Of a stretch of DNA of 64,000 nt, positions 1 through 64,000 are shown piece after piece (positions within the stretch are counted from its first letter, which is position 1; each line of letters starts with the position of its first letter). The notes beneath the pieces are model-generated. The model was not told where the DNA came from, made no database searches, and was given only the letters and a program-made list of their open reading frames with translations. The position numbers and the translations under genes are program-made. The DNA comes from Pseudomonas sp. Os17 (lineage in GTDB: Bacteria; Pseudomonadota; Gammaproteobacteria; Pseudomonadales; Pseudomonadaceae): positions 3,475,501 through 3,539,500 of the forward strand of contig NZ_AP014627.1 of assembly GCF_001547895.1 (NCBI RefSeq), written 5' to 3'.

Positions 1-86
1 AAAAGATATTCAACGCAAGATCCGGAGTTCCGCGCCGTTCGCAGCGGCCTAAGGTTGGCTCAACGCTCAGGCAAAGGAGGTCGATC

Positions 87-851
87 ATGAAACAACTGCA
101 CGACAAAGTCGCGATTGTCACGGGGGCCACGTCGGGAATCGGTCAGGCCGCCGCCCGGCTGTTCGCCCAGGAAGGGGCGCGCCTGATAGTGACTGGCCGT
201 CGGGGCGACGCACTGGATGCGTTGGTCGCCCAGATCCAGCAAACCGGTGGTGAGGCACTTGGGGTTGCCGGTGACATTCGCAGCGAGGCACTGGCCGAGC
301 GCCTTGTGGCGCTGGCGCTGGAGCATTTCGGTGGGTTGGATATCGCCTTCAATAACGCCGGAATGACAGGTGAAGCCCAGTCCGTCTCCGAGTTGACCCT
401 TGGCCAGTGGCAGGCCGTGCTCGACTGCAACTTGACCAGTGCCTTTCTCGGGGCCAAGTACCAGCTGCCGGCTCTGCGCAGCCGGGGCGCAGGGTCCATT
501 ATTTTCACGTCCAGCTTTGTCGGGCACCGCGTCGGTTTTCCCGGTATGGCGGCGTATGCCGCGAGCAAGGCCGCGCTGATCGGGTTGACCCAGGTCATCG
601 CCGCTGAAGAAGGCCCCCACGGCATTCGTGCCAACGCGCTACTGCCCGGAGGCACCGACACGCCCATGGGCCGTGCAGCCACCGACACCCCTGAGAAACG
701 CGCCTTTGTCGAAAACCTGCATGCCCTCAAGCGCCTCGCCCGTCCCGAGGAAATTGCCCGCGCGGCGCTGTTTCTCGCGTCGGACGCCGCCAGTTTCGTC
801 AGCGGGACGGCGATGCTGGTTGAGGGGGGAGTTTCCATCAACCGCAGCTAG
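87..851 (+). CDS. Short-chain dehydrogenase/reductase (SDR), glucose-1-dehydrogenase-like
   Basis: A classical cytosolic SDR of 254 residues, the usual family length. The cofactor motif TGATSGIG lies at residues 12-19, NNAG at 89-92, the catalytic serine in TSS near 142 and the YxxxK pair at Y157/K161. The C-terminus (LVEGGVS) is the normal SDR ending. The start is well supported by AAAGGAGG seven bases upstream of ATG. The substrate cannot be told from sequence; an NAD(P)-linked alcohol/ketone oxidoreductase is as far as I can go. It is followed directly by a MITE-like element whose left boundary falls within the stop codon, so the reading frame ends at the insertion junction. Confidence 0.88.
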   Translation: MKQLHDKVAIVTGATSGIGQAAARLFAQEGARLIVTGRRGDALDALVAQIQQTGGEALGVAGDIRSEALAERLVALALEHFGGLDIAFNNAGMTGEAQSVSELTLGQWQAVLDCNLTSAFLGAKYQLPALRSRGAGSIIFTSSFVGHRVGFPGMAAYAASKAALIGLTQVIAAEEGPHGIRANALLPGGTDTPMGRAATDTPEKRAFVENLHALKRLARPEEIARAALFLASDAASFVSGTAMLVEGGVSINRS

Positions 852-1118
852 GGTCTGTTCCCGTTTGGTGACGAGCCGCGTTGCTGGGCCAAACGGTGCG
901 AGGCAAGGCGCGGGATGCCGCCAATGGTTGTTCCCTTGGCAAATCCCGCAACGCAGCCTCGCGACGTTTGGCACGCAACCCGAAGGGACGGGGCTCACTG
1001 GGCACAGGGCGGCGTTGCTCGGAGCTTATTGGGAACAACCAAACTGCGCTCCTCGCGCCTTGCCCTGTGCCCAGTGGGCCACCGTCGCGGCCTGTCACCA
1101 AACGGGAACAGACCCTAG
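849..1118. mobile_element. MITE-like element, about 265 bp, with perfect terminal inverted repeats and TA flanks
   Basis: The ends match as a perfect inverted repeat: GGGTCTGTTCCCGTTTGG reading inward from 851 and its complement ending at 1115. The match runs 22 bases inward and extends outward through TA on both sides (849-850 and 1116-1117). A TA duplication is what IS630/Tc1-type insertion leaves. The interior holds no believable gene and has weaker internal symmetry (GGTTGTTCCC near 925 against GGGAACAACC near 1030), so the whole unit could fold into a long imperfect hairpin. It lies between the SDR gene and the 3' end of the convergent enoyl-CoA hydratase gene. It could instead be a known Pseudomonas intergenic repeat family; I cannot check copy number. 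Confidence 0.65.
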
Positions 1119-1180
1119 GCGCTGCGGTTGAGGGGGCAGGGACGCCGGATGAACGCCGCGTCCTGCCAGGGGCGGTGCGG

Positions 1181-1954
<774 letters not shown>

Positions 1955-1975
1955 GTATCAGCTCCTGCTAAAAAG

Positions 1976-3103
1976 TCAGAGATTGCGCGAAATGACCATG
2001 CGCTGGATGTCGCTGGTGCCTTCGTAGATCTGGCAGATGCGCACGTCGCGGTAGATACGCTCCAGCGGGAAGTCGCTCAAATAGCCATAGCCGCCCAGGG
2101 TTTGCAATGCCGCCGAGCAGACCTTCTCGGCCATTTCCGAGGCAAACAGCTTGGCCATCGAGGCTTCCACCAGGGCCGGCTTGCCGCTGTCGCGCAGGGC
2201 CGCGGCGTAATGCACCATTTGCCGCGCCACGGCGATCTGGGTGGCCATGTCCGCCAGGCGAAACGCTACGGCCTGGTGCTCGATGATCGGCTTGCCGAAG
2301 GTTTCGCGCTCGCGGGCGTAGTCTCGCGCCGCTTCGAACGCGGCCCGGGCCATGCCCACCGATTGTGCGGCAATGCCCACGCGCCCGCCTTCAAGGTTGG
2401 CCAGGGCGATCTTGTAGCCCTCGCCCTCCTCCCCCAGGCGGTTGGCCAGCGGCACCTTCACATCCTCGAAAAGGATCTGGCAGGTGTCGCTGGCGTGCTG
2501 GCCGAGCTTGTCCTCGATGCGCGCGACCTTATAGCCCGGCGCATCGGTGGGCACGATAAAGGCGCTGATGCCGCGCTTGCCGGCCGCCGGGTCGGTGACC
2601 GCGAACACGATCACCACCCCGGCGTTCTGCCCCGAGGTGATGAACTGCTTGCAGCCGTTGAGCACATAGTGGTCGCCGTCGCGGCGGGCCCGGGTTTTCA
2701 GGCTGCTGGCGTCGGAGCCGGCCTGGGGCTCGGTGAGGGCGAAGGCGCCAAGCATGGCGCCGCTGGCCAGGGGCTTGAGGAAACGCTCTTTCTGCTCGTC
2801 GTTGCCGAACTTGAGGATCGGCACGCAGCCCACCGAGTTGTGCACGCTCATGATGGTGGAACAGGCGCCATCACCGGCGGCGATCTCCTCCAGGGCCATG
2901 GCATAGGCCAGGTAGCCGGTGTCGCAGCCGCCCCACTGCTCGGGCACCAGCATGCCGAAGAAGCCCAGCTCGGCCATCTCGGCGATGGCCTCCCTGGGAA
3001 AGCGGTGCTCGCGGTCCCAGTCGGCGGCAAAGGGCTTCAGACGCTCCTGGGCAAATTGCCGGGCGGCGTCGCTGATCTGCAGTTGTTCGTCATTGGGCAA
3101 CAT
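1976..3103 (-). CDS. Acyl-CoA dehydrogenase
   Basis: FAD enzyme for the first oxidation of acyl-CoA, passing electrons to ETF. It has 375 residues, the usual length for a short/branched-chain enzyme. LTEPQAGSD (flavin and substrate contacts) lies near residues 122-130, and the C-terminal [11 protein letters not shown] carries the catalytic base Glu361. The position between thiolase and hydratase genes in one operon fits 2-methylbutyryl-CoA or short-chain acyl-CoA oxidation. Chain-length preference is inferred from operon likeness, not seen in the sequence. Confidence 0.92.
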
Positions 3104-3115
3104 CGGGATTCCTCG

Positions 3116-4306
3116 TTACAGGCATTCAACGGCCATGGCCGTGGCTTCGCCACCGCCGATACAGATCGCGGCCACGCCACGCTTGAGGCCCTTCTGGCGC
3201 AGGGCCGAGAGCAGGGTCACCAGGATCCGCGCGCCGGAGGCACCGATCGGATGGCCCAGGGCGCAGGCGCCACCGTGCACGTTGACCTTGGCGTGGGGAA
3301 TGTCCAGCTTGTTCATGGTCACCAGGCTGACCACGGCGAAGGCTTCGTTGATTTCGAACAGATCGACATCGCCCAGGGCCCAGCCGGTCTTTTTCAGCAG
3401 CCGCTCGATGGCGCCCACCGGGGCCACCGGGAACAGGCTCGGGGTGTCGGCGAAGGCCGCGTGCCCGTGGATCACCGCCAGCGGCTTGAGGCCGCGCTTG
3501 TCGGCTTCGGAACGGCGCATCAGCACCAGGGCCGCGGCGCCGTCGGAGATCGAGCTGGCGTTGGCGGCGGTCACGGTACCACCGTCGCGGAACGCCGGCT
3601 TCAAGGTGGCGATCTTGTCCAGCTTGGCCTTGGGCGGCTGTTCGTCATCGCTGATCAGCTTCGACTCCTTGCCGATCATCACCTGCAGCGGAACGATCTC
3701 GTCCTTGAACAGGCCGTCCTTGATCGCCTGCTGGGCGCGGGTCAGGGAAGCCACAGCGAAGTCGTCCTGGGCCTGGCGGGTGAAGCCGTTGGCCTCGGCG
3801 CAGTCCTCGGCAAAGGTGCCCATCAGGCGGCCCTTGTCGTAGGCATCTTCCAGGCCGTCGAGGAACATGTGATCGAGCACCTTGCCATGGCCCATGCGGT
3901 AACCGCTGCGGGCGCGGTCCAGCAGGTACGGGGCGTTGGACATGCTTTCCATGCCGCCGGCGACCACCACCTCGGCGCTGCCGGCCAGCAGCATGTCGTG
4001 GGCCAGGATGGTGGCCTCCATGCCGGAGCCGCACATCTTGTTCAGGGTGGTGCAGCGGGTGCCCTTGTCCAGGCCGGCGCCCAGGGCCGCCTGGCGCGCC
4101 GGGGCCTGGCCAAGGCCGGCGGACAGCACGCAACCGAACAGCACTTCCTCCACCGCTTGCGGGGCGATTCCTGCGCGCTCTACCGCGGCGCGGATGGCCT
4201 CGGCCCCCAGTTGCGGGGCGCTGAGGCCCTTGAGTTCACCCTGGAAACCGCCCATCGGGGTGCGGACGGCGCTGACAATGACGATTGGATCGTGGGCAAT
4301 GGACAT
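3116..4306 (-). CDS. Acetyl-CoA acetyltransferase (thiolase)
   Basis: Cleaves 3-ketoacyl-CoA (acetoacetyl-CoA or 2-methylacetoacetyl-CoA) with CoA. The 396-residue protein has the acyl-accepting Cys92 in KMCGSGM, His352 in GHPIGASG and Cys382 in CIGGGEA, so all three catalytic residues are intact. An AGGAGG-like site precedes the ATG. It is the third gene of the leftward fatty-acid/branched-chain operon, 12 bp from each neighbour, consistent with translational coupling. Confidence 0.93.
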   Translation of the reverse strand: MSIAHDPIVIVSAVRTPMGGFQGELKGLSAPQLGAEAIRAAVERAGIAPQAVEEVLFGCVLSAGLGQAPARQAALGAGLDKGTRCTTLNKMCGSGMEATILAHDMLLAGSAEVVVAGGMESMSNAPYLLDRARSGYRMGHGKVLDHMFLDGLEDAYDKGRLMGTFAEDCAEANGFTRQAQDDFAVASLTRAQQAIKDGLFKDEIVPLQVMIGKESKLISDDEQPPKAKLDKIATLKPAFRDGGTVTAANASSISDGAAALVLMRRSEADKRGLKPLAVIHGHAAFADTPSLFPVAPVGAIERLLKKTGWALGDVDLFEINEAFAVVSLVTMNKLDIPHAKVNVHGGACALGHPIGASGARILVTLLSALRQKGLKRGVAAICIGGGEATAMAVECL

Positions 4307-4318
4307 GAAAATTCCTCC

Positions 4319-5080
4319 TTACTTGGCGGCCATGCGCAAGGCGCCGTCGAGACGGATCACCTCGCCGTTGAGCATGCTGTTTTCAATGATATGCCGCACC
4401 AGCGCGGCGTACTCGGCGGGCTTGCCCAGGCGCGGTGGGAACGGCACCCCGGCGGCCAGACCGGCGCGCACTTCGTCGCTCATGCCGGCCATCATCGGGG
4501 TTTCGAAAATCCCCGGGGCGATGGTCATCACCCGAATGCCGAAACGCGCCAGCTCGCGGGCCACCGGCAGGGTCAGGCTGGCGATGGCGCCCTTGGACGC
4601 CGCATAGGCGGCCTGGCCGATCTGCCCGTCGAAGGCGGCGATGGAGGCGGTGTTGATGATCACCCCGCGCTCGCCATCGGCATCGGCCGCGCTTTCGGCA
4701 ATGGCCGCCGCGGCCAGGCGCAGCAGGTTGAAGCTGCCGATCAGGTTGACGTTGATAACCTGGCTGAAGCTGGCCAGGGCATGGGGGCCGTTCTTGCCCA
4801 GGACCTTCTCGCCGCGCACGATGCCGGCGCAGTTGACCAGGCCGTTGAGCCCGCCAAAGGCCTTGACCGTGGCCTGCACCGCCGCTTCGGCCGCGGCCTC
4901 CTGGCTGATGTCCGCCACCACGCTGTGGCAGCCCAATTGCTGGGCCCGGGCCGCCACGGCCTCGGCATTGAGGTCCACCAGCATCACCTTGGCGCCGGCG
5001 GCCACCAGCATTTCAGCGCTGGCCGCACCGAGGCCGGAAGCACCACCACTGACGAGAAAAACCTTGTTTGTGATCTGCAT
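4319..5080 (-). CDS. 3-hydroxyacyl-CoA dehydrogenase, SDR type (HSD17B10-like)
   Basis: Predicted to oxidise 3-hydroxyacyl-CoA, for example 2-methyl-3-hydroxybutyryl-CoA, with NAD+. The 253-residue SDR has the cofactor motif SGGASGLG near residues 11-18, NCAG, a serine in [11 protein letters not shown] and YAASK as active-site tyrosine and lysine. HSD10-type SDRs have the long insert seen here before the active site. It lies between the acyl-CoA synthetase and thiolase genes and supplies the dehydrogenase step the operon would otherwise lack. Confidence 0.88.
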
Positions 5081-5094
5081 CGTTTCAATCCTGT

Positions 5095-6759
5095 TTACGC
5101 GGTAGCTGTTGACGCCGCGGCCTCTTGAGCCTTGGCGATTTCCTGGTTGCGCAAGATAAAGCGCTGCAATTTGCCGCTGGGGGTCTTGGGCAAATCACTG
5201 ACAAATTCGATTTCACGGGGGTAGGAATGGGCCGCCAGGCGCTTGCGCACATGCTGGCGCAATTCCTCGGCCAACTCCGGCGTGGCGCGGTACTGCTCGC
5301 TGAGCACCACGAAGGCCTTGACCAGCTCGGTGCGCTCCGGATCGGGCTTGCCCACCACCGCCGCCTCCACCACCGCCGGGTGTTCGATCAGGGCACTTTC
5401 CACGTCGAAGGGACCGACCCGGTAGCCGGACGTGGTGATTACATCGTCGCTGCGGCCGACGAAGCTGATGCTGCCGTCCTGGTTCAGCTCGACGGTGTCG
5501 CCGCTGAGGTAGTAGTCACCGACGAACGCCTTGGTCGGCACCCCGGCGTAACCGGCGAACCAGCACATTGGCGACTGGCTGCGGTCGATGGCCAGGATGC
5601 CCGGCTGGCCGACACCCAGCTCGCGGTACTCTTCGTCCAGCACCACGATGCGGTGGCCGGGCGAGGCGAAACCGGCGGCGCCGACATGCACCGGGTGGTC
5701 CAGGCCGTGGTGGTTGCACAGCACCATGCCCAGCTCGGTCTGGCCGTAATGGTCGTGGATCACCACGTCCAGCTGTTCGGCGAACCAGCGGATGACTTCC
5801 GGGTTCAGCGGCTCACCGGCGCTGCTGACGATGCGCAGGCGCCCCTTGATCGAACGGGCGAACTGGTCGCCGCCGGCGATCAGCAGGCGGTAGGCCGTAG
5901 GCGAGCCGGTGAGGTTGGTGATGCCGTACTTGTTGATCACCCGGCAGGTGCTTTCCAGGGTGAAGGGGCCATCGTAGAAGGTGATCGGGTGACCCAGGCC
6001 CAGCGGCCCGGTAACGCCGAAATAGATGCCGTAGGCCCAGCCCGGGTCGGCGACGTTCCAGAACGCATCCTCGGGGCGCAGGTCCACCGCGTCGCGGGTG
6101 TAGTTCTGGAACGCGACAATGGCCTTGAGCGGCACTTCCAGGGCTTTCGACGGGCCGGTGGTGCCCGAGGTGAACATCAGCAGGAACGGGTCTTCGCCGG
6201 TCAGCAGCACCGGCTCGCACTGGGCCGGGTACTGTTCCAGCTCGGCCCAGAAACTGAAATCGCCGCGCACGATGCCCTGCCCTTTGGCCGCCGCGACCGT
6301 GACGACGGTCGGGCACTCGGCGACTTCCGCCAGCTTCGGCCGGTTCACCGCGTCGCAGATCACCAGCTTGGCCTTTGAACTGTTGAGGCGGTGCTCGATG
6401 GCCTTGGGACCAAAGGCGGTGAACAGCGGCTGGTACACCGCGCCGATGCGCCAGGTGGCCAGCACCGTGATCAGCAACTCGACATTGCGCGGCAGCAGCC
6501 CGGCGACCTTGTCGCCCTTGCCGACCCCCTGGACCAGGAAGAAATTGGCCAGGCGTGCGGCCTTGTCCTGCAGTTCAGTGAAGGTATAGGTGGCGCTGCT
6601 ACCGTCGCGGCCCTCCCAGAACAGCGCGATGCGCCCGGGCAACGCATGCCGGTCACAACATTCGACGCAGGCATTGAGCGCCGACAGCGAACCCGCCAGG
6701 GCGGCGTCGACACAGTGCTGATAATTGAAATCCTTGATGGCGGACTGGTAGTTGCGCAT
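5095..6759 (-). CDS. Acyl-CoA synthetase (AMP-forming, acetyl-CoA synthetase-like)
   Basis: First gene of the leftward operon. It activates a carboxylic acid to its acyl-CoA with ATP. The 554-residue ANL-superfamily protein has the phosphate loop TSGTTGPSK near residue 195, the AMP-binding YGQTELG, the hinge aspartate in SGDTVEL/GRSDDVI, and the C-terminal catalytic lysine in KTPSGKLQR. The C-terminal extension is Ala/Thr-rich and short. Substrate is probably a short or branched acid (propionate to 2-methylbutyrate range) by analogy with the P. putida cluster; sequence alone does not settle it. Confidence 0.9.
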
Positions 6760-6924
6760 TGCCTGAATCCCTCACTGTTCTTATTAGGATGGGAACCTCA
6801 TGAAAAGCAGGGAAATACTGGCGCCAGAGCCCTCGCGCGACAATGGTCAAAGCTATCAAGTTGCGTGACCGGTTTGGCCAAGAACCCACCCCGGCCGTGG
6901 CGACCGGCAGGCCCCGCGCTCGTT

Positions 6925-7005
6925 GCAGGAACCGGCTTGCCGGCGCAGGCGCAACCGCAGTGGTGCACGGCTTGCGGGCCTCTTCGCCGGCAAGCCGGCT
7001 CCTAC
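6925..7005. repeat. REP doublet (REPIN)
   Basis: Two Pseudomonas REP units in inverted orientation: GGAACCGGCTTGCCGGCGC at the left and TTCGCCGGCAAGCCGGCTCC ending at 7005, separated by about 35 bp. Each folds on its own and the pair can form a long hairpin. It lies between the acyl-CoA synthetase gene and its AraC-type regulator gene. REPINs are moved by RAYT transposases, which are not in this window. Confidence 0.8.
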
Positions 7006-7034
7006 AGGGAACTGCACGGTGTATCTGACTGCTT

Positions 7035-7114
7035 TAGGAGCTGGCTTGCCAGCGAAGGCGTCGGCCGGGGCGGCGCAGGGCTTGCGGCCCCGTTGTCGGC
7101 AAGCCGCTTCCTAC
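7035..7114. repeat. REP doublet (REPIN), right arm overlapping a stop codon
   Basis: A second doublet immediately after the first: TAGGAGCTGGCTTGCCAGCG at 7035 and GTCGGCAAGCCGCTTCCTAC ending near 7113. The right arm includes the last codon and stop of the leftward regulator gene (end 7111), so the repeat reaches its 3' end and could affect its transcript end. Confidence 0.75.
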
Positions 7115-8142
7115 GAGAGGTCCGGGTCGTTGAGGATCAGGCTGCGGTAATGCCCGGGGTTGGACCCGGACCATTTGCGAAACGCCTTGTAGAACGAGCT
7201 GGTGTCGGCAAACCCCAGGCGCCCGGCTATCTCGGCGAAACTCAGTTGCGGCTCCGCCAGCCAGACAATCGCCAGCTCCTTGCGCACGCTGTCCTTGAGC
7301 GCCTGGTAGCTCTGGCCCTCCTCGGCCAGGCGGCGGCGCAGGGTCGAGGCAGACATGCACAGGCTCTGGGCCAGGCTTTCGCTTTCCGGCCACTGCTCGC
7401 CGGGCAATTGCCGCAACTGCTGCTTGATGCGGCTGGCCAGGCTCTCGGGGTCGCGGTACTTCACCAGGATGTTGGCCGGGGCCTGGGCCAGAAAGCGCTT
7501 GAGCTCTTCCTCGCTGCGCTTGATCGGCAGGTCCAGGCAATCGGCGGCGATGATCATCCGCGTGCGCGACCGGGCAAAGCGCAGGTTGTCGGAGAACATC
7601 ACCCGGTAGTCGTCGCAGAAGTCCGGCTGCGGGCAGCGCAGCTCGATCGCCAGGATCGGAATCCGCCGCCCTGCCAGCCAGCAGGCCACGCCATGGACGA
7701 TCATCCAGTAGGTGAAATAGGTGAAGGCCCGGCCCGGCGCATGCTCGTCGTCCTGCAGGACGATTTCTGCCAGGCTCTGCTGGCGCACCAGTTGCGCCGG
7801 CAGGCGTTCGAACATCAGCGACAGAAAGCCCAGCACCGAATCCAGCCCCGCCGCCAGGGTCGGCTGGGCCATGGCCGAGCGGCAGAGAAAGGCCAGGCTG
7901 CCGGACTTCAGCCGGCGCGGATCCATGCCGAAAAACTCGTCATCCAGACGCCGGGCCAACAGCCGCCAGAGCCGGGCATAGGCGCTGGCCGGGACGCGCG
8001 CGCAGCCCTGCTGCAGGAGCGCCGGATCAATCCCGACCTTGTTCAGCACTTCCGCGGTGGCCGCCCCCGGCGCACAGCTTTGCAGCAGCGCCTCGCGCAC
8101 CAGTTGCATGGAGATGGTGTCTTTTTCCGCCATCGTGACCAA
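7111..8142 (-). CDS. AraC-family transcriptional regulator with arabinose-binding-type N-terminal domain
   Basis: A 343-residue regulator: an N-terminal sensor of the Arabinose_bd type (about residues 20-220) and a C-terminal pair of helix-turn-helix motifs (SLAQSLCMSASTLRRRLAEEG and SFAEIAGRLGFADTSSFYKAFRKWSG). The TTG start at 8142 has AGGA five bases upstream; an in-frame ATG at 8133 is the alternative. It is read in the same direction as the acyl-CoA operon and lies upstream of it, as the matching regulator does in related Pseudomonas, so it is the likely activator of that operon. The domain type differs from what I recall of the mannitol regulator MtlR, although it sits next to mtlE. Confidence 0.85.
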   Translation of the reverse strand: MVTMAEKDTISMQLVREALLQSCAPGAATAEVLNKVGIDPALLQQGCARVPASAYARLWRLLARRLDDEFFGMDPRRLKSGSLAFLCRSAMAQPTLAAGLDSVLGFLSLMFERLPAQLVRQQSLAEIVLQDDEHAPGRAFTYFTYWMIVHGVACWLAGRRIPILAIELRCPQPDFCDDYRVMFSDNLRFARSRTRMIIAADCLDLPIKRSEEELKRFLAQAPANILVKYRDPESLASRIKQQLRQLPGEQWPESESLAQSLCMSASTLRRRLAEEGQSYQALKDSVRKELAIVWLAEPQLSFAEIAGRLGFADTSSFYKAFRKWSGSNPGHYRSLILNDPDLS

Positions 8143-8351
8143 CGTTTTCCTAAGGATCTCGGGATCGCCATCTTAGGCAGTGACCGGGAAAAAGCCAGTG
8201 GGCTTTGGCCGTAGTTGACAGCCTCGCACCAGCGAAAACCGATACGGATTCGTCCGCCCCTGCATCGCCCCGCCACCCGGGCAAGCCGTGCAAACCGCTA
8301 GCACGGTCAACGAACCGCTATCCCGGCAGTGCAAAAAAGTATCGATTCAAG

Positions 8352-8370
8352 TGTCAGGGATGATTTGTCA
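8352..8370 (+). promoter_or_regulatory. Possible activator site upstream of mtlE
   Basis: The 339-bp gap between the regulator gene and mtlE has no gene. Within it, TGTCA at 8352-8356 is repeated directly as TGTCA at 8366-8370, in a locally AT-rich stretch, followed by GGGCTGTAATCAGCCC (8384-8399), a short perfect inverted repeat. AraC-type activators such as MtlR bind direct repeats near the promoter, so this is where I would look for the mtl operator. I could not recognise a firm -35/-10 pair. Confidence 0.3.
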
Positions 8371-8481
8371 GCACCGCGTTGGCGGGCTGTAATCAGCCCA
8401 CATTCTGCCTCGTCCGGCAGAAGACATAACAACAATAACCGTCCTTCTGCAGCCCGCACCGGCGCAGAACAGGAGTGACCG

Positions 8482-9792
<1,311 letters not shown>

Positions 9793-9805
9793 CCCGGCAC
9801 GCCTG

Positions 9806-9887
9806 GTAGGAGCCGGCTGGCCGGCGAAGAGGCCCTTGAGTCTTGCGCAGTGTTCAAGGACGCCTTCGCTGGCAAGCCAGCTCCTAC
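9806..9887. repeat. REP doublet (REPIN) inside the mtl operon
   Basis: GTAGGAGCCGGCTGGCCGGC at 9806 and TTCGCTGGCAAGCCAGCTCC near 9865, in inverted orientation, fill most of the 157-bp gap between mtlE and mtlF. In the transcript they form a strong stem that could block 3' exonucleases or reduce read-through. Confidence 0.82.
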
Positions 9888-9949
9888 GCGCAACCCGGCC
9901 ATGCCAGCGCAGTGTCGCGCCCCCTCATACCCAACTGGTTGTGATCCTC

Positions 9950-10876
9950 ATGAATACCTCGACTGCCAAGCTCCATCTGCCAGCGCAGGCGGCTCGCCGC
10001 AAGCGTCGCCTGGCCAGCCCCGGCTGGTTTCTGGTCAGCCCCTCAGTGGCGTTGTTGCTGCTGTGGATGATCGTGCCCCTGGGCATGACCCTGTACTTCT
10101 CGCTGATCCGCTACAACCTGCTGTACCCCGGTGAAAACCCGTTCGTGGGCCTGGAGAACTTCAGCTACTTCCTCAGTGACTCGGGCTTTGTGCCCGGGGC
10201 CACCAACACCCTGTTGCTGGTGGGCAGCGTGCTGCTGATCAGCGTGGTGTTCGGCGTGTTGATCAGTGCCCTGCTGGAAGCCAGCGAGTTCTTCGGCCGC
10301 GGCCTGGTCCGGGTGCTGCTGATCTCGCCGTTCTTCATCATGCCCACGGTGGGCGCACTGATCTGGAAGAACCTGATCTTTCACCCGGTATCGGGCATCC
10401 TCGCCGCCGTGTGGAAGCTGTTCGGCGCCCAGCCGGTGGACTGGCTGGCCCATTACCCGCTGCTGTCGATCATCCTCATCGTCTCCTGGCAGTGGCTGCC
10501 GTTCGCCATCCTGATCCTGATGACCGCCATGCAGTCCCTGGACCAGGAACAGAAAGAAGCCGCACGCCTGGATGGCGCCGGCCCCATCGCGATCTTCTGG
10601 CACCTGACCCTGCCCCACCTGGCGCGCCCCATCGCCGTTGTGGTGATGATCGAAACCATCTTCCTGCTCTCGGTGTTCGCCGAAATTTTCACCACTACCA
10701 ACGGCGGCCCGGGCTACGCCTCGACCAACCTGGCCTACCTGATCTACAACCAGGCGCTGGTGCAGTTCGACGTGGGCATGGCTTCCGCCGGCGGCCTGAT
10801 CGCCGTGGTCATCGCCAACATCGCCGCGATCATCCTGGTACGGATGATCGGCAAGAACCTGACTGACCAGAGCTGA
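9950..10876 (+). CDS. mtlF: Mannitol ABC transporter permease
   Basis: Inner-membrane permease of 308 residues with six predicted helices; the first is SVALLLLWMIVPLGMTLYFSL. The cytoplasmic EAA loop (EAARLDGAGPIAIFWHLTLPHL) that docks the ATPase MtlK is clear. An in-frame start at 9836 exists, but its first 38 residues translate REP sequence and are not protein-like; ATG at 9950 begins the conserved part. No strong ribosome site is visible before 9950. Pairs with MtlG. Confidence 0.9.
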   Translation: MNTSTAKLHLPAQAARRKRRLASPGWFLVSPSVALLLLWMIVPLGMTLYFSLIRYNLLYPGENPFVGLENFSYFLSDSGFVPGATNTLLLVGSVLLISVVFGVLISALLEASEFFGRGLVRVLLISPFFIMPTVGALIWKNLIFHPVSGILAAVWKLFGAQPVDWLAHYPLLSIILIVSWQWLPFAILILMTAMQSLDQEQKEAARLDGAGPIAIFWHLTLPHLARPIAVVVMIETIFLLSVFAEIFTTTNGGPGYASTNLAYLIYNQALVQFDVGMASAGGLIAVVIANIAAIILVRMIGKNLTDQS

Positions 10877-10886
10877 GGTGCCCGCC

Positions 10887-11717
10887 ATGACCCTGCAACA
10901 ATCCCGACGCCTGCAAAGCCTGCTACTGGGCACCCTGGCCTGGGCCATCGCGATCCTGATCTTCTTCCCGATCTTCTGGATGGTGCTGACCAGCTTCAAG
11001 AGCGAAATCGACGCCTTCGCCACGCCGCCGCAGTTCATCTTCACGCCGACGCTTGAGAACTACCTGCACATCAACGAGCGCAGCAACTACCTGGCCTTCG
11101 CCTGGAACTCGGTGGTGATTTCCTTCAGCGCCACCGCCCTGTGCCTGCTGATCGCGGTGCCGGCGGCCTACTCCATGGCCTTCTACGAGACTCGCCACAC
11201 CAAGCGCACCCTGCTATGGATGCTCTCGACCAAGATGCTGCCGCCGGTGGGCGTGCTGATGCCGATCTACCTGCTGGCCAAGAGTTTCGGCCTGCTGGAC
11301 ACGCGCATTGCGCTGATCGTCATCTACACCCTGATCAACCTGCCGATCGTGGTGTGGATGGTTTACACCTACTTCAAGGACATCCCCCGGGACATCCTTG
11401 AAGCCGCCCGCCTGGACGGCGCCACACTGGCCCAGGAGATGCTCCGGGTGCTGCTGCCGATCGCCAAGGGCGGGCTGGCTTCCACCGTGCTGCTGTCGCT
11501 GATCCTGTGCTGGAACGAAGCCTTCTGGTCGCTGAACCTGACCTCTGCCAATGCCGCCCCGCTGACCGCGCTGATCGCCTCCTACTCCAGTCCCGAAGGG
11601 TTGTTCTGGGCCAAGCTCTCGGCGGTTTCGACCCTGGCCTGCGCGCCGATCCTGATCTTCGGCTGGATCAGCCAGAAACAGCTGGTGCGCGGCCTGTCCT
11701 TTGGCGCAGTGAAGTAA
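10887..11717 (+). CDS. mtlG: Mannitol ABC transporter permease
   Basis: Second permease, 276 residues, six helices, with the EAA loop EAARLDGATLAQEMLRVLLP. The ATG at 10887 is preceded by GAGGTG six bases away; the GTG at 10878 is part of that ribosome site and a less likely start. It lies 10 bp after mtlF and 24 bp before mtlK. Confidence 0.92.
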   Translation: MTLQQSRRLQSLLLGTLAWAIAILIFFPIFWMVLTSFKSEIDAFATPPQFIFTPTLENYLHINERSNYLAFAWNSVVISFSATALCLLIAVPAAYSMAFYETRHTKRTLLWMLSTKMLPPVGVLMPIYLLAKSFGLLDTRIALIVIYTLINLPIVVWMVYTYFKDIPRDILEAARLDGATLAQEMLRVLLPIAKGGLASTVLLSLILCWNEAFWSLNLTSANAAPLTALIASYSSPEGLFWAKLSAVSTLACAPILIFGWISQKQLVRGLSFGAVK

Positions 11718-11741
11718 CCCTCGAATTGTTGGAGACACCCC

Positions 11742-12845
<1,104 letters not shown>

Positions 12846-12870
12846 TCCCCTGATGACCGAGAGCCCCCGC

Positions 12871-14346
12871 ATGAAACTCAATCGCTTGAACCTCAGCCAA
12901 CTGCCGCCCCAGGTGCGGCTGCCCGCCTACGGGCCCGCCGACACCCGCCAGGGCATTGCCCACATCGGCGTCGGCGGCTTTCACCGGGCCCACCAGGCCT
13001 ATTACACCGACGCCCTGATGAACCGGGGCCTGGGCCTGGACTGGAGCATCTGTGGCATCGGCCTGCGCCCCGAGGATCGCCGCGCCCGGGACGATCTGGC
13101 CGGCCAGGACTACCTCTACAGCCTCTTTGAACTGGGTGACGGCGACGGCCACGAAGTGCGGGTAATCGGCGCCATCAGCCAGATGCTGCTGGCCGAGGAC
13201 GGCGCCCAGGCGCTGATCGACAAGCTGGCCAGCCCGGAGATCCGCATCGTCTCCCTGACCATCACCGAGGGCGGCTACTGCATCGACGACAGCACTGGCG
13301 AGTTCATGCTCCATCTGCCGCAGATCCAGCACGATCTGGCACACCCGCGGCAGCCGCGCACGGTGTTCGGTTTTCTCTGCGCCGCCCTGGCTCGACGCCG
13401 GGCCGCGGGCATCCCGGCCTTCACCCTGATGTCCTGCGATAACCTGCCGCACAACGGCGCGGTGACCCGCAAGGCGCTGCTGGCCTTCGCCGCCCGCCAC
13501 GACGCCGACCTGCACGACTGGATCGCCCGTCACGTCAGCTTCCCCAACGCCATGGTCGACCGCATCACCCCCATGACCAGCAACGCTCACCGCCTGCAAC
13601 TGCACGATGAACACGGCATCGACGACGCCTGGCCGGTGGTCTGCGAACCCTTTGTCCAGTGGGTGCTGGAAGACCGCTTCTGCAACGGCCGCCCGGCCTG
13701 GGAGCAGGTCGGCGTGCAGTTCACCGACGACGTCACGCCCTATGAAGAGATGAAGATCAAGCTGCTCAATGGCAGCCACCTGGCCCTGACCTACCTGGGT
13801 TTTCTCAAGGGCTACCGCTTCGTCCACGAAACCCTGGACGACCCGTTGTTCGTCGCCTACCTGCGGGACTACATGGACCTGGACGTGACCCCGCAACTGG
13901 CGCCGGTGCCGGGCATCGACCTGGCGGCGTACAAGGACACCCTGATCCAGCGCTTCTCCAATCGGGCGATTGCCGACCAGCTGGAGCGGGTGTGCAGCGA
14001 CGGTTCATCAAAGCTGCCCAAGTTCACCGTGCCCACGGTCAACCGCCTGATCGCCGATGGCCGCGACACCGAACGCGCGGCCCTGGTAGTGGCGGCCTGG
14101 GCCCTGTACCTGCGGGGGGTGGACGAAAACGGCAGGCACTACTCGATCCCCGACCCCAGGGCCGAGTTCTGTCAGGCCCTGGTGGCCGACGACAGCCTGT
14201 TGACCCAGCGCCTGCTGGGGGTGGAAGAGATCTTCGGTGTGGCGATTGCGCGCTCCGCCGAGTTCATCGCCGCCTTCGAACGCTGCTTCAACAGCTTGCG
14301 CGAACACGGCGTAAGCCAGACCCTGGAACGCTTGCTGGCGCGATGA
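12871..14346 (+). CDS. mtlD: Mannitol 2-dehydrogenase
   Basis: Oxidises D-mannitol to D-fructose (and D-arabitol to D-xylulose) with NAD+. Starting at ATG 12871 gives 491 residues beginning MKLNRLNLSQLPPQ, in register with the well-studied P. fluorescens enzyme (493 residues as I recall). The cofactor segment GIAHIGVGGFHRAHQAYY is present, and the K-x5-SH catalytic stretch KLLNGSHL supplies the equivalents of Lys295, Asn300 and His303. Upstream in-frame ATGs (12730, 12853) add non-conserved residues; the first of these lies inside mtlK. Confidence 0.95.
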   Translation: MKLNRLNLSQLPPQVRLPAYGPADTRQGIAHIGVGGFHRAHQAYYTDALMNRGLGLDWSICGIGLRPEDRRARDDLAGQDYLYSLFELGDGDGHEVRVIGAISQMLLAEDGAQALIDKLASPEIRIVSLTITEGGYCIDDSTGEFMLHLPQIQHDLAHPRQPRTVFGFLCAALARRRAAGIPAFTLMSCDNLPHNGAVTRKALLAFAARHDADLHDWIARHVSFPNAMVDRITPMTSNAHRLQLHDEHGIDDAWPVVCEPFVQWVLEDRFCNGRPAWEQVGVQFTDDVTPYEEMKIKLLNGSHLALTYLGFLKGYRFVHETLDDPLFVAYLRDYMDLDVTPQLAPVPGIDLAAYKDTLIQRFSNRAIADQLERVCSDGSSKLPKFTVPTVNRLIADGRDTERAALVVAAWALYLRGVDENGRHYSIPDPRAEFCQALVADDSLLTQRLLGVEEIFGVAIARSAEFIAAFERCFNSLREHGVSQTLERLLAR

Positions 14347-14497
14347 AGTGCCCTGGGCGGCAGCTTGCCAGGCAAGGGCCTGCGTGCCTTTTCGCCGCCT
14401 CGCCCAAGGCCCGGCAGCGGCCACCGGCCATAAGCGGCCGGGGCGGCCAGGCGGAGAGTCTCCAGAGCGCCAACAACCACCGGAACCGGGAACCCTC

Positions 14498-15994
14498 ATG
14501 ACTCAATCCAGGCTTTTTCTTGGCATCGACTGCGGCACCCAGGGCACCAGGGCGCTGATTCTCGACAGCCGCAGCGGCACCGTCCTGGGCCACGGCGCCG
14601 CGCCCCACCGCCTGATCAGCGGCGCCAATGGCCGCCGCGAGCAGGACCCGGCGCAGTGGCTGCAGGCCTGCATCGGCGCAACCCGGCAGGCATTGCAGGC
14701 AACCGGGGTGGATGGCGGGCAGGTGCTCGGCGTCGGGATTTCCGGCCAGCAGCACGGGCTGGTGCTGCTCGATGACCAGGGCCAGGTGCTGCGCCCGGCC
14801 AAGCTCTGGTGCGACACCGAAAGCAGCGCCGAGAACCAGCGCCTGCTGGACTGGCTGGGGGGCACCCAGGGTTCCCTGGACCGCCTGGGGCTGGCCATCG
14901 CGCCGGGCTATACGGTGTCAAAACTGCTCTGGACCCGGGAGCAGCAGCCTCAGGTGTTCCAGCGTATCGCGCATATCCTGCTGCCCCACGACTACCTGAA
15001 TTTCTGCCTGACCGGACGCTGTTGCAGCGAGTACGGCGACGCCTCGGGCAGCGGCTACTTCGATGTGCGCAAACGTGATTGGGACCGCGCCCTGCTGGCC
15101 CATATCGACCCCAGCGGGCGCCTGGAGCGGGCCTTGCCGCACCTGCTCGAAGCGCATCAGGCGGTGGGCCGCATCCAGCCCGCGATCGCCCGGCAACTGG
15201 GCATCAGCGCGGAGGCATTGGTGGCCAGCGGCGGTGGCGACAACATGCTCGGGGCGATCGGCACCGGCAACATCCAGCCCGGCATCATCACCATGAGCCT
15301 GGGGTCCTCCGGCACCGTGTATGCCTTTGCCGAACAGCCATGGGTCAGCCCCGAGCCGGCGGTGGCCACCTTTTGCTCCTCCAGCGGTGGCTGGCTGCCG
15401 CTGATCTGCACCATGAACCTGACCAACGCCACCACCCTGGTGCGCGAGCTGCTGGGCCTGGATCTGGCCGGCTTCAACCAGCGCCTGGCGCAAGCGCCGA
15501 TCGGCGCCGGTGGCTTGTGCCTGTTGCCGTTTTTCAACGGTGAACGGGTGCCCGCCCTGCCCCATGCCCAAGGCAGCCTGCATGGCATGACCCTGGACAA
15601 CCTGACCCAGGCCAACCTGTGCCGCGCCGTGGTCGAAGGCACCACCTTCGGCTTGCGCTACGGCCTGGATCTGTTGCGCGCGGCGGGCTTGCACAGCCAG
15701 AGCATCCGCCTGATCGGTGGCGGGGCAAAAAGTCCGCTGTGGCGGCAGATGGTCGCCGATATCATGCACACCCCGGTGATCTGCCCCCTGGAGCACGAAG
15801 CCGCGGCCCTGGGCGCGGCGATCCAGGCCGCCTGGTGTCACGGCCGGGAGCAGCAGCCGACACTGGATCTGCAAGCACTCTGTGAGCGCTGCGTGCACCT
15901 GGACCCGGGCAGCGCCACCCAGCCTCGGGCCGAACACGTAGCGGCCTACGAACCGTTGTACCAAGGTTACCGACAACGACTGACAACCCTTTGA
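14498..15994 (+). CDS. mtlY: Xylulokinase
   Basis: Phosphorylates D-xylulose produced from D-arabitol. FGGY-family kinase of 498 residues with LGIDCGTQGTRALI (ATP site) at the N-terminus, the GISGQQHGLVLLD substrate-side motif, and the FGGY C-terminal glycine-rich LIGGGAKSPLWRQMVADI. The ATG at 14498 starts the conserved sequence after a 151-bp gap from mtlD; the longer frame from 14348 translates intergenic DNA. A weak GGGAACC precedes the start. Confidence 0.93.
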   Translation: MTQSRLFLGIDCGTQGTRALILDSRSGTVLGHGAAPHRLISGANGRREQDPAQWLQACIGATRQALQATGVDGGQVLGVGISGQQHGLVLLDDQGQVLRPAKLWCDTESSAENQRLLDWLGGTQGSLDRLGLAIAPGYTVSKLLWTREQQPQVFQRIAHILLPHDYLNFCLTGRCCSEYGDASGSGYFDVRKRDWDRALLAHIDPSGRLERALPHLLEAHQAVGRIQPAIARQLGISAEALVASGGGDNMLGAIGTGNIQPGIITMSLGSSGTVYAFAEQPWVSPEPAVATFCSSSGGWLPLICTMNLTNATTLVRELLGLDLAGFNQRLAQAPIGAGGLCLLPFFNGERVPALPHAQGSLHGMTLDNLTQANLCRAVVEGTTFGLRYGLDLLRAAGLHSQSIRLIGGGAKSPLWRQMVADIMHTPVICPLEHEAAALGAAIQAAWCHGREQQPTLDLQALCERCVHLDPGSATQPRAEHVAAYEPLYQGYRQRLTTL

Positions 15995-16001
15995 AGAGCG
16001 A

Positions 16002-16952
16002 ATGACTATGTATCTGGTGTGTGGCGAGGCGCTGTTCGACTTTTTCAGCGCGGATGAGGCCGGTGCTCCGGCCAATAAAGTGGCGTTCCAGGCGATTGCC
16101 GGTGGTTCGCCGTTCAACGTGGCGGTGGGCCTGCGTCGCCTGGGCATCGACGCCGCGCTGCTGGCCGGACTGTCCCGGGACTACCTGGGCCAGCGCCTGC
16201 GGCGGGTGCTGCAAGAGGAAGGCGTGAACACCGACTACCTGCGGGAATTCGCCGCCCCGACCACCCTGGCCATGGTCGCCGTGGGCGCCGATGGCTCGCC
16301 GCACTACAGCTTCCGGGGCGAAGGCTGCGCCGATCGCCAATTGCTCGAAGAACACCTGCCGGAGCTGGACGCCGGGGTGCGCGGGCTGCATGTCGGCTCG
16401 TTTGCCCTGGTGGTGCAGCCGATTGCCGACACCCTGCTGGCCCTGGTGCGCCGCGAGCGCGGGCGGCGCCTGATCAGCCTCGACCCCAATGTGCGGCTCA
16501 ACCCGCAGCCGGATATCCAACTGTGGCGCCAGCGCATCGCCGAACTGGCCGGGTACGCCGACCTGATCAAGGTCAGTGACGAAGACCTGACCCTGCTCTA
16601 CCCCGGGCAAGCGCCGCAGACGCTGATCCAGGGATGGCTGCAGGGCAATGCCCGACTGGTGTTCCTGACCCGCGGCAGCCAGGGCGCGACGGTGTTCAGC
16701 GCCCGGCATGGCAGCTGGTCGGTGGCGACGCCCAAGGTTCAAGTGGCCGACACCGTGGGCGCCGGCGACACCTTCCAGGCGGCGCTGATTGCCTGGCTGA
16801 CCGAGCAGGGGCTGGACTCGCCCCAGGGCCTTGAGCAACTGACCCGCGAACAGACCGACGCCCTGCTGCGCTTTGCCGTCAACGCCGCCGCCCTGACCTG
16901 CACCCGCACCGGCCCGGACCTGCCCTACCGCCATCAACTGCAACCGCTGTAG
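16002..16952 (+). CDS. mtlZ: Fructokinase (PfkB family)
   Basis: Phosphorylates the fructose made by MtlD. The 316-residue ribokinase-fold protein has GGSPFNVAVGLRRLG near residues 30-44 and the C-terminal signature DTVGAGDTFQAAL with the catalytic aspartate. It starts 7 bp after mtlY. Its stop codon (16950-16952) lies within the first REP unit of the following REPIN, so the repeat abuts the reading frame. Confidence 0.93.
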   Translation: MTMYLVCGEALFDFFSADEAGAPANKVAFQAIAGGSPFNVAVGLRRLGIDAALLAGLSRDYLGQRLRRVLQEEGVNTDYLREFAAPTTLAMVAVGADGSPHYSFRGEGCADRQLLEEHLPELDAGVRGLHVGSFALVVQPIADTLLALVRRERGRRLISLDPNVRLNPQPDIQLWRQRIAELAGYADLIKVSDEDLTLLYPGQAPQTLIQGWLQGNARLVFLTRGSQGATVFSARHGSWSVATPKVQVADTVGAGDTFQAALIAWLTEQGLDSPQGLEQLTREQTDALLRFAVNAAALTCTRTGPDLPYRHQLQPL

Positions 16953-17030
16953 GCGCCGGCTTGCCGGCGAAGGGGCCCGTCAGCCTTGCGCCGATTCGGG
17001 CGACACCTTCGCTGGCAAGCCAGCTCCTGC
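16949..17030. repeat. REP doublet (REPIN) at the 3' end of the mtl operon
   Basis: GTAGGCGCCGGCTTGCCGGC starts at 16949 and includes the mtlZ stop; the inverted partner TTCGCTGGCAAGCCAGCTCC ends near 17028. It lies between two convergent genes and is the only stem structure I can see at the end of the operon. Confidence 0.82.
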
Positions 17031-17069
17031 AACATTCAGTGCCGCCGTGGTGCTTTTCCTCGGCCCTGG

Positions 17070-18371
17070 TCAGAGCAGGGAGAAGTTGTAGCTGACGATC
17101 AGCCGGGTTTCGTCCATGTCGCGGGCGATCTTCTGGTAGTTGCTGCGGTAGGTGGCGTTGCGCAGGCGCAGGCTGACGTCCTTGAAGGTGCCGCTCTGCA
17201 CCACGTACTTGAGTTCGCTGTCGCGCTCCCACTCGCGGCCTTCGCGCAGGCTGCCCGGAACCTTGATGTGGTCACCGCTGACGTAGCGGGTCAGGAAACT
17301 CAGGCCATTGAGGCCAACGGCCTTGAAGTCGTAGTCGTAGCGCAGCTGCCAGGAACGCTCCTGGATCGCCGCGAAGTCGTTGACCTGCACGTAGTTCACC
17401 AGGTACGGGTTGCTGCCATCCAGGTAGGGCATCGAATTGTCGCCGTACATGCGCTGCCAGCCGGCGCTCAGGGTGTGACCGCTGAGGCTGTAGCCGAGCA
17501 AGGTGCTCAGGGCGCGGTTGTCGATGCCACCGGCGCGCTCGGCGCCGGTGTCGGCACTCTTGAGCAGGCGCAGGTCGCCTTTGAGCACGCCAGGGCCCAA
17601 GGGCTGGTTGGCCAGCAGGCCGACAAAATGCTGGCGGTAGATGTCTTCCAGCTCGGCGTAGTGGTAGTGGCCGGTCAGCCGCTCGTTGAACTTGTAGTCC
17701 AGGCCGTAGGTGTCGAAGTGATCCGCCGTGGTGTTGCAGGCATAGCGCTTGTTCTTGCAGTGCACGCGGATGTCCTGGGCGTCGGTGGAATCCCGGGCGG
17801 TGTAACGGTTGAGCCGTGCGGCGGTCAGGGTCAGGTCCTTGACCTCCCTGGAGGTCAGCACCGCGCCATTGAACATCGTCGGCAGCAGGCGCCCGTCGTT
17901 GTACTTGAGCAGCGGCAGGTCCGGCAGTTGCGCGCCGTACTTGAACACGGTCTGCGAGACCCGGACCTTGGCGGTCAGGCCCAGTTTGGCGTACTGGTCC
18001 GCCGAGCCCCGCGGGTCGTGCCCGCTGGAAGGCAGCAGGCCGCTGTTGCTGCGGTCGGGGCTGGAGTCGAGCTTGATCCCCAGCATGCCCAGGGCATCCA
18101 GGCCGAACCCCACGGTGCCTTCGGTGTAGCCCGACTGCAGGTTGAGGATGAAGCCCTGGGCCGACTCCTCACGCTTGGAAGCCCCCTGCTCGGTGCTGGT
18201 ATGGCCGTCACGAAAATCCCGGTTGAAGTAGATCGTGCGTGATTCCAGCTTGGCGCTGCTGTCCTCAAGAAAGCCGTCGGCGTGAACCGACGGGGCAAAT
18301 CCAGCCCACAGGACGGCGGCTCCGAGGCCCAGCAGCGGGCACGGATGGATCAGGGAAAAAGGGGGACGCAT
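17070..18371 (-). CDS. OprD-family outer-membrane porin
   Basis: Outer-membrane substrate-specific channel of 433 residues. The start at 18371 gives a normal signal peptide (hydrophobic core, cleavage near PSVHA-DGF) and has GGAG seven bases upstream; the longer frame to 18446 adds a non-signal-like leader. OprD features seen: the N-terminal FLEDSSAKLESRTIYFNRDFRD, alternating beta-strand pattern, and the C-terminal aromatic/hydrophobic LIVSYNFSLL. The location next to the mtl operon suggests a sugar-alcohol or related solute, but OprD members mostly take amino acids or organic acids, so the substrate is open. Confidence 0.88.
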   Translation of the reverse strand: MRPPFSLIHPCPLLGLGAAVLWAGFAPSVHADGFLEDSSAKLESRTIYFNRDFRDGHTSTEQGASKREESAQGFILNLQSGYTEGTVGFGLDALGMLGIKLDSSPDRSNSGLLPSSGHDPRGSADQYAKLGLTAKVRVSQTVFKYGAQLPDLPLLKYNDGRLLPTMFNGAVLTSREVKDLTLTAARLNRYTARDSTDAQDIRVHCKNKRYACNTTADHFDTYGLDYKFNERLTGHYHYAELEDIYRQHFVGLLANQPLGPGVLKGDLRLLKSADTGAERAGGIDNRALSTLLGYSLSGHTLSAGWQRMYGDNSMPYLDGSNPYLVNYVQVNDFAAIQERSWQLRYDYDFKAVGLNGLSFLTRYVSGDHIKVPGSLREGREWERDSELKYVVQSGTFKDVSLRLRNATYRSNYQKIARDMDETRLIVSYNFSLL

Positions 18372-18774
18372 GAACAGGCTCCAGCACAAATCAGTGACGC
18401 GAGGTCGGTAGGGAGAGACCCAGGACTCATTCATCCTGCAAATCAAAGACTACAGGTTGAATTGATTGAATCAATGAGGGGCGCACATGATGGCAGATGG
18501 CCAAAACCGCCCCAACCCGACTTTAGTCTGACTCCCTGGTCGAAAAACAGCGCGTGGCGGCGAGCGACCCAATACCGACAAAAACAGGAATAAACCTGTC
18601 ATTTTTTTCAATTTTTCATCGGGCCGGCAGCCGGGTAAAAACTGTCCGAACGATCAGAAATGCCCTCGGCCTGAATAGCCAGTAGTCAATGCTGGCAAAA
18701 AAGCATCATTTTTTTATCGCTTAGACATACCGTCTGTCGGATTTTTTGTCTTTTGAAAATACCGAAACAACTAT

Positions 18775-18803
18775 TTGACGCTTTACCTTACAACCCTCAT
18801 AAG
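18775..18803 (+). promoter_or_regulatory. Candidate sigma-70 promoter of the exopolysaccharide operon
   Basis: TTGACG at 18775-18780, a 17-bp spacer and CATAAG at 18798-18803 (four of six -10 bases). It lies in an unusually AT-rich 500-bp region (18447-18937) with no gene, between the porin gene and ugd. It implies a leader of about 190 bases before ugd. Confidence 0.4.
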
Positions 18804-18890
18804 ACCGTTTAACTCTTTGTTTTATATGTTTTTTTATCAATCACGGAGAATATGAAAAACGGCAGTGTCATTTATGCATCACCGCAAAAC

Positions 18891-18904
18891 GTCAATTAAA
18901 CGTC
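18891..18904 (+). promoter_or_regulatory. Possible FleQ-like box upstream of ugd
   Basis: GTCAATTAAACGTC matches 10 of 14 bases of the FleQ box I recall from the P. aeruginosa pel promoter (GTCAATAAATTGAC). FleQ controls several Pseudomonas exopolysaccharide operons through c-di-GMP. It lies downstream of the candidate promoter, compatible with repression. A chance match in AT-rich DNA is quite possible. Confidence 0.22.
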
Positions 18905-19000
18905 TTACCACTGTGATAGTGTCAAAAAAAGAGCGCGATGGCGGCAATGTGCCATACGCCCTTTGCGGAAGGTGAGCCACAGCCTCACCCAACACTCATC

Positions 19001-20371
19001 ATGGACGAGGTCGTTCCCTTGGAAGTCAGCGTTTTCGGTACTGGTTATGTCGGCCTGGTGCAAGCAGTTGCCCTCGCCGATGTCGGGCATAACGTGGTGT
19101 GTGTCGATATCGACAGCCAGAAAATCGCCCAGCTGCAACGTTCTATTCCGCCGATTCACGAGCCGGGTCTGGCGACCCTGATCGAAGAGAATCAAAAGGC
19201 CGGCCGACTGCACTTCACCACCCAGGCCAGCGACGCCGTGGGCCATGCCCAGGTGATCTTCATCGCGGTCGGCACGCCCTCCAACGAAGACGGCTCGGCG
19301 GACCTCGACCATGTCCTGGCGGTGGCCCGCAAGATTGCCAGCCTGATGCTCAGCGACAAGACCCTGGTGATCAAATCCACGGTGCCGGTGGGCACTGCCG
19401 ATCTGGTGGTTGAAACCGTCGCCGAGCAACTGGCGGACCTGGGCCAATCCCAGCTGCGGGTGCACGTGGTCTCCAATCCGGAGTTCCTCAAGGAAGGCTC
19501 CGCCGTGGCCGACTGCATGCGCCCGGACCGGATCATCGTCGGCTGTGCCCATGACCTGCCCCGCCAACAGTTGAGCGAACTGTACGCGCCGTTCAACCAC
19601 AACCATGACCGCCTGATGTTCATGGACAACCGCAGCGCCGAGCTGGTCAAGTACGCGGCCAACGCGATGCTCGCCACCCGCATCAGCTTCATGAACGAGA
19701 TGGCCAACCTGGCGGAACGCCTGGGTGTGGACATCAACGCGGTGCGCAAGGGCATCGGCGCCGATCCGCGCATCGGCTACCACTTCATCTACCCGGGCGC
19801 CGGCTTCGGCGGTTCGTGCTTCCCCAAGGACCTGCGGGCGCTGATCCACACCGCCGAAAGCCACGGGCTGGAACCGCACATGCTCAAGACCGTGCGCGAC
19901 GTCAACGAGCAGCAGCGCCATGTGCTGTTTCGCAAGCTCAAGGCGCACCTGGGCGACGACCTGCAGGGCAAGGTCATCGCTCTCTGGGGCCTGGCCTTCA
20001 AGCCCAACACCGACGACATGCGCGAAGCCACCAGCCGCTACCTGATGCAGGCGCTGTGGGATGCCGGGGCCAGGGTCCAGGCCTACGACCCGGAAGCCAT
20101 GACCGAATGCCGGCGCCTGTACGGCTACCGCGATGACCTGCAGCTGTGCGCCACCCGCGATGACGCCCTGCAAGGCGCCGATGCGCTGGTGATCTGCACC
20201 GAATGGAAAGCCTTTCGCGTGGTGGACTTCAAATTGCTGCGCGACACCCTCAAGGACCGCCTGATCGTCGACGGGCGCAATCTCTACAACCCGCAACAGG
20301 CAGCGGACGCCGGTCTGCACTATCTGAGCATTGGCCTGCCCTACCGCATCCCGGAGGCCCTTGGCGCATGA
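19001..20371 (+). CDS. ugd: UDP-glucose 6-dehydrogenase
   Basis: Makes UDP-glucuronate from UDP-glucose and is the first gene of the exopolysaccharide operon. The NAD-binding VSVFGTGYVGLV, the motif NPEFLKEGSAV, and GAGFGGSCFPKDLRAL with the catalytic cysteine are intact. Start choice is uncertain: ATG 19001 is used here, but a TTG at 19019 has GACGAGG eight bases upstream and would give the usual short N-terminus (xEVSVFGTGYVG); the 5'-most frame from 18938 adds non-conserved residues. GDP-mannose dehydrogenase (AlgD) is a relative, but the following uronate epimerase favours UDP-glucose. Confidence 0.88.
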   Translation: MDEVVPLEVSVFGTGYVGLVQAVALADVGHNVVCVDIDSQKIAQLQRSIPPIHEPGLATLIEENQKAGRLHFTTQASDAVGHAQVIFIAVGTPSNEDGSADLDHVLAVARKIASLMLSDKTLVIKSTVPVGTADLVVETVAEQLADLGQSQLRVHVVSNPEFLKEGSAVADCMRPDRIIVGCAHDLPRQQLSELYAPFNHNHDRLMFMDNRSAELVKYAANAMLATRISFMNEMANLAERLGVDINAVRKGIGADPRIGYHFIYPGAGFGGSCFPKDLRALIHTAESHGLEPHMLKTVRDVNEQQRHVLFRKLKAHLGDDLQGKVIALWGLAFKPNTDDMREATSRYLMQALWDAGARVQAYDPEAMTECRRLYGYRDDLQLCATRDDALQGADALVICTEWKAFRVVDFKLLRDTLKDRLIVDGRNLYNPQQAADAGLHYLSIGLPYRIPEALGA

Positions 20372-21387
20372 ATATCCTGATCACCGGAGCCGCCGGTTTT
20401 ATCGGCGCCCATACCGCACTGCGTCTGCTCAAGGATGGGCACCAGGTCACCGGGCTGGATAATTTCAACGACTACTACGACCCCCAGCTCAAGCGCGACC
20501 GGGTGCGCTGGGTGGAACGGCAAGTGGGGCACTTCCCGCTGCAACGCCTGGACCTGGCGGACAGCGCCGGGCTGGAGCGGCTGTTTGCCGAGATCCGGCC
20601 CCAGGTGGTGATCAACCTCGCCGCCCAGGCCGGGGTGCGCTACTCCCTGGAAAACCCCAAGGCCTACCTGGACAGCAACCTCAGCGGTTTTCTCAACCTG
20701 CTGGAAATGTGCCGGCGCTTCCCGGTGCAGCACCTGATCTATGCCTCTTCCAGTTCGGTGTACGGGGCCAACCAGCAGACCCCGTACAAGGTCAGCGACA
20801 ACGTCGACCATCCGCTGTCGCTGTATGCGGCGAGCAAGAAAGCCAACGAGCTGATGGCCCACAGCTACAGCCACCTGTTCGGCGTGCCGGCCACCGGCCT
20901 GCGCTTCTTTACCGTGTACGGGCCCTGGGGCCGGCCGGACATGTCGCCGATCCTGTTTGCCGACGCCATCAGCCAGGGGCGTCCGCTGAAGCTGTTCAAC
21001 TACGGCATGCACCAGCGCGACTTCACCTACATCGACGACATCGTCGAATCCCTGGTGCGCCTGCTGGACAAGCCACCGGCGCGGGACCCGCTGTGGGATC
21101 GCGAGCAGCCGGACCCCTCCACCAGCATGGCGCCGTGGCGCCTGTTCAACATCGGTGGCCAGCGCCCGGTGGAGCTCAAGGACTACGTCAGCACCCTGGA
21201 GCGGCTCCTCGGCCGCCAGGCCCAGGTGGAGTACCTGCCCCTGCAGCCCGGTGACGTGCTCAACACCTGTGCCGATGTCAGCGCCCTGGAAAACCTCACC
21301 GGTTTCGGACCCCAGGTGCCCCTGGATGAAGGCCTGGGCCATTTCGTCCAGTGGTACCGCAGCTACTACACCGGCACCCGGTCCTGA
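20368..21387 (+). CDS. UDP-glucuronate 4-epimerase (NAD-dependent epimerase/dehydratase)
   Basis: Predicted to convert UDP-glucuronate to UDP-galacturonate. The 339-residue extended SDR has TGAAGFIG near residues 6-13 and YAASK as catalytic pair, and the GLDNFNDYYDPQLKRDR segment typical of uronate epimerases rather than GalE. It starts with an ATGA overlap on the ugd stop, GGAGG lying 11 bases upstream, so the two enzymes are translationally coupled and probably act in sequence. Confidence 0.85.
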   Translation: MNILITGAAGFIGAHTALRLLKDGHQVTGLDNFNDYYDPQLKRDRVRWVERQVGHFPLQRLDLADSAGLERLFAEIRPQVVINLAAQAGVRYSLENPKAYLDSNLSGFLNLLEMCRRFPVQHLIYASSSSVYGANQQTPYKVSDNVDHPLSLYAASKKANELMAHSYSHLFGVPATGLRFFTVYGPWGRPDMSPILFADAISQGRPLKLFNYGMHQRDFTYIDDIVESLVRLLDKPPARDPLWDREQPDPSTSMAPWRLFNIGGQRPVELKDYVSTLERLLGRQAQVEYLPLQPGDVLNTCADVSALENLTGFGPQVPLDEGLGHFVQWYRSYYTGTRS

Positions 21388-21422
21388 GCCGGTGCCGCGG
21401 CGCCCTTTACCAACCCCTTGCA

Positions 21423-22196
21423 ATGGAAGTACTCCCGGTGGATATGGAAAGACCCTTCTCATCGCCCGCAACCGAGGTGCCGGCACCGGCGCGCATCGAC
21501 CGGCGCAACGACCCGTTTCGGCGCAAGGTCCAGGCCGCCATCGATCTGCAGCATCACGGCTGGATCAGTGGCCGCGAAGGTGGCCGGCCCTGGACCCTGT
21601 CGCGCAGCAAGCGCCTGACCTCGGCACTGCTGGCCGCCCTGCTGCTGGTGCTGCTGTCGCCGCTGCTGCTGGTGGTGGCGCTGGCGATCAAGCTCACCAG
21701 CCCGGGACCGGTGTTCTTCGTGCAACTGCGTACCGGTTTTCGCGGCCGGCGCTTCGGCATGTACAAGTTCCGCACCATGGTGGTCAACGCCGAAGCCCTG
21801 AAGGACTCGGTGCGCCACCTGAACAAGCACGGCCCGGACTCGGTGGACTTCAAGATCGACCGCGACCCGCGGATCACCGGGATCGGCGGCTTCCTGCGGC
21901 GCACCAGCCTCGACGAGTTGCCGAACCTGATCAACGTGGTACTGGGCCAGATGCGCATCGTCGGCCCGCGCCCCACCTCGTTCCACGCCCAGACCTACAA
22001 GGAACACCACCTCGGGCGCCTGAGCATCTACCCCGGGATCACCGGCCTGTGGCAAGTCTCGGGCCGCAGCGATGTGGACTTCGACGGCCGGGTCACCCTG
22101 GACATGACGTACATCTTCCAGCAGAGCCCCTGGCTCGACCTGAAGATCCTGATCAAAACCCCTTTCAAGGTCCTCAATGGCCATGGAGCAAGTTGA
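21423..22196 (+). CDS. Polyprenyl-phosphate sugar phosphotransferase (initiating transferase)
   Basis: Starts the repeat unit by moving a hexose-1-phosphate to undecaprenyl phosphate at the inner membrane. It has about 257 residues: a soluble N-terminus, one strong membrane segment (LTSALLAALLLVLLSPLLLV), then the catalytic domain with KFRTMVVNAE, LRRTSLDELPNLINV, GPRPT and PGITGLWQVSGRSD. It is the short form with only one membrane segment, without the multi-pass N-terminal half of WbaP/WcaJ. Start is ambiguous between ATG 21423 and ATG 21444. Confidence 0.87.
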   Translation: MEVLPVDMERPFSSPATEVPAPARIDRRNDPFRRKVQAAIDLQHHGWISGREGGRPWTLSRSKRLTSALLAALLLVLLSPLLLVVALAIKLTSPGPVFFVQLRTGFRGRRFGMYKFRTMVVNAEALKDSVRHLNKHGPDSVDFKIDRDPRITGIGGFLRRTSLDELPNLINVVLGQMRIVGPRPTSFHAQTYKEHHLGRLSIYPGITGLWQVSGRSDVDFDGRVTLDMTYIFQQSPWLDLKILIKTPFKVLNGHGAS

Positions 22197-22842
22197 AATG
22201 GCGGCAGCAACTCTAGCCAGTCTGAAGATCCAGCGTCCCAGCGAAAGCAACCTGGCGGTCACCGTGCTCGACCAGGAGCTGCGGGTGATCCTGCTGACGG
22301 CGGCCAACCGCAACAGCGGCATCACCAGCAGCAGCCTGAGCATGGCCAGCGAACTGGCGCGCACCAGCCGCGGCCGGGTCCTGCTGGTGGACACCAGCCT
22401 TTCGGACAACAGCCTGACCCGGCGCCTGGACCTGGGCGAACGCCCCGGCTTTCTCGACCTGGCCCTGGCCGAAACCCCGCCGCTCCTGGCGCAGTGCATC
22501 GAAAGCAGCGATGAACTGGGCTTCGATTTCCTGCCCCTGGGCCGCCGCCAGCAATACGCCGAGCGCCTGACCCCGGAACTGCTGCAGGAACTGTTGCAGG
22601 CCCTGGCCGCGGACTATCGCTTCGTGATCATCGACGGCGACCCGGTGTACAGCAGCGGCGACATCCTCACCCTGAGCACCCAGGTGGACGGCGTGGTGCT
22701 GGTGGTGCGCAGCGAGGAAACCCGCTGGGAAGTGGCCCAGGCCGCGGCGCAGCGCCTGATCCAGGCCGAGGCGAAGCTGATCGGCAGCGTGTTCAACGCT
22801 CGCAAGTACTACATGCCCAAGTGGGTTTATGACCGTCTCTGA
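22177..22842 (+). CDS. BY-kinase/ParA-like protein with degenerate P-loop
   Basis: A 221-residue CpsD/CapB-type fold normally partnered with a Wzz-like protein to control polysaccharide polymerisation. The strands and Walker A-prime region (RVLLVDTS, 67-74) and Walker B region (FVIIDGD, 149-155) are recognisable, but the P-loop place (TAANRNSGITSSS, 41-53) lacks the GK[ST] needed to bind ATP phosphate, and no C-terminal tyrosine cluster is seen. It overlaps the preceding gene by 20 bp; ATG 22198 with GGAG nine bases upstream is an alternative start. Likely a regulatory pseudo-kinase, or an enzyme that has lost ATPase activity. Confidence 0.72.
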   Translation: MAMEQVEMAAATLASLKIQRPSESNLAVTVLDQELRVILLTAANRNSGITSSSLSMASELARTSRGRVLLVDTSLSDNSLTRRLDLGERPGFLDLALAETPPLLAQCIESSDELGFDFLPLGRRQQYAERLTPELLQELLQALAADYRFVIIDGDPVYSSGDILTLSTQVDGVVLVVRSEETRWEVAQAAAQRLIQAEAKLIGSVFNARKYYMPKWVYDRL

Positions 22843-22864
22843 CCGGCACAAGGACCGTGTAACC

Positions 22865-23884
22865 ATGAACAAGCCAAGACTCTCCCTGCTGGGCCTGTCG
22901 CTGCTGGCGGCCCTGGGCGGCTGCGTCAACCGCGAGCCGCAGCAGATGCCGGTGCAGATCCTCAGCGCCCCGGCCGACCAGGCCCAGCTCACCGAGGTCA
23001 TGCCCATCGAACAGGTGCTGCGCCCGCAGGACGTGCTGGACGTGATCTTCCACATCGGCACCACCAGCCAGCAGCGCTACCTCGTGCAGCCCGGCGACCA
23101 GGTGGACGTGAGCTTCCTCACCGCGCCGGAGCTGGGCGGCAGCAAGCTGGTACTGCCCGACGGCAGCATCGACATGCCCTACGTGGGCAATATCCAGGTC
23201 GCCGGGCTGTCCGCCGAACAGGCGCGCCAGGCCCTGGAAACGCAGTACGCCAAGGTGCTGAAGAAGCCGCAGATCACCTTCTCGATCTCCCACGCCATGG
23301 CCCAGCTGGACAACCTGCGCACCAGCCTGACCAACCCGGCCACCGGCCTGAGCCGGGAGATCGTGGTCGGCTCCGACGGCCGCGCCAGCTTCCCGCTGCT
23401 GGGCAGCCTGTCGTTGCAGGGCAAGAGCCTCAGCGAGCTGCAGACCCTGATCAACCAGCGCTACGCCAAGGAAGTGGGCCAGGTCAGCGTCGACGTGCTG
23501 CTCAAGACCACCGCGGCCAACGAAGTGTTCGTCATGGGCGAAGTCGGCCAGCCCGGGGCCTATCCGGTGCGCCGGCCGATCTCGGTGCTCGAAGCCCTGA
23601 CCCTGGCCAAGGGCGCCGGTCCCACCGCGCGCCTGGATTCGGTGGTGATCATGCGGCGCAAGGGCAATCAGGTCGAAGCCCGGGTGTATGACGCCGATGC
23701 GGCGCTGGACGGCAAGGCCCTGCAGTTCGCCTACCTGCAGCCGGACGACATGCTCTACGTGCCCAAGACCCGCCTGGCCAAGGCCGGGGCCCTGAGCAAG
23801 CAGCTGGCGGACGTGATCATGTTCCAGGGTGTCGGGTTCAGCTTCGGCTACCGCGTCGACAACAAAGAAACGAACAACAACTGA
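22865..23884 (+). CDS. Polysaccharide export outer-membrane lipoprotein (OPX, Wza-like)
   Basis: Forms the outer-membrane/periplasmic exit channel. It has 339 residues: lipoprotein signal with lipobox LGGC (Cys20), a Poly_export domain starting YLVQPGDQVDVSF and two or more SLBB-type segments (EIVVGSDGRASFPLLG, EVFVMGEVGQPGAYPV). It begins 22 bp after the kinase-like gene and precedes the co-polymerase gene, the standard order of Wzy-type loci. Confidence 0.9.
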   Translation: MNKPRLSLLGLSLLAALGGCVNREPQQMPVQILSAPADQAQLTEVMPIEQVLRPQDVLDVIFHIGTTSQQRYLVQPGDQVDVSFLTAPELGGSKLVLPDGSIDMPYVGNIQVAGLSAEQARQALETQYAKVLKKPQITFSISHAMAQLDNLRTSLTNPATGLSREIVVGSDGRASFPLLGSLSLQGKSLSELQTLINQRYAKEVGQVSVDVLLKTTAANEVFVMGEVGQPGAYPVRRPISVLEALTLAKGAGPTARLDSVVIMRRKGNQVEARVYDADAALDGKALQFAYLQPDDMLYVPKTRLAKAGALSKQLADVIMFQGVGFSFGYRVDNKETNNN

Positions 23885-23895
23885 GTTCCCTCTTG

Positions 23896-25488
23896 ATGAC
23901 CAAGATCGAAAACTACCTGCACGAGTTCCTCCTCGTGTTCTTTGTCAATCGACGCCTGATCAAGCGGGTGTTCCTGGGTTTCGCGGTGATTGCGCTGTTG
24001 CTGCCGCTGGTGCTCAAGCAGAGCTTCGAGATCACCGCCGAGGTCATAGTGCAGTCCAAGAAACTGTCGCAGACCGACGCCAACACCGTGCTCACCCCGG
24101 ACAGCGACAAGTTCATCCCGCCGTCCCTGGCGGACATGGAGACCGAGAGCAATATCCTGCGTTCGCCGACCCTGATCCGCACCACCATCGAGCAGCTGCG
24201 CGGCGAAGGTCAGTTCGGCGGCAATGAGGGCCTGTTGACCCGGCTGATCGTCAAGCCGATCCGCAATGGCCTGATCGACCCGCTGCGCAACCATGTGATC
24301 AACCCGCTGCGCGGCTTCTTCGGCCTGGCCGTGGACCCGGTGCGCGACACCAGCCTGGATGCCTTCACCGATCAGGCGGTCAAGGACCTGAAGATCGGCA
24401 CCCTGCCCGGCTCCAACGTGATCTCCATCGTCTATGCCAGCCCCAATGCCGCCGAAGGCACGCGCTTTGTCGAGCGCCTGCTGGCCAACTACCTGAAAAA
24501 CCGCCAGGACCTGCAATCCAACGAACTGCCCGAAGCCTTCTATGAACAGAAGAAGGCCCAGTACCAGTCGCGCCTGGATGACCTGGAAGGCAAGCGCCAG
24601 GCGCTGCTGGAAGCCGCGCACGCCTCCGATCCCAAGGAGGAGATCACCTTCCGCCTGAACGCCATCAACACCGAGGAGCAATCGCTCAACGGCTACCGCG
24701 ACCAGGCCCTGGAGAACCAGCGCCGCCTGGACTACCTGCAGAAGAACCTGGCGGCGGCACGCAAGGCCGGCCTCACCGACTACACCTTCCCCTTCGCCTT
24801 CGCCAACACCGTGGACAACGTGGCCTACGAAGACCGCGAGATCAAGCAACTGGGCGAGCAACTGACCAATCTGGTGAGCCAGTACGGCACCACCGCCGAC
24901 ACCTACCGCGCCGACAGCGTACCGATGCAGCAGCAGCGCGAGCAGATCGTGCGGGCCCGGGCGCAGTTCCTCAAAGTGGTGGAAAACCGGGTGCGCGAGC
25001 GCAGCAGCGACCTGCAGATCACCCAGTCGGTGATCGCGCAGAAAACCGCGCGGATCAACGACTACAAGGCGCGGGTCCGCGACCTGCAAGAGGTGCTGAG
25101 CAAGCTGCGCCAGCTGGACACCGAAATCGATGCCTTGCACAAGGCCTTCTTCACCTACACCCAGCGCTATGAAGAAAGCCGTGGCGAACGCCTGATCAGC
25201 GGCGAACTGTCCAACGCCCGGGTGCTCAGCCAGCCTTACGAACCCAGCGAAGCGGCGTTTCCCAAGCCGATGCTGATCATTCCCCTGGGCCTGCTCACCG
25301 GCCTGCTGCTGGCGATTGCCCTGGGGTATGTCTACGAGTTCTTCGATCACCGCTTCAAGCACCCGGCCCAGGTCAGCGACCACCTCGGCCTGCCGGTGCT
25401 GATGGTGCTCAACGCGCCCCAGGAACAGCCGGTCAACCCCTTCCCGCGCTGGACCTGGCGCTGGGCCTGGCATTGGGCCAAGCAATGA
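23896..25488 (+). CDS. Polysaccharide co-polymerase / chain-length determinant (Wzz family)
   Basis: Inner-membrane protein of 530 residues with a membrane helix near the N-terminus (VFLGFAVIALLLPLVL), a long periplasmic coiled-coil-rich region (about 45-440) and a C-terminal helix (MLIIPLGLLTGLLLAIALGYVYEFF). There is no fused kinase domain; the separate degenerate kinase-like protein upstream is its probable partner. The proline-rich P-x2-P pattern expected near the second helix is seen as FPKPMLIIP. ATG 23896 directly follows an in-frame TTG. Confidence 0.88.
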   Translation: MTKIENYLHEFLLVFFVNRRLIKRVFLGFAVIALLLPLVLKQSFEITAEVIVQSKKLSQTDANTVLTPDSDKFIPPSLADMETESNILRSPTLIRTTIEQLRGEGQFGGNEGLLTRLIVKPIRNGLIDPLRNHVINPLRGFFGLAVDPVRDTSLDAFTDQAVKDLKIGTLPGSNVISIVYASPNAAEGTRFVERLLANYLKNRQDLQSNELPEAFYEQKKAQYQSRLDDLEGKRQALLEAAHASDPKEEITFRLNAINTEEQSLNGYRDQALENQRRLDYLQKNLAAARKAGLTDYTFPFAFANTVDNVAYEDREIKQLGEQLTNLVSQYGTTADTYRADSVPMQQQREQIVRARAQFLKVVENRVRERSSDLQITQSVIAQKTARINDYKARVRDLQEVLSKLRQLDTEIDALHKAFFTYTQRYEESRGERLISGELSNARVLSQPYEPSEAAFPKPMLIIPLGLLTGLLLAIALGYVYEFFDHRFKHPAQVSDHLGLPVLMVLNAPQEQPVNPFPRWTWRWAWHWAKQ

Positions 25489-26600
25489 GCGACCTGAGCA
25501 TGGCGGCGCAACCGGTTGTGCACCTGATCCACAGCGGCGGCTTCTACGGCGCCGAACGCATGCTGCTGGATCATTGCCGGGTCACCCCGGGACGGCATCG
25601 GGTGGTGTTCATCAACGCTCCCGAGGCGCTGCTGCAGCGTTTTGCCCAGGACGGGGTGACCTGCCACAACTGCCGCTGCCTCAAGCAACTGCTGAGCCAT
25701 CTGCGCCAGCAGCCGGGGCTGCTCAACGCCCACAACTTCAAGGCCCAGGTGTTCGCCTGGATCTGCGCCCGGCGCCTGGGCCTGCCCCTGGTGCTGACCC
25801 AGCACGGCTTCACCCCGCGCAGCCTGAAACAGAAGCTCTACACCTGGATCAGCCTGCGCCTGTGCCGCAGCCCACGGGTGCGCCGGGTGGCGTGCGTGGC
25901 CCAGAGCATTGCCCAGTTGCACCTGCAGGCCGGGGTACCCGCGAGCAAACTGCAGGTGATCGCCAACGGCCTGCCGGAGCCGCAGCGTCCGGCGCCGGCG
26001 AGCAAGGAAGGTCCGCCGTTGCAGGAAGCCCTGATCCGCCGCGACGAGGCGGCGCCGCTGGTGGGGTTCGTCGGTCGCCTGAGTGCGGAAAAAGGCCCGG
26101 ACCTGTTTCTCGACGCGCTGATCGGCCTGTGCCGGCAGCGCCCTGCGCTCAGGGCCGTGCTGCTGGGCGACGGTGAACAGAACCAGGCGCTGCGCCAGCG
26201 TATCGACGAGGCCGGGCTGACCCTGCGCATCCTGCTGCCGGGCTACCAGAACGACATGCAGCCCTGGCTCAAGCGCCTCAACGTGCTGGTGCTCAGCTCG
26301 CGCACCGAAGGCACGCCGATGATCCTGCTCGAAGCCATGCAGGCCGGCACCCCGGTGGTGGCCTTCGCCGTGGGCGGGATTCCCGATGTGCTGCAGCACC
26401 GGCAGAACGGCCTGCTGGCCAAGCCCCTGGACAGCGCCGATCTGGCCCGCTGCATCGGCCGCCTGCTGGATGACCCGGCCCTGGCCGGAGAACTGGCCGA
26501 GGCCGCTCGCGTCACCCAGCGCAAGCACTACCACCTGCCGACCCTGGCGCACCGCTGGGATGAGCTGTACCGCCTGGCCAGGGAGAGCGCCACGGTATGA
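25485..26600 (+). CDS. Glycosyltransferase, family 4
   Basis: Cytoplasmic GT-B enzyme of 371 residues adding a sugar to the lipid-linked repeat unit. The N-terminal glycine-rich HSGGFYGAERMLLDH and the C-terminal donor-site GRLSAEKGPDLFLDAL and SRTEGTPMILLEAMQAGTPVV (E-x7-E) are clear. It starts with an ATGA overlap with the co-polymerase stop. Donor sugar unknown. Confidence 0.9.
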   Translation: MSDLSMAAQPVVHLIHSGGFYGAERMLLDHCRVTPGRHRVVFINAPEALLQRFAQDGVTCHNCRCLKQLLSHLRQQPGLLNAHNFKAQVFAWICARRLGLPLVLTQHGFTPRSLKQKLYTWISLRLCRSPRVRRVACVAQSIAQLHLQAGVPASKLQVIANGLPEPQRPAPASKEGPPLQEALIRRDEAAPLVGFVGRLSAEKGPDLFLDALIGLCRQRPALRAVLLGDGEQNQALRQRIDEAGLTLRILLPGYQNDMQPWLKRLNVLVLSSRTEGTPMILLEAMQAGTPVVAFAVGGIPDVLQHRQNGLLAKPLDSADLARCIGRLLDDPALAGELAEAARVTQRKHYHLPTLAHRWDELYRLARESATV

Positions 26601-27955
26601 TCGCCGCTCCTGTTCTGGGCATTGTGCTGGGCCTGGCCAGCCTGTTGCTGCTGGCCAGTCCCTGGCCGTTTCTGGCACCGCTGACAGTACTCGGGCTGGT
26701 GGGCGTGGCCGTGCTCTATCGCCGTCCGGGCTGGGGCCTGCTGGGGATCTGTGCCCTGGTGCCGTTCGAAGGTTTGTTCAAGGACAGCCCGTTCTCCGCG
26801 GCCAAGCTGCTGGGGGCCTCGCTGATCCTGATCATGCTGTGCAAGCTGTTGCTGCGGCAGATTCCCGATACCCGCCTGCGCAGCAACCTGTGGCGGGCCC
26901 TGGGCCCCTTCCTGCTGTGCCTGCTGCTGAGCCTGATGTACAGCGAAAACCTGCTGGTGTCCCTGGACAGCCTGCGGGAGCTGGCGGTGGGCCTGGTGCT
27001 GTTCTTCGTCACCCTGCTGATCGCCCGGGAAACCCACCTGCTGATGCTCTGCCGCCTGCTGGCGCTGAGCGTGGCGACCACCTGCGTGATCGCCCTGGTG
27101 TCGGCCAAGTACCAGGTCGGCGGCCGCGCCATCGGCCTGCTGCAGGACGCCAACTACTTCGCCCTGCTGATTGCCATGGCGGTGCCGCCGGCGATCCTCC
27201 TGGCGCTGCGTTCGCCCTACTGGCCGGTGCGGCTGTTCTGGGTCGGCATCAGCCTGACCCTGATGGCCGGGATGACCAAGACCGACTCGCGCTCGGGGCT
27301 GTTGGTGGTGCTGTTCACCATTGCCATCGGCGTCTGGCACTACCGCGACCGGCTCAAGGGCCTGCGGCCCAAGCACCTGGGGTTTGCCATGTTCGCCGTG
27401 GCGATCCTGGTGCCCCTGGGGATCGCCGTGCTGCCGGCGCAGTACGTGGAGCGGATCCAGTCCCTGAGCATGCTCAAGTCCGGTTCGCACTCGGCGGACA
27501 CCTCCCTGGGCCGACGCACCTCCTACCTGGTGGTGGGCGGCCAGATGATCCGCGAGAACCCGTTGCTGGGCTCGGGCCTGGGCACCTTCCCGATACATTA
27601 CGCGCAGACCGGCTTCGCCAGCAGCTTCTCGGAAAACATGAACGAGCCGGACCTGTTCCGCCGCGCCCACAACACCTACCTGGAGCTGTTCAGCGAACTG
27701 GGGATTCCCGGCGGCCTGAGCTTCGTGGCGCTGATGCTCATGGGCCTGCGCAACTTCGAGCGGGCGCGCCAGGGCTTTCTCGCCCGGGGTCGACGCGAGC
27801 AGGCCGACATTGCCACCCACCTGGGCCTGAGCCTGTTGGCCATGGCGGTGTTCCTGCTGTTTCTCAGCGCCCCCAACCACAAGTACCTGTGGATCTTCCT
27901 GGCCCTGTCCAGCGTGCTGCGGCTGCAGGCCGAAGAGGCCCACGACCCGGCCTGA
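26597..27955 (+). CDS. O-antigen polymerase/ligase-like membrane protein (Wzy)
   Basis: A 452-residue protein with about 10-12 hydrophobic helices and a large periplasmic loop holding GRRTSYLVVGGQMIRENPLLGSG and the RAHNTYLELFSELG motif of the O-antigen ligase superfamily. In this operon with a flippase and co-polymerase it is most likely the polymerase. ATGA overlap with the preceding transferase gene. Confidence 0.85.
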   Translation: MIAAPVLGIVLGLASLLLLASPWPFLAPLTVLGLVGVAVLYRRPGWGLLGICALVPFEGLFKDSPFSAAKLLGASLILIMLCKLLLRQIPDTRLRSNLWRALGPFLLCLLLSLMYSENLLVSLDSLRELAVGLVLFFVTLLIARETHLLMLCRLLALSVATTCVIALVSAKYQVGGRAIGLLQDANYFALLIAMAVPPAILLALRSPYWPVRLFWVGISLTLMAGMTKTDSRSGLLVVLFTIAIGVWHYRDRLKGLRPKHLGFAMFAVAILVPLGIAVLPAQYVERIQSLSMLKSGSHSADTSLGRRTSYLVVGGQMIRENPLLGSGLGTFPIHYAQTGFASSFSENMNEPDLFRRAHNTYLELFSELGIPGGLSFVALMLMGLRNFERARQGFLARGRREQADIATHLGLSLLAMAVFLLFLSAPNHKYLWIFLALSSVLRLQAEEAHDPA

Positions 27956-28013
27956 GAGCGCTGCACGCGCCCGGCCGGGCCCCAACAACACCATCTGGCC
28001 AAGGGAGGCAAAG

Positions 28014-28979
28014 ATGCAAAGGATCAGCGTGATCGTGCCCATGTACAACGAGGCGCGTCACATCACCCGGACCCTGGACAGCGTGATCCTGGCGGCCAGG
28101 GTCGCTGCCGTCGATTACGAACTGATCGTGGTGGACAACGGTTCCACCGATCAGGGGCCGCAACGGGCCCGGGAACTGGGCGCGCGGGTGCTGTTGTGCC
28201 CGGGCATCGGTATCGGTGCCTTGCGCAATCGCGGCGCCGCCATGGCCACCGGCGATTGCCTGGCGTTCATCGACGCCGATATCGAAGTGCCCGCCAACTG
28301 GCTGCAGCTCTGGCGCCAGGTCCTGGCCGATAACCGCGCCGAAGTCCTGGCCCTGGATTGCGCCGCGCCGCGCTGCGCGCCCTGGTTCGCCCGGGCCTGG
28401 CAACGGCGCAGCCTGACCGCCGGCCGCCAGGCCCGGCAACGGCAATGGTTGCCCAGCGCCAACCTGTGCCTGCGGCGGGTCTGGTTCGAACGGGTCGGCG
28501 GTTTCGACGAGCGCCTGCGCACCGGCGAAGACAAGGACCTCGGCCTGCGCCTGCACGCCGCCGGTGCCCGGCAGATCAGCCTGCCCGAGCCCCAGGTACT
28601 GCACTGGGGCTTTGAAGGCAGCTGGGGCGAATGGGCCGGCAAGGAACGCTGGCGCCAGGGCAGTCACGGGCAATTGCTCAAGGCCGCCGGGTTCAATCCG
28701 CGCCTGCTGCGCTTTCCCTTGCTGTGCCTGGCCTGCGCCCTGCTGAGCGGGGCGGCGCTGCTGGCCCTGGTCGCAGGTCGGCCGGTTGCGGCCGCCCTGT
28801 GCCTGCTGCTGGGCGCCCTGGCGCCGTTGCTGCTGGCCTTGCGCCAGGGCTGGCGCCACCGCGATCCGCTGTTCGTCCTGCAACTCTGGCTGCTGCACGG
28901 GGTGCGCCTGCACCTGGGTGCCGTGGCCCTGGTGCAGGGTCTTTTCAACCGTGCTGCCGTGAGACCTGACCGTGGCTAA
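28014..28979 (+). CDS. Glycosyltransferase, family 2
   Basis: GT-A enzyme of 321 residues: N-terminal SVIVPMYNEARHITRTLDSV, nucleotide-binding VDNGSTDQGP, metal-binding FIDADIEVP, and acceptor-side GEDKDLGLRLH. Two hydrophobic helices at the C-terminus (about 240-290) anchor it to the membrane. GGGAGG lies seven bases before the ATG, and the 58-bp gap before it is one of the few in the operon. Confidence 0.88.
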   Translation: MQRISVIVPMYNEARHITRTLDSVILAARVAAVDYELIVVDNGSTDQGPQRARELGARVLLCPGIGIGALRNRGAAMATGDCLAFIDADIEVPANWLQLWRQVLADNRAEVLALDCAAPRCAPWFARAWQRRSLTAGRQARQRQWLPSANLCLRRVWFERVGGFDERLRTGEDKDLGLRLHAAGARQISLPEPQVLHWGFEGSWGEWAGKERWRQGSHGQLLKAAGFNPRLLRFPLLCLACALLSGAALLALVAGRPVAAALCLLLGALAPLLLALRQGWRHRDPLFVLQLWLLHGVRLHLGAVALVQGLFNRAAVRPDRG

Positions 28980-30108
28980 GACTCTTTTCTGGCTGTGCCT
29001 GCTCCTGCCCTTCTATGCCTGGATCGGTTACCCGATGCTGCTGGGCCTGCTCAGCCTGTTCGTGCGACCGCGGCCGCAGCAGGAGGCGCTGCCGCTGTCG
29101 GTCAGCGTGATCATCGCCGCCCACAACGAAGGCCCGCACATCGAACACAAGCTGCGCACCCTGCTGCAACAGGATTACCCGGCCACGGACCTGCAGATCA
29201 TCCTCGCCAGCGACGGCTCCAGCGACGACACCGTGGCCACCGCGTTGAGCGTGCGCGATTCGCGGATCGTGGTCCTGGACCTGCCGCGGGTGGGCAAGGC
29301 CGGGGCCCTGAACACCGCGGTGGAACTGGCACGCAACGACATCCTGGTGTTCACCGACGCCGACAACCAATGGTCCGACGACACCCTGGGCAAGCTCCTG
29401 GCGCCCCTGGCCGATCCCCAGGTCGGCGCCTGCGGCGGGCACATGATCATCCCCAACCCGGGGCACAACCTGAGCCTGGGCGACAGCCTTTATCGGCACT
29501 ACGAAGCCTGGTTGCGCCAGGCCGAGAACCGCACCGGCTGCATGGTTTCCGCCGACGGCGCGCTGCTGGCCCTGCGCCGCGAGCTGTTCCAGCGCATTCC
29601 CGCCGAGGTCAACGATGACTTCTTCATCAGCACCTGCGCCCCGGTGGCGGGCAAACGCATCGTCTATGTGGAGCAGGCCCAGGTCCTGGACCAGGGCGTG
29701 GACGACGCCGGCAAGCAGTATCGGCGGCGCCTGCGGGTCACGGTCGGCGGCCTGCAGAGCCTGGCCCAGCGCCGTGAGCTGATGAACCCGCTGCGCCACG
29801 GCGCCTACGCCATCGCCCTGATCAGCCACAAGCTGACCCGCCGCCTGGCCCCGGTGCTGTTGCTGCCCTTGCTGCTGAGCAACCTGTGGCTGTGGAACGC
29901 CGGCCCCTTCTACAGCCTGTGCCTGCTGGCCCAGTTGCTCGGCTACGGCGCCGGGCTGCTGGGGCTGCTGGACCGTCGCGGGCGCTTGCCCAAGGTGTTT
30001 CGTCTCGCCGGCTTCGTGCTGGTGACCCTGGCCGGCATGAGCGTGGGCCTCTGGCAGTTTCTCCGCGGGCGGCGCTATGCCCTGTGGAACCCACAACAGA
30101 ATCGCTGA
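28972..30108 (+). CDS. Membrane glycosyltransferase, family 2 (processive-type architecture)
   Basis: The 378-residue protein has an N-terminal helix, a GT-A domain (VSVIIAAHNEGPHIEHKLRTLL, ASDGSSDDT, VFTDADNQW, NDDFFIST) and a C-terminal group of about three helices, the layout of IcaA/NodC-like enzymes, with QYRRRLR in the place of QxxRW. It starts at GTG, overlapping the previous gene by 8 bp. In a Wzy-type locus it probably adds a single sugar. Confidence 0.85.
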   Translation: MAKTLFWLCLLLPFYAWIGYPMLLGLLSLFVRPRPQQEALPLSVSVIIAAHNEGPHIEHKLRTLLQQDYPATDLQIILASDGSSDDTVATALSVRDSRIVVLDLPRVGKAGALNTAVELARNDILVFTDADNQWSDDTLGKLLAPLADPQVGACGGHMIIPNPGHNLSLGDSLYRHYEAWLRQAENRTGCMVSADGALLALRRELFQRIPAEVNDDFFISTCAPVAGKRIVYVEQAQVLDQGVDDAGKQYRRRLRVTVGGLQSLAQRRELMNPLRHGAYAIALISHKLTRRLAPVLLLPLLLSNLWLWNAGPFYSLCLLAQLLGYGAGLLGLLDRRGRLPKVFRLAGFVLVTLAGMSVGLWQFLRGRRYALWNPQQNR

Positions 30109-30109
30109 C

Positions 30110-31108
30110 ATGAACCTCAAACAATCCCTCAAGCGCCTGCTCGGCAGCGCCTACCTGCACAGCCTGGCCCGGGTGCGCCTGAGCGACGCCGGGGTGGTGC
30201 TGATGCTGCACAGGGTGCTGGCCGACGACAGCGCCGCCAGCCTGCCCCATCGCGCCCCGCTGTGCGTTGGCCAGCAGCACTTCGAGCAGTTGCTGCGCTG
30301 GCTGCGGCGGCACTTCGACTGCGTGCCCCTGGAGCACCTGCTGGAGTTTCCCGGGGGCGCGCGGCCCCGGCTGGCCCTGACCTTCGACGACGGCTGGCGC
30401 GACAACGCCGAGGTCGCCTACCCGCTGCTGGAGCGCTACGAGATGCCGGCGAGCATCTTCCTGTCCACCGATTTCATCGGCAGCCGCCAGGGCTTCTGGT
30501 GGGAGTCCATCGGCGAAACCCTGTGGCAGCAGGCCGACAGGGCCGCGGCCCGGCCGCTGCTGGCCCAGTTGCGGGCGCTGGCCCTGACGCCGCCCGCCGA
30601 ACTGTTGCAACCGGGCACCGGCCACGCCCGCAGCCGGCTCCTGGGCGAATACCTGCAACGCCTCAAGGGGCTGGCCCCGCACAGTCTGCAGGCCCTGGCC
30701 GACAGCTGCCCGGACGACCATGCGCCCCACAGCCTGGACTGGGCCCAGGTCAAGCACCTGGAACGTTCGGCGCTGGTGCGCTTCGGTCCCCACGGCGCCA
30801 GCCACGGGATTCTCACCCGGCTTGACGGCCCGGCACTGCGCGCCGACCTGCAACGCTCCCACGCCGCCCTGCAGGAACATTGCCGGGCACCGCTGGGGGT
30901 GTACTGCTACCCCAACGGCGATCACAACCCCGAGGTGCGCGCCGCGGTGGCCGAGCTGGGCTACCGCTACGCCCTGGGCACCCGCCCGGGGCTGATCGAG
31001 GCCGAGGGCAATCCGTGGCTGGCCCTGCCGCGCATCGACGTCAGCCAGGCCAGCGCCGCGCGCCCGGGGTTGCTGGCCTGGCGCCTGCTGCAGGGGGCCC
31101 GGGCATGA
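30110..31108 (+). CDS. Polysaccharide deacetylase (NodB homology, CE4)
   Basis: A 332-residue protein with the metal-binding aspartate motif LTFDDGWRDN near residues 87-96 and a histidine motif GPHGASHGIL near 226-235, consistent with zinc-dependent removal of N- or O-acetyl groups. No signal peptide is obvious, so it may act on the lipid-linked unit on the cytoplasmic side. ATG 30110 begins the conserved part, one base after the preceding stop; the longer frame from 30077 lies inside the upstream gene. Confidence 0.83.
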   Translation: MNLKQSLKRLLGSAYLHSLARVRLSDAGVVLMLHRVLADDSAASLPHRAPLCVGQQHFEQLLRWLRRHFDCVPLEHLLEFPGGARPRLALTFDDGWRDNAEVAYPLLERYEMPASIFLSTDFIGSRQGFWWESIGETLWQQADRAAARPLLAQLRALALTPPAELLQPGTGHARSRLLGEYLQRLKGLAPHSLQALADSCPDDHAPHSLDWAQVKHLERSALVRFGPHGASHGILTRLDGPALRADLQRSHAALQEHCRAPLGVYCYPNGDHNPEVRAAVAELGYRYALGTRPGLIEAEGNPWLALPRIDVSQASAARPGLLAWRLLQGARA

Positions 31109-32415
31109 AGCGCGGCGGCTACCTCTGGCACCTGGCCCTGAGCATGGGCACGCGGCTGGCGATGATCGGCCTGCGCCTGCTGCGCAACGTGTTGCTGGCG
31201 CGCTTGCTGGGCCCCGCCGATCGTGGCCTGTTCGCCCTGCTCAGCACCCTGCCGGACCTGATCGCGGCCCTGACCAGCGGCGGCCTGAACACCGCCGTCG
31301 GCTATGAAGCGGCGCGCCAGCGCCCCATGGGCCTGCTGCTGACCCAAGTGCTGGTCTACGGCTGCCTGCTGGCCAGCCTGCTGACCCTGGCCGGGCTGGC
31401 CCTGCTGAACACCTGGGGCAGCAGCTGGGAACTGAGCCTGCAACTGGGCGACCTGGCGTGGCTGTTGTTGCTGGCGGTGCCGATCACCGTGCTCAAGAGC
31501 GGCCTCTTGACCCTGCACAACGCCGACGGTCGGGTCGAGGCCTTCAATGCCCTGCGCCTGCTGGAATCCCTGGTGCCGTTGCTGTTGTTTGTCGGCCTGT
31601 GGTGGATCTGGCGCGACCAGCCCCTGTCGGCGGCCCTGGTCAGCTGGCTGGGCGGCACCCTGCTGGTGGTGGTGGTCGGCTGGTGCTGGCTGCGCCGCTG
31701 GCATGACCTGCGCCTGCGCTGGCAGGCCGGTGAGCAAGGCAAGCTGCTGCGCTACAGCGCCCAGAGTCACCCGGGGGTGTTGTCGCAACAGTTGATGCTG
31801 CGCTCGGACTACCTGTTCATCGGCGCCCTGCTGGACCCCGCCGCGCTGGGCTGGTACGCCATGGCCAGCGCGGCTGCCGAGCTGCTGCTGATCATTCCCG
31901 AGGCGGTGACCACGCCGCTGATGAAACGCCTGCTGCAGCAAGGTGCGGGCATCGAAGAACTGACGGCCCTGGCCTTGCGCCTGACCGCCACGGTGATGCT
32001 CGGCGCCTGCCTGGGCATGGCGCTGATCGGCCAGTGGCTGATCGTCACCCTGTTCGGCGCCGCCTATGCCCCGGCCTATGACGCCCTGCTGGCGCTGCTG
32101 CCGGGGCTGTTCGGCCTGTGCTACGCGAGCATCCTGCGCCTGGACCTGTTGGGCAAACAGCGCCCCGGCACGCTGTCGCTGCTGCTGGCCGGTGGGGCCC
32201 TGCTGAACCTGGCCCTCAACGCGCTGCTGATCCCGCCATTGGGCATCGTCGGCGCCGGGCTGGCCTCGTCCATCGCCTATCTCGCGGTCAGCCTGGCCAT
32301 GCTCGGCCTGTATTGCCGCCTCAGTGGTGTGGCCTGGTACCGCACCCTGATCCTGTTACCTGGAGACATCGTTTACGTGCGCCAGTTACTGCGCCCTAAG
32401 GAAAAGGCCCAATGA
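31105..32415 (+). CDS. Polysaccharide flippase (Wzx/MATE-like)
   Basis: Integral membrane protein of 436 residues with about 12 helices, beginning RLAMIGLRLLRNVLLARLLGPADRGLFALLSTLPD, the usual Wzx N-terminus. Predicted to flip the lipid-linked repeat unit across the inner membrane. ATGA overlap with the deacetylase gene. Confidence 0.87.
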   Translation: MKRGGYLWHLALSMGTRLAMIGLRLLRNVLLARLLGPADRGLFALLSTLPDLIAALTSGGLNTAVGYEAARQRPMGLLLTQVLVYGCLLASLLTLAGLALLNTWGSSWELSLQLGDLAWLLLLAVPITVLKSGLLTLHNADGRVEAFNALRLLESLVPLLLFVGLWWIWRDQPLSAALVSWLGGTLLVVVVGWCWLRRWHDLRLRWQAGEQGKLLRYSAQSHPGVLSQQLMLRSDYLFIGALLDPAALGWYAMASAAAELLLIIPEAVTTPLMKRLLQQGAGIEELTALALRLTATVMLGACLGMALIGQWLIVTLFGAAYAPAYDALLALLPGLFGLCYASILRLDLLGKQRPGTLSLLLAGGALLNLALNALLIPPLGIVGAGLASSIAYLAVSLAMLGLYCRLSGVAWYRTLILLPGDIVYVRQLLRPKEKAQ

Positions 32416-35036
32416 AACCCTGCTCCCTGCTCGCCGTGCTGCTGATCTCGGCGGCCGGCTCGCTGCACGCGGCCCCCCTGCAATGGGGCGATATCCGCGA
32501 TGGCAGCCTCTACCTGCAAGCCAACGCCGACGACACCCTGAACCTGCGCTGGAGCCCGGCCTGGCAAAGCGACGCCAACCAGGAGCAGCTGTACCTGTTG
32601 CGCCCGGATGGCCAACTGCTGCAACAACTGGACATCCGCGCCGACCAGCCCTACGGCCAACGGGAAATCCAGCTGCCGGCGGCGCCGGGCGACTATCGCC
32701 TGCAAGTACCGGGCTACAGTTTTCGCAACTTCAAGGTCAGCCACGACAGTGCAACCCTGGCGCAGTTCGAACCGGCCAAGGTGCACTTCAGCGCCGACGT
32801 GCCAAGCGGCGTGGAACTTTACTTTCGCGTGCCCGCCGGGGCACAGGCGGTGCTGGCCGGCAAGTATTACGGCGGCGTCAGCGTGCTGCAGGCCACGCGC
32901 CTGAGTGACAACCAGGTGCTGCACCTGAAGCTGGAGGAACACTCGCAGTACGGCCAATTCGACCAGATCGCCCTGCCATCGGCCCAGCAGGATGAGGTCT
33001 GGCGCCTGTCCCTGGGCGGTTCCGGCAAGGCCGCTTTCTGGCTCGACGGCACGGCCAACCTGTTCGCCCAGGACCTGCGTCAGTTGCACCCACTGCAATG
33101 GACCCCGGGGCGGGTCGAACTGGACCTCAAGCCGCAGATGCGTGGTCCCAGCCCGCACCTGGGGATCGCCCTGCCCTATGCCGAACCGCCATCGTCGACC
33201 TTCGAGCTGCTGCGCGCCCTGGGCCCGCAGGCTGCCAACTTCTACAGTTTCGTCGATGTGATCCAGCAAGAACCCCAGCGGGAAATCACCTTTCGCCGGC
33301 TGTACCGCGAAGACTTCAAGATCGAGCGCGACATCACCTTGCTGGCCGGCACCGGCCGCCGGGCCGTGCTGGACGCCGACAGCGCCACCCTGGCCGGGCT
33401 CGACGCCTGGCTGGCGGACAGCGTGCGCCTGGGCAACCAGGGCCTGCATTACCTGGCCTTTGCCGACGAACCCAACCTCAACTTCCCCAGCTACGCAGCG
33501 TTTGCCGCCTATTTTGCGCAGATGCTGGAACACACCAAGGCCAACTCCGACGCCCGCGCCGCCGGAGTGCGCATTGCCATGCCGGTGAGTTCACGACTGC
33601 TGGACGGTCCCTTTCGCATTGGCGCCGGGCAACGCCGGGGCATCGACTGGGCCCGGCAATTGCTGGCCGAACACGGTGCTGACATCGATGCCCTGGCCTG
33701 GCACGAATGGATGGTCCGCGACCTGCTGGCCACCCGTCGCTATCGCACCAGCGTGCGCGCCGCCGCCGATCTGGTGGGGCTCGATGAGCAGGGCCGGCCA
33801 CGCAAGGCGCTGCTGCTGAGCCAGACCAATATCTCCAGCGGCCCGGACCTGAGCCCCTATCAGCAGGACACCCACTACGCCGCCCTGTGGTGGACCTCGG
33901 TGGTGATCAACGCCTCCCAGGACGGCCTGCTGGACATGCTCAACTGGTTCCAGGCCGCCGACGAACCCGACTACCCCAAGGGCATGCTGGCCCAGCAGGA
34001 TGCCCAGCGCTTCAGCCTCAAGCCGGTGGCCGTGGCCCAGCAGTTCATCCGGCAGCATTGGCTGGGCCAGGTCCAGGCCCTGGACAACCCGTCCTTTGAG
34101 GTGGATGCCCTGGCCCTGCGCGAAGGTCAGCGCCACAGCCTGCTGGGGGTGGCCAAGACGCCGCGCACGCAAAACGTCGAACTGGGCGACGCCACCATCT
34201 GCCAAGCGAGCCCCACCCTCGAACTGCTGGGCGCCGATGGCCGCAGCCGTCACACCGAGCTGCACTGCAGCGATGGCCGGGCCAGCTTCCAGCTGCCCGG
34301 TGAAACCCCTGTGTGCCTTGACCTGGAACACCCTATGAGTCGCTTGACCGGCCTGCTGGCCAAAATCCGCCGCAAGGGCCTGCGGGGCAGCCTGCGGGTA
34401 TTGCGTGAACGCTTCTTCTATTACCACTGGGAGCTGTTGACCCTGGAACGGACCCTGGCCCTGCCGGTGCCCTGCCCCATCAGCCCCCAGCGCTGGCCCC
34501 AGGTGCCCATCACCCGGGAGCTGCTGCCGGCCTTCGACAAGTACTTCAAGGCCCAGTTGCCGGCGATTCGCGGCCTGCTGGACAAGGGCAGTCGCGGCAG
34601 CGCGCACCTGGATGAAGACGGCAACGTGATGATGATGGTCTGGGTCAGCGAGCGCGATTACTACGACGACCAGCTGTACCGCTGCTGGATGCGCATGCCC
34701 CCCGGCTGCCTGTACCAGTTCGCCGGTGAGTGCGCGCCGCCCTTTCGCGGCTCCGGGGTGGTGATCCTGGCGCAGAAGATGCTCTGGGACGAGTACCGCG
34801 AACGGGGCTTCAAGGCCACCCGGGCCCTGGTCAACGTGCGCAACGAGCCGGCGCTGAAGATGCACATGCGCCTGGGCTTCCAGGAAGTCGGGGAATCCCT
34901 GCATGTGCATTGCCTGTTGCGCTGCCTGCACTGGCATCGCCGCCGGCCCTATCACCAGCCCCGCCTGCAGCACTTGCGCCGCGGTCGCCTGGCCCAGGCC
35001 CCGGCCATCACTGACCATGAGAAGGAGCGTTCGTGA
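32412..35036 (+). CDS. Fusion: exported clan-A-like glycoside hydrolase plus C-terminal GNAT acetyltransferase
   Basis: An 874-residue frame. Residues 1-20 are a signal peptide. Residues about 21-640 resemble a beta-sandwich plus TIM-barrel hydrolase of the GH39/PslG sort, with LAFADEPNLN (Glu353, acid/base-like) and DALAWHEW; the next strand reads LLLSQTN where a nucleophile glutamate might be expected. Residues 642-874 look like a separate cytosolic GNAT enzyme (YRERGFKATRALVNVRNEPALKMHMRLGFQEVGE). A periplasmic hydrolase joined to a CoA-using enzyme is odd. The junction at 34331-34338 reads CCCTATGA: one C fewer would end the hydrolase at TGA, overlapping an ATG start (34335) for a 233-residue GNAT, exactly like the other ATGA overlaps here. 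So this is either a real fusion or a frameshift. Confidence 0.72.
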   Translation: MKPCSLLAVLLISAAGSLHAAPLQWGDIRDGSLYLQANADDTLNLRWSPAWQSDANQEQLYLLRPDGQLLQQLDIRADQPYGQREIQLPAAPGDYRLQVPGYSFRNFKVSHDSATLAQFEPAKVHFSADVPSGVELYFRVPAGAQAVLAGKYYGGVSVLQATRLSDNQVLHLKLEEHSQYGQFDQIALPSAQQDEVWRLSLGGSGKAAFWLDGTANLFAQDLRQLHPLQWTPGRVELDLKPQMRGPSPHLGIALPYAEPPSSTFELLRALGPQAANFYSFVDVIQQEPQREITFRRLYREDFKIERDITLLAGTGRRAVLDADSATLAGLDAWLADSVRLGNQGLHYLAFADEPNLNFPSYAAFAAYFAQMLEHTKANSDARAAGVRIAMPVSSRLLDGPFRIGAGQRRGIDWARQLLAEHGADIDALAWHEWMVRDLLATRRYRTSVRAAADLVGLDEQGRPRKALLLSQTNISSGPDLSPYQQDTHYAALWWTSVVINASQDGLLDMLNWFQAADEPDYPKGMLAQQDAQRFSLKPVAVAQQFIRQHWLGQVQALDNPSFEVDALALREGQRHSLLGVAKTPRTQNVELGDATICQASPTLELLGADGRSRHTELHCSDGRASFQLPGETPVCLDLEHPMSRLTGLLAKIRRKGLRGSLRVLRERFFYYHWELLTLERTLALPVPCPISPQRWPQVPITRELLPAFDKYFKAQLPAIRGLLDKGSRGSAHLDEDGNVMMMVWVSERDYYDDQLYRCWMRMPPGCLYQFAGECAPPFRGSGVVILAQKMLWDEYRERGFKATRALVNVRNEPALKMHMRLGFQEVGESLHVHCLLRCLHWHRRRPYHQPRLQHLRRGRLAQAPAITDHEKERS

Positions 35037-36157
35037 ATCTGCGTTGGCAATGGTGCGCCAGCCTCGGCGCGCAAGACTTCCCCGCCGGGGCCTATGAACA
35101 ACTGCGCCAGCAGGTCGAGGACGCTACGCCGTTCAATCGCCTGAGCTGGCTGCGGGGCGCGGAACAGGCCCTGCGACAGCAGCAGTTGCAGATTCTCCTG
35201 GGCTGGCAGGGCGAGCAGTTGCTGCTGTGCCTGCCGCTGATCCGTGGCCGCGAATCCCGGGCCGGGCTGAGGCTGCAGGTGGTGCGCCACCTGGGTCATC
35301 CCCTGAGCGACCGCCTGGCACTGCTGGTGGCCGAGGCCGGCCGTCCGGCCATGGCCGAGGCACTCAGGCAGATCCGCCGGCAACTGCCCCACGACCTGCT
35401 GCAACTGCATGAGCTGGTGGACGCCGACCGCCTGCTGGCGCCCTGGTGCCGGGCTAGCGGCTACAGCCAGTCGTCACTGAGCTGTCGCGTGCCGGAGCAC
35501 CTGATCGTTGCCGCCGACGGCGAAGAACCCAGCGGCACCCTGCGCTACGAACTGCGCCGGGGCCGCAAGCGCTGCGCGGAAATCGACGCCCGGGTGGTTC
35601 GCCTGGACCCCGGGGCCGACGACATCGATCCACTGCTGGAGCGCCTGCGCGAAGTGGAGCAAGCCAGCTGGAAAGGTGCCGACGGCCTGGGGATCTTCTC
35701 CGGGCCTGAGCGCCAGCAATGGATGGGCACCGCGTTGCGCGGACTGGCCGCCGAAGGCTGCGTGCGGGTGGTGATGCTGGAGCACCAGGGGCGCTGCATC
35801 AGCTATCGCCTGGGCCTGCTGGAGCGCGGGCGCCTGTATGACTACAACATCGCCTTCCTCGCCGAGTACGCCAATCTGGGCAGTGGCCGGCTGCTGCTGG
35901 ACGAGTGGATTCGCTGGGGGCTGGATGCCGGCTGGCAGTGGGTGGACGCCTCCCGGGTCAGCCTCAGTCGCTCCAGCCATCAACTGCACGAACGCATGAG
36001 CGGCCTGGTGTTGCAGCAACGCTGGAGCTTCTATTCCTGGCGCCCCCGGGGCTTGTTGCTGGGGCTCGCCGAACGCCTCTGGCTGCTGCTCAAACCGCGC
36101 CTCAAGGCCTGGCGCGAACGCCGCCAGGCCGATACCGCACAAGGAACCCGTCGATGA
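35033..36157 (+). CDS. GNAT-fold acyltransferase, FemAB/CelD-like (Acetyltransf_6)
   Basis: A 374-residue two-lobe acyltransferase of the kind found in exopolysaccharide and cellulose loci (CelD/BcsL). The C-terminal GNAT lobe has VVMLEHQGRCISYRLGL and YDYNIAFLAEYANLGSGRLLLDEWIRWG, typical of the family. It starts at GTG in a GTGA overlap with the preceding stop, with AAGGAG seven bases upstream. Probably decorates the repeat unit with an acyl or aminoacyl group. Confidence 0.8.
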   Translation: MNLRWQWCASLGAQDFPAGAYEQLRQQVEDATPFNRLSWLRGAEQALRQQQLQILLGWQGEQLLLCLPLIRGRESRAGLRLQVVRHLGHPLSDRLALLVAEAGRPAMAEALRQIRRQLPHDLLQLHELVDADRLLAPWCRASGYSQSSLSCRVPEHLIVAADGEEPSGTLRYELRRGRKRCAEIDARVVRLDPGADDIDPLLERLREVEQASWKGADGLGIFSGPERQQWMGTALRGLAAEGCVRVVMLEHQGRCISYRLGLLERGRLYDYNIAFLAEYANLGSGRLLLDEWIRWGLDAGWQWVDASRVSLSRSSHQLHERMSGLVLQQRWSFYSWRPRGLLLGLAERLWLLLKPRLKAWRERRQADTAQGTRR

Positions 36158-36933
36158 AACAGACCCTCAATGCGACCCGGGCAAACCGGGTCATCGTCAA
36201 CGCCGACGATTTCGGCCTCGATCCGGACTACAACCAACTGACCCTGGAAGCCTTCAAGCGCGGGGTGATCAGCTCGGCGACCCTGATGGCCAACATGCCG
36301 GCCTTCGAGGACGCCTGTCGCCTGAGCCATGAACACGGGTTGCTGGGACGCATCGGCCTGCACTTCAACCTGACCTACGGCGCGCCCCTGAGCCAGGACA
36401 TTGCCCGCCAGCCGCTGTTGTGCAATGCACGGGGGCAATTCGAGCTGAGCCTGCCACGCTCGGCCCTGCGCCTGTCGAAGGCCGCGGCCGACGCGGTATG
36501 GCAGGAACTGCAGGCACAGTGGCAACGCTGCCTCGACCAGGGCCTGCGGCCCAGCCATATCGACTCGCACCAGCATGTGCACAACCTGTGGCCAGTGGCG
36601 CCGATCGTCGCCCGCTTCGCCGCCCGGCAGGGGGTGCCTGTGCGCCTGGCGCGCAATGTCGGTGGCAATATCGGTCCGCTCAAGCGGATGTTCAAAAGCG
36701 CCTTGAACCGGCGCATCGCCTGGCTGGCGGGAGGCACGGTGCGTTGGGTGTGCACGCCCAGGGACTTGCTGGAGGGCTTTTGCCCGGCCGGCGTGGTGGA
36801 GGTGGTGGCTCACCCGACCCGCTTGGCCGACGGTGATTTCGGCGACGACTACCTGCCAGCCGGGCAATCCCTGGAGCAGTTGCTGAACCGCGCCCTGCCC
36901 CGGCATCAACGGATCGCCTACAGCGAACTGTGA
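36154..36933 (+). CDS. ChbG/YdjC-family carbohydrate deacetylase
   Basis: A 259-residue protein with the family's metal-binding motifs in order: VIVNADDFGLDPDYN (Asp pair), GLHFNLTYG, PSHIDSHQHVHNL (His ligands) and VVAHPTRLAD. The known member ChbG removes an N-acetyl group from chitobiose. No signal peptide. The start at 36154 overlaps the previous stop (ATGA) with AAGGAA upstream. This is the last gene of the operon, and no Rho-independent terminator follows it. Confidence 0.85.
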   Translation: MKQTLNATRANRVIVNADDFGLDPDYNQLTLEAFKRGVISSATLMANMPAFEDACRLSHEHGLLGRIGLHFNLTYGAPLSQDIARQPLLCNARGQFELSLPRSALRLSKAAADAVWQELQAQWQRCLDQGLRPSHIDSHQHVHNLWPVAPIVARFAARQGVPVRLARNVGGNIGPLKRMFKSALNRRIAWLAGGTVRWVCTPRDLLEGFCPAGVVEVVAHPTRLADGDFGDDYLPAGQSLEQLLNRALPRHQRIAYSEL

Positions 36934-37005
36934 AGCCGGATCGGGCGTGGCGTGAAAGCCGTCGATCGCCGGGCGTTATATAGGACGGGAACGAAATATT
37001 TCAAA

Positions 37006-37038
37006 ATCTATCAATAGGATCTTAATGATAGATTAATC
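37006..37038 (+). promoter_or_regulatory. Inverted repeat and PmrA/BqsR-type direct repeat upstream of the DUF2790 gene
   Basis: In the 215-bp gap after the polysaccharide operon, ATCTATCA (37006-37013) is repeated inverted as TGATAGAT (37026-37033). The same stretch holds TTAAT-N6-TTAAT (37022-37026 and 37033-37037), the spacing of PmrA/BqsR/ColR-type OmpR-family boxes (HTTAAK-N5-HTTAAK). It is about 110 bases before the small secreted-protein gene. Confidence 0.4.
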
Positions 37039-37100
37039 CTAAATAAGCACTCTATTTCGGAGCACACTGGCCCGGAACGCTTTTAGGGCTTCGTGCAGCG

Positions 37101-37122
37101 GGTTCAGCCCTCGGGCTGAACC
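37101..37122 (+). other. Perfect stem-loop in the 5' leader of the DUF2790 gene
   Basis: GGTTCAGCCC, a TC loop, and GGGCTGAACC: ten perfect base pairs, with no T-run after it, ending 26 bases before the ATG at 37149. The lack of a T-run argues against termination; a role in mRNA stability is possible. Confidence 0.5.
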
Positions 37123-37148
37123 GTCACTGTCTGTAATGGAGAACCACT

Positions 37149-37412
37149 ATGAACACACGCAAGCGCTTTGCCCTGGCCGCCTTGGCCCTGTGCGGATTCA
37201 CCGGCCTGGCCCAGGCCTCGGATGTCAACGTTGAAGTCGTGCCCTATCAGTACGGCATGCGCCTGGACGTCGCCAAGGTCATCTCAATGACCGAGCCGCC
37301 GACCAGTCGCTGCGAGGTGGTGACCGCCAATATGCGCTACATCAACAAGGCGGGAGAACTGGCGGAAATCTCCTACCAGAAGCACGCCCACGCCTGCATG
37401 TACGAAAACTGA
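37149..37412 (+). CDS. Small secreted DUF2790-family protein
   Basis: An 87-residue protein with a signal peptide (NTRKRFALAALALCGFTGLAQA, cleavage before SDVNV) and a mature part of about 64 residues with two cysteines (CEVVTANMRYINKAGELAEISYQKHAHAC). It resembles the DUF2790 family of short periplasmic Pseudomonas proteins, several of which respond to metals or envelope stress. AATGGAGAACCACT carries the ribosome site. Function unknown. Confidence 0.8.
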   Translation: MNTRKRFALAALALCGFTGLAQASDVNVEVVPYQYGMRLDVAKVISMTEPPTSRCEVVTANMRYINKAGELAEISYQKHAHACMYEN

Positions 37413-37466
37413 TGCGGCGTGCCGCCCAAGGGACCCGCCAAGGTGAGCGTTGTCAGGGGACCGCGC

Positions 37467-37733
37467 TCAATGGGCCCTGCGCTTGAGACCAGGCAGCCCG
37501 CCCGGGGCATTGGCCAGGTCGTAGCGCAATTCGGCGATCAGTTCGTTGATTTCCCGGCAGCCATTGAGCTGCGCAGCGTCGATGCCGCTGACCACCAGCT
37601 CGACCCGGTCGGTTTCATGGTCGCCATAGACCTTGACCGTCATCGACAGGTCCGGGCTCAGGGTGCATTGGCAGCGTTTGGGCAGAAAGCTGCTCTCAAT
37701 GATGTTGCGCAGTTCCAGGGCAGATAAAAACAT
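37467..37733 (-). CDS. DUF1652-family small protein
   Basis: An 88-residue cytosolic protein with the family's start (LSALELRNIIESSFLPKRCQCTLSPDLSMTVKVYG). The ATG at 37733 has GGAG nine bases upstream; the ATG at 37748 has none and would only add five residues. Common across Pseudomonas in several copies, with no known role. It is convergent with the DUF2790 gene. Confidence 0.8.
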   Translation of the reverse strand: MFLSALELRNIIESSFLPKRCQCTLSPDLSMTVKVYGDHETDRVELVVSGIDAAQLNGCREINELIAELRYDLANAPGGLPGLKRRAH

Positions 37734-38059
37734 GCTGACGCTCTCCATCTATTCAACACGACCAGTCAATGGGCGAGTCCCTGCTGGTCGCGACATCCGT
37801 GTTCGTTAGCGATCCTGGCTCAGGTCCGTTTTGTCCTAACAGACGAAGCCAGGTTACAGAGTAGGCCGCTTTGGCGACCTTGCTAAATTCGATTTTGCTC
37901 TCAGTACCGGGGGTTTCGACTTTAAGCCGGCCATGGCAGGCGGTTGCGCGGCGGGTTTGCCGCCCCGCAGAATGCCCCGGTCTTGCTCAACAGCGTCGCC
38001 CGCTCCAAGAGTCACACCTGATACAACGCTGATCCTTGCCCTCGCCCGGAGTTCCCGCC
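37734..38059. other. Intergenic region without a recognisable gene
   Basis: About 325 bp between divergent genes. I see a GC-rich self-complementary patch (GGCGGG-TTTG-CCGCC near 37955-37969) and no convincing reading frame, terminator or known repeat. It must hold the promoters of the DUF1652 and NIPSNAP genes. Confidence 0.6.
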
Positions 38060-38365
38060 TTGATTACCTGCCATGTCAAATACGTGATCGATCCCTACCA
38101 ACTGGCCGAGTTCGAAGCCTATTCCAAAGCCTGGATCGCCGTGGTCAGGCGTTTGGGCGGCACCCACCATGGCTATTTCCTGCCCTCGGAAGGGGCCAGC
38201 AACATTGCCTATTGCCTGTTCAGCTTCCCGTCCCTGGCCGATTACGAAGCCTATCGCCAGAACGCCCTTAGCGATCCGGACAGCGTGGCCCTGGTGGCGT
38301 CGGTGATGGAGAAGAAATTCATCCTCAGTTACGAGCGCAGCTTCCTGCGTCCACTGCTCTCATAG
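38060..38365 (+). CDS. NIPSNAP-family protein
   Basis: A 101-residue dimeric alpha/beta-barrel type protein (TCHVKYVIDPYQLAEFEAYSKAW, GTHHGYFLPSEGASNIAYCLFSFPSLADYEAYR). The TTG start at 38060 has GGAG eight bases upstream; a longer frame from 38036 lacks a ribosome site. NIPSNAP proteins are of unclear function in bacteria. Confidence 0.8.
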   Translation: MITCHVKYVIDPYQLAEFEAYSKAWIAVVRRLGGTHHGYFLPSEGASNIAYCLFSFPSLADYEAYRQNALSDPDSVALVASVMEKKFILSYERSFLRPLLS

Positions 38366-38390
38366 GAAACGGCCGGGCGGCCTTCCGCTT

Positions 38391-38457
38391 GCCGGCGCAC
38401 AGGCCGCAACGACGGGGGCCGCTCAGACGGGCGTCTGCGCTGGCAAGCCAGCGGCTA
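38391..38457. repeat. Degenerate REP doublet
   Basis: CTTCCGCTTGCCGGCGCAC at 38393 and GCGCTGGCAAGCCAGCGG ending near 38453 are diverged REP cores in inverted orientation. The right arm reaches the stop codon of the leftward threonine dehydratase gene. Confidence 0.6.
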
Positions 38458-39495
38458 GGCCGGAATGCTGCTCAAGGCGGCGCGTTCGGCGACGTGGCGC
38501 AGGCTGTCGAAATTGATGTTGGCGCCGGAGTCGATGGCCACCAGGGTCTGGCCGCTGATGCCGCCCTGGGCCACGTACTGCTTGATCCCGGCCACCGCCA
38601 GCGCGCCGGACGGCTCGGTGATCGAGCGGGTGTCGTCGTAGATGTCCTTGATGGCGGCGCACAGCTGGTCGTTGCTGACGCTGATCACCTGGTCCACGTG
38701 ATGCCGGCAGATCTGAAAACCGTGCTCGCCGATCTGCGCAACCGCGACGCCGTCGGCAAAGGTGCCCACCGTGGGCAAGACCACCCGCTCCCCCGCCGCC
38801 AATGCCTGCTGCAGGCAGTTGGAATGTTCTGACTCAACGCCCACGATGCGGATCTGTGGCTGCAGGTACTTGACGTAGGCGGCGATCCCGGCGATCAACC
38901 CGCCTCCGCCCACCGGGACGAAGATCGCATCCAGCGGCCCCGGGTGCTGGCGCAGGATCTCCATGGCCACGGTGCCCTGCCCGGCAATCACATGGGGGTC
39001 GTCAAAGGGCGAGACGAAGGTGCTCCCGGTGTGCTGGGCCAGGCTCAGGGCGTGGGCCAGGGCAAAGGGAAAACTCTCGCCATGCAGAATCGCCTCGGCG
39101 TCGCGGCTGCGCACTCCCAGCACCTTGAGTTCCGGGGTGCTGGCGGGCATCACGATGGTCGCCTTGATCCCCAGCTCCCGAGCGGCCAGGGCCACGCCCT
39201 GGGCATGATTGCCGGCGGACGCGGTGATCACCCCCCGCCGCTTCTGCTCCGGGGTGAGTTGCGCCAGGCGGTTGTAGGCACCACGGATCTTGAAGGAAAA
39301 GGTCGGCTGCAGGTCCTCGCGCTTGAGCAGGATCTGATTGCCCAGCCGCTGCGACAGCGCGGGGGCGGCCTGCAGCGGCGTGCAGATCGCCAGGTCGTAC
39401 ACCGGTGCGGCGAGGATCATCTTCACGTAGCGCTCCAGCAAGGCCATGTCGGCGCTGGGCAAAGGGGTACTGGCAAGACGGCTGGGGTGATTCAC
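38455..39495 (-). CDS. ilvA: Threonine ammonia-lyase (threonine dehydratase), short form
   Basis: PLP enzyme converting threonine to 2-oxobutyrate. The PLP lysine is in FSFKIRGAYN (near residue 70), the asparagine in SAGNHAQGVA and the phosphate-binding glycine loop in PVGGGGLIAGI. At 346 residues it lacks the C-terminal ACT-like regulatory domains of the biosynthetic IlvA, like the second Pseudomonas copy (IlvA2), so it should not be feedback-inhibited in the usual way. The GTG start at 39495 has AGGAG seven bases upstream. Transcription appears to be controlled by an attenuator in the leader. A serine or threo-hydroxyaspartate dehydratase role cannot be excluded. Confidence 0.85.
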   Translation of the reverse strand: MNHPSRLASTPLPSADMALLERYVKMILAAPVYDLAICTPLQAAPALSQRLGNQILLKREDLQPTFSFKIRGAYNRLAQLTPEQKRRGVITASAGNHAQGVALAARELGIKATIVMPASTPELKVLGVRSRDAEAILHGESFPFALAHALSLAQHTGSTFVSPFDDPHVIAGQGTVAMEILRQHPGPLDAIFVPVGGGGLIAGIAAYVKYLQPQIRIVGVESEHSNCLQQALAAGERVVLPTVGTFADGVAVAQIGEHGFQICRHHVDQVISVSNDQLCAAIKDIYDDTRSITEPSGALAVAGIKQYVAQGGISGQTLVAIDSGANINFDSLRHVAERAALSSIPA

Positions 39496-39537
39496 GAGGG
39501 TGCTCCTGGCTGTGTTCGGAGCCCGGGAGACAGAGAG

Positions 39538-39562
39538 AAAAAACCCGCCTCCAGGGCGGGTT
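39538..39562 (-). terminator. Attenuator terminator upstream of the threonine dehydratase gene
   Basis: On the minus strand, AACCCGCC (39562-39555), loop CTGGA, GGCGGGTT (39549-39542), then a run of six T ending at 39538. It lies 43 bases before the GTG start and after the leader peptide stop. CCCGCC of its left arm can instead pair with GGCGGG at 39587-39582, which would abolish it. Confidence 0.72.
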
Positions 39563-39573
39563 GGGTGCAGTCG

Positions 39574-39642
39574 TCAGCAAGCCCGCCAATCAGGAATGGC
39601 GGTAATAATGCTTGGCTGGGAACGATAGGCAGAAAAAGTCAT
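39574..39642 (-). CDS. Leader peptide, 22 residues, with Ile-Ile-Thr-Ala-Ile codons
   Basis: ATG at 39642 opens a 22-codon frame ending TGA at 39574; residues 9-16 read QPSIITAI. The ATT-ATT-ACC codons (39609-39601) directly abut and cover segment ACCGCCA (39603-39597), which pairs with TGGCGG (39588-39583); that segment can also pair with CCCGCC of the terminator. This is the four-segment layout of amino-acid biosynthetic attenuators: stalling at Ile/Thr codons frees segment 2 to sequester segment 3. No strong ribosome site is seen; the start may be leaderless given the promoter position. Confidence 0.6.
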   Translation of the reverse strand: MTFSAYRSQPSIITAIPDWRAC

Positions 39643-39650
39643 GGACCGGA

Positions 39651-39679
39651 AACTAACCGCGCCGGCCCCTGGCGGTCAA
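39651..39679 (-). promoter_or_regulatory. Candidate promoter of the leader-ilvA transcript
   Basis: Minus strand TTGACC (39679-39674), a 17-bp spacer and TTAGTT (39656-39651). The -10 match is weak. It would place the transcript start within a few bases of the leader-peptide ATG at 39642. Confidence 0.4.
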
Positions 39680-39733
39680 TGCTTTTCTCCGAGACTGACA
39701 CCCAACACCACAGCTCCTGCTCCCTCCTGCTCA

Positions 39734-39796
39734 CCGCTTACCGCTTACCGCTTACCGCTTGCAGCTTGCAGCTTGCAGCTTGCAGCTTGCAGCTGA
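39734..39796. repeat. Tandem 7-bp repeat of two blended types
   Basis: Four copies of ACCGCTT (39734-39761) followed in phase by four copies of GCAGCTT and one GCAGCTG (39762-39796), nine 7-mers in all. It lies just upstream of the ParD-like/map operon and its putative operator. Heptamers of the GCAGCTT/AAGCTGC sort are frequent between Pseudomonas genes. Confidence 0.9.
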
Positions 39797-39798
39797 TT

Positions 39799-39816
39799 AT
39801 ACGAAACATATACGAT
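39799..39816 (+). promoter_or_regulatory. Direct repeat upstream of the ParD-like gene
   Basis: TATACGA at 39799-39805 and again at 39810-39816, spaced one helical turn (11 bp), in an AT-rich patch 31-48 bases before the ATG at 39847. This fits an autoregulatory site for a ribbon-helix-helix-like protein. Confidence 0.4.
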
Positions 39817-39846
39817 TCATATATTTGCTCAAGGGAGCCCCCAAAC

Positions 39847-40047
39847 ATGGGCATCGTCAAGATCTCCGATGAACTGCACCAGCAGATCCGCGTGGCCAGC
39901 GCCGCCATGGATCGCTCGATCAACGCCCAGGCCGAGTTCTGGATCAAGATCGGCCTGCTGGCCGAGCTCAACCCGCACCTGGCCTACAACGACCTGATCA
40001 ACAAGTTGCTGCTCAACAAGACCGATCTGCTCAGGGGGCAGGCATGA
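39847..40047 (+). CDS. ParD-like antitoxin-family protein
   Basis: A 66-residue protein matching the ParD_like family by eye: short N-terminal strand (GIVKISDELHQQIRVASAAMDRSINAQAEFWIKIGLLAE) as in ribbon-helix-helix DNA binders, then a helical tail (LAYNDLINKLLL). AAGGGAG lies before the ATG. Its stop overlaps the ATG of the next gene (ATGA). No ParE or Fic toxin is nearby; the partner is a methionine aminopeptidase, a pairing I recognise as recurrent in Pseudomonas but whose purpose I do not know. Confidence 0.8.
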   Translation: MGIVKISDELHQQIRVASAAMDRSINAQAEFWIKIGLLAELNPHLAYNDLINKLLLNKTDLLRGQA

Positions 40048-40808
40048 CCCCGGCATTGATCAAGACTCCGGAACAACTGGCGCTGATGCGCGAATCCGGG
40101 CGGCTGCTGGCCGAGGTGTTCAGTTTCCTCGACGGCTTTGTCGGCGCTGGCCTGTCCACCCTGGAGCTGGACAGCGCGGTGGAGCACTTCATCCGCCACC
40201 AGCTCAAGGCGCGCCCGGCCAGCAAGGGCCAGTACAACTACCCCTATTGCATCAACACCTCGATCAACGAGGTGGTGTGCCACGGCATGCCCGACGCCAG
40301 GGCCGTGCTCAAGGACGGCGACATCGTCAACATCGACATCACCCTGGAAAAGAACGGCTACATCGCCGACTCCAGCAAGATGTACCTGATCGGCGAGGTC
40401 GGCCCCAAGGCCAGGCGCCTGGTGGACACCACCTTCGAGGCCATGTGGGCGGCGATCAAGGTGGTGCGCCCCGGCGCTCGCCTCGGCGATATCGGCCATG
40501 CCATCCAGGCCCACGCCGAGGCCAAGGGCTACAGCGTGGTGCGCGAATACTGCGGCCACGGCATCGGTCGGCAGATGCACGAGGAGCCGCAGATCCTGCA
40601 CTTCGGTCGTCCCGGCACCGGTCTGGAACTGCGTGAAGGCATGGTCTTCACCATCGAACCCATGCTCAACCAGGGCAGCGCCCGGGTCCGCGGGCTCAAG
40701 GACGGCTGGACCGTGGTGACCCGCGACAACGGCCTCTCGGCCCAGTGGGAGCACACGGTGGCGGTGACCCGCGACGGCTTTGAGGTGCTGACCCTGCAGC
40801 CGCAGTAA
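40044..40808 (+). CDS. map: Methionine aminopeptidase, type I, coupled to a ParD-like gene
   Basis: A 254-residue MetAP-I. The metal ligands are all present: D in DGDIVNIDIT and DSSKM, H in EYCGHGIGRQMHEEPQ, E in FTIEPM and E in SAQWEHTVAV. The substrate histidine is in VCHGMPD. It is therefore expected to be active and to remove N-terminal methionine. Because Pseudomonas carries its main map near rpsB, this is probably an extra copy. Translational coupling to the ParD-like gene suggests control by, or partnership with, it. Confidence 0.88.
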   Translation: MTPALIKTPEQLALMRESGRLLAEVFSFLDGFVGAGLSTLELDSAVEHFIRHQLKARPASKGQYNYPYCINTSINEVVCHGMPDARAVLKDGDIVNIDITLEKNGYIADSSKMYLIGEVGPKARRLVDTTFEAMWAAIKVVRPGARLGDIGHAIQAHAEAKGYSVVREYCGHGIGRQMHEEPQILHFGRPGTGLELREGMVFTIEPMLNQGSARVRGLKDGWTVVTRDNGLSAQWEHTVAVTRDGFEVLTLQPQ

Positions 40809-40811
40809 GCC

Positions 40812-41753
40812 TCATCCGGCCCGGTCACTGTGGCCGGTGAGCCGACGCAGCCCCAGGGACATGCCGGCCGCCGCCAGCAGCATGGCCAGCAGCAACAGCG
40901 AATAGGCGATCCACCACGGCGTGCCGGCGGTCATCATGCTGAACTCGGACATGCCGCCAATGCTGGCAATCAGGTTCAGCGGCAGGAACACCACATTGAT
41001 CAGCGTCAGCTTGCGCAGCAGCTTGTTGGTGCTGTTGTTCATCAGGTTGCCCCGGGCGTCCATCAACCCGGCAAACACCGTGGAGTAGATTTCCGCCTGC
41101 TTGTAACACTGGTTGTTCTCGATGATCAGGTCGTCGATCAGGCCAACCGCCTGCGGGCCGAAACGCTCCTTTTCGGCATGGTTGCGCAGGCGGGTCAGCA
41201 GCGCGCCGTTGCTGTGCAGGGCATTGAGGTAATAGATCAGGCTCTCGCTCAGGTTGAACATCTGCATCAGGTGGCGGTTTTCCATCGAGCTGTTGAACTT
41301 GTGCTGCAGCTCCCGGGCCACCAGCTTGATCACCTTGAGGTGCCCCAGGTAGTGATGGATGTTGTTGAGCAACAGGTCCAGCAGCACGTCCAGCGGGCTG
41401 TGCAGATGATGCCGCGCCCCCAGGCCCAGCAGTGGCGTGTCGTCGGGGGCGATCACCAGCAGCCGGTCGGGGCAGAACAGCAGGCCGCAGGACGACACTT
41501 CGAAGGACAGGCTGCCGCCACCGGAATAGTTTTCCGGCCGCTTCCAGATCAGGAACAGGTAATCGGGATGGAATTCGATGCGCGACACTTCGTCCGGGTC
41601 CAGCGCCGAGGCCAGGGCGTGCTCGTCGAGCTTGAAGGCGCTGTGCAACAGCTCGCGCTCCGCCAGGTCCGGGTTGCTGAACAGCATGACCTGGGCCTCC
41701 CCTGCCGGTGCCGCCTGCAATCTGCCCAGGTCCAGCCGATAGCTGTGGAGCAT
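40812..41753 (-). CDS. CorA-like divalent cation transporter with variant GMN motif
   Basis: A 313-residue protein with a soluble N-terminal alpha/beta domain, a long helical stalk and two C-terminal membrane helices (LINVVFLPLNLIASIG and WWIAYSLLLLAMLLAAAGMSL). The pore signature, normally GMN, reads GGMSEFSMM, so asparagine is replaced by serine. Start at 41753 leaves 7 bp after the ATP-grasp gene; the longer frame to 41864 lies inside that gene. It is in one operon with the RLAN/RimK ligase. Ion selectivity may differ from Mg2+. Confidence 0.82.
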   Translation of the reverse strand: MLHSYRLDLGRLQAAPAGEAQVMLFSNPDLAERELLHSAFKLDEHALASALDPDEVSRIEFHPDYLFLIWKRPENYSGGGSLSFEVSSCGLLFCPDRLLVIAPDDTPLLGLGARHHLHSPLDVLLDLLLNNIHHYLGHLKVIKLVARELQHKFNSSMENRHLMQMFNLSESLIYYLNALHSNGALLTRLRNHAEKERFGPQAVGLIDDLIIENNQCYKQAEIYSTVFAGLMDARGNLMNNSTNKLLRKLTLINVVFLPLNLIASIGGMSEFSMMTAGTPWWIAYSLLLLAMLLAAAGMSLGLRRLTGHSDRAG

Positions 41754-41760
41754 CGCCGCC

Positions 41761-43347
41761 TCACCAGGCCTGGCCGCGACGCTTGAGTTCCAGGCGGCGG
41801 ACGAATTCCTCCAGCACCAGGGAGTACAGGTCGTCCTGCAGGTAGGCGTCCTCGATGCCGGCATCGAGGTTGGGGTTGTCGTTGACCTCGATCACCACCA
41901 CCTTGTCCCCGGACTGCTTGAGGTCGACCCCGTACAGCCCGTCGCCGATCAGGTTGGCAGTCTTCACTGCCAGCTCCACCACCGCCCGCGGTGCTTCGTG
42001 GACCGCCAGGGTGCGGCACTCGCCGTTGATGTCCTGGCCCTTGGCCTTGTGGTTGTAGATCTGCCAGTGGCCCTTGGACATGAAGTACTGGCAGGCAAAG
42101 ATCGGCTTGCGGTTGAGCACGCCGATGCGCCAGTCGTACTCGGTGTAGAAGAACTCCTGGGCCAGCAGCAGCACCGAGTGCTCGAACAGTTCGGCGGTGG
42201 CCGCCAGCAGCGCCTGCTGGCTCTCGACCTTGATCACCCCCCGGGAGAAGCAGCCGTCGGGAATCTTCAGCACCAGGGGAAAGCCCAGGCGTTCGCCCAC
42301 TCGCTCGAAATCCTCCGGTCGCTCCTTGTAGAGAATCTCGGTGGCGGGCATGCCCAGTTGATGGCCCTTGAGCAGGTCGGTGAGATAGACCTTGTTGGTG
42401 CAGCGCAGGATCGAGGTCGGATCGTCCATCACCACCAGCCCTTCGCTCTCGGCCTTCTTGGCAAAGCGGTAGGTGTGGTTGTCGACGCTGGTGGTTTCGC
42501 GGATCAGCAACGCGTCGTATTCGGCCAGCCGCGAGTAGTCCTTCTTCTCGATCAGCTCCACGTCGATACCCAGGCCCTTGCCAACCCGGATAAAACTCTC
42601 CAGCGCCCGGGCATTGGAAGGCGGCAGCGCTTCATGGGGATCGTGGAGTATCGCCAGGTCATAACGGGCCAGTTGCCGGGATCGCGGCACCCGCCAGACT
42701 TTGCGGCTGAAACTGTCCAGCGAGTTGGCAAACTGGTCTTCCTGATCGTCGCGCAACTTGTGCAAGGCACCGGACTTCACGCCTTCGATATGCCAACTGT
42801 CAGTTCTCTTGAAATCAACTAACAGGATCGGACAGGGAAACAGTTCAAACAACTGGCGGGCCAACTCCTGCAATGGCTCGATATGTGTCCTGCCGAAGTA
42901 AAGGGTCAAGGTGAAGCCTTCGGTATCACTGTAAAGGTGATTGCTCAGGGCCTTTTCCAGGGTCTTGTCCAGGTCGTCCAGAGCCAGTCCGTAAAGGGCC
43001 TTGCGGGTCAGTTCGCTGATCGTGCGCACCGAGGGAATGACCCGGTGGCCGCGGGCTTCGGCCAGCAACGAGCAGTAGTAGCCGTGCCCCAGGTACTTGT
43101 AGCTGCGGCACAGGTTGATCACCTGGACCCGTTTTCCCGGCACACTTTCGCGGCTTTGTTCGAGGTATTCATGGGCCGTGAGAATGTCTTCGCTGGGAAA
43201 GTAAGAGGCCCAATCTTCCTTGCGTTCGACAATGATGATGACTTGACTTGAAGTTCTGCCCAGTGGGGAAAAATAACTTGTCGAAGTGATTGTCGCCGGC
43301 AAACTTTGCTCGGATACTTCTCGCCAATGACCTTGTACCGCTGACAT
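41761..43347 (-). CDS. RimK-like ATP-grasp ligase with N-terminal RLAN domain
   Basis: A 528-residue protein. Residues about 35-190 look like the RLAN domain (VIIIVERKEDWASYFPSEDILTAHEYL, KRVQVINLCRSYKYLGHGYYCSLLAEARGHRVIPS), residues about 220-520 the ATP-grasp fold (DDPTSILRCTNKVYLTDLL, FPLVLKIPDGCFSRGVIKVE, GLYGVDLKQSGDKVVVIEVNDNPNLDAGIED with metal-binding D, E and N). RimK-type enzymes join amino acids, often glutamate, to a carboxyl group. The divergent neighbour is a GNAT-C39 peptidase fusion and the downstream gene a CorA-like channel. Substrate unknown; Pfam describes RLAN-ATP-grasp proteins as linked with GNAT domains. Confidence 0.87.
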   Translation of the reverse strand: MSAVQGHWREVSEQSLPATITSTSYFSPLGRTSSQVIIIVERKEDWASYFPSEDILTAHEYLEQSRESVPGKRVQVINLCRSYKYLGHGYYCSLLAEARGHRVIPSVRTISELTRKALYGLALDDLDKTLEKALSNHLYSDTEGFTLTLYFGRTHIEPLQELARQLFELFPCPILLVDFKRTDSWHIEGVKSGALHKLRDDQEDQFANSLDSFSRKVWRVPRSRQLARYDLAILHDPHEALPPSNARALESFIRVGKGLGIDVELIEKKDYSRLAEYDALLIRETTSVDNHTYRFAKKAESEGLVVMDDPTSILRCTNKVYLTDLLKGHQLGMPATEILYKERPEDFERVGERLGFPLVLKIPDGCFSRGVIKVESQQALLAATAELFEHSVLLLAQEFFYTEYDWRIGVLNRKPIFACQYFMSKGHWQIYNHKAKGQDINGECRTLAVHEAPRAVVELAVKTANLIGDGLYGVDLKQSGDKVVVIEVNDNPNLDAGIEDAYLQDDLYSLVLEEFVRRLELKRRGQAW

Positions 43348-43440
43348 AAAGTTCGCTCTCGCTTTAGAACCTGACCCTTTCTATTAAGCACGAACTTTTT
43401 TTGAAGTCTCGTTTCGTTACGCAACTTTTACGGCGGTTAT

Positions 43441-44541
43441 ATGGATCTTGTCTTTCGCACTGCAACCCCCGACGATCTGCCGGCGCTGGTGGCCCTGGAA
43501 CAGCAATGTTTCACCAGCGACCGGCTGACCCCGCGCAGCTTCCAGTGGATGATCAACCGCGCCCACGGGCAACTGCTGGTGGCCGAACATCAGGGGCGCG
43601 TGCTGGGCTATGCCCTGGTGCTGTTTCATCGCGGCACCTCCCTGGCGCGCCTGTACTCCATCGCCATTGCCGAGGACGCCCGGGGGCTGGGCCTGGGCAA
43701 ACGCCTGCTGCAACGGATCGAGGCCTGCGCCCTGGCCCATGACTGCGCCTATCTGCGCCTGGAGGTCCGCACCGACAATCCGGCGGCGCTGGCCTTGTAC
43801 GAACGCCATGGCTACCGGCGCTTTGCCCGGATCCACGACTACTACGAAGACCACGCCGATGCCCTGCGCCTGGAAAAGCGCATCCTCCAGCACCGCGAAA
43901 CCCGCAGCATCCGCGTGCCTTACTACCAGCAGACCACCGACTTCACCTGCGGCCCGGCCTGCCTGTTGATGGCCATGGCCGCGCTGCAACCCTCGCGCCC
44001 GCTGGAGCGGCGCGAGGAACTGCAGATCTGGCGTGAAGCCACCACAGTGTTCATGACCTCGGGCCACGGCGGCTGCAGCCCCCAGGGCCTGGCGCTGGCT
44101 GCCTGGCGCCGGGGCTTTGCGGTGCGCCTGCAGGTCAACAGCGCCGGGCCGTTGTTTCTCAATGGCGTGCGTGACGAGCATAAAAAGGACGTCATGCGCC
44201 TGGTCCACGACGAGTTCTGCAGGGAACTGGACGCCAGCGAGGTGCAGCAGGTACTGGGAGGACCGCTGGACCTGCCCAAGCGCCTCAGTGAAGGCGGCCA
44301 GCCCCTGGTGCTGATCAGCAGCTACCGCCTGACCCGTTCCAAGGCCCCCCACTGGGTGATAGTCACCGACTGCGACGACGACTTCGTCTACCTGCACGAT
44401 CCGGATGTGGACCACAGTCAGCACCGCCAGCCCATGGACTGCCAGCACCTGCCGGTGAGCCATGGCAAGTTCGACAAGATGTGCAGTTTTGGCAGCAGCA
44501 AGCTGCGGGCCGCGGTGATCCTCTCCTCCTCGCGCCCCTAG
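43441..44541 (+). CDS. GNAT acetyltransferase fused to a C39-like cysteine peptidase
   Basis: A 366-residue two-domain protein. Residues 1-150 are a RimI-like GNAT domain (acetyl-CoA loop RGLGLGKRLL at 81-90, then LRLEVRTDNPAALALYERHGY). Residues about 155-365 are a papain-fold C39-like domain with QQTTDFTCGPA (oxyanion Gln164, Cys170), His304 in APHWVIVTD and Asp320 in YLHDPD, so the catalytic triad is complete. No signal peptide or membrane segment. It diverges from the RLAN ligase gene across a 93-bp shared promoter region, and together they look like a peptide-modifying pair. Confidence 0.87.
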   Translation: MDLVFRTATPDDLPALVALEQQCFTSDRLTPRSFQWMINRAHGQLLVAEHQGRVLGYALVLFHRGTSLARLYSIAIAEDARGLGLGKRLLQRIEACALAHDCAYLRLEVRTDNPAALALYERHGYRRFARIHDYYEDHADALRLEKRILQHRETRSIRVPYYQQTTDFTCGPACLLMAMAALQPSRPLERREELQIWREATTVFMTSGHGGCSPQGLALAAWRRGFAVRLQVNSAGPLFLNGVRDEHKKDVMRLVHDEFCRELDASEVQQVLGGPLDLPKRLSEGGQPLVLISSYRLTRSKAPHWVIVTDCDDDFVYLHDPDVDHSQHRQPMDCQHLPVSHGKFDKMCSFGSSKLRAAVILSSSRP

Positions 44542-44626
44542 GCGCAGGAGCCGGCTGGCCGGCGAAGCGGTCCTTGAGCCTGGTGCTGTGCTCGCCGACG
44601 CTTTCGCTGGCCAGCCAGCTCCTGCG
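44542..44626. repeat. REP doublet (REPIN)
   Basis: GCAGGAGCCGGCTGGCCGGC near 44545 and TTCGCTGGCCAGCCAGCTCC ending near 44623, inverted, fill the gap between the convergent GNAT-C39 and sugar dehydrogenase genes. Confidence 0.8.
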
Positions 44627-44646
44627 CTTGGAGGTGTTGGGGCGGA

Positions 44647-45798
44647 TTATTCCAGGCCAACCTTGTACAGGCCGCCCTGATCCTCGTCGGTGAGGATGTA
44701 CAGATAACCGTCCGGCCCCTGGCGCACGTCGCGAATGCGCGCCTTGAGGTCCCCCAGCAGACGCTCTTCATGGACGACTCGGTCGCCATCGAATTGCAGG
44801 CGGATCAGTTCGCGGCTGGCCAGGGCGCCGATGAACAGGTTGTGCTGCCAGGGCTTGAAGCGATCGGCGTCGTAGAAGGCCATGCCGCTGATGCCGGGAG
44901 ACTTTTCCCAGACATGATGCGGGGCCACGGTGCCCGGGACCGTCTGGCCCGAGGCCTCTGGGATCGGCTGGCCGGAATAGTTGACCCCGTGGGTCGCCAG
45001 GGGCCAGCCGTAATTCTTGCCGCGCTCGATCAGGTTGATCTCGTCGCCGCCCTTGGGCCCGTGCTCGTTCTCCCACAGGGTGCCGCTCCAGGGATTGAGC
45101 ACCGCGCCCTGGGGGTTGCGGTGGCCGAAACTCCAGATCTCCGGCCGCACCCCGGCCTGGCCGACAAAGGGGTTGTCGTCCGGCACCCGGCCATCGGCAT
45201 ACAGACGCACGATCTTGCCCTGAAGCTTGTCCAGGTCCTGCGCGGTGGCCCGGTTGTTGTTCTCCCCCAGGGTGATGAACAGGTAGCCGTCACGGTCGAA
45301 CACCAGCCGTGAACCGAAGTGATTGCCGGTGGACAGCTTGGGCTCCTGGCGGAAGATCACCTGGAAATCCTTGAGCCCGCTCAGGTCGTCGCTCAAGCGT
45401 CCGCGCCCCACGGCGGTGCCGGCAGTCCCGCCCTCGCCACCGCCCTCGGCGTAGGACAGGTACACCAGGCGGTCCTGCTTGAAGTCCGGCGACAGTGCCA
45501 CGTCGAGCAAGCCGCCCTGGCCATTGGCCCAGACCTTGGGCACCCCGCTCAACGGCGCCGACAGCTTGCCGTCCGGGCTCACCACCCGCAGGTTGCCGGG
45601 ACGTTCGGTGACCAGCAGGCCCTGGCGATCCGGCAGGAATGCCAGGGCCCAGGGATGCTGCAGACCTTGCACCACCGGGGTCAGGCTGAGACGGCCCTGC
45701 TCACTGGCAAAGGACTGGGCACTGGCCGCCGCAGCGGGCAAGGCACCGCCCAGCAGAACGCTGGCGCACAAGGTGGCGAATAGGGTTTTACGCAACAT
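44647..45798 (-). CDS. PQQ-dependent sugar dehydrogenase (soluble aldose dehydrogenase, YliI-like)
   Basis: A 383-residue periplasmic six-bladed propeller of the glucose/sorbosone dehydrogenase family. Signal peptide LFATLCASVLLGGALPAAAA, then LQHPWALAFLPDRQGLLVTERPGNLRVV, FGSRLVFDRDGYLFITLGENNNR, GHRNPQGAVLNPWSGTLWENEHGPKGGDEINLIERGKNYGWPL and the C-terminal DIRQGPDGYLYILTDE-like stretch (DVRQGPDGYLY), which carry the His/Arg/Lys PQQ contacts. Substrate is an aldose, not determinable here. Confidence 0.88.
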   Translation of the reverse strand: MLRKTLFATLCASVLLGGALPAAAASAQSFASEQGRLSLTPVVQGLQHPWALAFLPDRQGLLVTERPGNLRVVSPDGKLSAPLSGVPKVWANGQGGLLDVALSPDFKQDRLVYLSYAEGGGEGGTAGTAVGRGRLSDDLSGLKDFQVIFRQEPKLSTGNHFGSRLVFDRDGYLFITLGENNNRATAQDLDKLQGKIVRLYADGRVPDDNPFVGQAGVRPEIWSFGHRNPQGAVLNPWSGTLWENEHGPKGGDEINLIERGKNYGWPLATHGVNYSGQPIPEASGQTVPGTVAPHHVWEKSPGISGMAFYDADRFKPWQHNLFIGALASRELIRLQFDGDRVVHEERLLGDLKARIRDVRQGPDGYLYILTDEDQGGLYKVGLE

Positions 45799-45872
45799 GC
45801 TCGCTTCCTTCTATGGCTCAAGAGAATCCCTGGCGAGCCGCACCGCAGCGGCCGCCCATCCAGCAAGACAGC

Positions 45873-46253
45873 TCAGCGCCGGTTGCTGTTGTCGTTATCG
45901 ATGTTTCGAGGACTTTGCACCCGCGGGTCGGGGTTTGGCCGCTGCACCCCGCCACGTGGATAGCCGTTGCCGATACCGCCGTTCTCCAGGGTCGGCGGCC
46001 GGCCAATGGGCGCGGTGCCGGGGCCGCGTACCGGCGGAGTGGCACTGCGGGTGCCCTGCATGCTGTTGGGATTGGCCCGGCGAATGGGGTTGCTGTAGGG
46101 GTCGTTGTTGCCGCTGTTGGGCAGGTTTTGCGCCAGCTGCACGGAACCTGGCAGGGCGTTGAAAGGAGGCGTTTCAGGGCTGGCGGCCCAGGCAGTGCCG
46201 CTGGCCCAAGCCAGCGTGATCAATGCGGCAAAGCCGCGAGCCAGACTGTTCAT
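45873..46253 (-). CDS. Small secreted Pro/Asn/Gly-rich protein of unknown function
   Basis: A 126-residue protein with a signal peptide (NSLARGFAALITLAWASGTAWA, cleavage before ASPETPP) and a low-complexity mature part rich in Pro, Asn, Gly and Arg (GNNDPYSNPIRRANPNSMQGT, ending NIDNDNSNRR). The start at 46253 has a perfect AGGAGG six bases upstream. No cysteine in the mature part and no recognised domain; probably disordered. Confidence 0.72.
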   Translation of the reverse strand: MNSLARGFAALITLAWASGTAWAASPETPPFNALPGSVQLAQNLPNSGNNDPYSNPIRRANPNSMQGTRSATPPVRGPGTAPIGRPPTLENGGIGNGYPRGGVQRPNPDPRVQSPRNIDNDNSNRR

Positions 46254-46357
46254 GACAAGCCTCCTGAGGAGCGACAAGGTATCGAATACGATTCCACGCT
46301 ACGCCCAGGGTTCGGCTTTGTTAATTAAATAATCCTGCAGAACGTAACACCCGATGT

Positions 46358-46436
46358 CCGCGGGCTTGCCGGCGAAGAGGCCGCCGAGCCCGGCCGCAGG
46401 CTTGAGGGGGCGTTGGCTGGCAAGCCAGCTCCCGCA
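46358..46436. repeat. REP doublet (REPIN)
   Basis: CGCGGGCTTGCCGGCGAAG at 46359 and TTGGCTGGCAAGCCAGCTCC ending near 46432, inverted, in the gap between the small secreted protein gene and lpxO. Confidence 0.78.
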
Positions 46437-46484
46437 CCGGCCTGCGACCGGAAACCGCTGCCGGCCGAGTGCCGGCCGGGTCGA

Positions 46485-47396
46485 TCAGATGTAGATGAAC
46501 AGCAGCAGCAATGCAGCGAAGATCGCCCACTTTTCCAGGTAGTAGCGGGTGCGGTTGCGCTTCTTCAACTCCTTGCCCCGCAGGCGGATCTTGTACAGCT
46601 TGTTGAAGGCGCGGTTGAGGCCACCGGTCTTGTCCCCGGCGTCGTTGGGCGAGCCGGCGGCGGACATCACGGTGCGGCTGAACCAGCGGTTGAACGCCGC
46701 GGCCCAGCGATACTTCATCGGCCGCTCGACGTCGCAGAACAGAATGATGCGGTTCTGCTCGGTGGTGTTTTCCGCGTAGTGGATGTAAGTCTCGTCGAAC
46801 ATCACCGCTTCGCCGTCGCGCCAGTGATAGCGCTCGCCGTCGACTTCGATGAAGCAGCCCTCGTTGTTCGGCGTGGACAGCCCCAGGTGATAGCGGTAGG
46901 ACCCGGCGTAGGGGTCGCGGTGGCGCACCAGGCGCGAACCCGGAGGCAACTCGGCGAACATGGCCGCCTTGATCGAACCGATGCTCTGCACCAGTTCAGT
47001 GGTGCGCGGGCACAGTTTCATCGCCGAAGGGTGGCTGTCGCCGTACCACTTCAGGTAGAAGCGCTTCCAGCCGGTCTTGAAGAACGAATTGAAACCCACG
47101 TCGTTGTACTGGTCCGAGCGCTTGATCTCCCCGGCCTGCAACAGTTGCTGACCTTCGGCGCGGATCTCTTCCCAGTGTTCCTGCAACTTGTTCATCTCGG
47201 GGAAGTCGGCCGGGTCCAGGTAGGGCCGGTTGGGAAACTTGGAGAACAGATAAAGGAAGCAGTTGATGGGGGCCAGGAAGGTCGAGTGATCGCTGAGTTG
47301 GCGTCCCAGTTTATGGCGCACGCGCCCCCGCAGGTGTACGTACGCAATGGATAAAACGTATACAGCGGCAATGATGAGTTTCACGGAAATCGTCAC
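46485..47396 (-). CDS. lpxO: Lipid A hydroxylase LpxO (aspartyl/asparaginyl beta-hydroxylase family)
   Basis: Fe(II)/2-oxoglutarate dioxygenase adding a 2-hydroxyl to the secondary acyl chain of lipid A. The 303-residue protein has membrane segments at both ends (VKLIIAAVYVLSIAYV and EKWAIFAALLLLFIYI) and the iron facial triad RHRDPYAG (His-x-Asp) with distal His in DETYIHYAENTTEQNRIIL. Length and both anchors match LpxO. Confidence 0.88.
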   Translation of the reverse strand: MTISVKLIIAAVYVLSIAYVHLRGRVRHKLGRQLSDHSTFLAPINCFLYLFSKFPNRPYLDPADFPEMNKLQEHWEEIRAEGQQLLQAGEIKRSDQYNDVGFNSFFKTGWKRFYLKWYGDSHPSAMKLCPRTTELVQSIGSIKAAMFAELPPGSRLVRHRDPYAGSYRYHLGLSTPNNEGCFIEVDGERYHWRDGEAVMFDETYIHYAENTTEQNRIILFCDVERPMKYRWAAAFNRWFSRTVMSAAGSPNDAGDKTGGLNRAFNKLYKIRLRGKELKKRNRTRYYLEKWAIFAALLLLFIYI

Positions 47397-47476
47397 ACGT
47401 CAGAAGAGAACATGCTGCGCCCCTGAAAGCCCGGAGGGCCAAAGGCAAATGGCAGCGTCTGAGTTGAAAAAAGCGT

Positions 47477-47503
47477 GATCGGCGAAGGTTTCCATCGCCG
47501 ATC
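47477..47503 (-). terminator. Stem-loop with downstream T-run in the leader of lpxO
   Basis: GATCGGCGA and TCGCCGATC form a perfect 9-bp stem with a 9-base loop; on the minus strand the stem is followed by ACGC and then six T. It lies about 80 bases upstream of the lpxO start with no minus-strand gene before it, so it is either a leader terminator or a simple hairpin. The rest of the 348-bp gap shows no gene. Confidence 0.4.
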
Positions 47504-47744
47504 CGACCCTCGGCATCTGGCCGTCGGCTGGCATTTTAGCCACAGTTTGTAACCAAGGGTTAACTCAAATTTGTGAAAAGCTGCGCTACTTCTGTAGAAA
47601 ATTGCCGGTATCGGGTGAGGTTTTGATGCAGCGCAACAAAACCCTCTGCAGCCCTCTGGCCTGCCCCTGAGGGCTGTGTCGAACAGGTGGCTGCGCTATG
47701 CTGCGCGCCGCCCACTTCCCTTCCGCCCCGCAAGGACAGCGCCA

Positions 47745-48479
47745 TTGATCGCCCCCACTGTTTTGCCAACCCTGGTCCTGCTGCCGGGGATGGATGGCAC
47801 CGGCACCCTGTTCGAACCGCTGCGCCTGGCCCTGGACCCGAGCCTGCCCGTGCAGGTGCTGGATTACCCCGCCGATCAGGTGCTGGACTACGCCGCCCTG
47901 GTGCAACGGGTATGGCAACAACTGCCGACGGACCGCCCGTTCGTATTGCTGGGCGAGTCGTTTTCCGGCCCGGTGGCGGTGAGCATTGCCGCCCGGCGTC
48001 CGGCGCGATTGCAGGGGCTGGTGCTGTGCTGCAGTTTTGTGCGCAACCCACGGCCGGCACTGGCGCCCCTGGCGCCGCTGTTCGGGCTGTTGCCCATGGG
48101 GCGCTTGCCCTTCTGGCCGATGGACGCCCTGCTGCTCGGCGGTTTTTCCACGCCATCGCTGCGCCAGGCGCTGGGGGCCGCCATTGCCCAGGTGGCGCCA
48201 CCCGTATTGCAGGCCCGGCTGCAAGAGGTGATCGCGGTGGACGCGAGCCGGGCCCTGAGCGAAACCTCGGTGCCTGTGTTGTACCTGCGGGCCTCCCGCG
48301 ATCGGCTGGTGCCCGCCTCGGCGGCGGCCCTGGTCAGGCAGTTGCGCCCGGATGCGCGCCTGGTGGAGATCGACGGCCCACACTGCCTGCTCCAGGCCTC
48401 GCCGCGAGAGGCCGCCGCGCAGTTGCAAGCCTTTATCCAAGCGCTGATTCCTGCCCGCACCGGAGCCGGTGACCACTGA
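47745..48479 (+). CDS. Alpha/beta hydrolase
   Basis: A 244-residue cytosolic hydrolase: oxyanion-hole segment VLLPGMDGTGTLFEPL, nucleophile elbow GESFSGPVA (Ser), acid in LRASRDRLVP and histidine in IDGPHCLLQASP. TTG at 47745 has AAGGA seven bases upstream and begins the conserved sequence; the longer frame from 47676 does not look protein-like. Substrate unknown. Confidence 0.82.
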   Translation: MIAPTVLPTLVLLPGMDGTGTLFEPLRLALDPSLPVQVLDYPADQVLDYAALVQRVWQQLPTDRPFVLLGESFSGPVAVSIAARRPARLQGLVLCCSFVRNPRPALAPLAPLFGLLPMGRLPFWPMDALLLGGFSTPSLRQALGAAIAQVAPPVLQARLQEVIAVDASRALSETSVPVLYLRASRDRLVPASAAALVRQLRPDARLVEIDGPHCLLQASPREAAAQLQAFIQALIPARTGAGDH

Positions 48480-48728
48480 ACATCGCACCACCTGGCTAAA
48501 TTCCCTACCCGAGCGTCATACAACTGCTCGTTTACATATGCGACAATGCGCACAAATTCCAACACGCACCCCGCACTTTTTGCTCAGCAACCCGGCCCTG
48601 GCGCCGGAATGTTGCGCTCGACGTACGCCCGCTGGCTCAGCTCCACACTCAGACCGGCCCGACCTGGAAGGCTCCAGATCGCGCTTTGTGGATTCAAGGT
48701 CGGCGCTAAATCATTGGTAGGTAAGTAA
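48480..48728. other. Leader/promoter region of the ABC-F gene, no gene seen
   Basis: About 250 bp with no convincing reading frame, REP unit or terminator hairpin. The long leader before an ABC-F gene deserves a look for leader-peptide control, but I could not define one. Confidence 0.5.
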
Positions 48729-50315
48729 TTGATCTCCACAGCTAACATCACCATGCAGTTCGGCGCCAAGCCACTGTTCGAGAACGTTTCGGTCAAGTTC
48801 AACGGTGGCAACCGTTACGGTCTGATCGGCGCCAACGGTTGCGGCAAGTCGACCTTCATGAAAATCCTCGGTGGCGACCTCGAGCCGTCCGGCGGCCAGG
48901 TCATGCTGGAGCCCAACGTGCGCCTGGGTAAACTGCGCCAGGACCAGTTCGCCTACGAAGAATTCACCGTGATCGACACCGTGATCATGGGTCACGAAGA
49001 GCTGTGGAAGGTCAAGGCCGAGCGCGATCGCATCTACTCGCTGCCGGAAATGACCGAAGAAGACGGCATGGCCGTGGCCGAGCTGGAAACCGAATTCGCC
49101 GAGATGGACGGCTACACCGCTGAGTCCCGCGCCGGTGAACTGCTGCTGGGCCTGGGCATTCCCCTGGAACAGCATTTCGGCCCGATGACCGAAGTCGCTC
49201 CAGGCTGGAAACTGCGGGTGCTGCTGGCCCAGGCGCTGTTCTCCGATCCGGAAGTGCTGCTGCTGGACGAACCGACCAACCACCTGGACATCAACACCAT
49301 CCGCTGGCTGGAAAACATTCTCACGGCGCGTAACAGCACCATGATCATCATTTCCCACGACCGGCACTTCCTTAACAGTGTCTGCACCCACATGGCCGAC
49401 CTGGACTACGGCGAGCTGCGCCTGTTCCCGGGCAACTACGACGAGTACATGATCGCCGCGACCCAGTCCCGCGAGCAGTTGCTGTCGGACAACGCCAAGA
49501 AGAAAGCCCAGATCGCCGAACTGCAGACCTTCGTCAGCCGCTTCTCGGCCAACGCCTCGAAAGCCAAGCAGGCCACTTCCCGGGCCAAGCAGATCGACAA
49601 GATCCAGCTGGCCGAAGTCAAGCCGTCGAGCCGGGTCAGCCCGTTCATCCGCTTCGAACAGACCAAGAAGCTGCACCGCCAGGCGGTGACCCTGGAGCGC
49701 ATGTCCAAGGGCTTCGATGGCAAGACCCTGTTCCAGAACTTCAGCTTCACCGTCGAAGCCGGCGAGCGCGTGGCGATCATCGGCCCCAACGGTATCGGCA
49801 AGACCACCCTGCTGCGCACCCTGGTGGGCGAGCTGACCCCGGACGCCGGTTCGGTGAAATGGACCGAAAGTGCGGAAATCGGCTACTACGCCCAGGACCA
49901 CGCCCATGACTTCGAAGACGACGTCAGCCTGTTCGACTGGATGGGCCAATGGACCCAGGGCGAGCAGATGATCCGCGGCACCCTCGGCCGGATGCTGTTC
50001 TCCAACGACGAGATCCTCAAGTCGGTGAAGGTGATTTCCGGTGGTGAGCAAGGTCGCATGCTGTTCGGCAAGCTGATCCTGCAAAAGCCCAACGTGCTGG
50101 TGATGGACGAACCGACCAACCACCTGGACATGGAATCCATCGAGGCCTTGAACCTGGCCCTGGAAAACTACCCGGGCACCCTGATCTTCGTCAGCCACGA
50201 CCGTGAGTTCGTCTCGTCCCTGGCCACTCGCATCATCGAGCTGAGCCCAAGCGGCGTGACCGACTTCAGCGGCACCTACGACGACTACCTGCGCAGCCAG
50301 GGCGTGATGTTCTAA
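48729..50315 (+). CDS. ybiT: ABC-F ATPase, YbiT type
   Basis: A soluble 528-residue protein with two ABC domains and no membrane part. Domain 1 has GANGCGKST near residues 36-44 and [11 protein letters not shown]; domain 2 has [18 protein letters not shown] and [11 protein letters not shown]. The linker between them (about 245-300, basic and helical, [19 protein letters not shown]) is the P-site tRNA interaction motif of ribosome-acting ABC-F proteins. The sequence closely follows E. coli YbiT from memory ([18 protein letters not shown]). TTG start with GTAGGTAAG upstream. Confidence 0.9.
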
Positions 50316-50348
50316 AGCAGCAGCCAGTTTCAAGCCACAAGCGTCGAG

Positions 50349-50379
50349 AAAAGCCCCGTCCGTTGTGACGGGGCTTTTT
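50349..50379 (+). terminator. Rho-independent terminator of ybiT
   Basis: AAAAGCCCCGTC, loop CGTTGT, GACGGGGCTTTTT: a strong GC stem followed by five T, 34 bases after the ybiT stop. Confidence 0.92.
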
Positions 50380-50398
50380 CGTATGCGCCCCCCCTCTC

Positions 50399-50480
50399 GT
50401 AGGAGCCGGCTTGCCGGCGAAAAGGCCCTTGAGTCGGCATTGCCCCTGAGAATACCTTCGCTGGCAAGCCAGCTCCTACG
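50399..50480. repeat. REP doublet (REPIN)
   Basis: GTAGGAGCCGGCTTGCCGGC at 50399 and TTCGCTGGCAAGCCAGCTCC ending near 50477, the cleanest pair in the window, between the ybiT terminator and the MFS gene. Confidence 0.87.
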
Positions 50481-50572
50481 GGGCGGAGGGGCAAGATAGT
50501 TAGCCTGCTTCCTTTTATCATCGCGGCACGCGATGATGCGGCTCTCTAACCGCCGCCCGCGAACGAGCCTTC

Positions 50573-51760
50573 ATGCCCGAGCCACAGACCTCCGCTCAAA
50601 GCTCCATGGCGATCACCCTGCAGATCGTCTCCATCGTCTTCTATACCTTTATTGCCTTCCTCTGCATCGGCCTGCCAATCGCCGTGCTGCCGGGCTACGT
50701 CCACGAACAGCTGGGCTTCAGCGCGGTGATTGCCGGGCTGACCATCGGCGCGCAATACCTGGCCACCCTGCTCAGCCGGCCCATGGCCGGGCGCATGTCG
50801 GACACCGTGGGCACCAAGCGCTCGATCATCTACGGCTTGCTGGGGATTCTCCTCAGCGGGCTTTTGACCCTGATTTCAGTGTGGCTGGAACACTGGCCAC
50901 TGCTGAGCCTTGCCGTGCTGTTGGGCGCACGCCTGCTGCTGGGCGTGGCCCAGGGCTTGATCGGGGTCGGCACCATCAGCTGGTGCATGGGCCAGGTGGG
51001 CGCGGAACACACGGCACGCTCGATTTCCTGGAACGGCATTGCCTCCTACGGCGCCATTGCCATCGGCGCGCCGCTGGGGGTGGTGATGGTTGAGCAATAC
51101 GGTTTCACCAGCCTGGGCATCGCCCTGTCGGTTCTGGCAGTGCTGGCCCTGCTGCTGATTCGCAACAAACCCTCGGTGCCGGTGATTCGCGGCGAGCGCC
51201 TGCCGTTCTGGGCGGTCTTCGGGCGCATTGCCCCCTTCGGCGCCAGCCTCAGCCTGGCCTCCATCGGCTATGGCACCCTGACCACCTTCATTACCTTGTT
51301 CTACCTGAGCCGCGGCTGGACCGGCGCCGCCTATTGCCTGACGGTGTTCGGGGTGTGCTTCATCTGCTCGCGGTTGCTGTTCATCTCCAGCATCAGCCGC
51401 TTTGGCGGCTTTCGCTCGGCCATTGCCTGCATGTGCGTCGAGACCCTGGGGCTGACCCTGCTCTGGCTGGCGCCGTCCACGGCCTGGGCGCTGATCGGCG
51501 CCGGGCTCACCGGCTTCGGCTTGTCGCTGGTGTACCCGGCGCTGGGGGTGGAAGCCATCAAGCAGGTGCCCAACAGCAGCCGTGGCGCCGGTTTGAGTGC
51601 CTATGCGGTGTTTTTCGATCTGGCCCTGGCCATCGCCGGCCCCTTGATGGGCGCGGTGGCCCTGAACCTGGGGTATTCGTGGATTTTCTTCTGCGCCGCC
51701 CTGCTCTCGATCACCGGCCTGGGACTGACGCTGCTGCTCAAGCGCCGGGCCGGCGCCTGA
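50573..51760 (+). CDS. MFS transporter, YfcJ/YhhS type
   Basis: A 395-residue permease with 12 predicted helices and the conserved loop 2-3 motif GRMSDTVGTKRSI after SRPMA. The combination LSRPMAGRMSDTVG and GVAQGLIGVGTISWCMGQVG resembles the YfcJ/YhhS (arabinose-efflux-like) subgroup. Substrate unknown. ATG at 50573. Confidence 0.84.
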   Translation: MPEPQTSAQSSMAITLQIVSIVFYTFIAFLCIGLPIAVLPGYVHEQLGFSAVIAGLTIGAQYLATLLSRPMAGRMSDTVGTKRSIIYGLLGILLSGLLTLISVWLEHWPLLSLAVLLGARLLLGVAQGLIGVGTISWCMGQVGAEHTARSISWNGIASYGAIAIGAPLGVVMVEQYGFTSLGIALSVLAVLALLLIRNKPSVPVIRGERLPFWAVFGRIAPFGASLSLASIGYGTLTTFITLFYLSRGWTGAAYCLTVFGVCFICSRLLFISSISRFGGFRSAIACMCVETLGLTLLWLAPSTAWALIGAGLTGFGLSLVYPALGVEAIKQVPNSSRGAGLSAYAVFFDLALAIAGPLMGAVALNLGYSWIFFCAALLSITGLGLTLLLKRRAGA

Positions 51761-51761
51761 G

Positions 51762-52799
51762 TTACTGGTCGGCGGTCTGCATCCCGGCCCGGCTTGGGCG
51801 ACCCAGGGTATGGGCGAAAAAGCGACCGGCTTCGGCAATCAGGTTGCGGTGAATGTCTTCGCGATCAACACCGTCGGCGTCGGTGCACAGGGCCGGCATG
51901 GCCGCCAACTGCTCGGCGGTGCACGGCGCCATGAACACGAAGTGCCCGGCGCCGGCCAGCAGCTTGAAGTCCGGAGCCACCGGCAGCTTGCGTGCCAGGG
52001 CCGCGGCGTTCTTGTCCAGGGCCACCAGCTGGTCGCCATCGCCGCTGTAGAGCAGCACGGGCACGTGCACCCCGGCCAGGGTATGGCGGCCGAACTTCAG
52101 GCTCAGGGGCGCCATCAGCATCAGCGCATGCACCCGCGGATCGGCCACGGGCTGCAGGTCGTCACGGTCGACGATCAGCTCGCCCCGGGTGTTGCAGGCA
52201 TCCCGGTCATCGGGGCGCTCCTGGCAATAGCGCCGCAGGCGATCCAGGTCGGGCGTGGCACCGGAGAGAATCAGGGCCGTCTCACCGCCGGCGGAATAGC
52301 CAATCACCCCGACCTGGTCGGCATTGACGAAGGGCGACAGCATCGGATCGCCCAGGGTCGCGGTAATGGCTTCGGAAATCTGGATCGGCCGTCCATAGAG
52401 ATTGCTCAAGGTGCCCAGGCGGCTGTGGTCCTTGGAGTTGTCACCGGGATGAATCACCGCCACCACCACGAACCCCTTGCGCGCCAGGGAGGTGGCCAGG
52501 TCGTGCAGGGCCAGGGGCGTACCGGTATTGCCGTGGGACAGCATCAGCATCGGAAAGCGGCCAATGGCGATCTTGGCATCCCGCGAGGCGTCGATTTTGT
52601 AGCCCTCGAGCACACTGGCGTGCTCGATGCCGGTGGACGGATAAAAGGCGATGGCGCGCATCGGCTGCAGGTCCAGGGGATCGAGAAAGCTCATCTCATG
52701 GAAACCCACGCTCCAGTGTGGATGTGGCCCGGGGGCGGCTTGCACCGTCATCAGGCTGCTGAGCAGGCAGATCAGTAACACTGCACCAAGACGTTTCAT
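51762..52799 (-). CDS. Secreted alpha/beta hydrolase (platelet-activating-factor acetylhydrolase/dienelactone-like)
   Basis: A 345-residue protein with a signal peptide (KRLGAVLLICLLSSLMTVQA, cut before APGPHP), LMLSHGNTGTPLALHDLA as oxyanion region, nucleophile elbow VIGYSAGGETAL, aspartate in LYSGDGDQLVA and histidine in LAGAGHFVFMAP. Start at 52799 gives the signal peptide; the longer frame to 52970 does not. Convergent with the MFS gene, the stops separated by one base. Confidence 0.83.
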   Translation of the reverse strand: MKRLGAVLLICLLSSLMTVQAAPGPHPHWSVGFHEMSFLDPLDLQPMRAIAFYPSTGIEHASVLEGYKIDASRDAKIAIGRFPMLMLSHGNTGTPLALHDLATSLARKGFVVVAVIHPGDNSKDHSRLGTLSNLYGRPIQISEAITATLGDPMLSPFVNADQVGVIGYSAGGETALILSGATPDLDRLRRYCQERPDDRDACNTRGELIVDRDDLQPVADPRVHALMLMAPLSLKFGRHTLAGVHVPVLLYSGDGDQLVALDKNAAALARKLPVAPDFKLLAGAGHFVFMAPCTAEQLAAMPALCTDADGVDREDIHRNLIAEAGRFFAHTLGRPSRAGMQTADQ

Positions 52800-52987
52800 G
52801 ACACGCCCACCTTTGCCGCTGGATCGAGAAAGCCCCCTGCCCCTGCCATCCCTTGCCGCCAAGGCCTTGTAGCGAGATCGGCCCAGCCCCTGGGATGCAC
52901 AGCGCGCAAGCACCACTGCGCTCATCGGTAAACGTGCATAACCTGGGCCAGAAATACTGAAAACCGCCAATAAAAAAACTCCGCATC

Positions 52988-53011
52988 CTGATCACTTCAA
53001 GCAGTGATCAG
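52988..53011 (-). terminator. Perfect stem-loop downstream of azoR, possible terminator
   Basis: CTGATCACT, loop TCAAGC, AGTGATCAG: a perfect 9-bp stem. On the minus strand it is followed, nine bases later, by seven T. It is 53 bases past the azoR stop, so termination is plausible although the T-run is distant; a dyad operator for the downstream hydrolase gene is the alternative. Confidence 0.4.
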
Positions 53012-53063
53012 AATACAGAGTCTAGTGCTGCCTGCCGTACAGGAAAGCGTCTTTACACAAGCC

Positions 53064-53675
53064 TTACGCCGCGGCGAAGAGTTGCTCGCTGATTTGCGCC
53101 TGGGCATCGCTCAGGGCTTTGCTGCGCACTTCTTCACCGTAAGCCAGGCCGTGGGCACGAACGAACTCGATGTCGGTGATACCGAGGAAACCGAACAGCA
53201 CCTTGAGGTAATCCTCGTGGGCAGCCCCAGTGGCCTGGCCCACATGCAAGCCGCCGGAGGTGGAAACCACTATCACTTTCTTGCCTGCGCACAGGCCTTG
53301 CGGGCCGGCTTCGGTGTAGCGGAAAGTCTGGCCGGCCACGGCAATGCGGTCGATCCAGGCCTTGAGCTGGGTCGGAATGGTGAAGTTGTACATCGGCGCG
53401 GCAATCACCACCGCATCGGCGGCCTGGAATTCGGCCAGGGCCTGGGCGCTGAGCTCGGCCTCATGCTGCTGTGCGGCGTCCCGCAGTTCAGCGGCGGTGC
53501 CGGCGGCCACCAGGGTGGCTGCGGAGAAGTGGCTGATGGCATCCCCGGCCAGGTCGCGGTAGGTCACGGTTACCTCAGGCTGGGCGGTTTTCCAGGCCTG
53601 GACCACGCTTTGGCTCAGCTGACGGGAGGCCGAGTTGTCACCAAGGATGCTGGAATCGATATGCAAGAGTTTCAT
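53064..53675 (-). CDS. azoR: FMN-dependent NADH-azoreductase
   Basis: A 203-residue flavodoxin-fold quinone/azo reductase. FMN loop [17 protein letters not shown] at the N-terminus, [18 protein letters not shown] and VSTSGGLH are family signatures. Start at 53675 has GGAG upstream and begins KLLHID; the frame to 53780 is too long. It is divergent from a LysR-type gene, its probable regulator. Confidence 0.92.
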
Positions 53676-53806
53676 CTGGGATCTCCAAGTGAGGACCGCC
53701 ACTGGGCGATCGGATGTGCGCAATCCTACAGATGAATTCAATAGCTGATTAGACGGCATAAATGCGATAGTTCGTCCCATCAGCAGGACAATCGAGCCCT
53801 CCTCTC

Positions 53807-54715
53807 ATGCAAGACCTCAACGATCTGTATTACTTCGCCAAGGTGGTGGAAGCCGGTGGCTTCGCCGCCGCCGGGCGTTTGCTGGGCATTCCCAAGTCGC
53901 GGCTGTCGCGGCGCATCGCCGAACTGGAAGAGCGGCTCAAGGCCCGCTTGCTGCAACGCACCACCCGCCAGCTCAAGCTCACTGCCGTGGGCGAGCGTTA
54001 CTTGCGCCATTGCCAGGCGATGTTGCTGGAAGCGGAAATGGCCGATGAAGCCGTGGCCAGCATGGCCAGCGAACCCCGGGGACGCCTGCGGGTGTCGAGC
54101 CCGGTGGGGTTGGCCCATGAGTTGCTGACACCGCTGGTCAGCAGCTACCTGCAGAAATACCCCCAGGTGCAACTGGAGATGCTCTTGCTCAACCGCCGCG
54201 TCGACCTGGTGACCGAAGGCATCGACGTGGCCCTGCGGGTGCGTGAACACGGCGATGAAGATCCGCTGCTGGTGACCCGCCGCCTGCGCCCGGCGCAAAC
54301 CGCAATCGTCGCCAGTCCCGACTTTGTGAAGGAGCACCCGGTGCTGCATCCGGAAGACCTGCGGCAGCTGCCCATCCTCGGCGCCCTGGAGGCTGATCGG
54401 CTGGTGCACCTGCGCCTGCTGGACCAGCAAGGCCAGGCCTGCGACCTGGCCCTGGAAGCGCGCCTGGGCATCGACGACTTCATCGTGCGGCGCGCCTGTG
54501 CCCTCGCCGGCCTGGGCTGCACCGTCCTGCCGATGCTGTATTGCGAGGCTGAACTGGCCAGCGGCCAACTGGTGCAGATGCTGCCGCAATGGTCATTGCC
54601 CGGCGGCTGGCTGCAAGCGGTGTATCCTCACCGCCGCGGTGTGTTGCCGGCGGTGCGGGCCTGGATCGAGCACCTGAGCGAATCCTTCGAAGGCTGTGGA
54701 GAAAGACTGCTGTGA
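53807..54715 (+). CDS. LysR-family transcriptional regulator
   Basis: A 302-residue LTTR with the N-terminal winged helix (DLNDLYYFAKVVEAGGFAAAGRLLGIPKSRLSRRIAELE) and a C-terminal effector domain (about 90-295). Its gene diverges from azoR across a 131-bp region, which fits control of azoR by aromatic or quinone-type compounds. The next gene begins within its stop codon. Confidence 0.9.
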   Translation: MQDLNDLYYFAKVVEAGGFAAAGRLLGIPKSRLSRRIAELEERLKARLLQRTTRQLKLTAVGERYLRHCQAMLLEAEMADEAVASMASEPRGRLRVSSPVGLAHELLTPLVSSYLQKYPQVQLEMLLLNRRVDLVTEGIDVALRVREHGDEDPLLVTRRLRPAQTAIVASPDFVKEHPVLHPEDLRQLPILGALEADRLVHLRLLDQQGQACDLALEARLGIDDFIVRRACALAGLGCTVLPMLYCEAELASGQLVQMLPQWSLPGGWLQAVYPHRRGVLPAVRAWIEHLSESFEGCGERLL

Positions 54716-55071
54716 AAGACGCAATCCTCACTGAACAACAAGTGGCGCAGTTCTGCCTGGACCTGCCCGGGGCGCGCGAGGACTACAAATGGGGCGGTGT
54801 GCGCGTGTTCTCGATCGCCGGCAGCAAGATGTTCGCCCTGCAGAACCTGCGGGGCAGCTCCCTGGCCTTCAAGGTCGACCAGGAGCTGTTTCTCGGCCAT
54901 GTCGACCGTCCGGGCATTGCCCCGGCGCCCTATCTGGCGCGGGCGCACTGGATCATCATGCAAACGCCCTACCCGCTGGGTGCCGAGGAACTCCGGGCAC
55001 TGCTGCAACGCTCCCATCAACTGGTGGTGGGCAAGTTGCCCAAGCGGGCGCAGGTCGGGCTGCTGCTCTAG
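54712..55071 (+). CDS. MmcQ/YjbR-family protein
   Basis: A 119-residue protein of the CyaY-like-fold YjbR family (LPGAREDYKWGGVRVFSIAGSKMFALQN, GIAPAPYLARAHWIIMQTP, LLQRSHQLVVGKLPKR). GTG start in a GTGA overlap with the LysR stop, GGAG eleven bases upstream. Described as DNA-binding-like but of unknown role. Its stop overlaps the convergent DUF1294 stop by four bases. Confidence 0.85.
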   Translation: MKDAILTEQQVAQFCLDLPGAREDYKWGGVRVFSIAGSKMFALQNLRGSSLAFKVDQELFLGHVDRPGIAPAPYLARAHWIIMQTPYPLGAEELRALLQRSHQLVVGKLPKRAQVGLLL

Positions 55072-55490
55072 AACAGGCTCAGCAGGCTGTTTTCCAGGAA
55101 CAGCCGGTCAATCCAGTAGACCTGATGCAAGGCCACGATCAGCCAGAACAAGGTCTGATAGGACAGTTTGCGGGTCTTGTGCCGCAACAGTTGCTGGGCC
55201 AGCAGGGCCCCGGGCCAGCCGCCGGCCAGTTCCAGGGCGTGCAGCACATTCTCCGGAATCCGCCGGCCCTCGGCCCGGGCCTGACGCTTGTCGTGCCAGT
55301 AACACAGGAACGTCAGCAGGCTGACCGCGCCGTAAGCCACCAGGGGCACGATCGAGATGCCGCGCCACCACAGGGACAGCGAACCGAACAACGGCAAGGC
55401 GCACAGCACGACCAGCACCAGCAGCTTGAACCTCAGGTGGCGGATTCGCGCAGCGCTGCCCGGCTGCGGTGCGCGGCCGGCGCCTTTCAC
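55068..55490 (-). CDS. DUF1294 membrane protein
   Basis: A 140-residue protein with about three membrane helices and the DUF1294 signature [45 protein letters not shown]. Related proteins carry a cold-shock domain in front, absent here. The 3' end overlaps the YjbR gene; the 5' end overlaps the uppP stop by four bases, implying one leftward transcript. Confidence 0.85.
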
Positions 55491-56317
55491 GACTTGACCG
55501 CCGTCCAGTCGACCCAGCCGAACTGCCAGGTCGCCAGGATCAGCAGGCCGAAGGCGATGCGGTACCAGGCAAACGCCGCATAGCTGTGGCTGGCAATGAA
55601 CTTCAGCAGCCCCTTGACCGCGATCATGGCGAAGATGAAGGCCGTGACGAAGCCGATGGCGAACACCGGAAAATCGTCAGGCTGGAACAGGTGCCGGTAC
55701 TTGTAGCCGGAATACACCGCGGCCCCGACCATGGTGGGCATGGCCAGGAAGAACGAAAACTCGGTGGCGGTCTTGCGCGACAGGCCGAACAGCAGCCCGC
55801 CGATGATGGTCGAGCCGGAGCGCGAAGTCCCGGGGATCATCGCCAGGCACTGGGCACAACCGACTTTCAGTGCGTCCTTCCAAGTGATCTCGTCCACGCT
55901 TTCGGCGTGCACCCGGTGCTGGCGCCGCTCGGCCCAGAGCATGATCACCCCGCCGATCACCAGGGCCGTGGCCACGGTGATGGGGTTGAACAGATAGGCG
56001 TGGATCAGGTCGGCGAAGATCCCCCCCAGCACCACCGCCGGTAGAAAGGCGATCAGCAGGTTGACCGTGAAGCGCTGGGCCTTGGGCTGGTTCGGCAGAC
56101 CGATCACCACCTCCAGGATCTTGCGCCGAAACTCCCAGACCACGGCCAGGATCGCACCCAGCTGAATGATGATGTTGAAGGCCATCGCCCGCTCGCCACC
56201 GAAGTCGAGCAGGTCAGCGACGATAATCTGGTGTCCGGTACTGCTGATGGGCAAAAACTCGGTCAGGCCTTCGACAATCCCGAGTATCAATGCCTGTGCG
56301 GCGCTCCAAAGATCCAT
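55487..56317 (-). CDS. uppP: Undecaprenyl-diphosphatase (BacA/UppP)
   Basis: Recycles undecaprenyl pyrophosphate for cell-wall and polysaccharide synthesis. A 276-residue protein with about eight helices and both catalytic loops: [14 protein letters not shown] near residues 20-33 and [16 protein letters not shown] near 160-175. Start at 56317 ([15 protein letters not shown]) matches the family. Confidence 0.93.
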
Positions 56318-56607
56318 TAATCCCCCATAAGGCGATGCTCGTGGCATGCCTCTTTTTTAAGTAGTCGACTCAGTCACTGCGCTGGGCGCAGGTGAAATTT
56401 TCCGGCCGTAAGTTCAACACAAGCCCATGAAAATTCTGTGAAAAGGGCAGAAAGGTTCAGGTTTTGCGCGAAGGCGCCGAAATCCTAACAGACAGGCGCA
56501 AAATACACCGCGATGTTATTGGACTTCCGTAGGGTAGGCGCTCGAAGGCAGGCGTGCTTGGATGCACACGGCCTTTTATGACAAGTACAAAAACCAGGAG
56601 TGACCGG

Positions 56608-58245
56608 ATGATGAATAGCTTGCGCAAGATGTCCATCAGTCAGCGTTTGTGGCTGATCCTGATCGTGGCAGTGCTGACCCTGGTGACTCTGGGCGTGATG
56701 ATGCTTGGACAGATTCACGGTGACCTGTACCAGGCCAAGGCGCAGAAAACCCAGCATGTGGTGCAGACCGCCGCCGGTGTGCTCACTTACTACCAGGGCC
56801 TGGAAGCCGCCGGCAGCCTGAGCCGCGAACAGGCGCAGCAACAGGCGCTGCAAGCCATCCGCGGGTTGCGCTACAACCAGAACGACTACTTCTGGATCAA
56901 CGACCTGAGGCCGGTGATGATCATGCACCCGGCCAACCCCAAGCTCGACGGACAGAACCTGGCGGCGGTCAAGGATCCGGACGGCTTCGAGGTGTTCAAT
57001 GAAATGGTCGCCCTGGCCAAGTCCAAGGGCGCCGGCATGGTGGATTACCGCTGGCCCAAGCCCGGGGCCGAGCAGCCGGTACAGAAGACCTCCTATATAC
57101 AGCTGTTCCAGCCCTGGGGCTGGATCATCGGTTCCGGGGTCTACATCGATGACCTGCAACAGGAGTTCTATGCCCAGGTCCTGCAGGCCTCCTCCATCGG
57201 CCTGGTGATCGCCCTGCTGATGACCGTGCTGGTGGTACTGATCGTGCGCAGCATCGTCAACCCGCTGCGCGAGACGGTGCACGCCATGGCCAACATCGCC
57301 AGCGGTGAAAGCGACCTGACCCGGCGCCTGGATACCCATGGCCAGGACGAAGTCACCGAGCTGGCCCGGCATTTCAATGGCTTCACCGCCAAGTTGCGCG
57401 GGGTGGTCACCCAGTTGCAGTCCAGCGCTGCCGCACTGGAGCAGTCATCCAGCGAGCTGGGCAGCAACGCCAGCGAAGCCCAGGAACGCAGTCAGCAACA
57501 GTCCCAGCAGATGGAACAGGTGGCCGCGGCCATCAGTCAGGTCACCAGCGGCGTACAGGATGTGGCCAGGAATGCCGAACACGCGGCCAGCGAAGTGCGC
57601 GAAGCCGAAGCCCAGGCCCAGCAGGGCCAGCTCAACATCGACGGCAGTCTGCAGCAGATCGACCAGTTGTCCGCGACCATCGACCAGGCCGTGGAAGTGA
57701 TCCGCACCCTGGCGACGGAAAGCACCCAGATCGGCAGCGTGCTGGAGGTGATCCGCGCCATTGCCGAGCAGACCAACCTGCTGGCCCTGAACGCCGCCAT
57801 CGAGGCCGCCCGGGCCGGGGAACAGGGCCGGGGGTTTGCCGTGGTGGCCGATGAAGTGCGCCTGCTGGCTCAGCGTACCCAGCAGTCCACCGCGGAAATC
57901 CAGGGCATGATCGAACGCCTGCAGAGTCACTCCGAAGCCGCGGTCAAGGTCATCGGCGACAGCAGCCGGGCCTCGCAGTCGACCATCGAACAGGCCGGGC
58001 TGGCCGGCACCAGCCTCAACGCCATCGGCCAGGCCTTGCGCACCCTCAACGGCCTGAACGCCTCGATCGCCAGCGCCACGCTGCAACAGGCCCACGTGGT
58101 GGAGGACATCAACCACAACGTCGGTCAGGCCGCGGGCCTGTCCCAGGGCACCGCACTGGCCGCCCAGCACTCCAGCGCCGCCAGCCGGCACCTCAAGGAG
58201 CTCTCGGAACAGCTCAACGGCCTGCTGCGCCAGTTCCGCGTCTAG
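56608..58245 (+). CDS. Methyl-accepting chemotaxis protein with sCache_2 sensor
   Basis: A 545-residue chemoreceptor: N-terminal helix ([20 protein letters not shown]), single-Cache periplasmic domain with the [24 protein letters not shown] motif (about 70-190), second helix ([17 protein letters not shown]), HAMP, and the signalling tip [32 protein letters not shown]. sCache_2 receptors often sense small carboxylic acids. AGGAG eight bases before ATG 56608. The 290-bp region before it (56318-56607) shows no other gene. Confidence 0.92.
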
Positions 58246-58332
58246 GCGCCACGGGCGCGCGGCTCCGGGCTAACGTCCGGGGCCGACTCTGGGTACAATC
58301 CGCCCCCTCCTCCACTTCCCCAAGGAACCGCC

Positions 58333-58896
58333 ATGTCCGGGCTTGAACTGTTTGCCGCTGCGCTAGGCGTGATCGCCGTCTGGCTGACGGTCAGGCAGAA
58401 CCCCTGGTGCTGGCCCATCGGCCTGGTCATGGTGCTGCTCTACAGCTGGATCTTCTACGAGGTCAAACTCTATTCCGACATGCTCCTGCAAGTGGTCTAC
58501 GCCGTGCTGCAGCTCTATGGCTGGTGGCAATGGACCCGGGGTGGCGATCAGCATCAGGGGCGCCCGGTCAGCCAGTTGCAGACCGTCGGCCTGCTCCAGG
58601 GCCTGGCCCTGGGGGCGCTGGGCAGCCTGTTGCTGGGCGCGGCCATGGCCCACTGGACCGACGCTGCCCAGCCCTGGCTCGATGCCGCCCTGACCGCCTT
58701 CAGTCTGGTGGCGCAGTGGTGGATGGCGCAGAAACGCGTGCAATGCTGGCCATTGTGGATCGCCGTGGACGTGATCTTCGTCGGCCTGTTCGTCTACAAG
58801 GCGCTGTACCTGACCGCCGCGCTCTACGCCCTGTTCACCCTGCTGGCGGTCCAGGGCTGGCGCACCTGGCGCGCCGACCCGGCCCTGCAATCGTGA
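58333..58896 (+). CDS. pnuC: Nicotinamide riboside transporter PnuC
   Basis: A 187-residue membrane protein with seven predicted helices and the PnuC patterns LTVRQNPWCWPIGLVMVLLYSWIF and QLYGWWQW. PnuC members carry nicotinamide riboside (others thiamine or riboflavin); the overlapping NadR-like kinase gene favours nicotinamide riboside, trapped by phosphorylation. Confidence 0.87.
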   Translation: MSGLELFAAALGVIAVWLTVRQNPWCWPIGLVMVLLYSWIFYEVKLYSDMLLQVVYAVLQLYGWWQWTRGGDQHQGRPVSQLQTVGLLQGLALGALGSLLLGAAMAHWTDAAQPWLDAALTAFSLVAQWWMAQKRVQCWPLWIAVDVIFVGLFVYKALYLTAALYALFTLLAVQGWRTWRADPALQS

Positions 58897-59417
58897 AGGT
58901 GCTGGTCCTCACCGGCCCCGAGTCCAGCGGCAAGAGCTGGCTGGCGGCCGAGCTGCAAGCGCACTTCGGCGGCATCCAGGTGGGCGAGTACGTGCGCCAC
59001 TTCATCGAGCAGGAACGCCGCGACACCTGCCTGGCGGACATCCCCGCGATCGCCCGTGGCCAATTGGCCTGGGAGGATCAGGCGCGCTCGCAGCAGCCGG
59101 CCCTGCTGATCCTCGACACCCACCTGCTGAGCAACCTGCTGTGGAGCCAGGCCCTGTTCGGCGATTGCCCGGCCTGGCTGGAGCCGCAACTGCTGGCCCG
59201 CCACTACGACCTGCACCTGCTGCTATCGCCGGAGGATGTGGACTGGAGCGATGACGGTCAGCGCTGCCAGCCGCAACTGGAACAGCGCCTGGCCTTCTTT
59301 GCCGCCACCCGGCAGTGGCTGGAGCGCCATGGGCAAGCCTATCGGGTCATTCGCGGGGATTGGCAGGCGCGCCGGCAACAGGCCTTTGCCCAGGTCCGGC
59401 AACTGCTGCAGGACTGA
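58893..59417 (+). CDS. NadR-like nicotinamide riboside kinase (AAA-type P-loop)
   Basis: A 174-residue P-loop kinase with Walker A TGPESSGKSWL near residues 7-17 and the NadR C-terminal-domain look (VGEYVRHFIEQER, LLILDTHLLSNLLWSQ, HYDLHLLLSPEDVDWSDDGQR). It corresponds to the ribosylnicotinamide kinase part of NadR without the repressor and adenylyltransferase parts. GTG start overlaps the pnuC stop (GTGA), so uptake and phosphorylation are coupled. Confidence 0.86.
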   Translation: MKVLVLTGPESSGKSWLAAELQAHFGGIQVGEYVRHFIEQERRDTCLADIPAIARGQLAWEDQARSQQPALLILDTHLLSNLLWSQALFGDCPAWLEPQLLARHYDLHLLLSPEDVDWSDDGQRCQPQLEQRLAFFAATRQWLERHGQAYRVIRGDWQARRQQAFAQVRQLLQD

Positions 59418-59441
59418 TCCTGCCGGGTGGCCCGGCACCAG

Positions 59442-59462
59442 AGTGTCCATTTCTGAAACACT
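59442..59462 (+). promoter_or_regulatory. Distal TGTTTCA-type element upstream of fap
   Basis: AGTGT at 59442 and ACACT ending at 59462 flank an 11-base core; read on the minus strand it begins AGTGTTTCAG, close to the arm of the better palindrome at 59596-59617. It lies about 250 bases before the predicted fap transcript start. Confidence 0.35.
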
Positions 59463-59595
59463 CCCCAGCCGATCAGGCCGCCATTTCCGGGGCCTGCGTC
59501 ACGCGCGGGAGAAACTGTTAAGTCACTGATACACCCCTGCAGCAACCCCTGTTGCAGAGCATTTGCAAGGCCATGGCTAGTGGCCGGTATGGCGA

Positions 59596-59617
59596 ACTGT
59601 CTCAAGCATGAAACAGT
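59596..59617 (+). promoter_or_regulatory. Palindromic upstream activating site of the fap operon
   Basis: ACTGTCTCA-N4-TGAAACAGT: nine-base arms matching at eight positions. Its centre is about 97 bases before the predicted start of transcription, the normal place for a sigma-54 enhancer-binding protein. Confidence 0.5.
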
Positions 59618-59677
59618 CAGGCGGCCCATTTCCGCACTGCATTCGCAAACCCTTGAATCTGCAAGACAAATCAAAAG

Positions 59678-59693
59678 CGGCACGGCTTCTGCT
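59678..59693 (+). promoter_or_regulatory. Candidate sigma-54 (-24/-12) promoter of the fap operon
   Basis: CGGCACGG (59678-59685) and TCTGCT (59688-59693) have the invariant GG and GC exactly ten bases apart; consensus TGGCACGG-N3-TTGCW differs at the first T and one T of TTGC. It is 53 bases before the fapA start. The whole 328-bp gap from 59418 holds no gene. Confidence 0.55.
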
Positions 59694-59745
59694 CTCTCCC
59701 TGTCAACGCTGACTAGGGCCAGCACTGAGAAGAAGGAATGCCGCC

Positions 59746-60189
59746 GTGGGGACTCTGAAGCAACGTTTCACCCGCCTACTGCTGATCGGCTGTGCCGTCA
59801 GCGCGGTGCATAGCCTTCCGGTCCTGGCAGCAGGCAATGGCCAGATCGTTCTGGAACGCCAGGTGCATCCGACCCCTGCCGGTCGTCCCCTGAATCTGGA
59901 TCCCAACCCGACCACGGTCAACGCCAATCCGTCGGGGCCGGTCACCGGCACACTCAACAACGAAATGAGCGACAGCGAGTTCGCCGGCATCAACAGCGGT
60001 TCGCTGGTTCGCGGCGCCGTGATGCCCAACGGCAGTGGGGTCGCCGGCCTCAACGTGGTGACCAATCCCAACGGCCTGCCCGGCATGAGCGCTGGCCACG
60101 GTGGCGGCTCCGGGTCGTCGATCTCCGGGTCGATCAACCGCTCCATCAGCTCCGGCATGGCGCCGTTGAGCAACATCGGAGGCCGCTGA
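59746..60189 (+). CDS. fapA: Functional amyloid minor component/chaperone FapA
   Basis: First gene of the functional amyloid operon, 147 residues with a signal peptide (RLLLIGCAVSAVHSLPVLA, cut before AGNGQ). The mature part is Gly/Asn/Ser-rich (GSLVRGAVMPNGSGVAGLNVVTNPNGLPGMSAGHGGGSGSSISGS). In studied strains FapA affects the FapB/FapC ratio and acts as a periplasmic chaperone. GTG start with AAGGA ten bases upstream. Confidence 0.85.
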   Translation: MGTLKQRFTRLLLIGCAVSAVHSLPVLAAGNGQIVLERQVHPTPAGRPLNLDPNPTTVNANPSGPVTGTLNNEMSDSEFAGINSGSLVRGAVMPNGSGVAGLNVVTNPNGLPGMSAGHGGGSGSSISGSINRSISSGMAPLSNIGGR

Positions 60190-60190
60190 G

Positions 60191-60769
60191 ATGAAGCGCT
60201 CACTGCTGTTTATCGCCCTGCTGGCCTGTACTTCAGCCATGGCCGACAGCGCCACCCAGGTCCAGGACACCGCGACCCTGAACAATTCCGGCTCGGGCTA
60301 CACCGGCAACCTGAACATCAACCAGGCCGCCGGCGACCAGCAACAGCAGACCAACGTGCGGGCCATCGCCATCGGCACCAATGCCAAGGCCAGCACCAGC
60401 GTGACCCAGAAGATCACCACGCCAGCCGACCGCTCGGTCAATGCCAGCAGCACCATCGGCGGCCACTCTTTCAGCAACGGCAACGGCGCACTGGGTGTCA
60501 ACCAGTCGTCCGGGGCCAATAACCAGATGGTCAATGCCTTGCGGATCAGCATCAGCGCCAATCCGCAAAGCATCGACGACAGCGCGCTCTCGCAGCAGAA
60601 CGTCGCGCTGTTACCAAGCTCGGGCGCATCTGACCCTCAGCAAGGCAGCCGCCAGGTCGTTACCAGCGACCAGGCCTTCACCGGCAGCCGTGGGGTGATT
60701 CAGGTGAACCAGAGTGCCGGGGTGGGGAACCGCATGGCTAACACCCTGAGCATCCGGGTCGCCGATTGA
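60191..60769 (+). CDS. fapB: Functional amyloid nucleator FapB
   Basis: A 192-residue secreted protein (signal KRSLLFIALLACTSAMA) with three imperfect amyloid repeats of the G-x-(L/I)-x-x-NQ pattern: NLNINQAAGDQQQQTN (39-54), GALGVNQSSGANNQMVN (99-115) and GVIQVNQSAGVGNRMAN (168-184). Thought to nucleate FapC fibrils. It begins one base after the fapA stop. Confidence 0.92.
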   Translation: MKRSLLFIALLACTSAMADSATQVQDTATLNNSGSGYTGNLNINQAAGDQQQQTNVRAIAIGTNAKASTSVTQKITTPADRSVNASSTIGGHSFSNGNGALGVNQSSGANNQMVNALRISISANPQSIDDSALSQQNVALLPSSGASDPQQGSRQVVTSDQAFTGSRGVIQVNQSAGVGNRMANTLSIRVAD

Positions 60770-60832
60770 CCCGTCGTAGTGCAATTAGAAAGTACCAACA
60801 CTTAACCAACTAATAAGCACCGGAGAAACACC

Positions 60833-61822
60833 ATGAAACCTACAATGGCTCTCAAACCACTGGTTTTCGCACTGGCCGCAGTCATGGCAATGGCCGCTCA
60901 GGCAGGTGGTAACGAACATGGTCACAACGGCGGTCATGGCAATGGCCATGGCGATCACAACCAAGGTCCGGATCTCAACACTCTGCTGCAAATCACCGCT
61001 GGGGCCGGTGCTGCAGTGATCGACGTGCAGAACAGCAACACCAACGTGGTGAAAAATCAGGGCACCAACAACAACGCCAAGATGGACAATTCCCTGAACA
61101 GCTCCAACGGCAACATGGGCGCCAACGTCGCCGCCGGCGACGGCAACCAACAAGACAACGCCGCTGCCCTGGCAACCGCTGACGAAAGCTTCATCTTCGG
61201 CAGCGCCGTGGCCGCTTCCAGCGCCACCCAGGTCAACAACAACAACTACGTGAAAAACTCGTCGACCCAAAACAACGCGACGATGAACAACTCCGGCAAC
61301 AACGGCTCCGGCAACATCGGCGTCAACGTCACCGCCGGCGACTTCAACCAACAGAAAAACAACCTGGCCATTGCCGTGTCCGGTGGTCGCGTAGCCACCG
61401 CCGCCGCCTCGGCCAACCAAACCTCCACCAATCTGGTGGTGGATAACAAAGGTGTCCAGGCCTACAAAAAAGACACCCTCACTGGCGGCTTCGTGGCCTC
61501 CGGCAGCTACAAAGGCACCGGCAGCGGCAAGATCGAAGGCGGCGACGATCACAGCGGTCATGGCTATGGCGACAACAAAGGCCACGGCAACGACGATCAG
61601 AAACTCACCTTCAAGGAACAAGGCACCATCGAACTGGCCGGCTACTGGACCCAGCAAGTGCTGACCAAAGACGGCTGGAAAAACCCAGTGGTCAACAACG
61701 CCAGCATGACCAACTCGATGAACGGCTTCTCCGGCAACGGCGGCGCCAACGTCTCGGCCGGTGTGGGCAACCAACAAAGCAACTCGCTGTCCATCGCCGC
61801 CGGCTGCAAAGCCTGCATGTAG
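60833..61822 (+). CDS. fapC: Major functional amyloid subunit FapC
   Basis: Main fibre protein, 329 residues, signal peptide ending AAQA near residue 24. Three Asn/Gln-rich repeats, each ending G-x-N-V-x-AGxxNQQ (about 66-113, 133-181, 283-322), are separated by a short linker and a long one (about 183-280). The C-terminal CKAC (325-328) is the conserved CxxC. Residues 25-45 and 238-252 are His/Gly-rich, with eight histidines. GGAGAAACACC precedes the ATG. A terminator hairpin follows, so fapC is probably the 3' end of an abundant short transcript. Confidence 0.94.
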   Translation: MKPTMALKPLVFALAAVMAMAAQAGGNEHGHNGGHGNGHGDHNQGPDLNTLLQITAGAGAAVIDVQNSNTNVVKNQGTNNNAKMDNSLNSSNGNMGANVAAGDGNQQDNAAALATADESFIFGSAVAASSATQVNNNNYVKNSSTQNNATMNNSGNNGSGNIGVNVTAGDFNQQKNNLAIAVSGGRVATAAASANQTSTNLVVDNKGVQAYKKDTLTGGFVASGSYKGTGSGKIEGGDDHSGHGYGDNKGHGNDDQKLTFKEQGTIELAGYWTQQVLTKDGWKNPVVNNASMTNSMNGFSGNGGANVSAGVGNQQSNSLSIAAGCKACM

Positions 61823-61835
61823 TAGCGATCGTAAC

Positions 61836-61860
61836 GAAAGCCCCGGAAACGGGGCTTTTC
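61836..61860 (+). terminator. Rho-independent terminator between fapC and fapD
   Basis: GAAAGCCCCG, GAAA tetraloop, CGGGGCTTTTC: a nine-base-pair stem with a T-run of four, 13 bases after the fapC stop. The operon continues on the same strand, so it must be read through part of the time. Confidence 0.85.
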
Positions 61861-61885
61861 CACAGTCTCACCAGGCGTAACGATC

Positions 61886-62566
61886 ATGCGTACTGCGATC
61901 ATCATTCTACTGTTGAGCCTATGCGGCCCCGTGTACTCGGCACAGATGGCCGTGGCCGGACTCGCGGGCGGCGGCCTGATCTTCAAGCAAGTGCAAAGTG
62001 TGCGTGAGCGCAAATTCAGCGACATCGTCGAACAGAAGACCGACTTCAGTTGCGGCGCCGCAGCGCTGGCAACCATCCTGCGTCAGGCCTACTGGCTGGA
62101 CGTCAACGAGGAACAAGTGATCAAGGGCATGCTGATGAATTCGGACCAGAAGCTGGTCCAGACTCAGGGCTTCTCGATGCTTGACATGAAACGCTATGCA
62201 GAAAGTATCGGCATGCGCGCCAGGGGTTACCGGATTCCTCCGGAAAAGCTCGAGGCGGTGACCATCCCGGTGGTCGTACTGATGGAAATTCGCGGCTACA
62301 AACACTTCGTGGTGATGCAGCGGGCCCAGAAAGACTGGGTCTACATCGGTGATCCGGTGCTGGGTCACAAACGCTACACCCATGAAGACTTCGTCAAGGG
62401 CTGGAACGGCATCGTCTTTGCCATCATCGGCCCGGGCTATGACAAGGCCAACGCCCTGCTCGACCCGCCCGCCCCGCTGACCGCGAAAAACAAGCTCGAC
62501 ACCTTCTACCCAGTCAAAGACGCGGAACTGATGGATTTCGGTTTCATCCAGAGCGACTTCTTCTAA
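61886..62566 (+). CDS. fapD: C39-like cysteine protease FapD
   Basis: A 226-residue periplasmic protease essential for Fap secretion in studied strains. Signal peptide [15 protein letters not shown], then [16 protein letters not shown] with oxyanion Gln50 and Cys56, His140 in GYKHFVVMQ and Asp156 in VYIGDPV: a complete C39-type triad. Confidence 0.92.
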
Positions 62567-62617
62567 GGGGATCGCGCCACGATAAAAAAGGGGGGCAGGA
62601 CGCTCCGGGAGCAGCAG

Positions 62618-63358
62618 ATGAAGACTACATACTGGCTGGCAGCGGCCTGTCTGGCAGCAGCGCTTCCAGCCCATGCTGGTTTCAAACCCATCGAAGTCCA
62701 GGACCAGGAACTCTCGCAATTGCGGGGCCGCTACGTGATGCCGGGACGGATCATCAGTTTCGGCATCGTCATGAGCAGTACCTGGCGCAACGCCAGTGGC
62801 GACCTGATCGGCGCCACCAGCACCCTGCAGATTCAACAGTCCACCGTCACCCCGCAATTCTACGTCACCACCATCAACCAGGCCGGCAACGGCAGCACGC
62901 CTTCTCAAGGCACCGGCAACGTGATCGGTGGCGCCGGCCTGGGCACCGGCCAGGGCGTGACCCAGGTGGTGCGCGCCGCCGGCGACGGCAACAGCGCCTA
63001 CAACAACGTCAGCATCAATGTCAGCGAAGCCAATCAGGCGCCCGGCCTGAGCAGCAACCCCGGCCAGGCCCTGCTCAGTGGCCAGACCATCACCGGCAGC
63101 AATGCCGCCGGCAGTGTCTCGGTGTCGGCGCTCAATGGCGGGATCCAGATGGCCATTCTGGCCAGCGCCAACCAGGGCGGCACCTTGCAGCAGGTGGGCC
63201 AGGGCAACGTCCTACAGAACACCCGGCTGCTGGGCAACAGCAACCTGGTCAGCAACCTGACCCAGCTCAACGTAGTCCTGCAAAACAACGGTCCCAGCAA
63301 AGGGGCACTGGACTGCAACCTGACCACCCTCAATGGACTACGCAATTTGAAATTCTGA
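62618..63358 (+). CDS. fapE: Functional amyloid secreted component FapE
   Basis: A 246-residue secreted protein (signal [16 protein letters not shown], cut before GFKPI) with Asn/Gln/Gly-rich mature sequence, FapC-like short repeats ([36 protein letters not shown]) and a conserved N-terminal segment [22 protein letters not shown]. Found as a minor component of Fap fibres. Confidence 0.9.
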
Positions 63359-63405
63359 ACTACGCTTTTTTCGACCATTGGGGTTCACAAGGGACGGTTT
63401 ATTTC

Positions 63406-64000
63406 ATGTATCGATCGGTTTCACTGCGCGCGGTTGTATGTTTGAGCACTCTATTTCCGGCGGCGGCCTTGCAGGCGGCGCCTGATGCGGACGTAGAGAC
63501 CCTGAAACAAGAACTTCTGGAGCTGAAGCAACGTTACGAAGTGCAGCAGAAGGCGCTGGCAGTGCTGGAACAACGGGTACGCCAGGTCGAAGACCAGCCT
63601 GCGGCGCCTCCTCCCAAGCGCCTGGCAAAATCACCCGCCGACCTCAAGGGCAACCAGCAGGTTGCCGGCAGAGGGGCCGCAGCAGCGTCAGGGGGCGCTG
63701 CGGGTGGCGCGAGCTATGGCCAGTCACTCAAGGATGACTCGACGCCGGCGCAGAGCGTGACCAACCTCTACGACGAGGCCAGCGGCTTCTTCGGCGGCGG
63801 CAAGTTCAGCGTTGAAACGGGCATCAGCTACGCCCGCTACGACACCCGTCAACTGACCCTCAACGGCTTTCTGGCCCTGGATTCGATCCTGCTGGGCACC
63901 GTCAACCTGGACCGGATCAAGTCCGACACCTGGACCCTGGACCTGACCGCCCGCTACAACCTGGACAACCGCTGGCAATTCGATATAAACGCGCCGGTTA
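63406..64000 (+). CDS. fapF: Fap outer-membrane secretion channel FapF (partial, cut by window end)
   Basis: The first 198 codons are present. The ATG at 63406 opens a signal peptide ([20 protein letters not shown]), a coiled coil (about 25-65, [30 protein letters not shown]), a Gly/Ala linker and the start of the beta-barrel ([29 protein letters not shown]). This is the trimeric FapF layout. It precedes a barrel that must continue past 64000. The upstream 47-bp gap has no terminator. Confidence 0.9.

Follow-up and report, generated by a model that had tools for sequence, protein, structure and literature searches.

The window analyzed here is a 64,000 nt stretch of the Pseudomonas sp. Os17 genome. 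On its minus strand lies a gene for a short threonine ammonia-lyase (ilvA2), whose product has PALP as its only Pfam domain, and upstream of this gene are a short open reading frame, a series of complementary segments, and a run of T residues. The preliminary description had taken these as the parts of an attenuator, and when the sequence was reread, the leader frame, segments 1 to 4, and the terminator were all found in place. Features are listed in the order of transcription:

39679-39674, minus strand: -35-like box TTGACC of a putative promoter, recognized solely through the class A consensus TTGACT (classes are described below)
39655-39650, minus strand: -10-like box TAGTTT (class A consensus TAATTT), ending 7 nt upstream of the leader ATG
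39642..39574, minus strand: leader frame MTFSAYRSQPSIITAIPDWRAC, 22 codons plus stop, without a visible ribosome-binding site
39642-39640, minus strand: leader ATG
39612..39540, minus strand: match to Rfam RF00624 (P9), by the Rfam covariance model
39609-39604, minus strand: Ile pair ATT ATT, the proposed stall site, from masking folds and the leader tally
39603-39597, minus strand: segment 1, ACCGCCA, from folding and comparative pairing
39588-39582, minus strand: segment 2, TGGCGGG, partner of segment 1 or 3
39576-39574, minus strand: leader stop TGA
39562-39555, minus strand: segment 3, AACCCGCC, partner of segment 2 (antiterminator) or 4 (terminator)
39549-39542, minus strand: segment 4, GGCGGGTT, intrinsic terminator with a T tail, six T in all
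39507-39503, minus strand: AGGAG before the ilvA2 GTG
38455..39495, minus strand: short threonine ammonia-lyase gene (ilvA2), 346 aa, GTG start, the putative controlled gene

The end of the terminator stem is 46 nt from the ilvA2 GTG. Predicted hairpin energies are -11.5 kcal/mol for 1:2, -13.2 for 2:3, and -13.6 for 3:4, and the 73-nt P9 stretch folds with a z score of -2.92, equaled by 2 of 200 shuffles. Upstream of the promoter, at ~39733-39793 on the minus strand, short tandem repeats of GCTGCAA and then of GCGGTAA can be made out by eye.

The RNA itself was already known. RF00624, “Pseudomonas sRNA P9”, is the sole Rfam match over threshold in the whole window, scoring 83.5 bits where the gathering score is 43 (model positions 1-74). 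It is the same RNA, but Rfam types P9 as an sRNA gene, and the match begins downstream of the leader ATG, omitting the promoter and the first part of the frame. P9 reportedly stems from a 2006 sRNA paper by Livny, and the Rfam text presumably already mentions the downstream threonine dehydratase gene. P9 is therefore known as an object, and what is new is its interpretation as an attenuator, by a mechanism that is the classical one and not a new kind. No description of a Pseudomonas ilvA attenuator or of a P9 mechanism was found in the literature searched, whose coverage takes in few subscription papers. The available portions of the main text of PMC8297930 name neither ilvA nor threonine dehydratase (the 282 genes with early 3' ends are listed in its supplement); ilvA, PA1326, and PA0331 are absent from those of PMC3460626; and PMC5542712, as far as its available text goes, has ilvA2 among the putative targets of a different sRNA, SrbA.

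Within the genus Pseudomonas, RF00624 was matched in 298 of 398 genomes (289 over cut-off), and in 0 of 14 control genomes; at laxer thresholds 5 of the 14 controls match at E up to 1 and one at 0.05, none of them over the cut-off. Two further models were used: R1, built here, and R2, a wider one. Because real and chance matches overlap at ~30-38 bits, weak matches were judged singly by eye; 16 of 40 weak-match regions were taken as non-elements, and the rest, L105 included, were accepted as real. R1 matches 27 of 40 evenly sampled genus genomes, each with one strong element. The same sample yielded one element at a kinase gene (G271) and three weak rows, two of them ordinary terminators by eye and the third (G061) left out. 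Across the order, R1 matches 43 of 390 genomes, including four from the genus; 40 of the 47 rows were judged real (six in the genus) and 7 to be ordinary terminators. Across the class, R2 gave 27 rows in 21 of 369 genomes. Besides two in the window's own genome, 5 of the 21 loci read are real, in four genomes; the other 16 are non-elements by eye, and L197 and L204-L206 were left out. Fifteen non-Pseudomonas matches of a 17-mer, among the matches listed, have no terminator by eye.

Behind the strong element in the even sample, ilvA was found in 27 of 27 genomes: 17 short, 8 long, and 2 in stretches too short to tell. Leaders of class A (MTFTVLRSQPSIITAIPYLAG-like) precede short ilvA2 genes, and those of class B (MNVTKHFFGQIIITAIPVMAG-like) precede long ilvA genes. 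The link originally drawn to short ilvA2 alone was too narrow, since the element also precedes long ilvA and, elsewhere, other genes. In the window's genome it sits at the short ilvA; the long ilvA there shows no element in the 420 nt upstream.

Conservation of the leader frame across Pseudomonas, on which the proposal of an attenuator depended, was checked by comparison, and the in-frame ATG is kept. In 172 distinct elements, the stretch from 45 to 18 nt before the Ile pair contains 175 ATG triplets in frame and 16 out of frame, related genomes being counted as they stand, so that the counts are not independent by descent. An open in-frame ATG lies 24-39 nt before the pair in 169 of these, at a spacing of 33 nt (129 elements), 30 (16), 36 (14), 24 (six), 39 (three), or 27 (one). 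All of these distances are multiples of a codon, so that insertions and deletions are of whole codons. As to the other three, L155 and L184 have an in-frame ATG farther upstream, and L156 has GTG. The best 30 loci, all 30 of them, have an in-frame ATG 36 nt before ATTACC, with TTGAC within 45 nt upstream. Since the R1 and R2 alignments start at or near the Ile codons, the way in which the loci were found has little bearing on the start codon. In class A, pN/pS is 0.58 in frame vs. 0.98 and 0.82 in the shifted frames (49 sequences); in class B the ratio does not discriminate, at 0.66 in frame vs. 0.53 and 1.39 (22 sequences).

The set of 172 leaves out the judged non-elements, L197, L204-L206, the weak L035, and the duplicates L031, L137, and L201. 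It also lacks L105 and L138, though these are real, and six loci missed by the recognition script, all of them element-like (L056, L079, L161, L170, L180, and L181). At L056 (G007:C18:100544-100695), two neighboring RF00624 matches are separated by an assembly run of N.

The class A promoter consensus is TTGACT-N17-TAATTT, followed by 6 nt to the ATG; the window's boxes have an 18-nt spacer and a gap of 7 nt. A promoter scan of the window returned no sigma-70 site over threshold. Among the 129 members with 33-nt spacing, TTGAC occurs no more than 42 nt upstream of the ATG in 108. This comparative consensus would put the transcription start at the leader ATG or within ~1 nt of it, in agreement with the start first predicted, and would explain the missing ribosome site. 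The leader message is probably leaderless, as in Sinorhizobium meliloti trpL, which is the nearest precedent found for such a start: according to the available portions of PMC7298713, its transcript starts with the ATG of a 14-aa leader frame, and the terminated form is a known sRNA. S. meliloti trpL (rnTrpL) is alphaproteobacterial and reads Trp, whereas the P9 element would read Ile; the likeness is one of architecture.

The alternative pairings first proposed are conserved across relatives, with 94-100% of cells paired and covariation for 1:2 and 3:4. By stem, paired cells amount to 96.5% (1:2), 97.8% (3:4), and 100% (2:3) in 52 sequences from the genus, and to 94.3, 99.1, and 99.2%, respectively, in 44 from the order, 15 of which are from the genus; controls in which the partner was slid gave 22-76% in the two sets. 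In the genus set, 1:2 shows compensatory changes, and over the whole structure 31 cells are changed on both sides, with 9.3 expected and 0 of 500 shuffles reaching this number; for 1:2 and 3:4, two of five measures fall within the shuffles (351 and 160 of 500). The most variable 2:3 pair is UG, CG, or UA, standard throughout. There are no double changes in 2:3, and shuffles equal it in 500 of 500 cases (genus) and 127 of 500 (order), so this pairing shows conservation but not covariation.

A cis position, alternative structures, and a terminator might also belong to a riboswitch, with isoleucine, threonine, or 2-oxobutanoate as its direct ligand and no need of translation. What looks conserved in the alignments, however, is three short, mutually exclusive stems with loops variable in both length and sequence; the reading frame is kept as well, and no riboswitch family was matched by Rfam at this element. 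A riboswitch is the most improbable of the alternatives considered.

The effect of a ribosome at successive leader codons was modeled for 168 of the 169 leaders by masking 28 nt around it and folding the transcript to segment 3. Stem 2:3 forms in 5 of the 168 without a ribosome and in 0 with a ribosome at the stop; one citramalate synthase element forms it without a ribosome. The number of leaders that form 2:3 is 160 when the A site holds the codon just ahead of the first Ile codon, 158 when it holds the first Ile codon, and 155 when it holds the second; it is 141 and 129 at the next two codons, drops to 16 four codons past the first Ile, and is 0 farther on. For stalls upstream, 2:3 forms in 70 of 168 when the distance to the pair is two codons and in roughly a third when it is three to seven codons; in both ileS elements, 2:3 formation with upstream stalls extends nearly to the start. 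In the window, 2:3 forms only with S10, I11, I12, T13, or A14 in the A site, the ATG being codon 0. In an equilibrium fold that includes segment 4, the terminator forms even under a stalled ribosome. With 2:3 and 3:4 nearly equal in predicted energy (-13.2 and -13.6 kcal/mol), order of synthesis must decide between them, as it does in known attenuators, and antitermination would need this usual kinetic order.

The proposed switch would work as follows. The leader message would be leaderless and translated as such. With charged tRNA-Ile in short supply, a ribosome would wait at ATT ATT (39609-39604) and cover segment 1; segments 2 and 3 would then pair, no terminator would form, and ilvA2 would be transcribed, as conservation and folding suggest. 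When isoleucine is plentiful, the ribosome would reach the stop and cover segment 2, allowing 3:4 to terminate transcription, and the short RNA released would be “sRNA P9”. In the absence of a ribosome, 1:2 would form, likewise leading to termination. Since 2-oxobutanoate, a committed isoleucine precursor, is made by IlvA, the switch would close a feedback loop on isoleucine supply.

The signal had first been read as isoleucine and threonine together. The isoleucine part of this stands and the threonine part does not: Thr comes next after the Ile pair in 134 of 169 leaders, and the 35 in which it does not, among them both ileS leaders in the tally (FIIQH) and the single citramalate synthase leader there (IIIRL), rule it out as a co-signal. 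No gene specific to threonine supply was met behind any element found. The pair is II in 163 of the 169 leaders and IM or MI in six, a proportion that is partly by selection, as two adjacent Ile/Met-type codons were required in recognizing loci; L161, missed by the script, reads R-I-T-I-T-P by eye. Independent evidence for isoleucine comes from the downstream genes, since ilvA, citramalate synthase (another route to 2-oxobutanoate), and ileS all concern this amino acid. Leader Ile codons, with all hosts pooled, are ATT (498), ATC (80), and ATA (20); five window ORFs, taken for comparison, have ATC (79), ATT (11), and ATA (1). By these comparisons the predicted signal is isoleucine rather than threonine.

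Stalling could conceivably be brought about by the nascent leader peptide, as in an arrest peptide, and not by uncharged tRNA-Ile. The peptide around IIT is indeed conserved within each ilvA class, but between classes little except the Ile pair is shared, which fits codon reading better, and an arrest peptide seems very unlikely.

Weaker Rfam matches pointed to elements of like anatomy in front of other genes. Genes behind the element, where they fell outside the domain scans, were identified by eye or by motif. Class C elements precede an AAA_33 P-loop kinase in Pseudomonas (13 loci in the leader tally); one of these, with the leader MNRNLWQRRTEIITTCISQVG, is a second putative attenuator copy in the window's genome (L032, G000:C1:3931711-3931789). 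Class D elements (12 loci, of which 8 belong to the genus) precede a SnoaL/DUF4440-like protein related to Bacillus subtilis YybH (PDB 2gxf). At one class D locus, L079, there is no intact SnoaL gene directly downstream, and the next long frame is transposase-like by eye, as of an insertion sequence. In the order outside the genus, elements precede threonine dehydratases, SnoaL-like proteins, and FlaR-like small P-loop kinases, the last with 15 leaders tallied, 9 of them ending RIIIIP. The five real R2 loci precede SnoaL-like proteins (three), a FlaR-like kinase, and a GNAT acetyltransferase.

An (R)-citramalate synthase gene is found behind L162 and L170, and isoleucyl-tRNA synthetase behind L175, L176, and L180 (genomes G636, G655, and G674, of one genus); the citramalate synthase elements are in two of these three genomes. 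In each of the three, a single IleRS match exceeds the cut-off, and its gene comes directly after the element. The 492 residues available at L175 score 565 bits with TIGR00392 ileS (full-length cut-off 621), and the 488 at L162 score 614 bits with the Leptospira citramalate synthase model (cut-off 950). MupA and MupB scores for the partial L175 protein are well below that for ileS and far below their cut-offs, and carry no implication for resistance.

These neighbors bear on the possibility that P9 acts in trans, as a small RNA that carries a terminator of its own, and that the frame is accidental. Rfam's filing would agree with this, termination would yield a short RNA, and action in trans is on record for rnTrpL, the RNA of the S. 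meliloti trp attenuator (PMC7298713, available portions). The position of the element before ilvA, ileS, and citramalate synthase argues against it, however, as does the joint preservation of the 2:3 pairing, the Ile pair, and the frame with its start codon, and as an alternative to attenuation it is unlikely. A trans role in addition to attenuation is possible.

We therefore read the P9 element as an isoleucine-specific, ribosome-mediated transcription attenuator, with a probability of roughly 0.93. The ribosome-stalling mechanism put forward in the preliminary description gains support by comparison, from the frame, the Ile pair, the three exclusive stems and their folds, the terminator, and the gene context; from these we infer leaderless translation, stalling on uncharged tRNA-Ile, and read-through upon starvation.

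Enterobacterial ilvGMEDA, ilvBN, and thr leaders have longer runs of Ile, Val, Leu, or Thr codons and a ribosome-binding site. The P9 element is like them in its end-product codons in a leader peptide, its segments 1-4, and its intrinsic terminator, but unlike them it makes do with two or three Ile codons and probably lacks a 5' leader. A further form of control is the T-box, which binds tRNA directly. The P9 element would share cis RNA control with actinobacterial ilvB and ileS, but would respond to Ile alone, by way of a frame and alternative stems. In Actinobacteria, leader peptides are found upstream of ilvB and T-boxes upstream of ileS; codons for Ile, Val, and Leu occur in the ilvB leaders, and altering codons there is cited as having no effect in Streptomyces coelicolor (PMC1262725, available portions).

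If the attenuator reading is correct, the orphan Rfam family P9 gains a mechanism, Pseudomonas and its relatives an Ile-specific attenuator family, and the attenuators a probable leaderless leader. The element would also mark genes switched on when isoleucyl-tRNA runs short, and two kinase families and a SnoaL-like family would become testable. A more speculative and, on balance, doubtful extension is a Gammaproteobacteria-wide regulon that responds to the charging of Ile-tRNA. Its less familiar members (AAA_33 and FlaR-like P-loop kinases, SnoaL/YybH-like proteins, and the GNAT enzyme) might safeguard the supply or the charging of isoleucine, for example against natural IleRS inhibitors, or might contribute to the Thr-Ile pathway as an alternative homoserine kinase. 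The GNAT protein has one NCBIfam match at E up to 1e-5, to the GNAT domain that some IleRS carry as a fusion (E 1.1e-17, 63 of 1999 bits); Pfam sees a general GNAT domain. For the AAA_33 kinase of the window's genome, the best NCBIfam match is a Desulfovibrio homoserine kinase (E 3.9e-6, 26.8 of 197 bits), and for a second AAA_33 kinase the homoserine kinase match reaches only E 0.0024.

At 21 of 24 class B loci (L001-L015, L026-L028, L039, L040, and L046), a second small frame of 25-43 codons lies between the terminator and ilvA, starting MI in 20 of the 21. In L004 and L005, where the two were compared, the stop of this frame and the ilvA start overlap in an ATGA, which suggests translational coupling, perhaps as a second Ile-dependent control.
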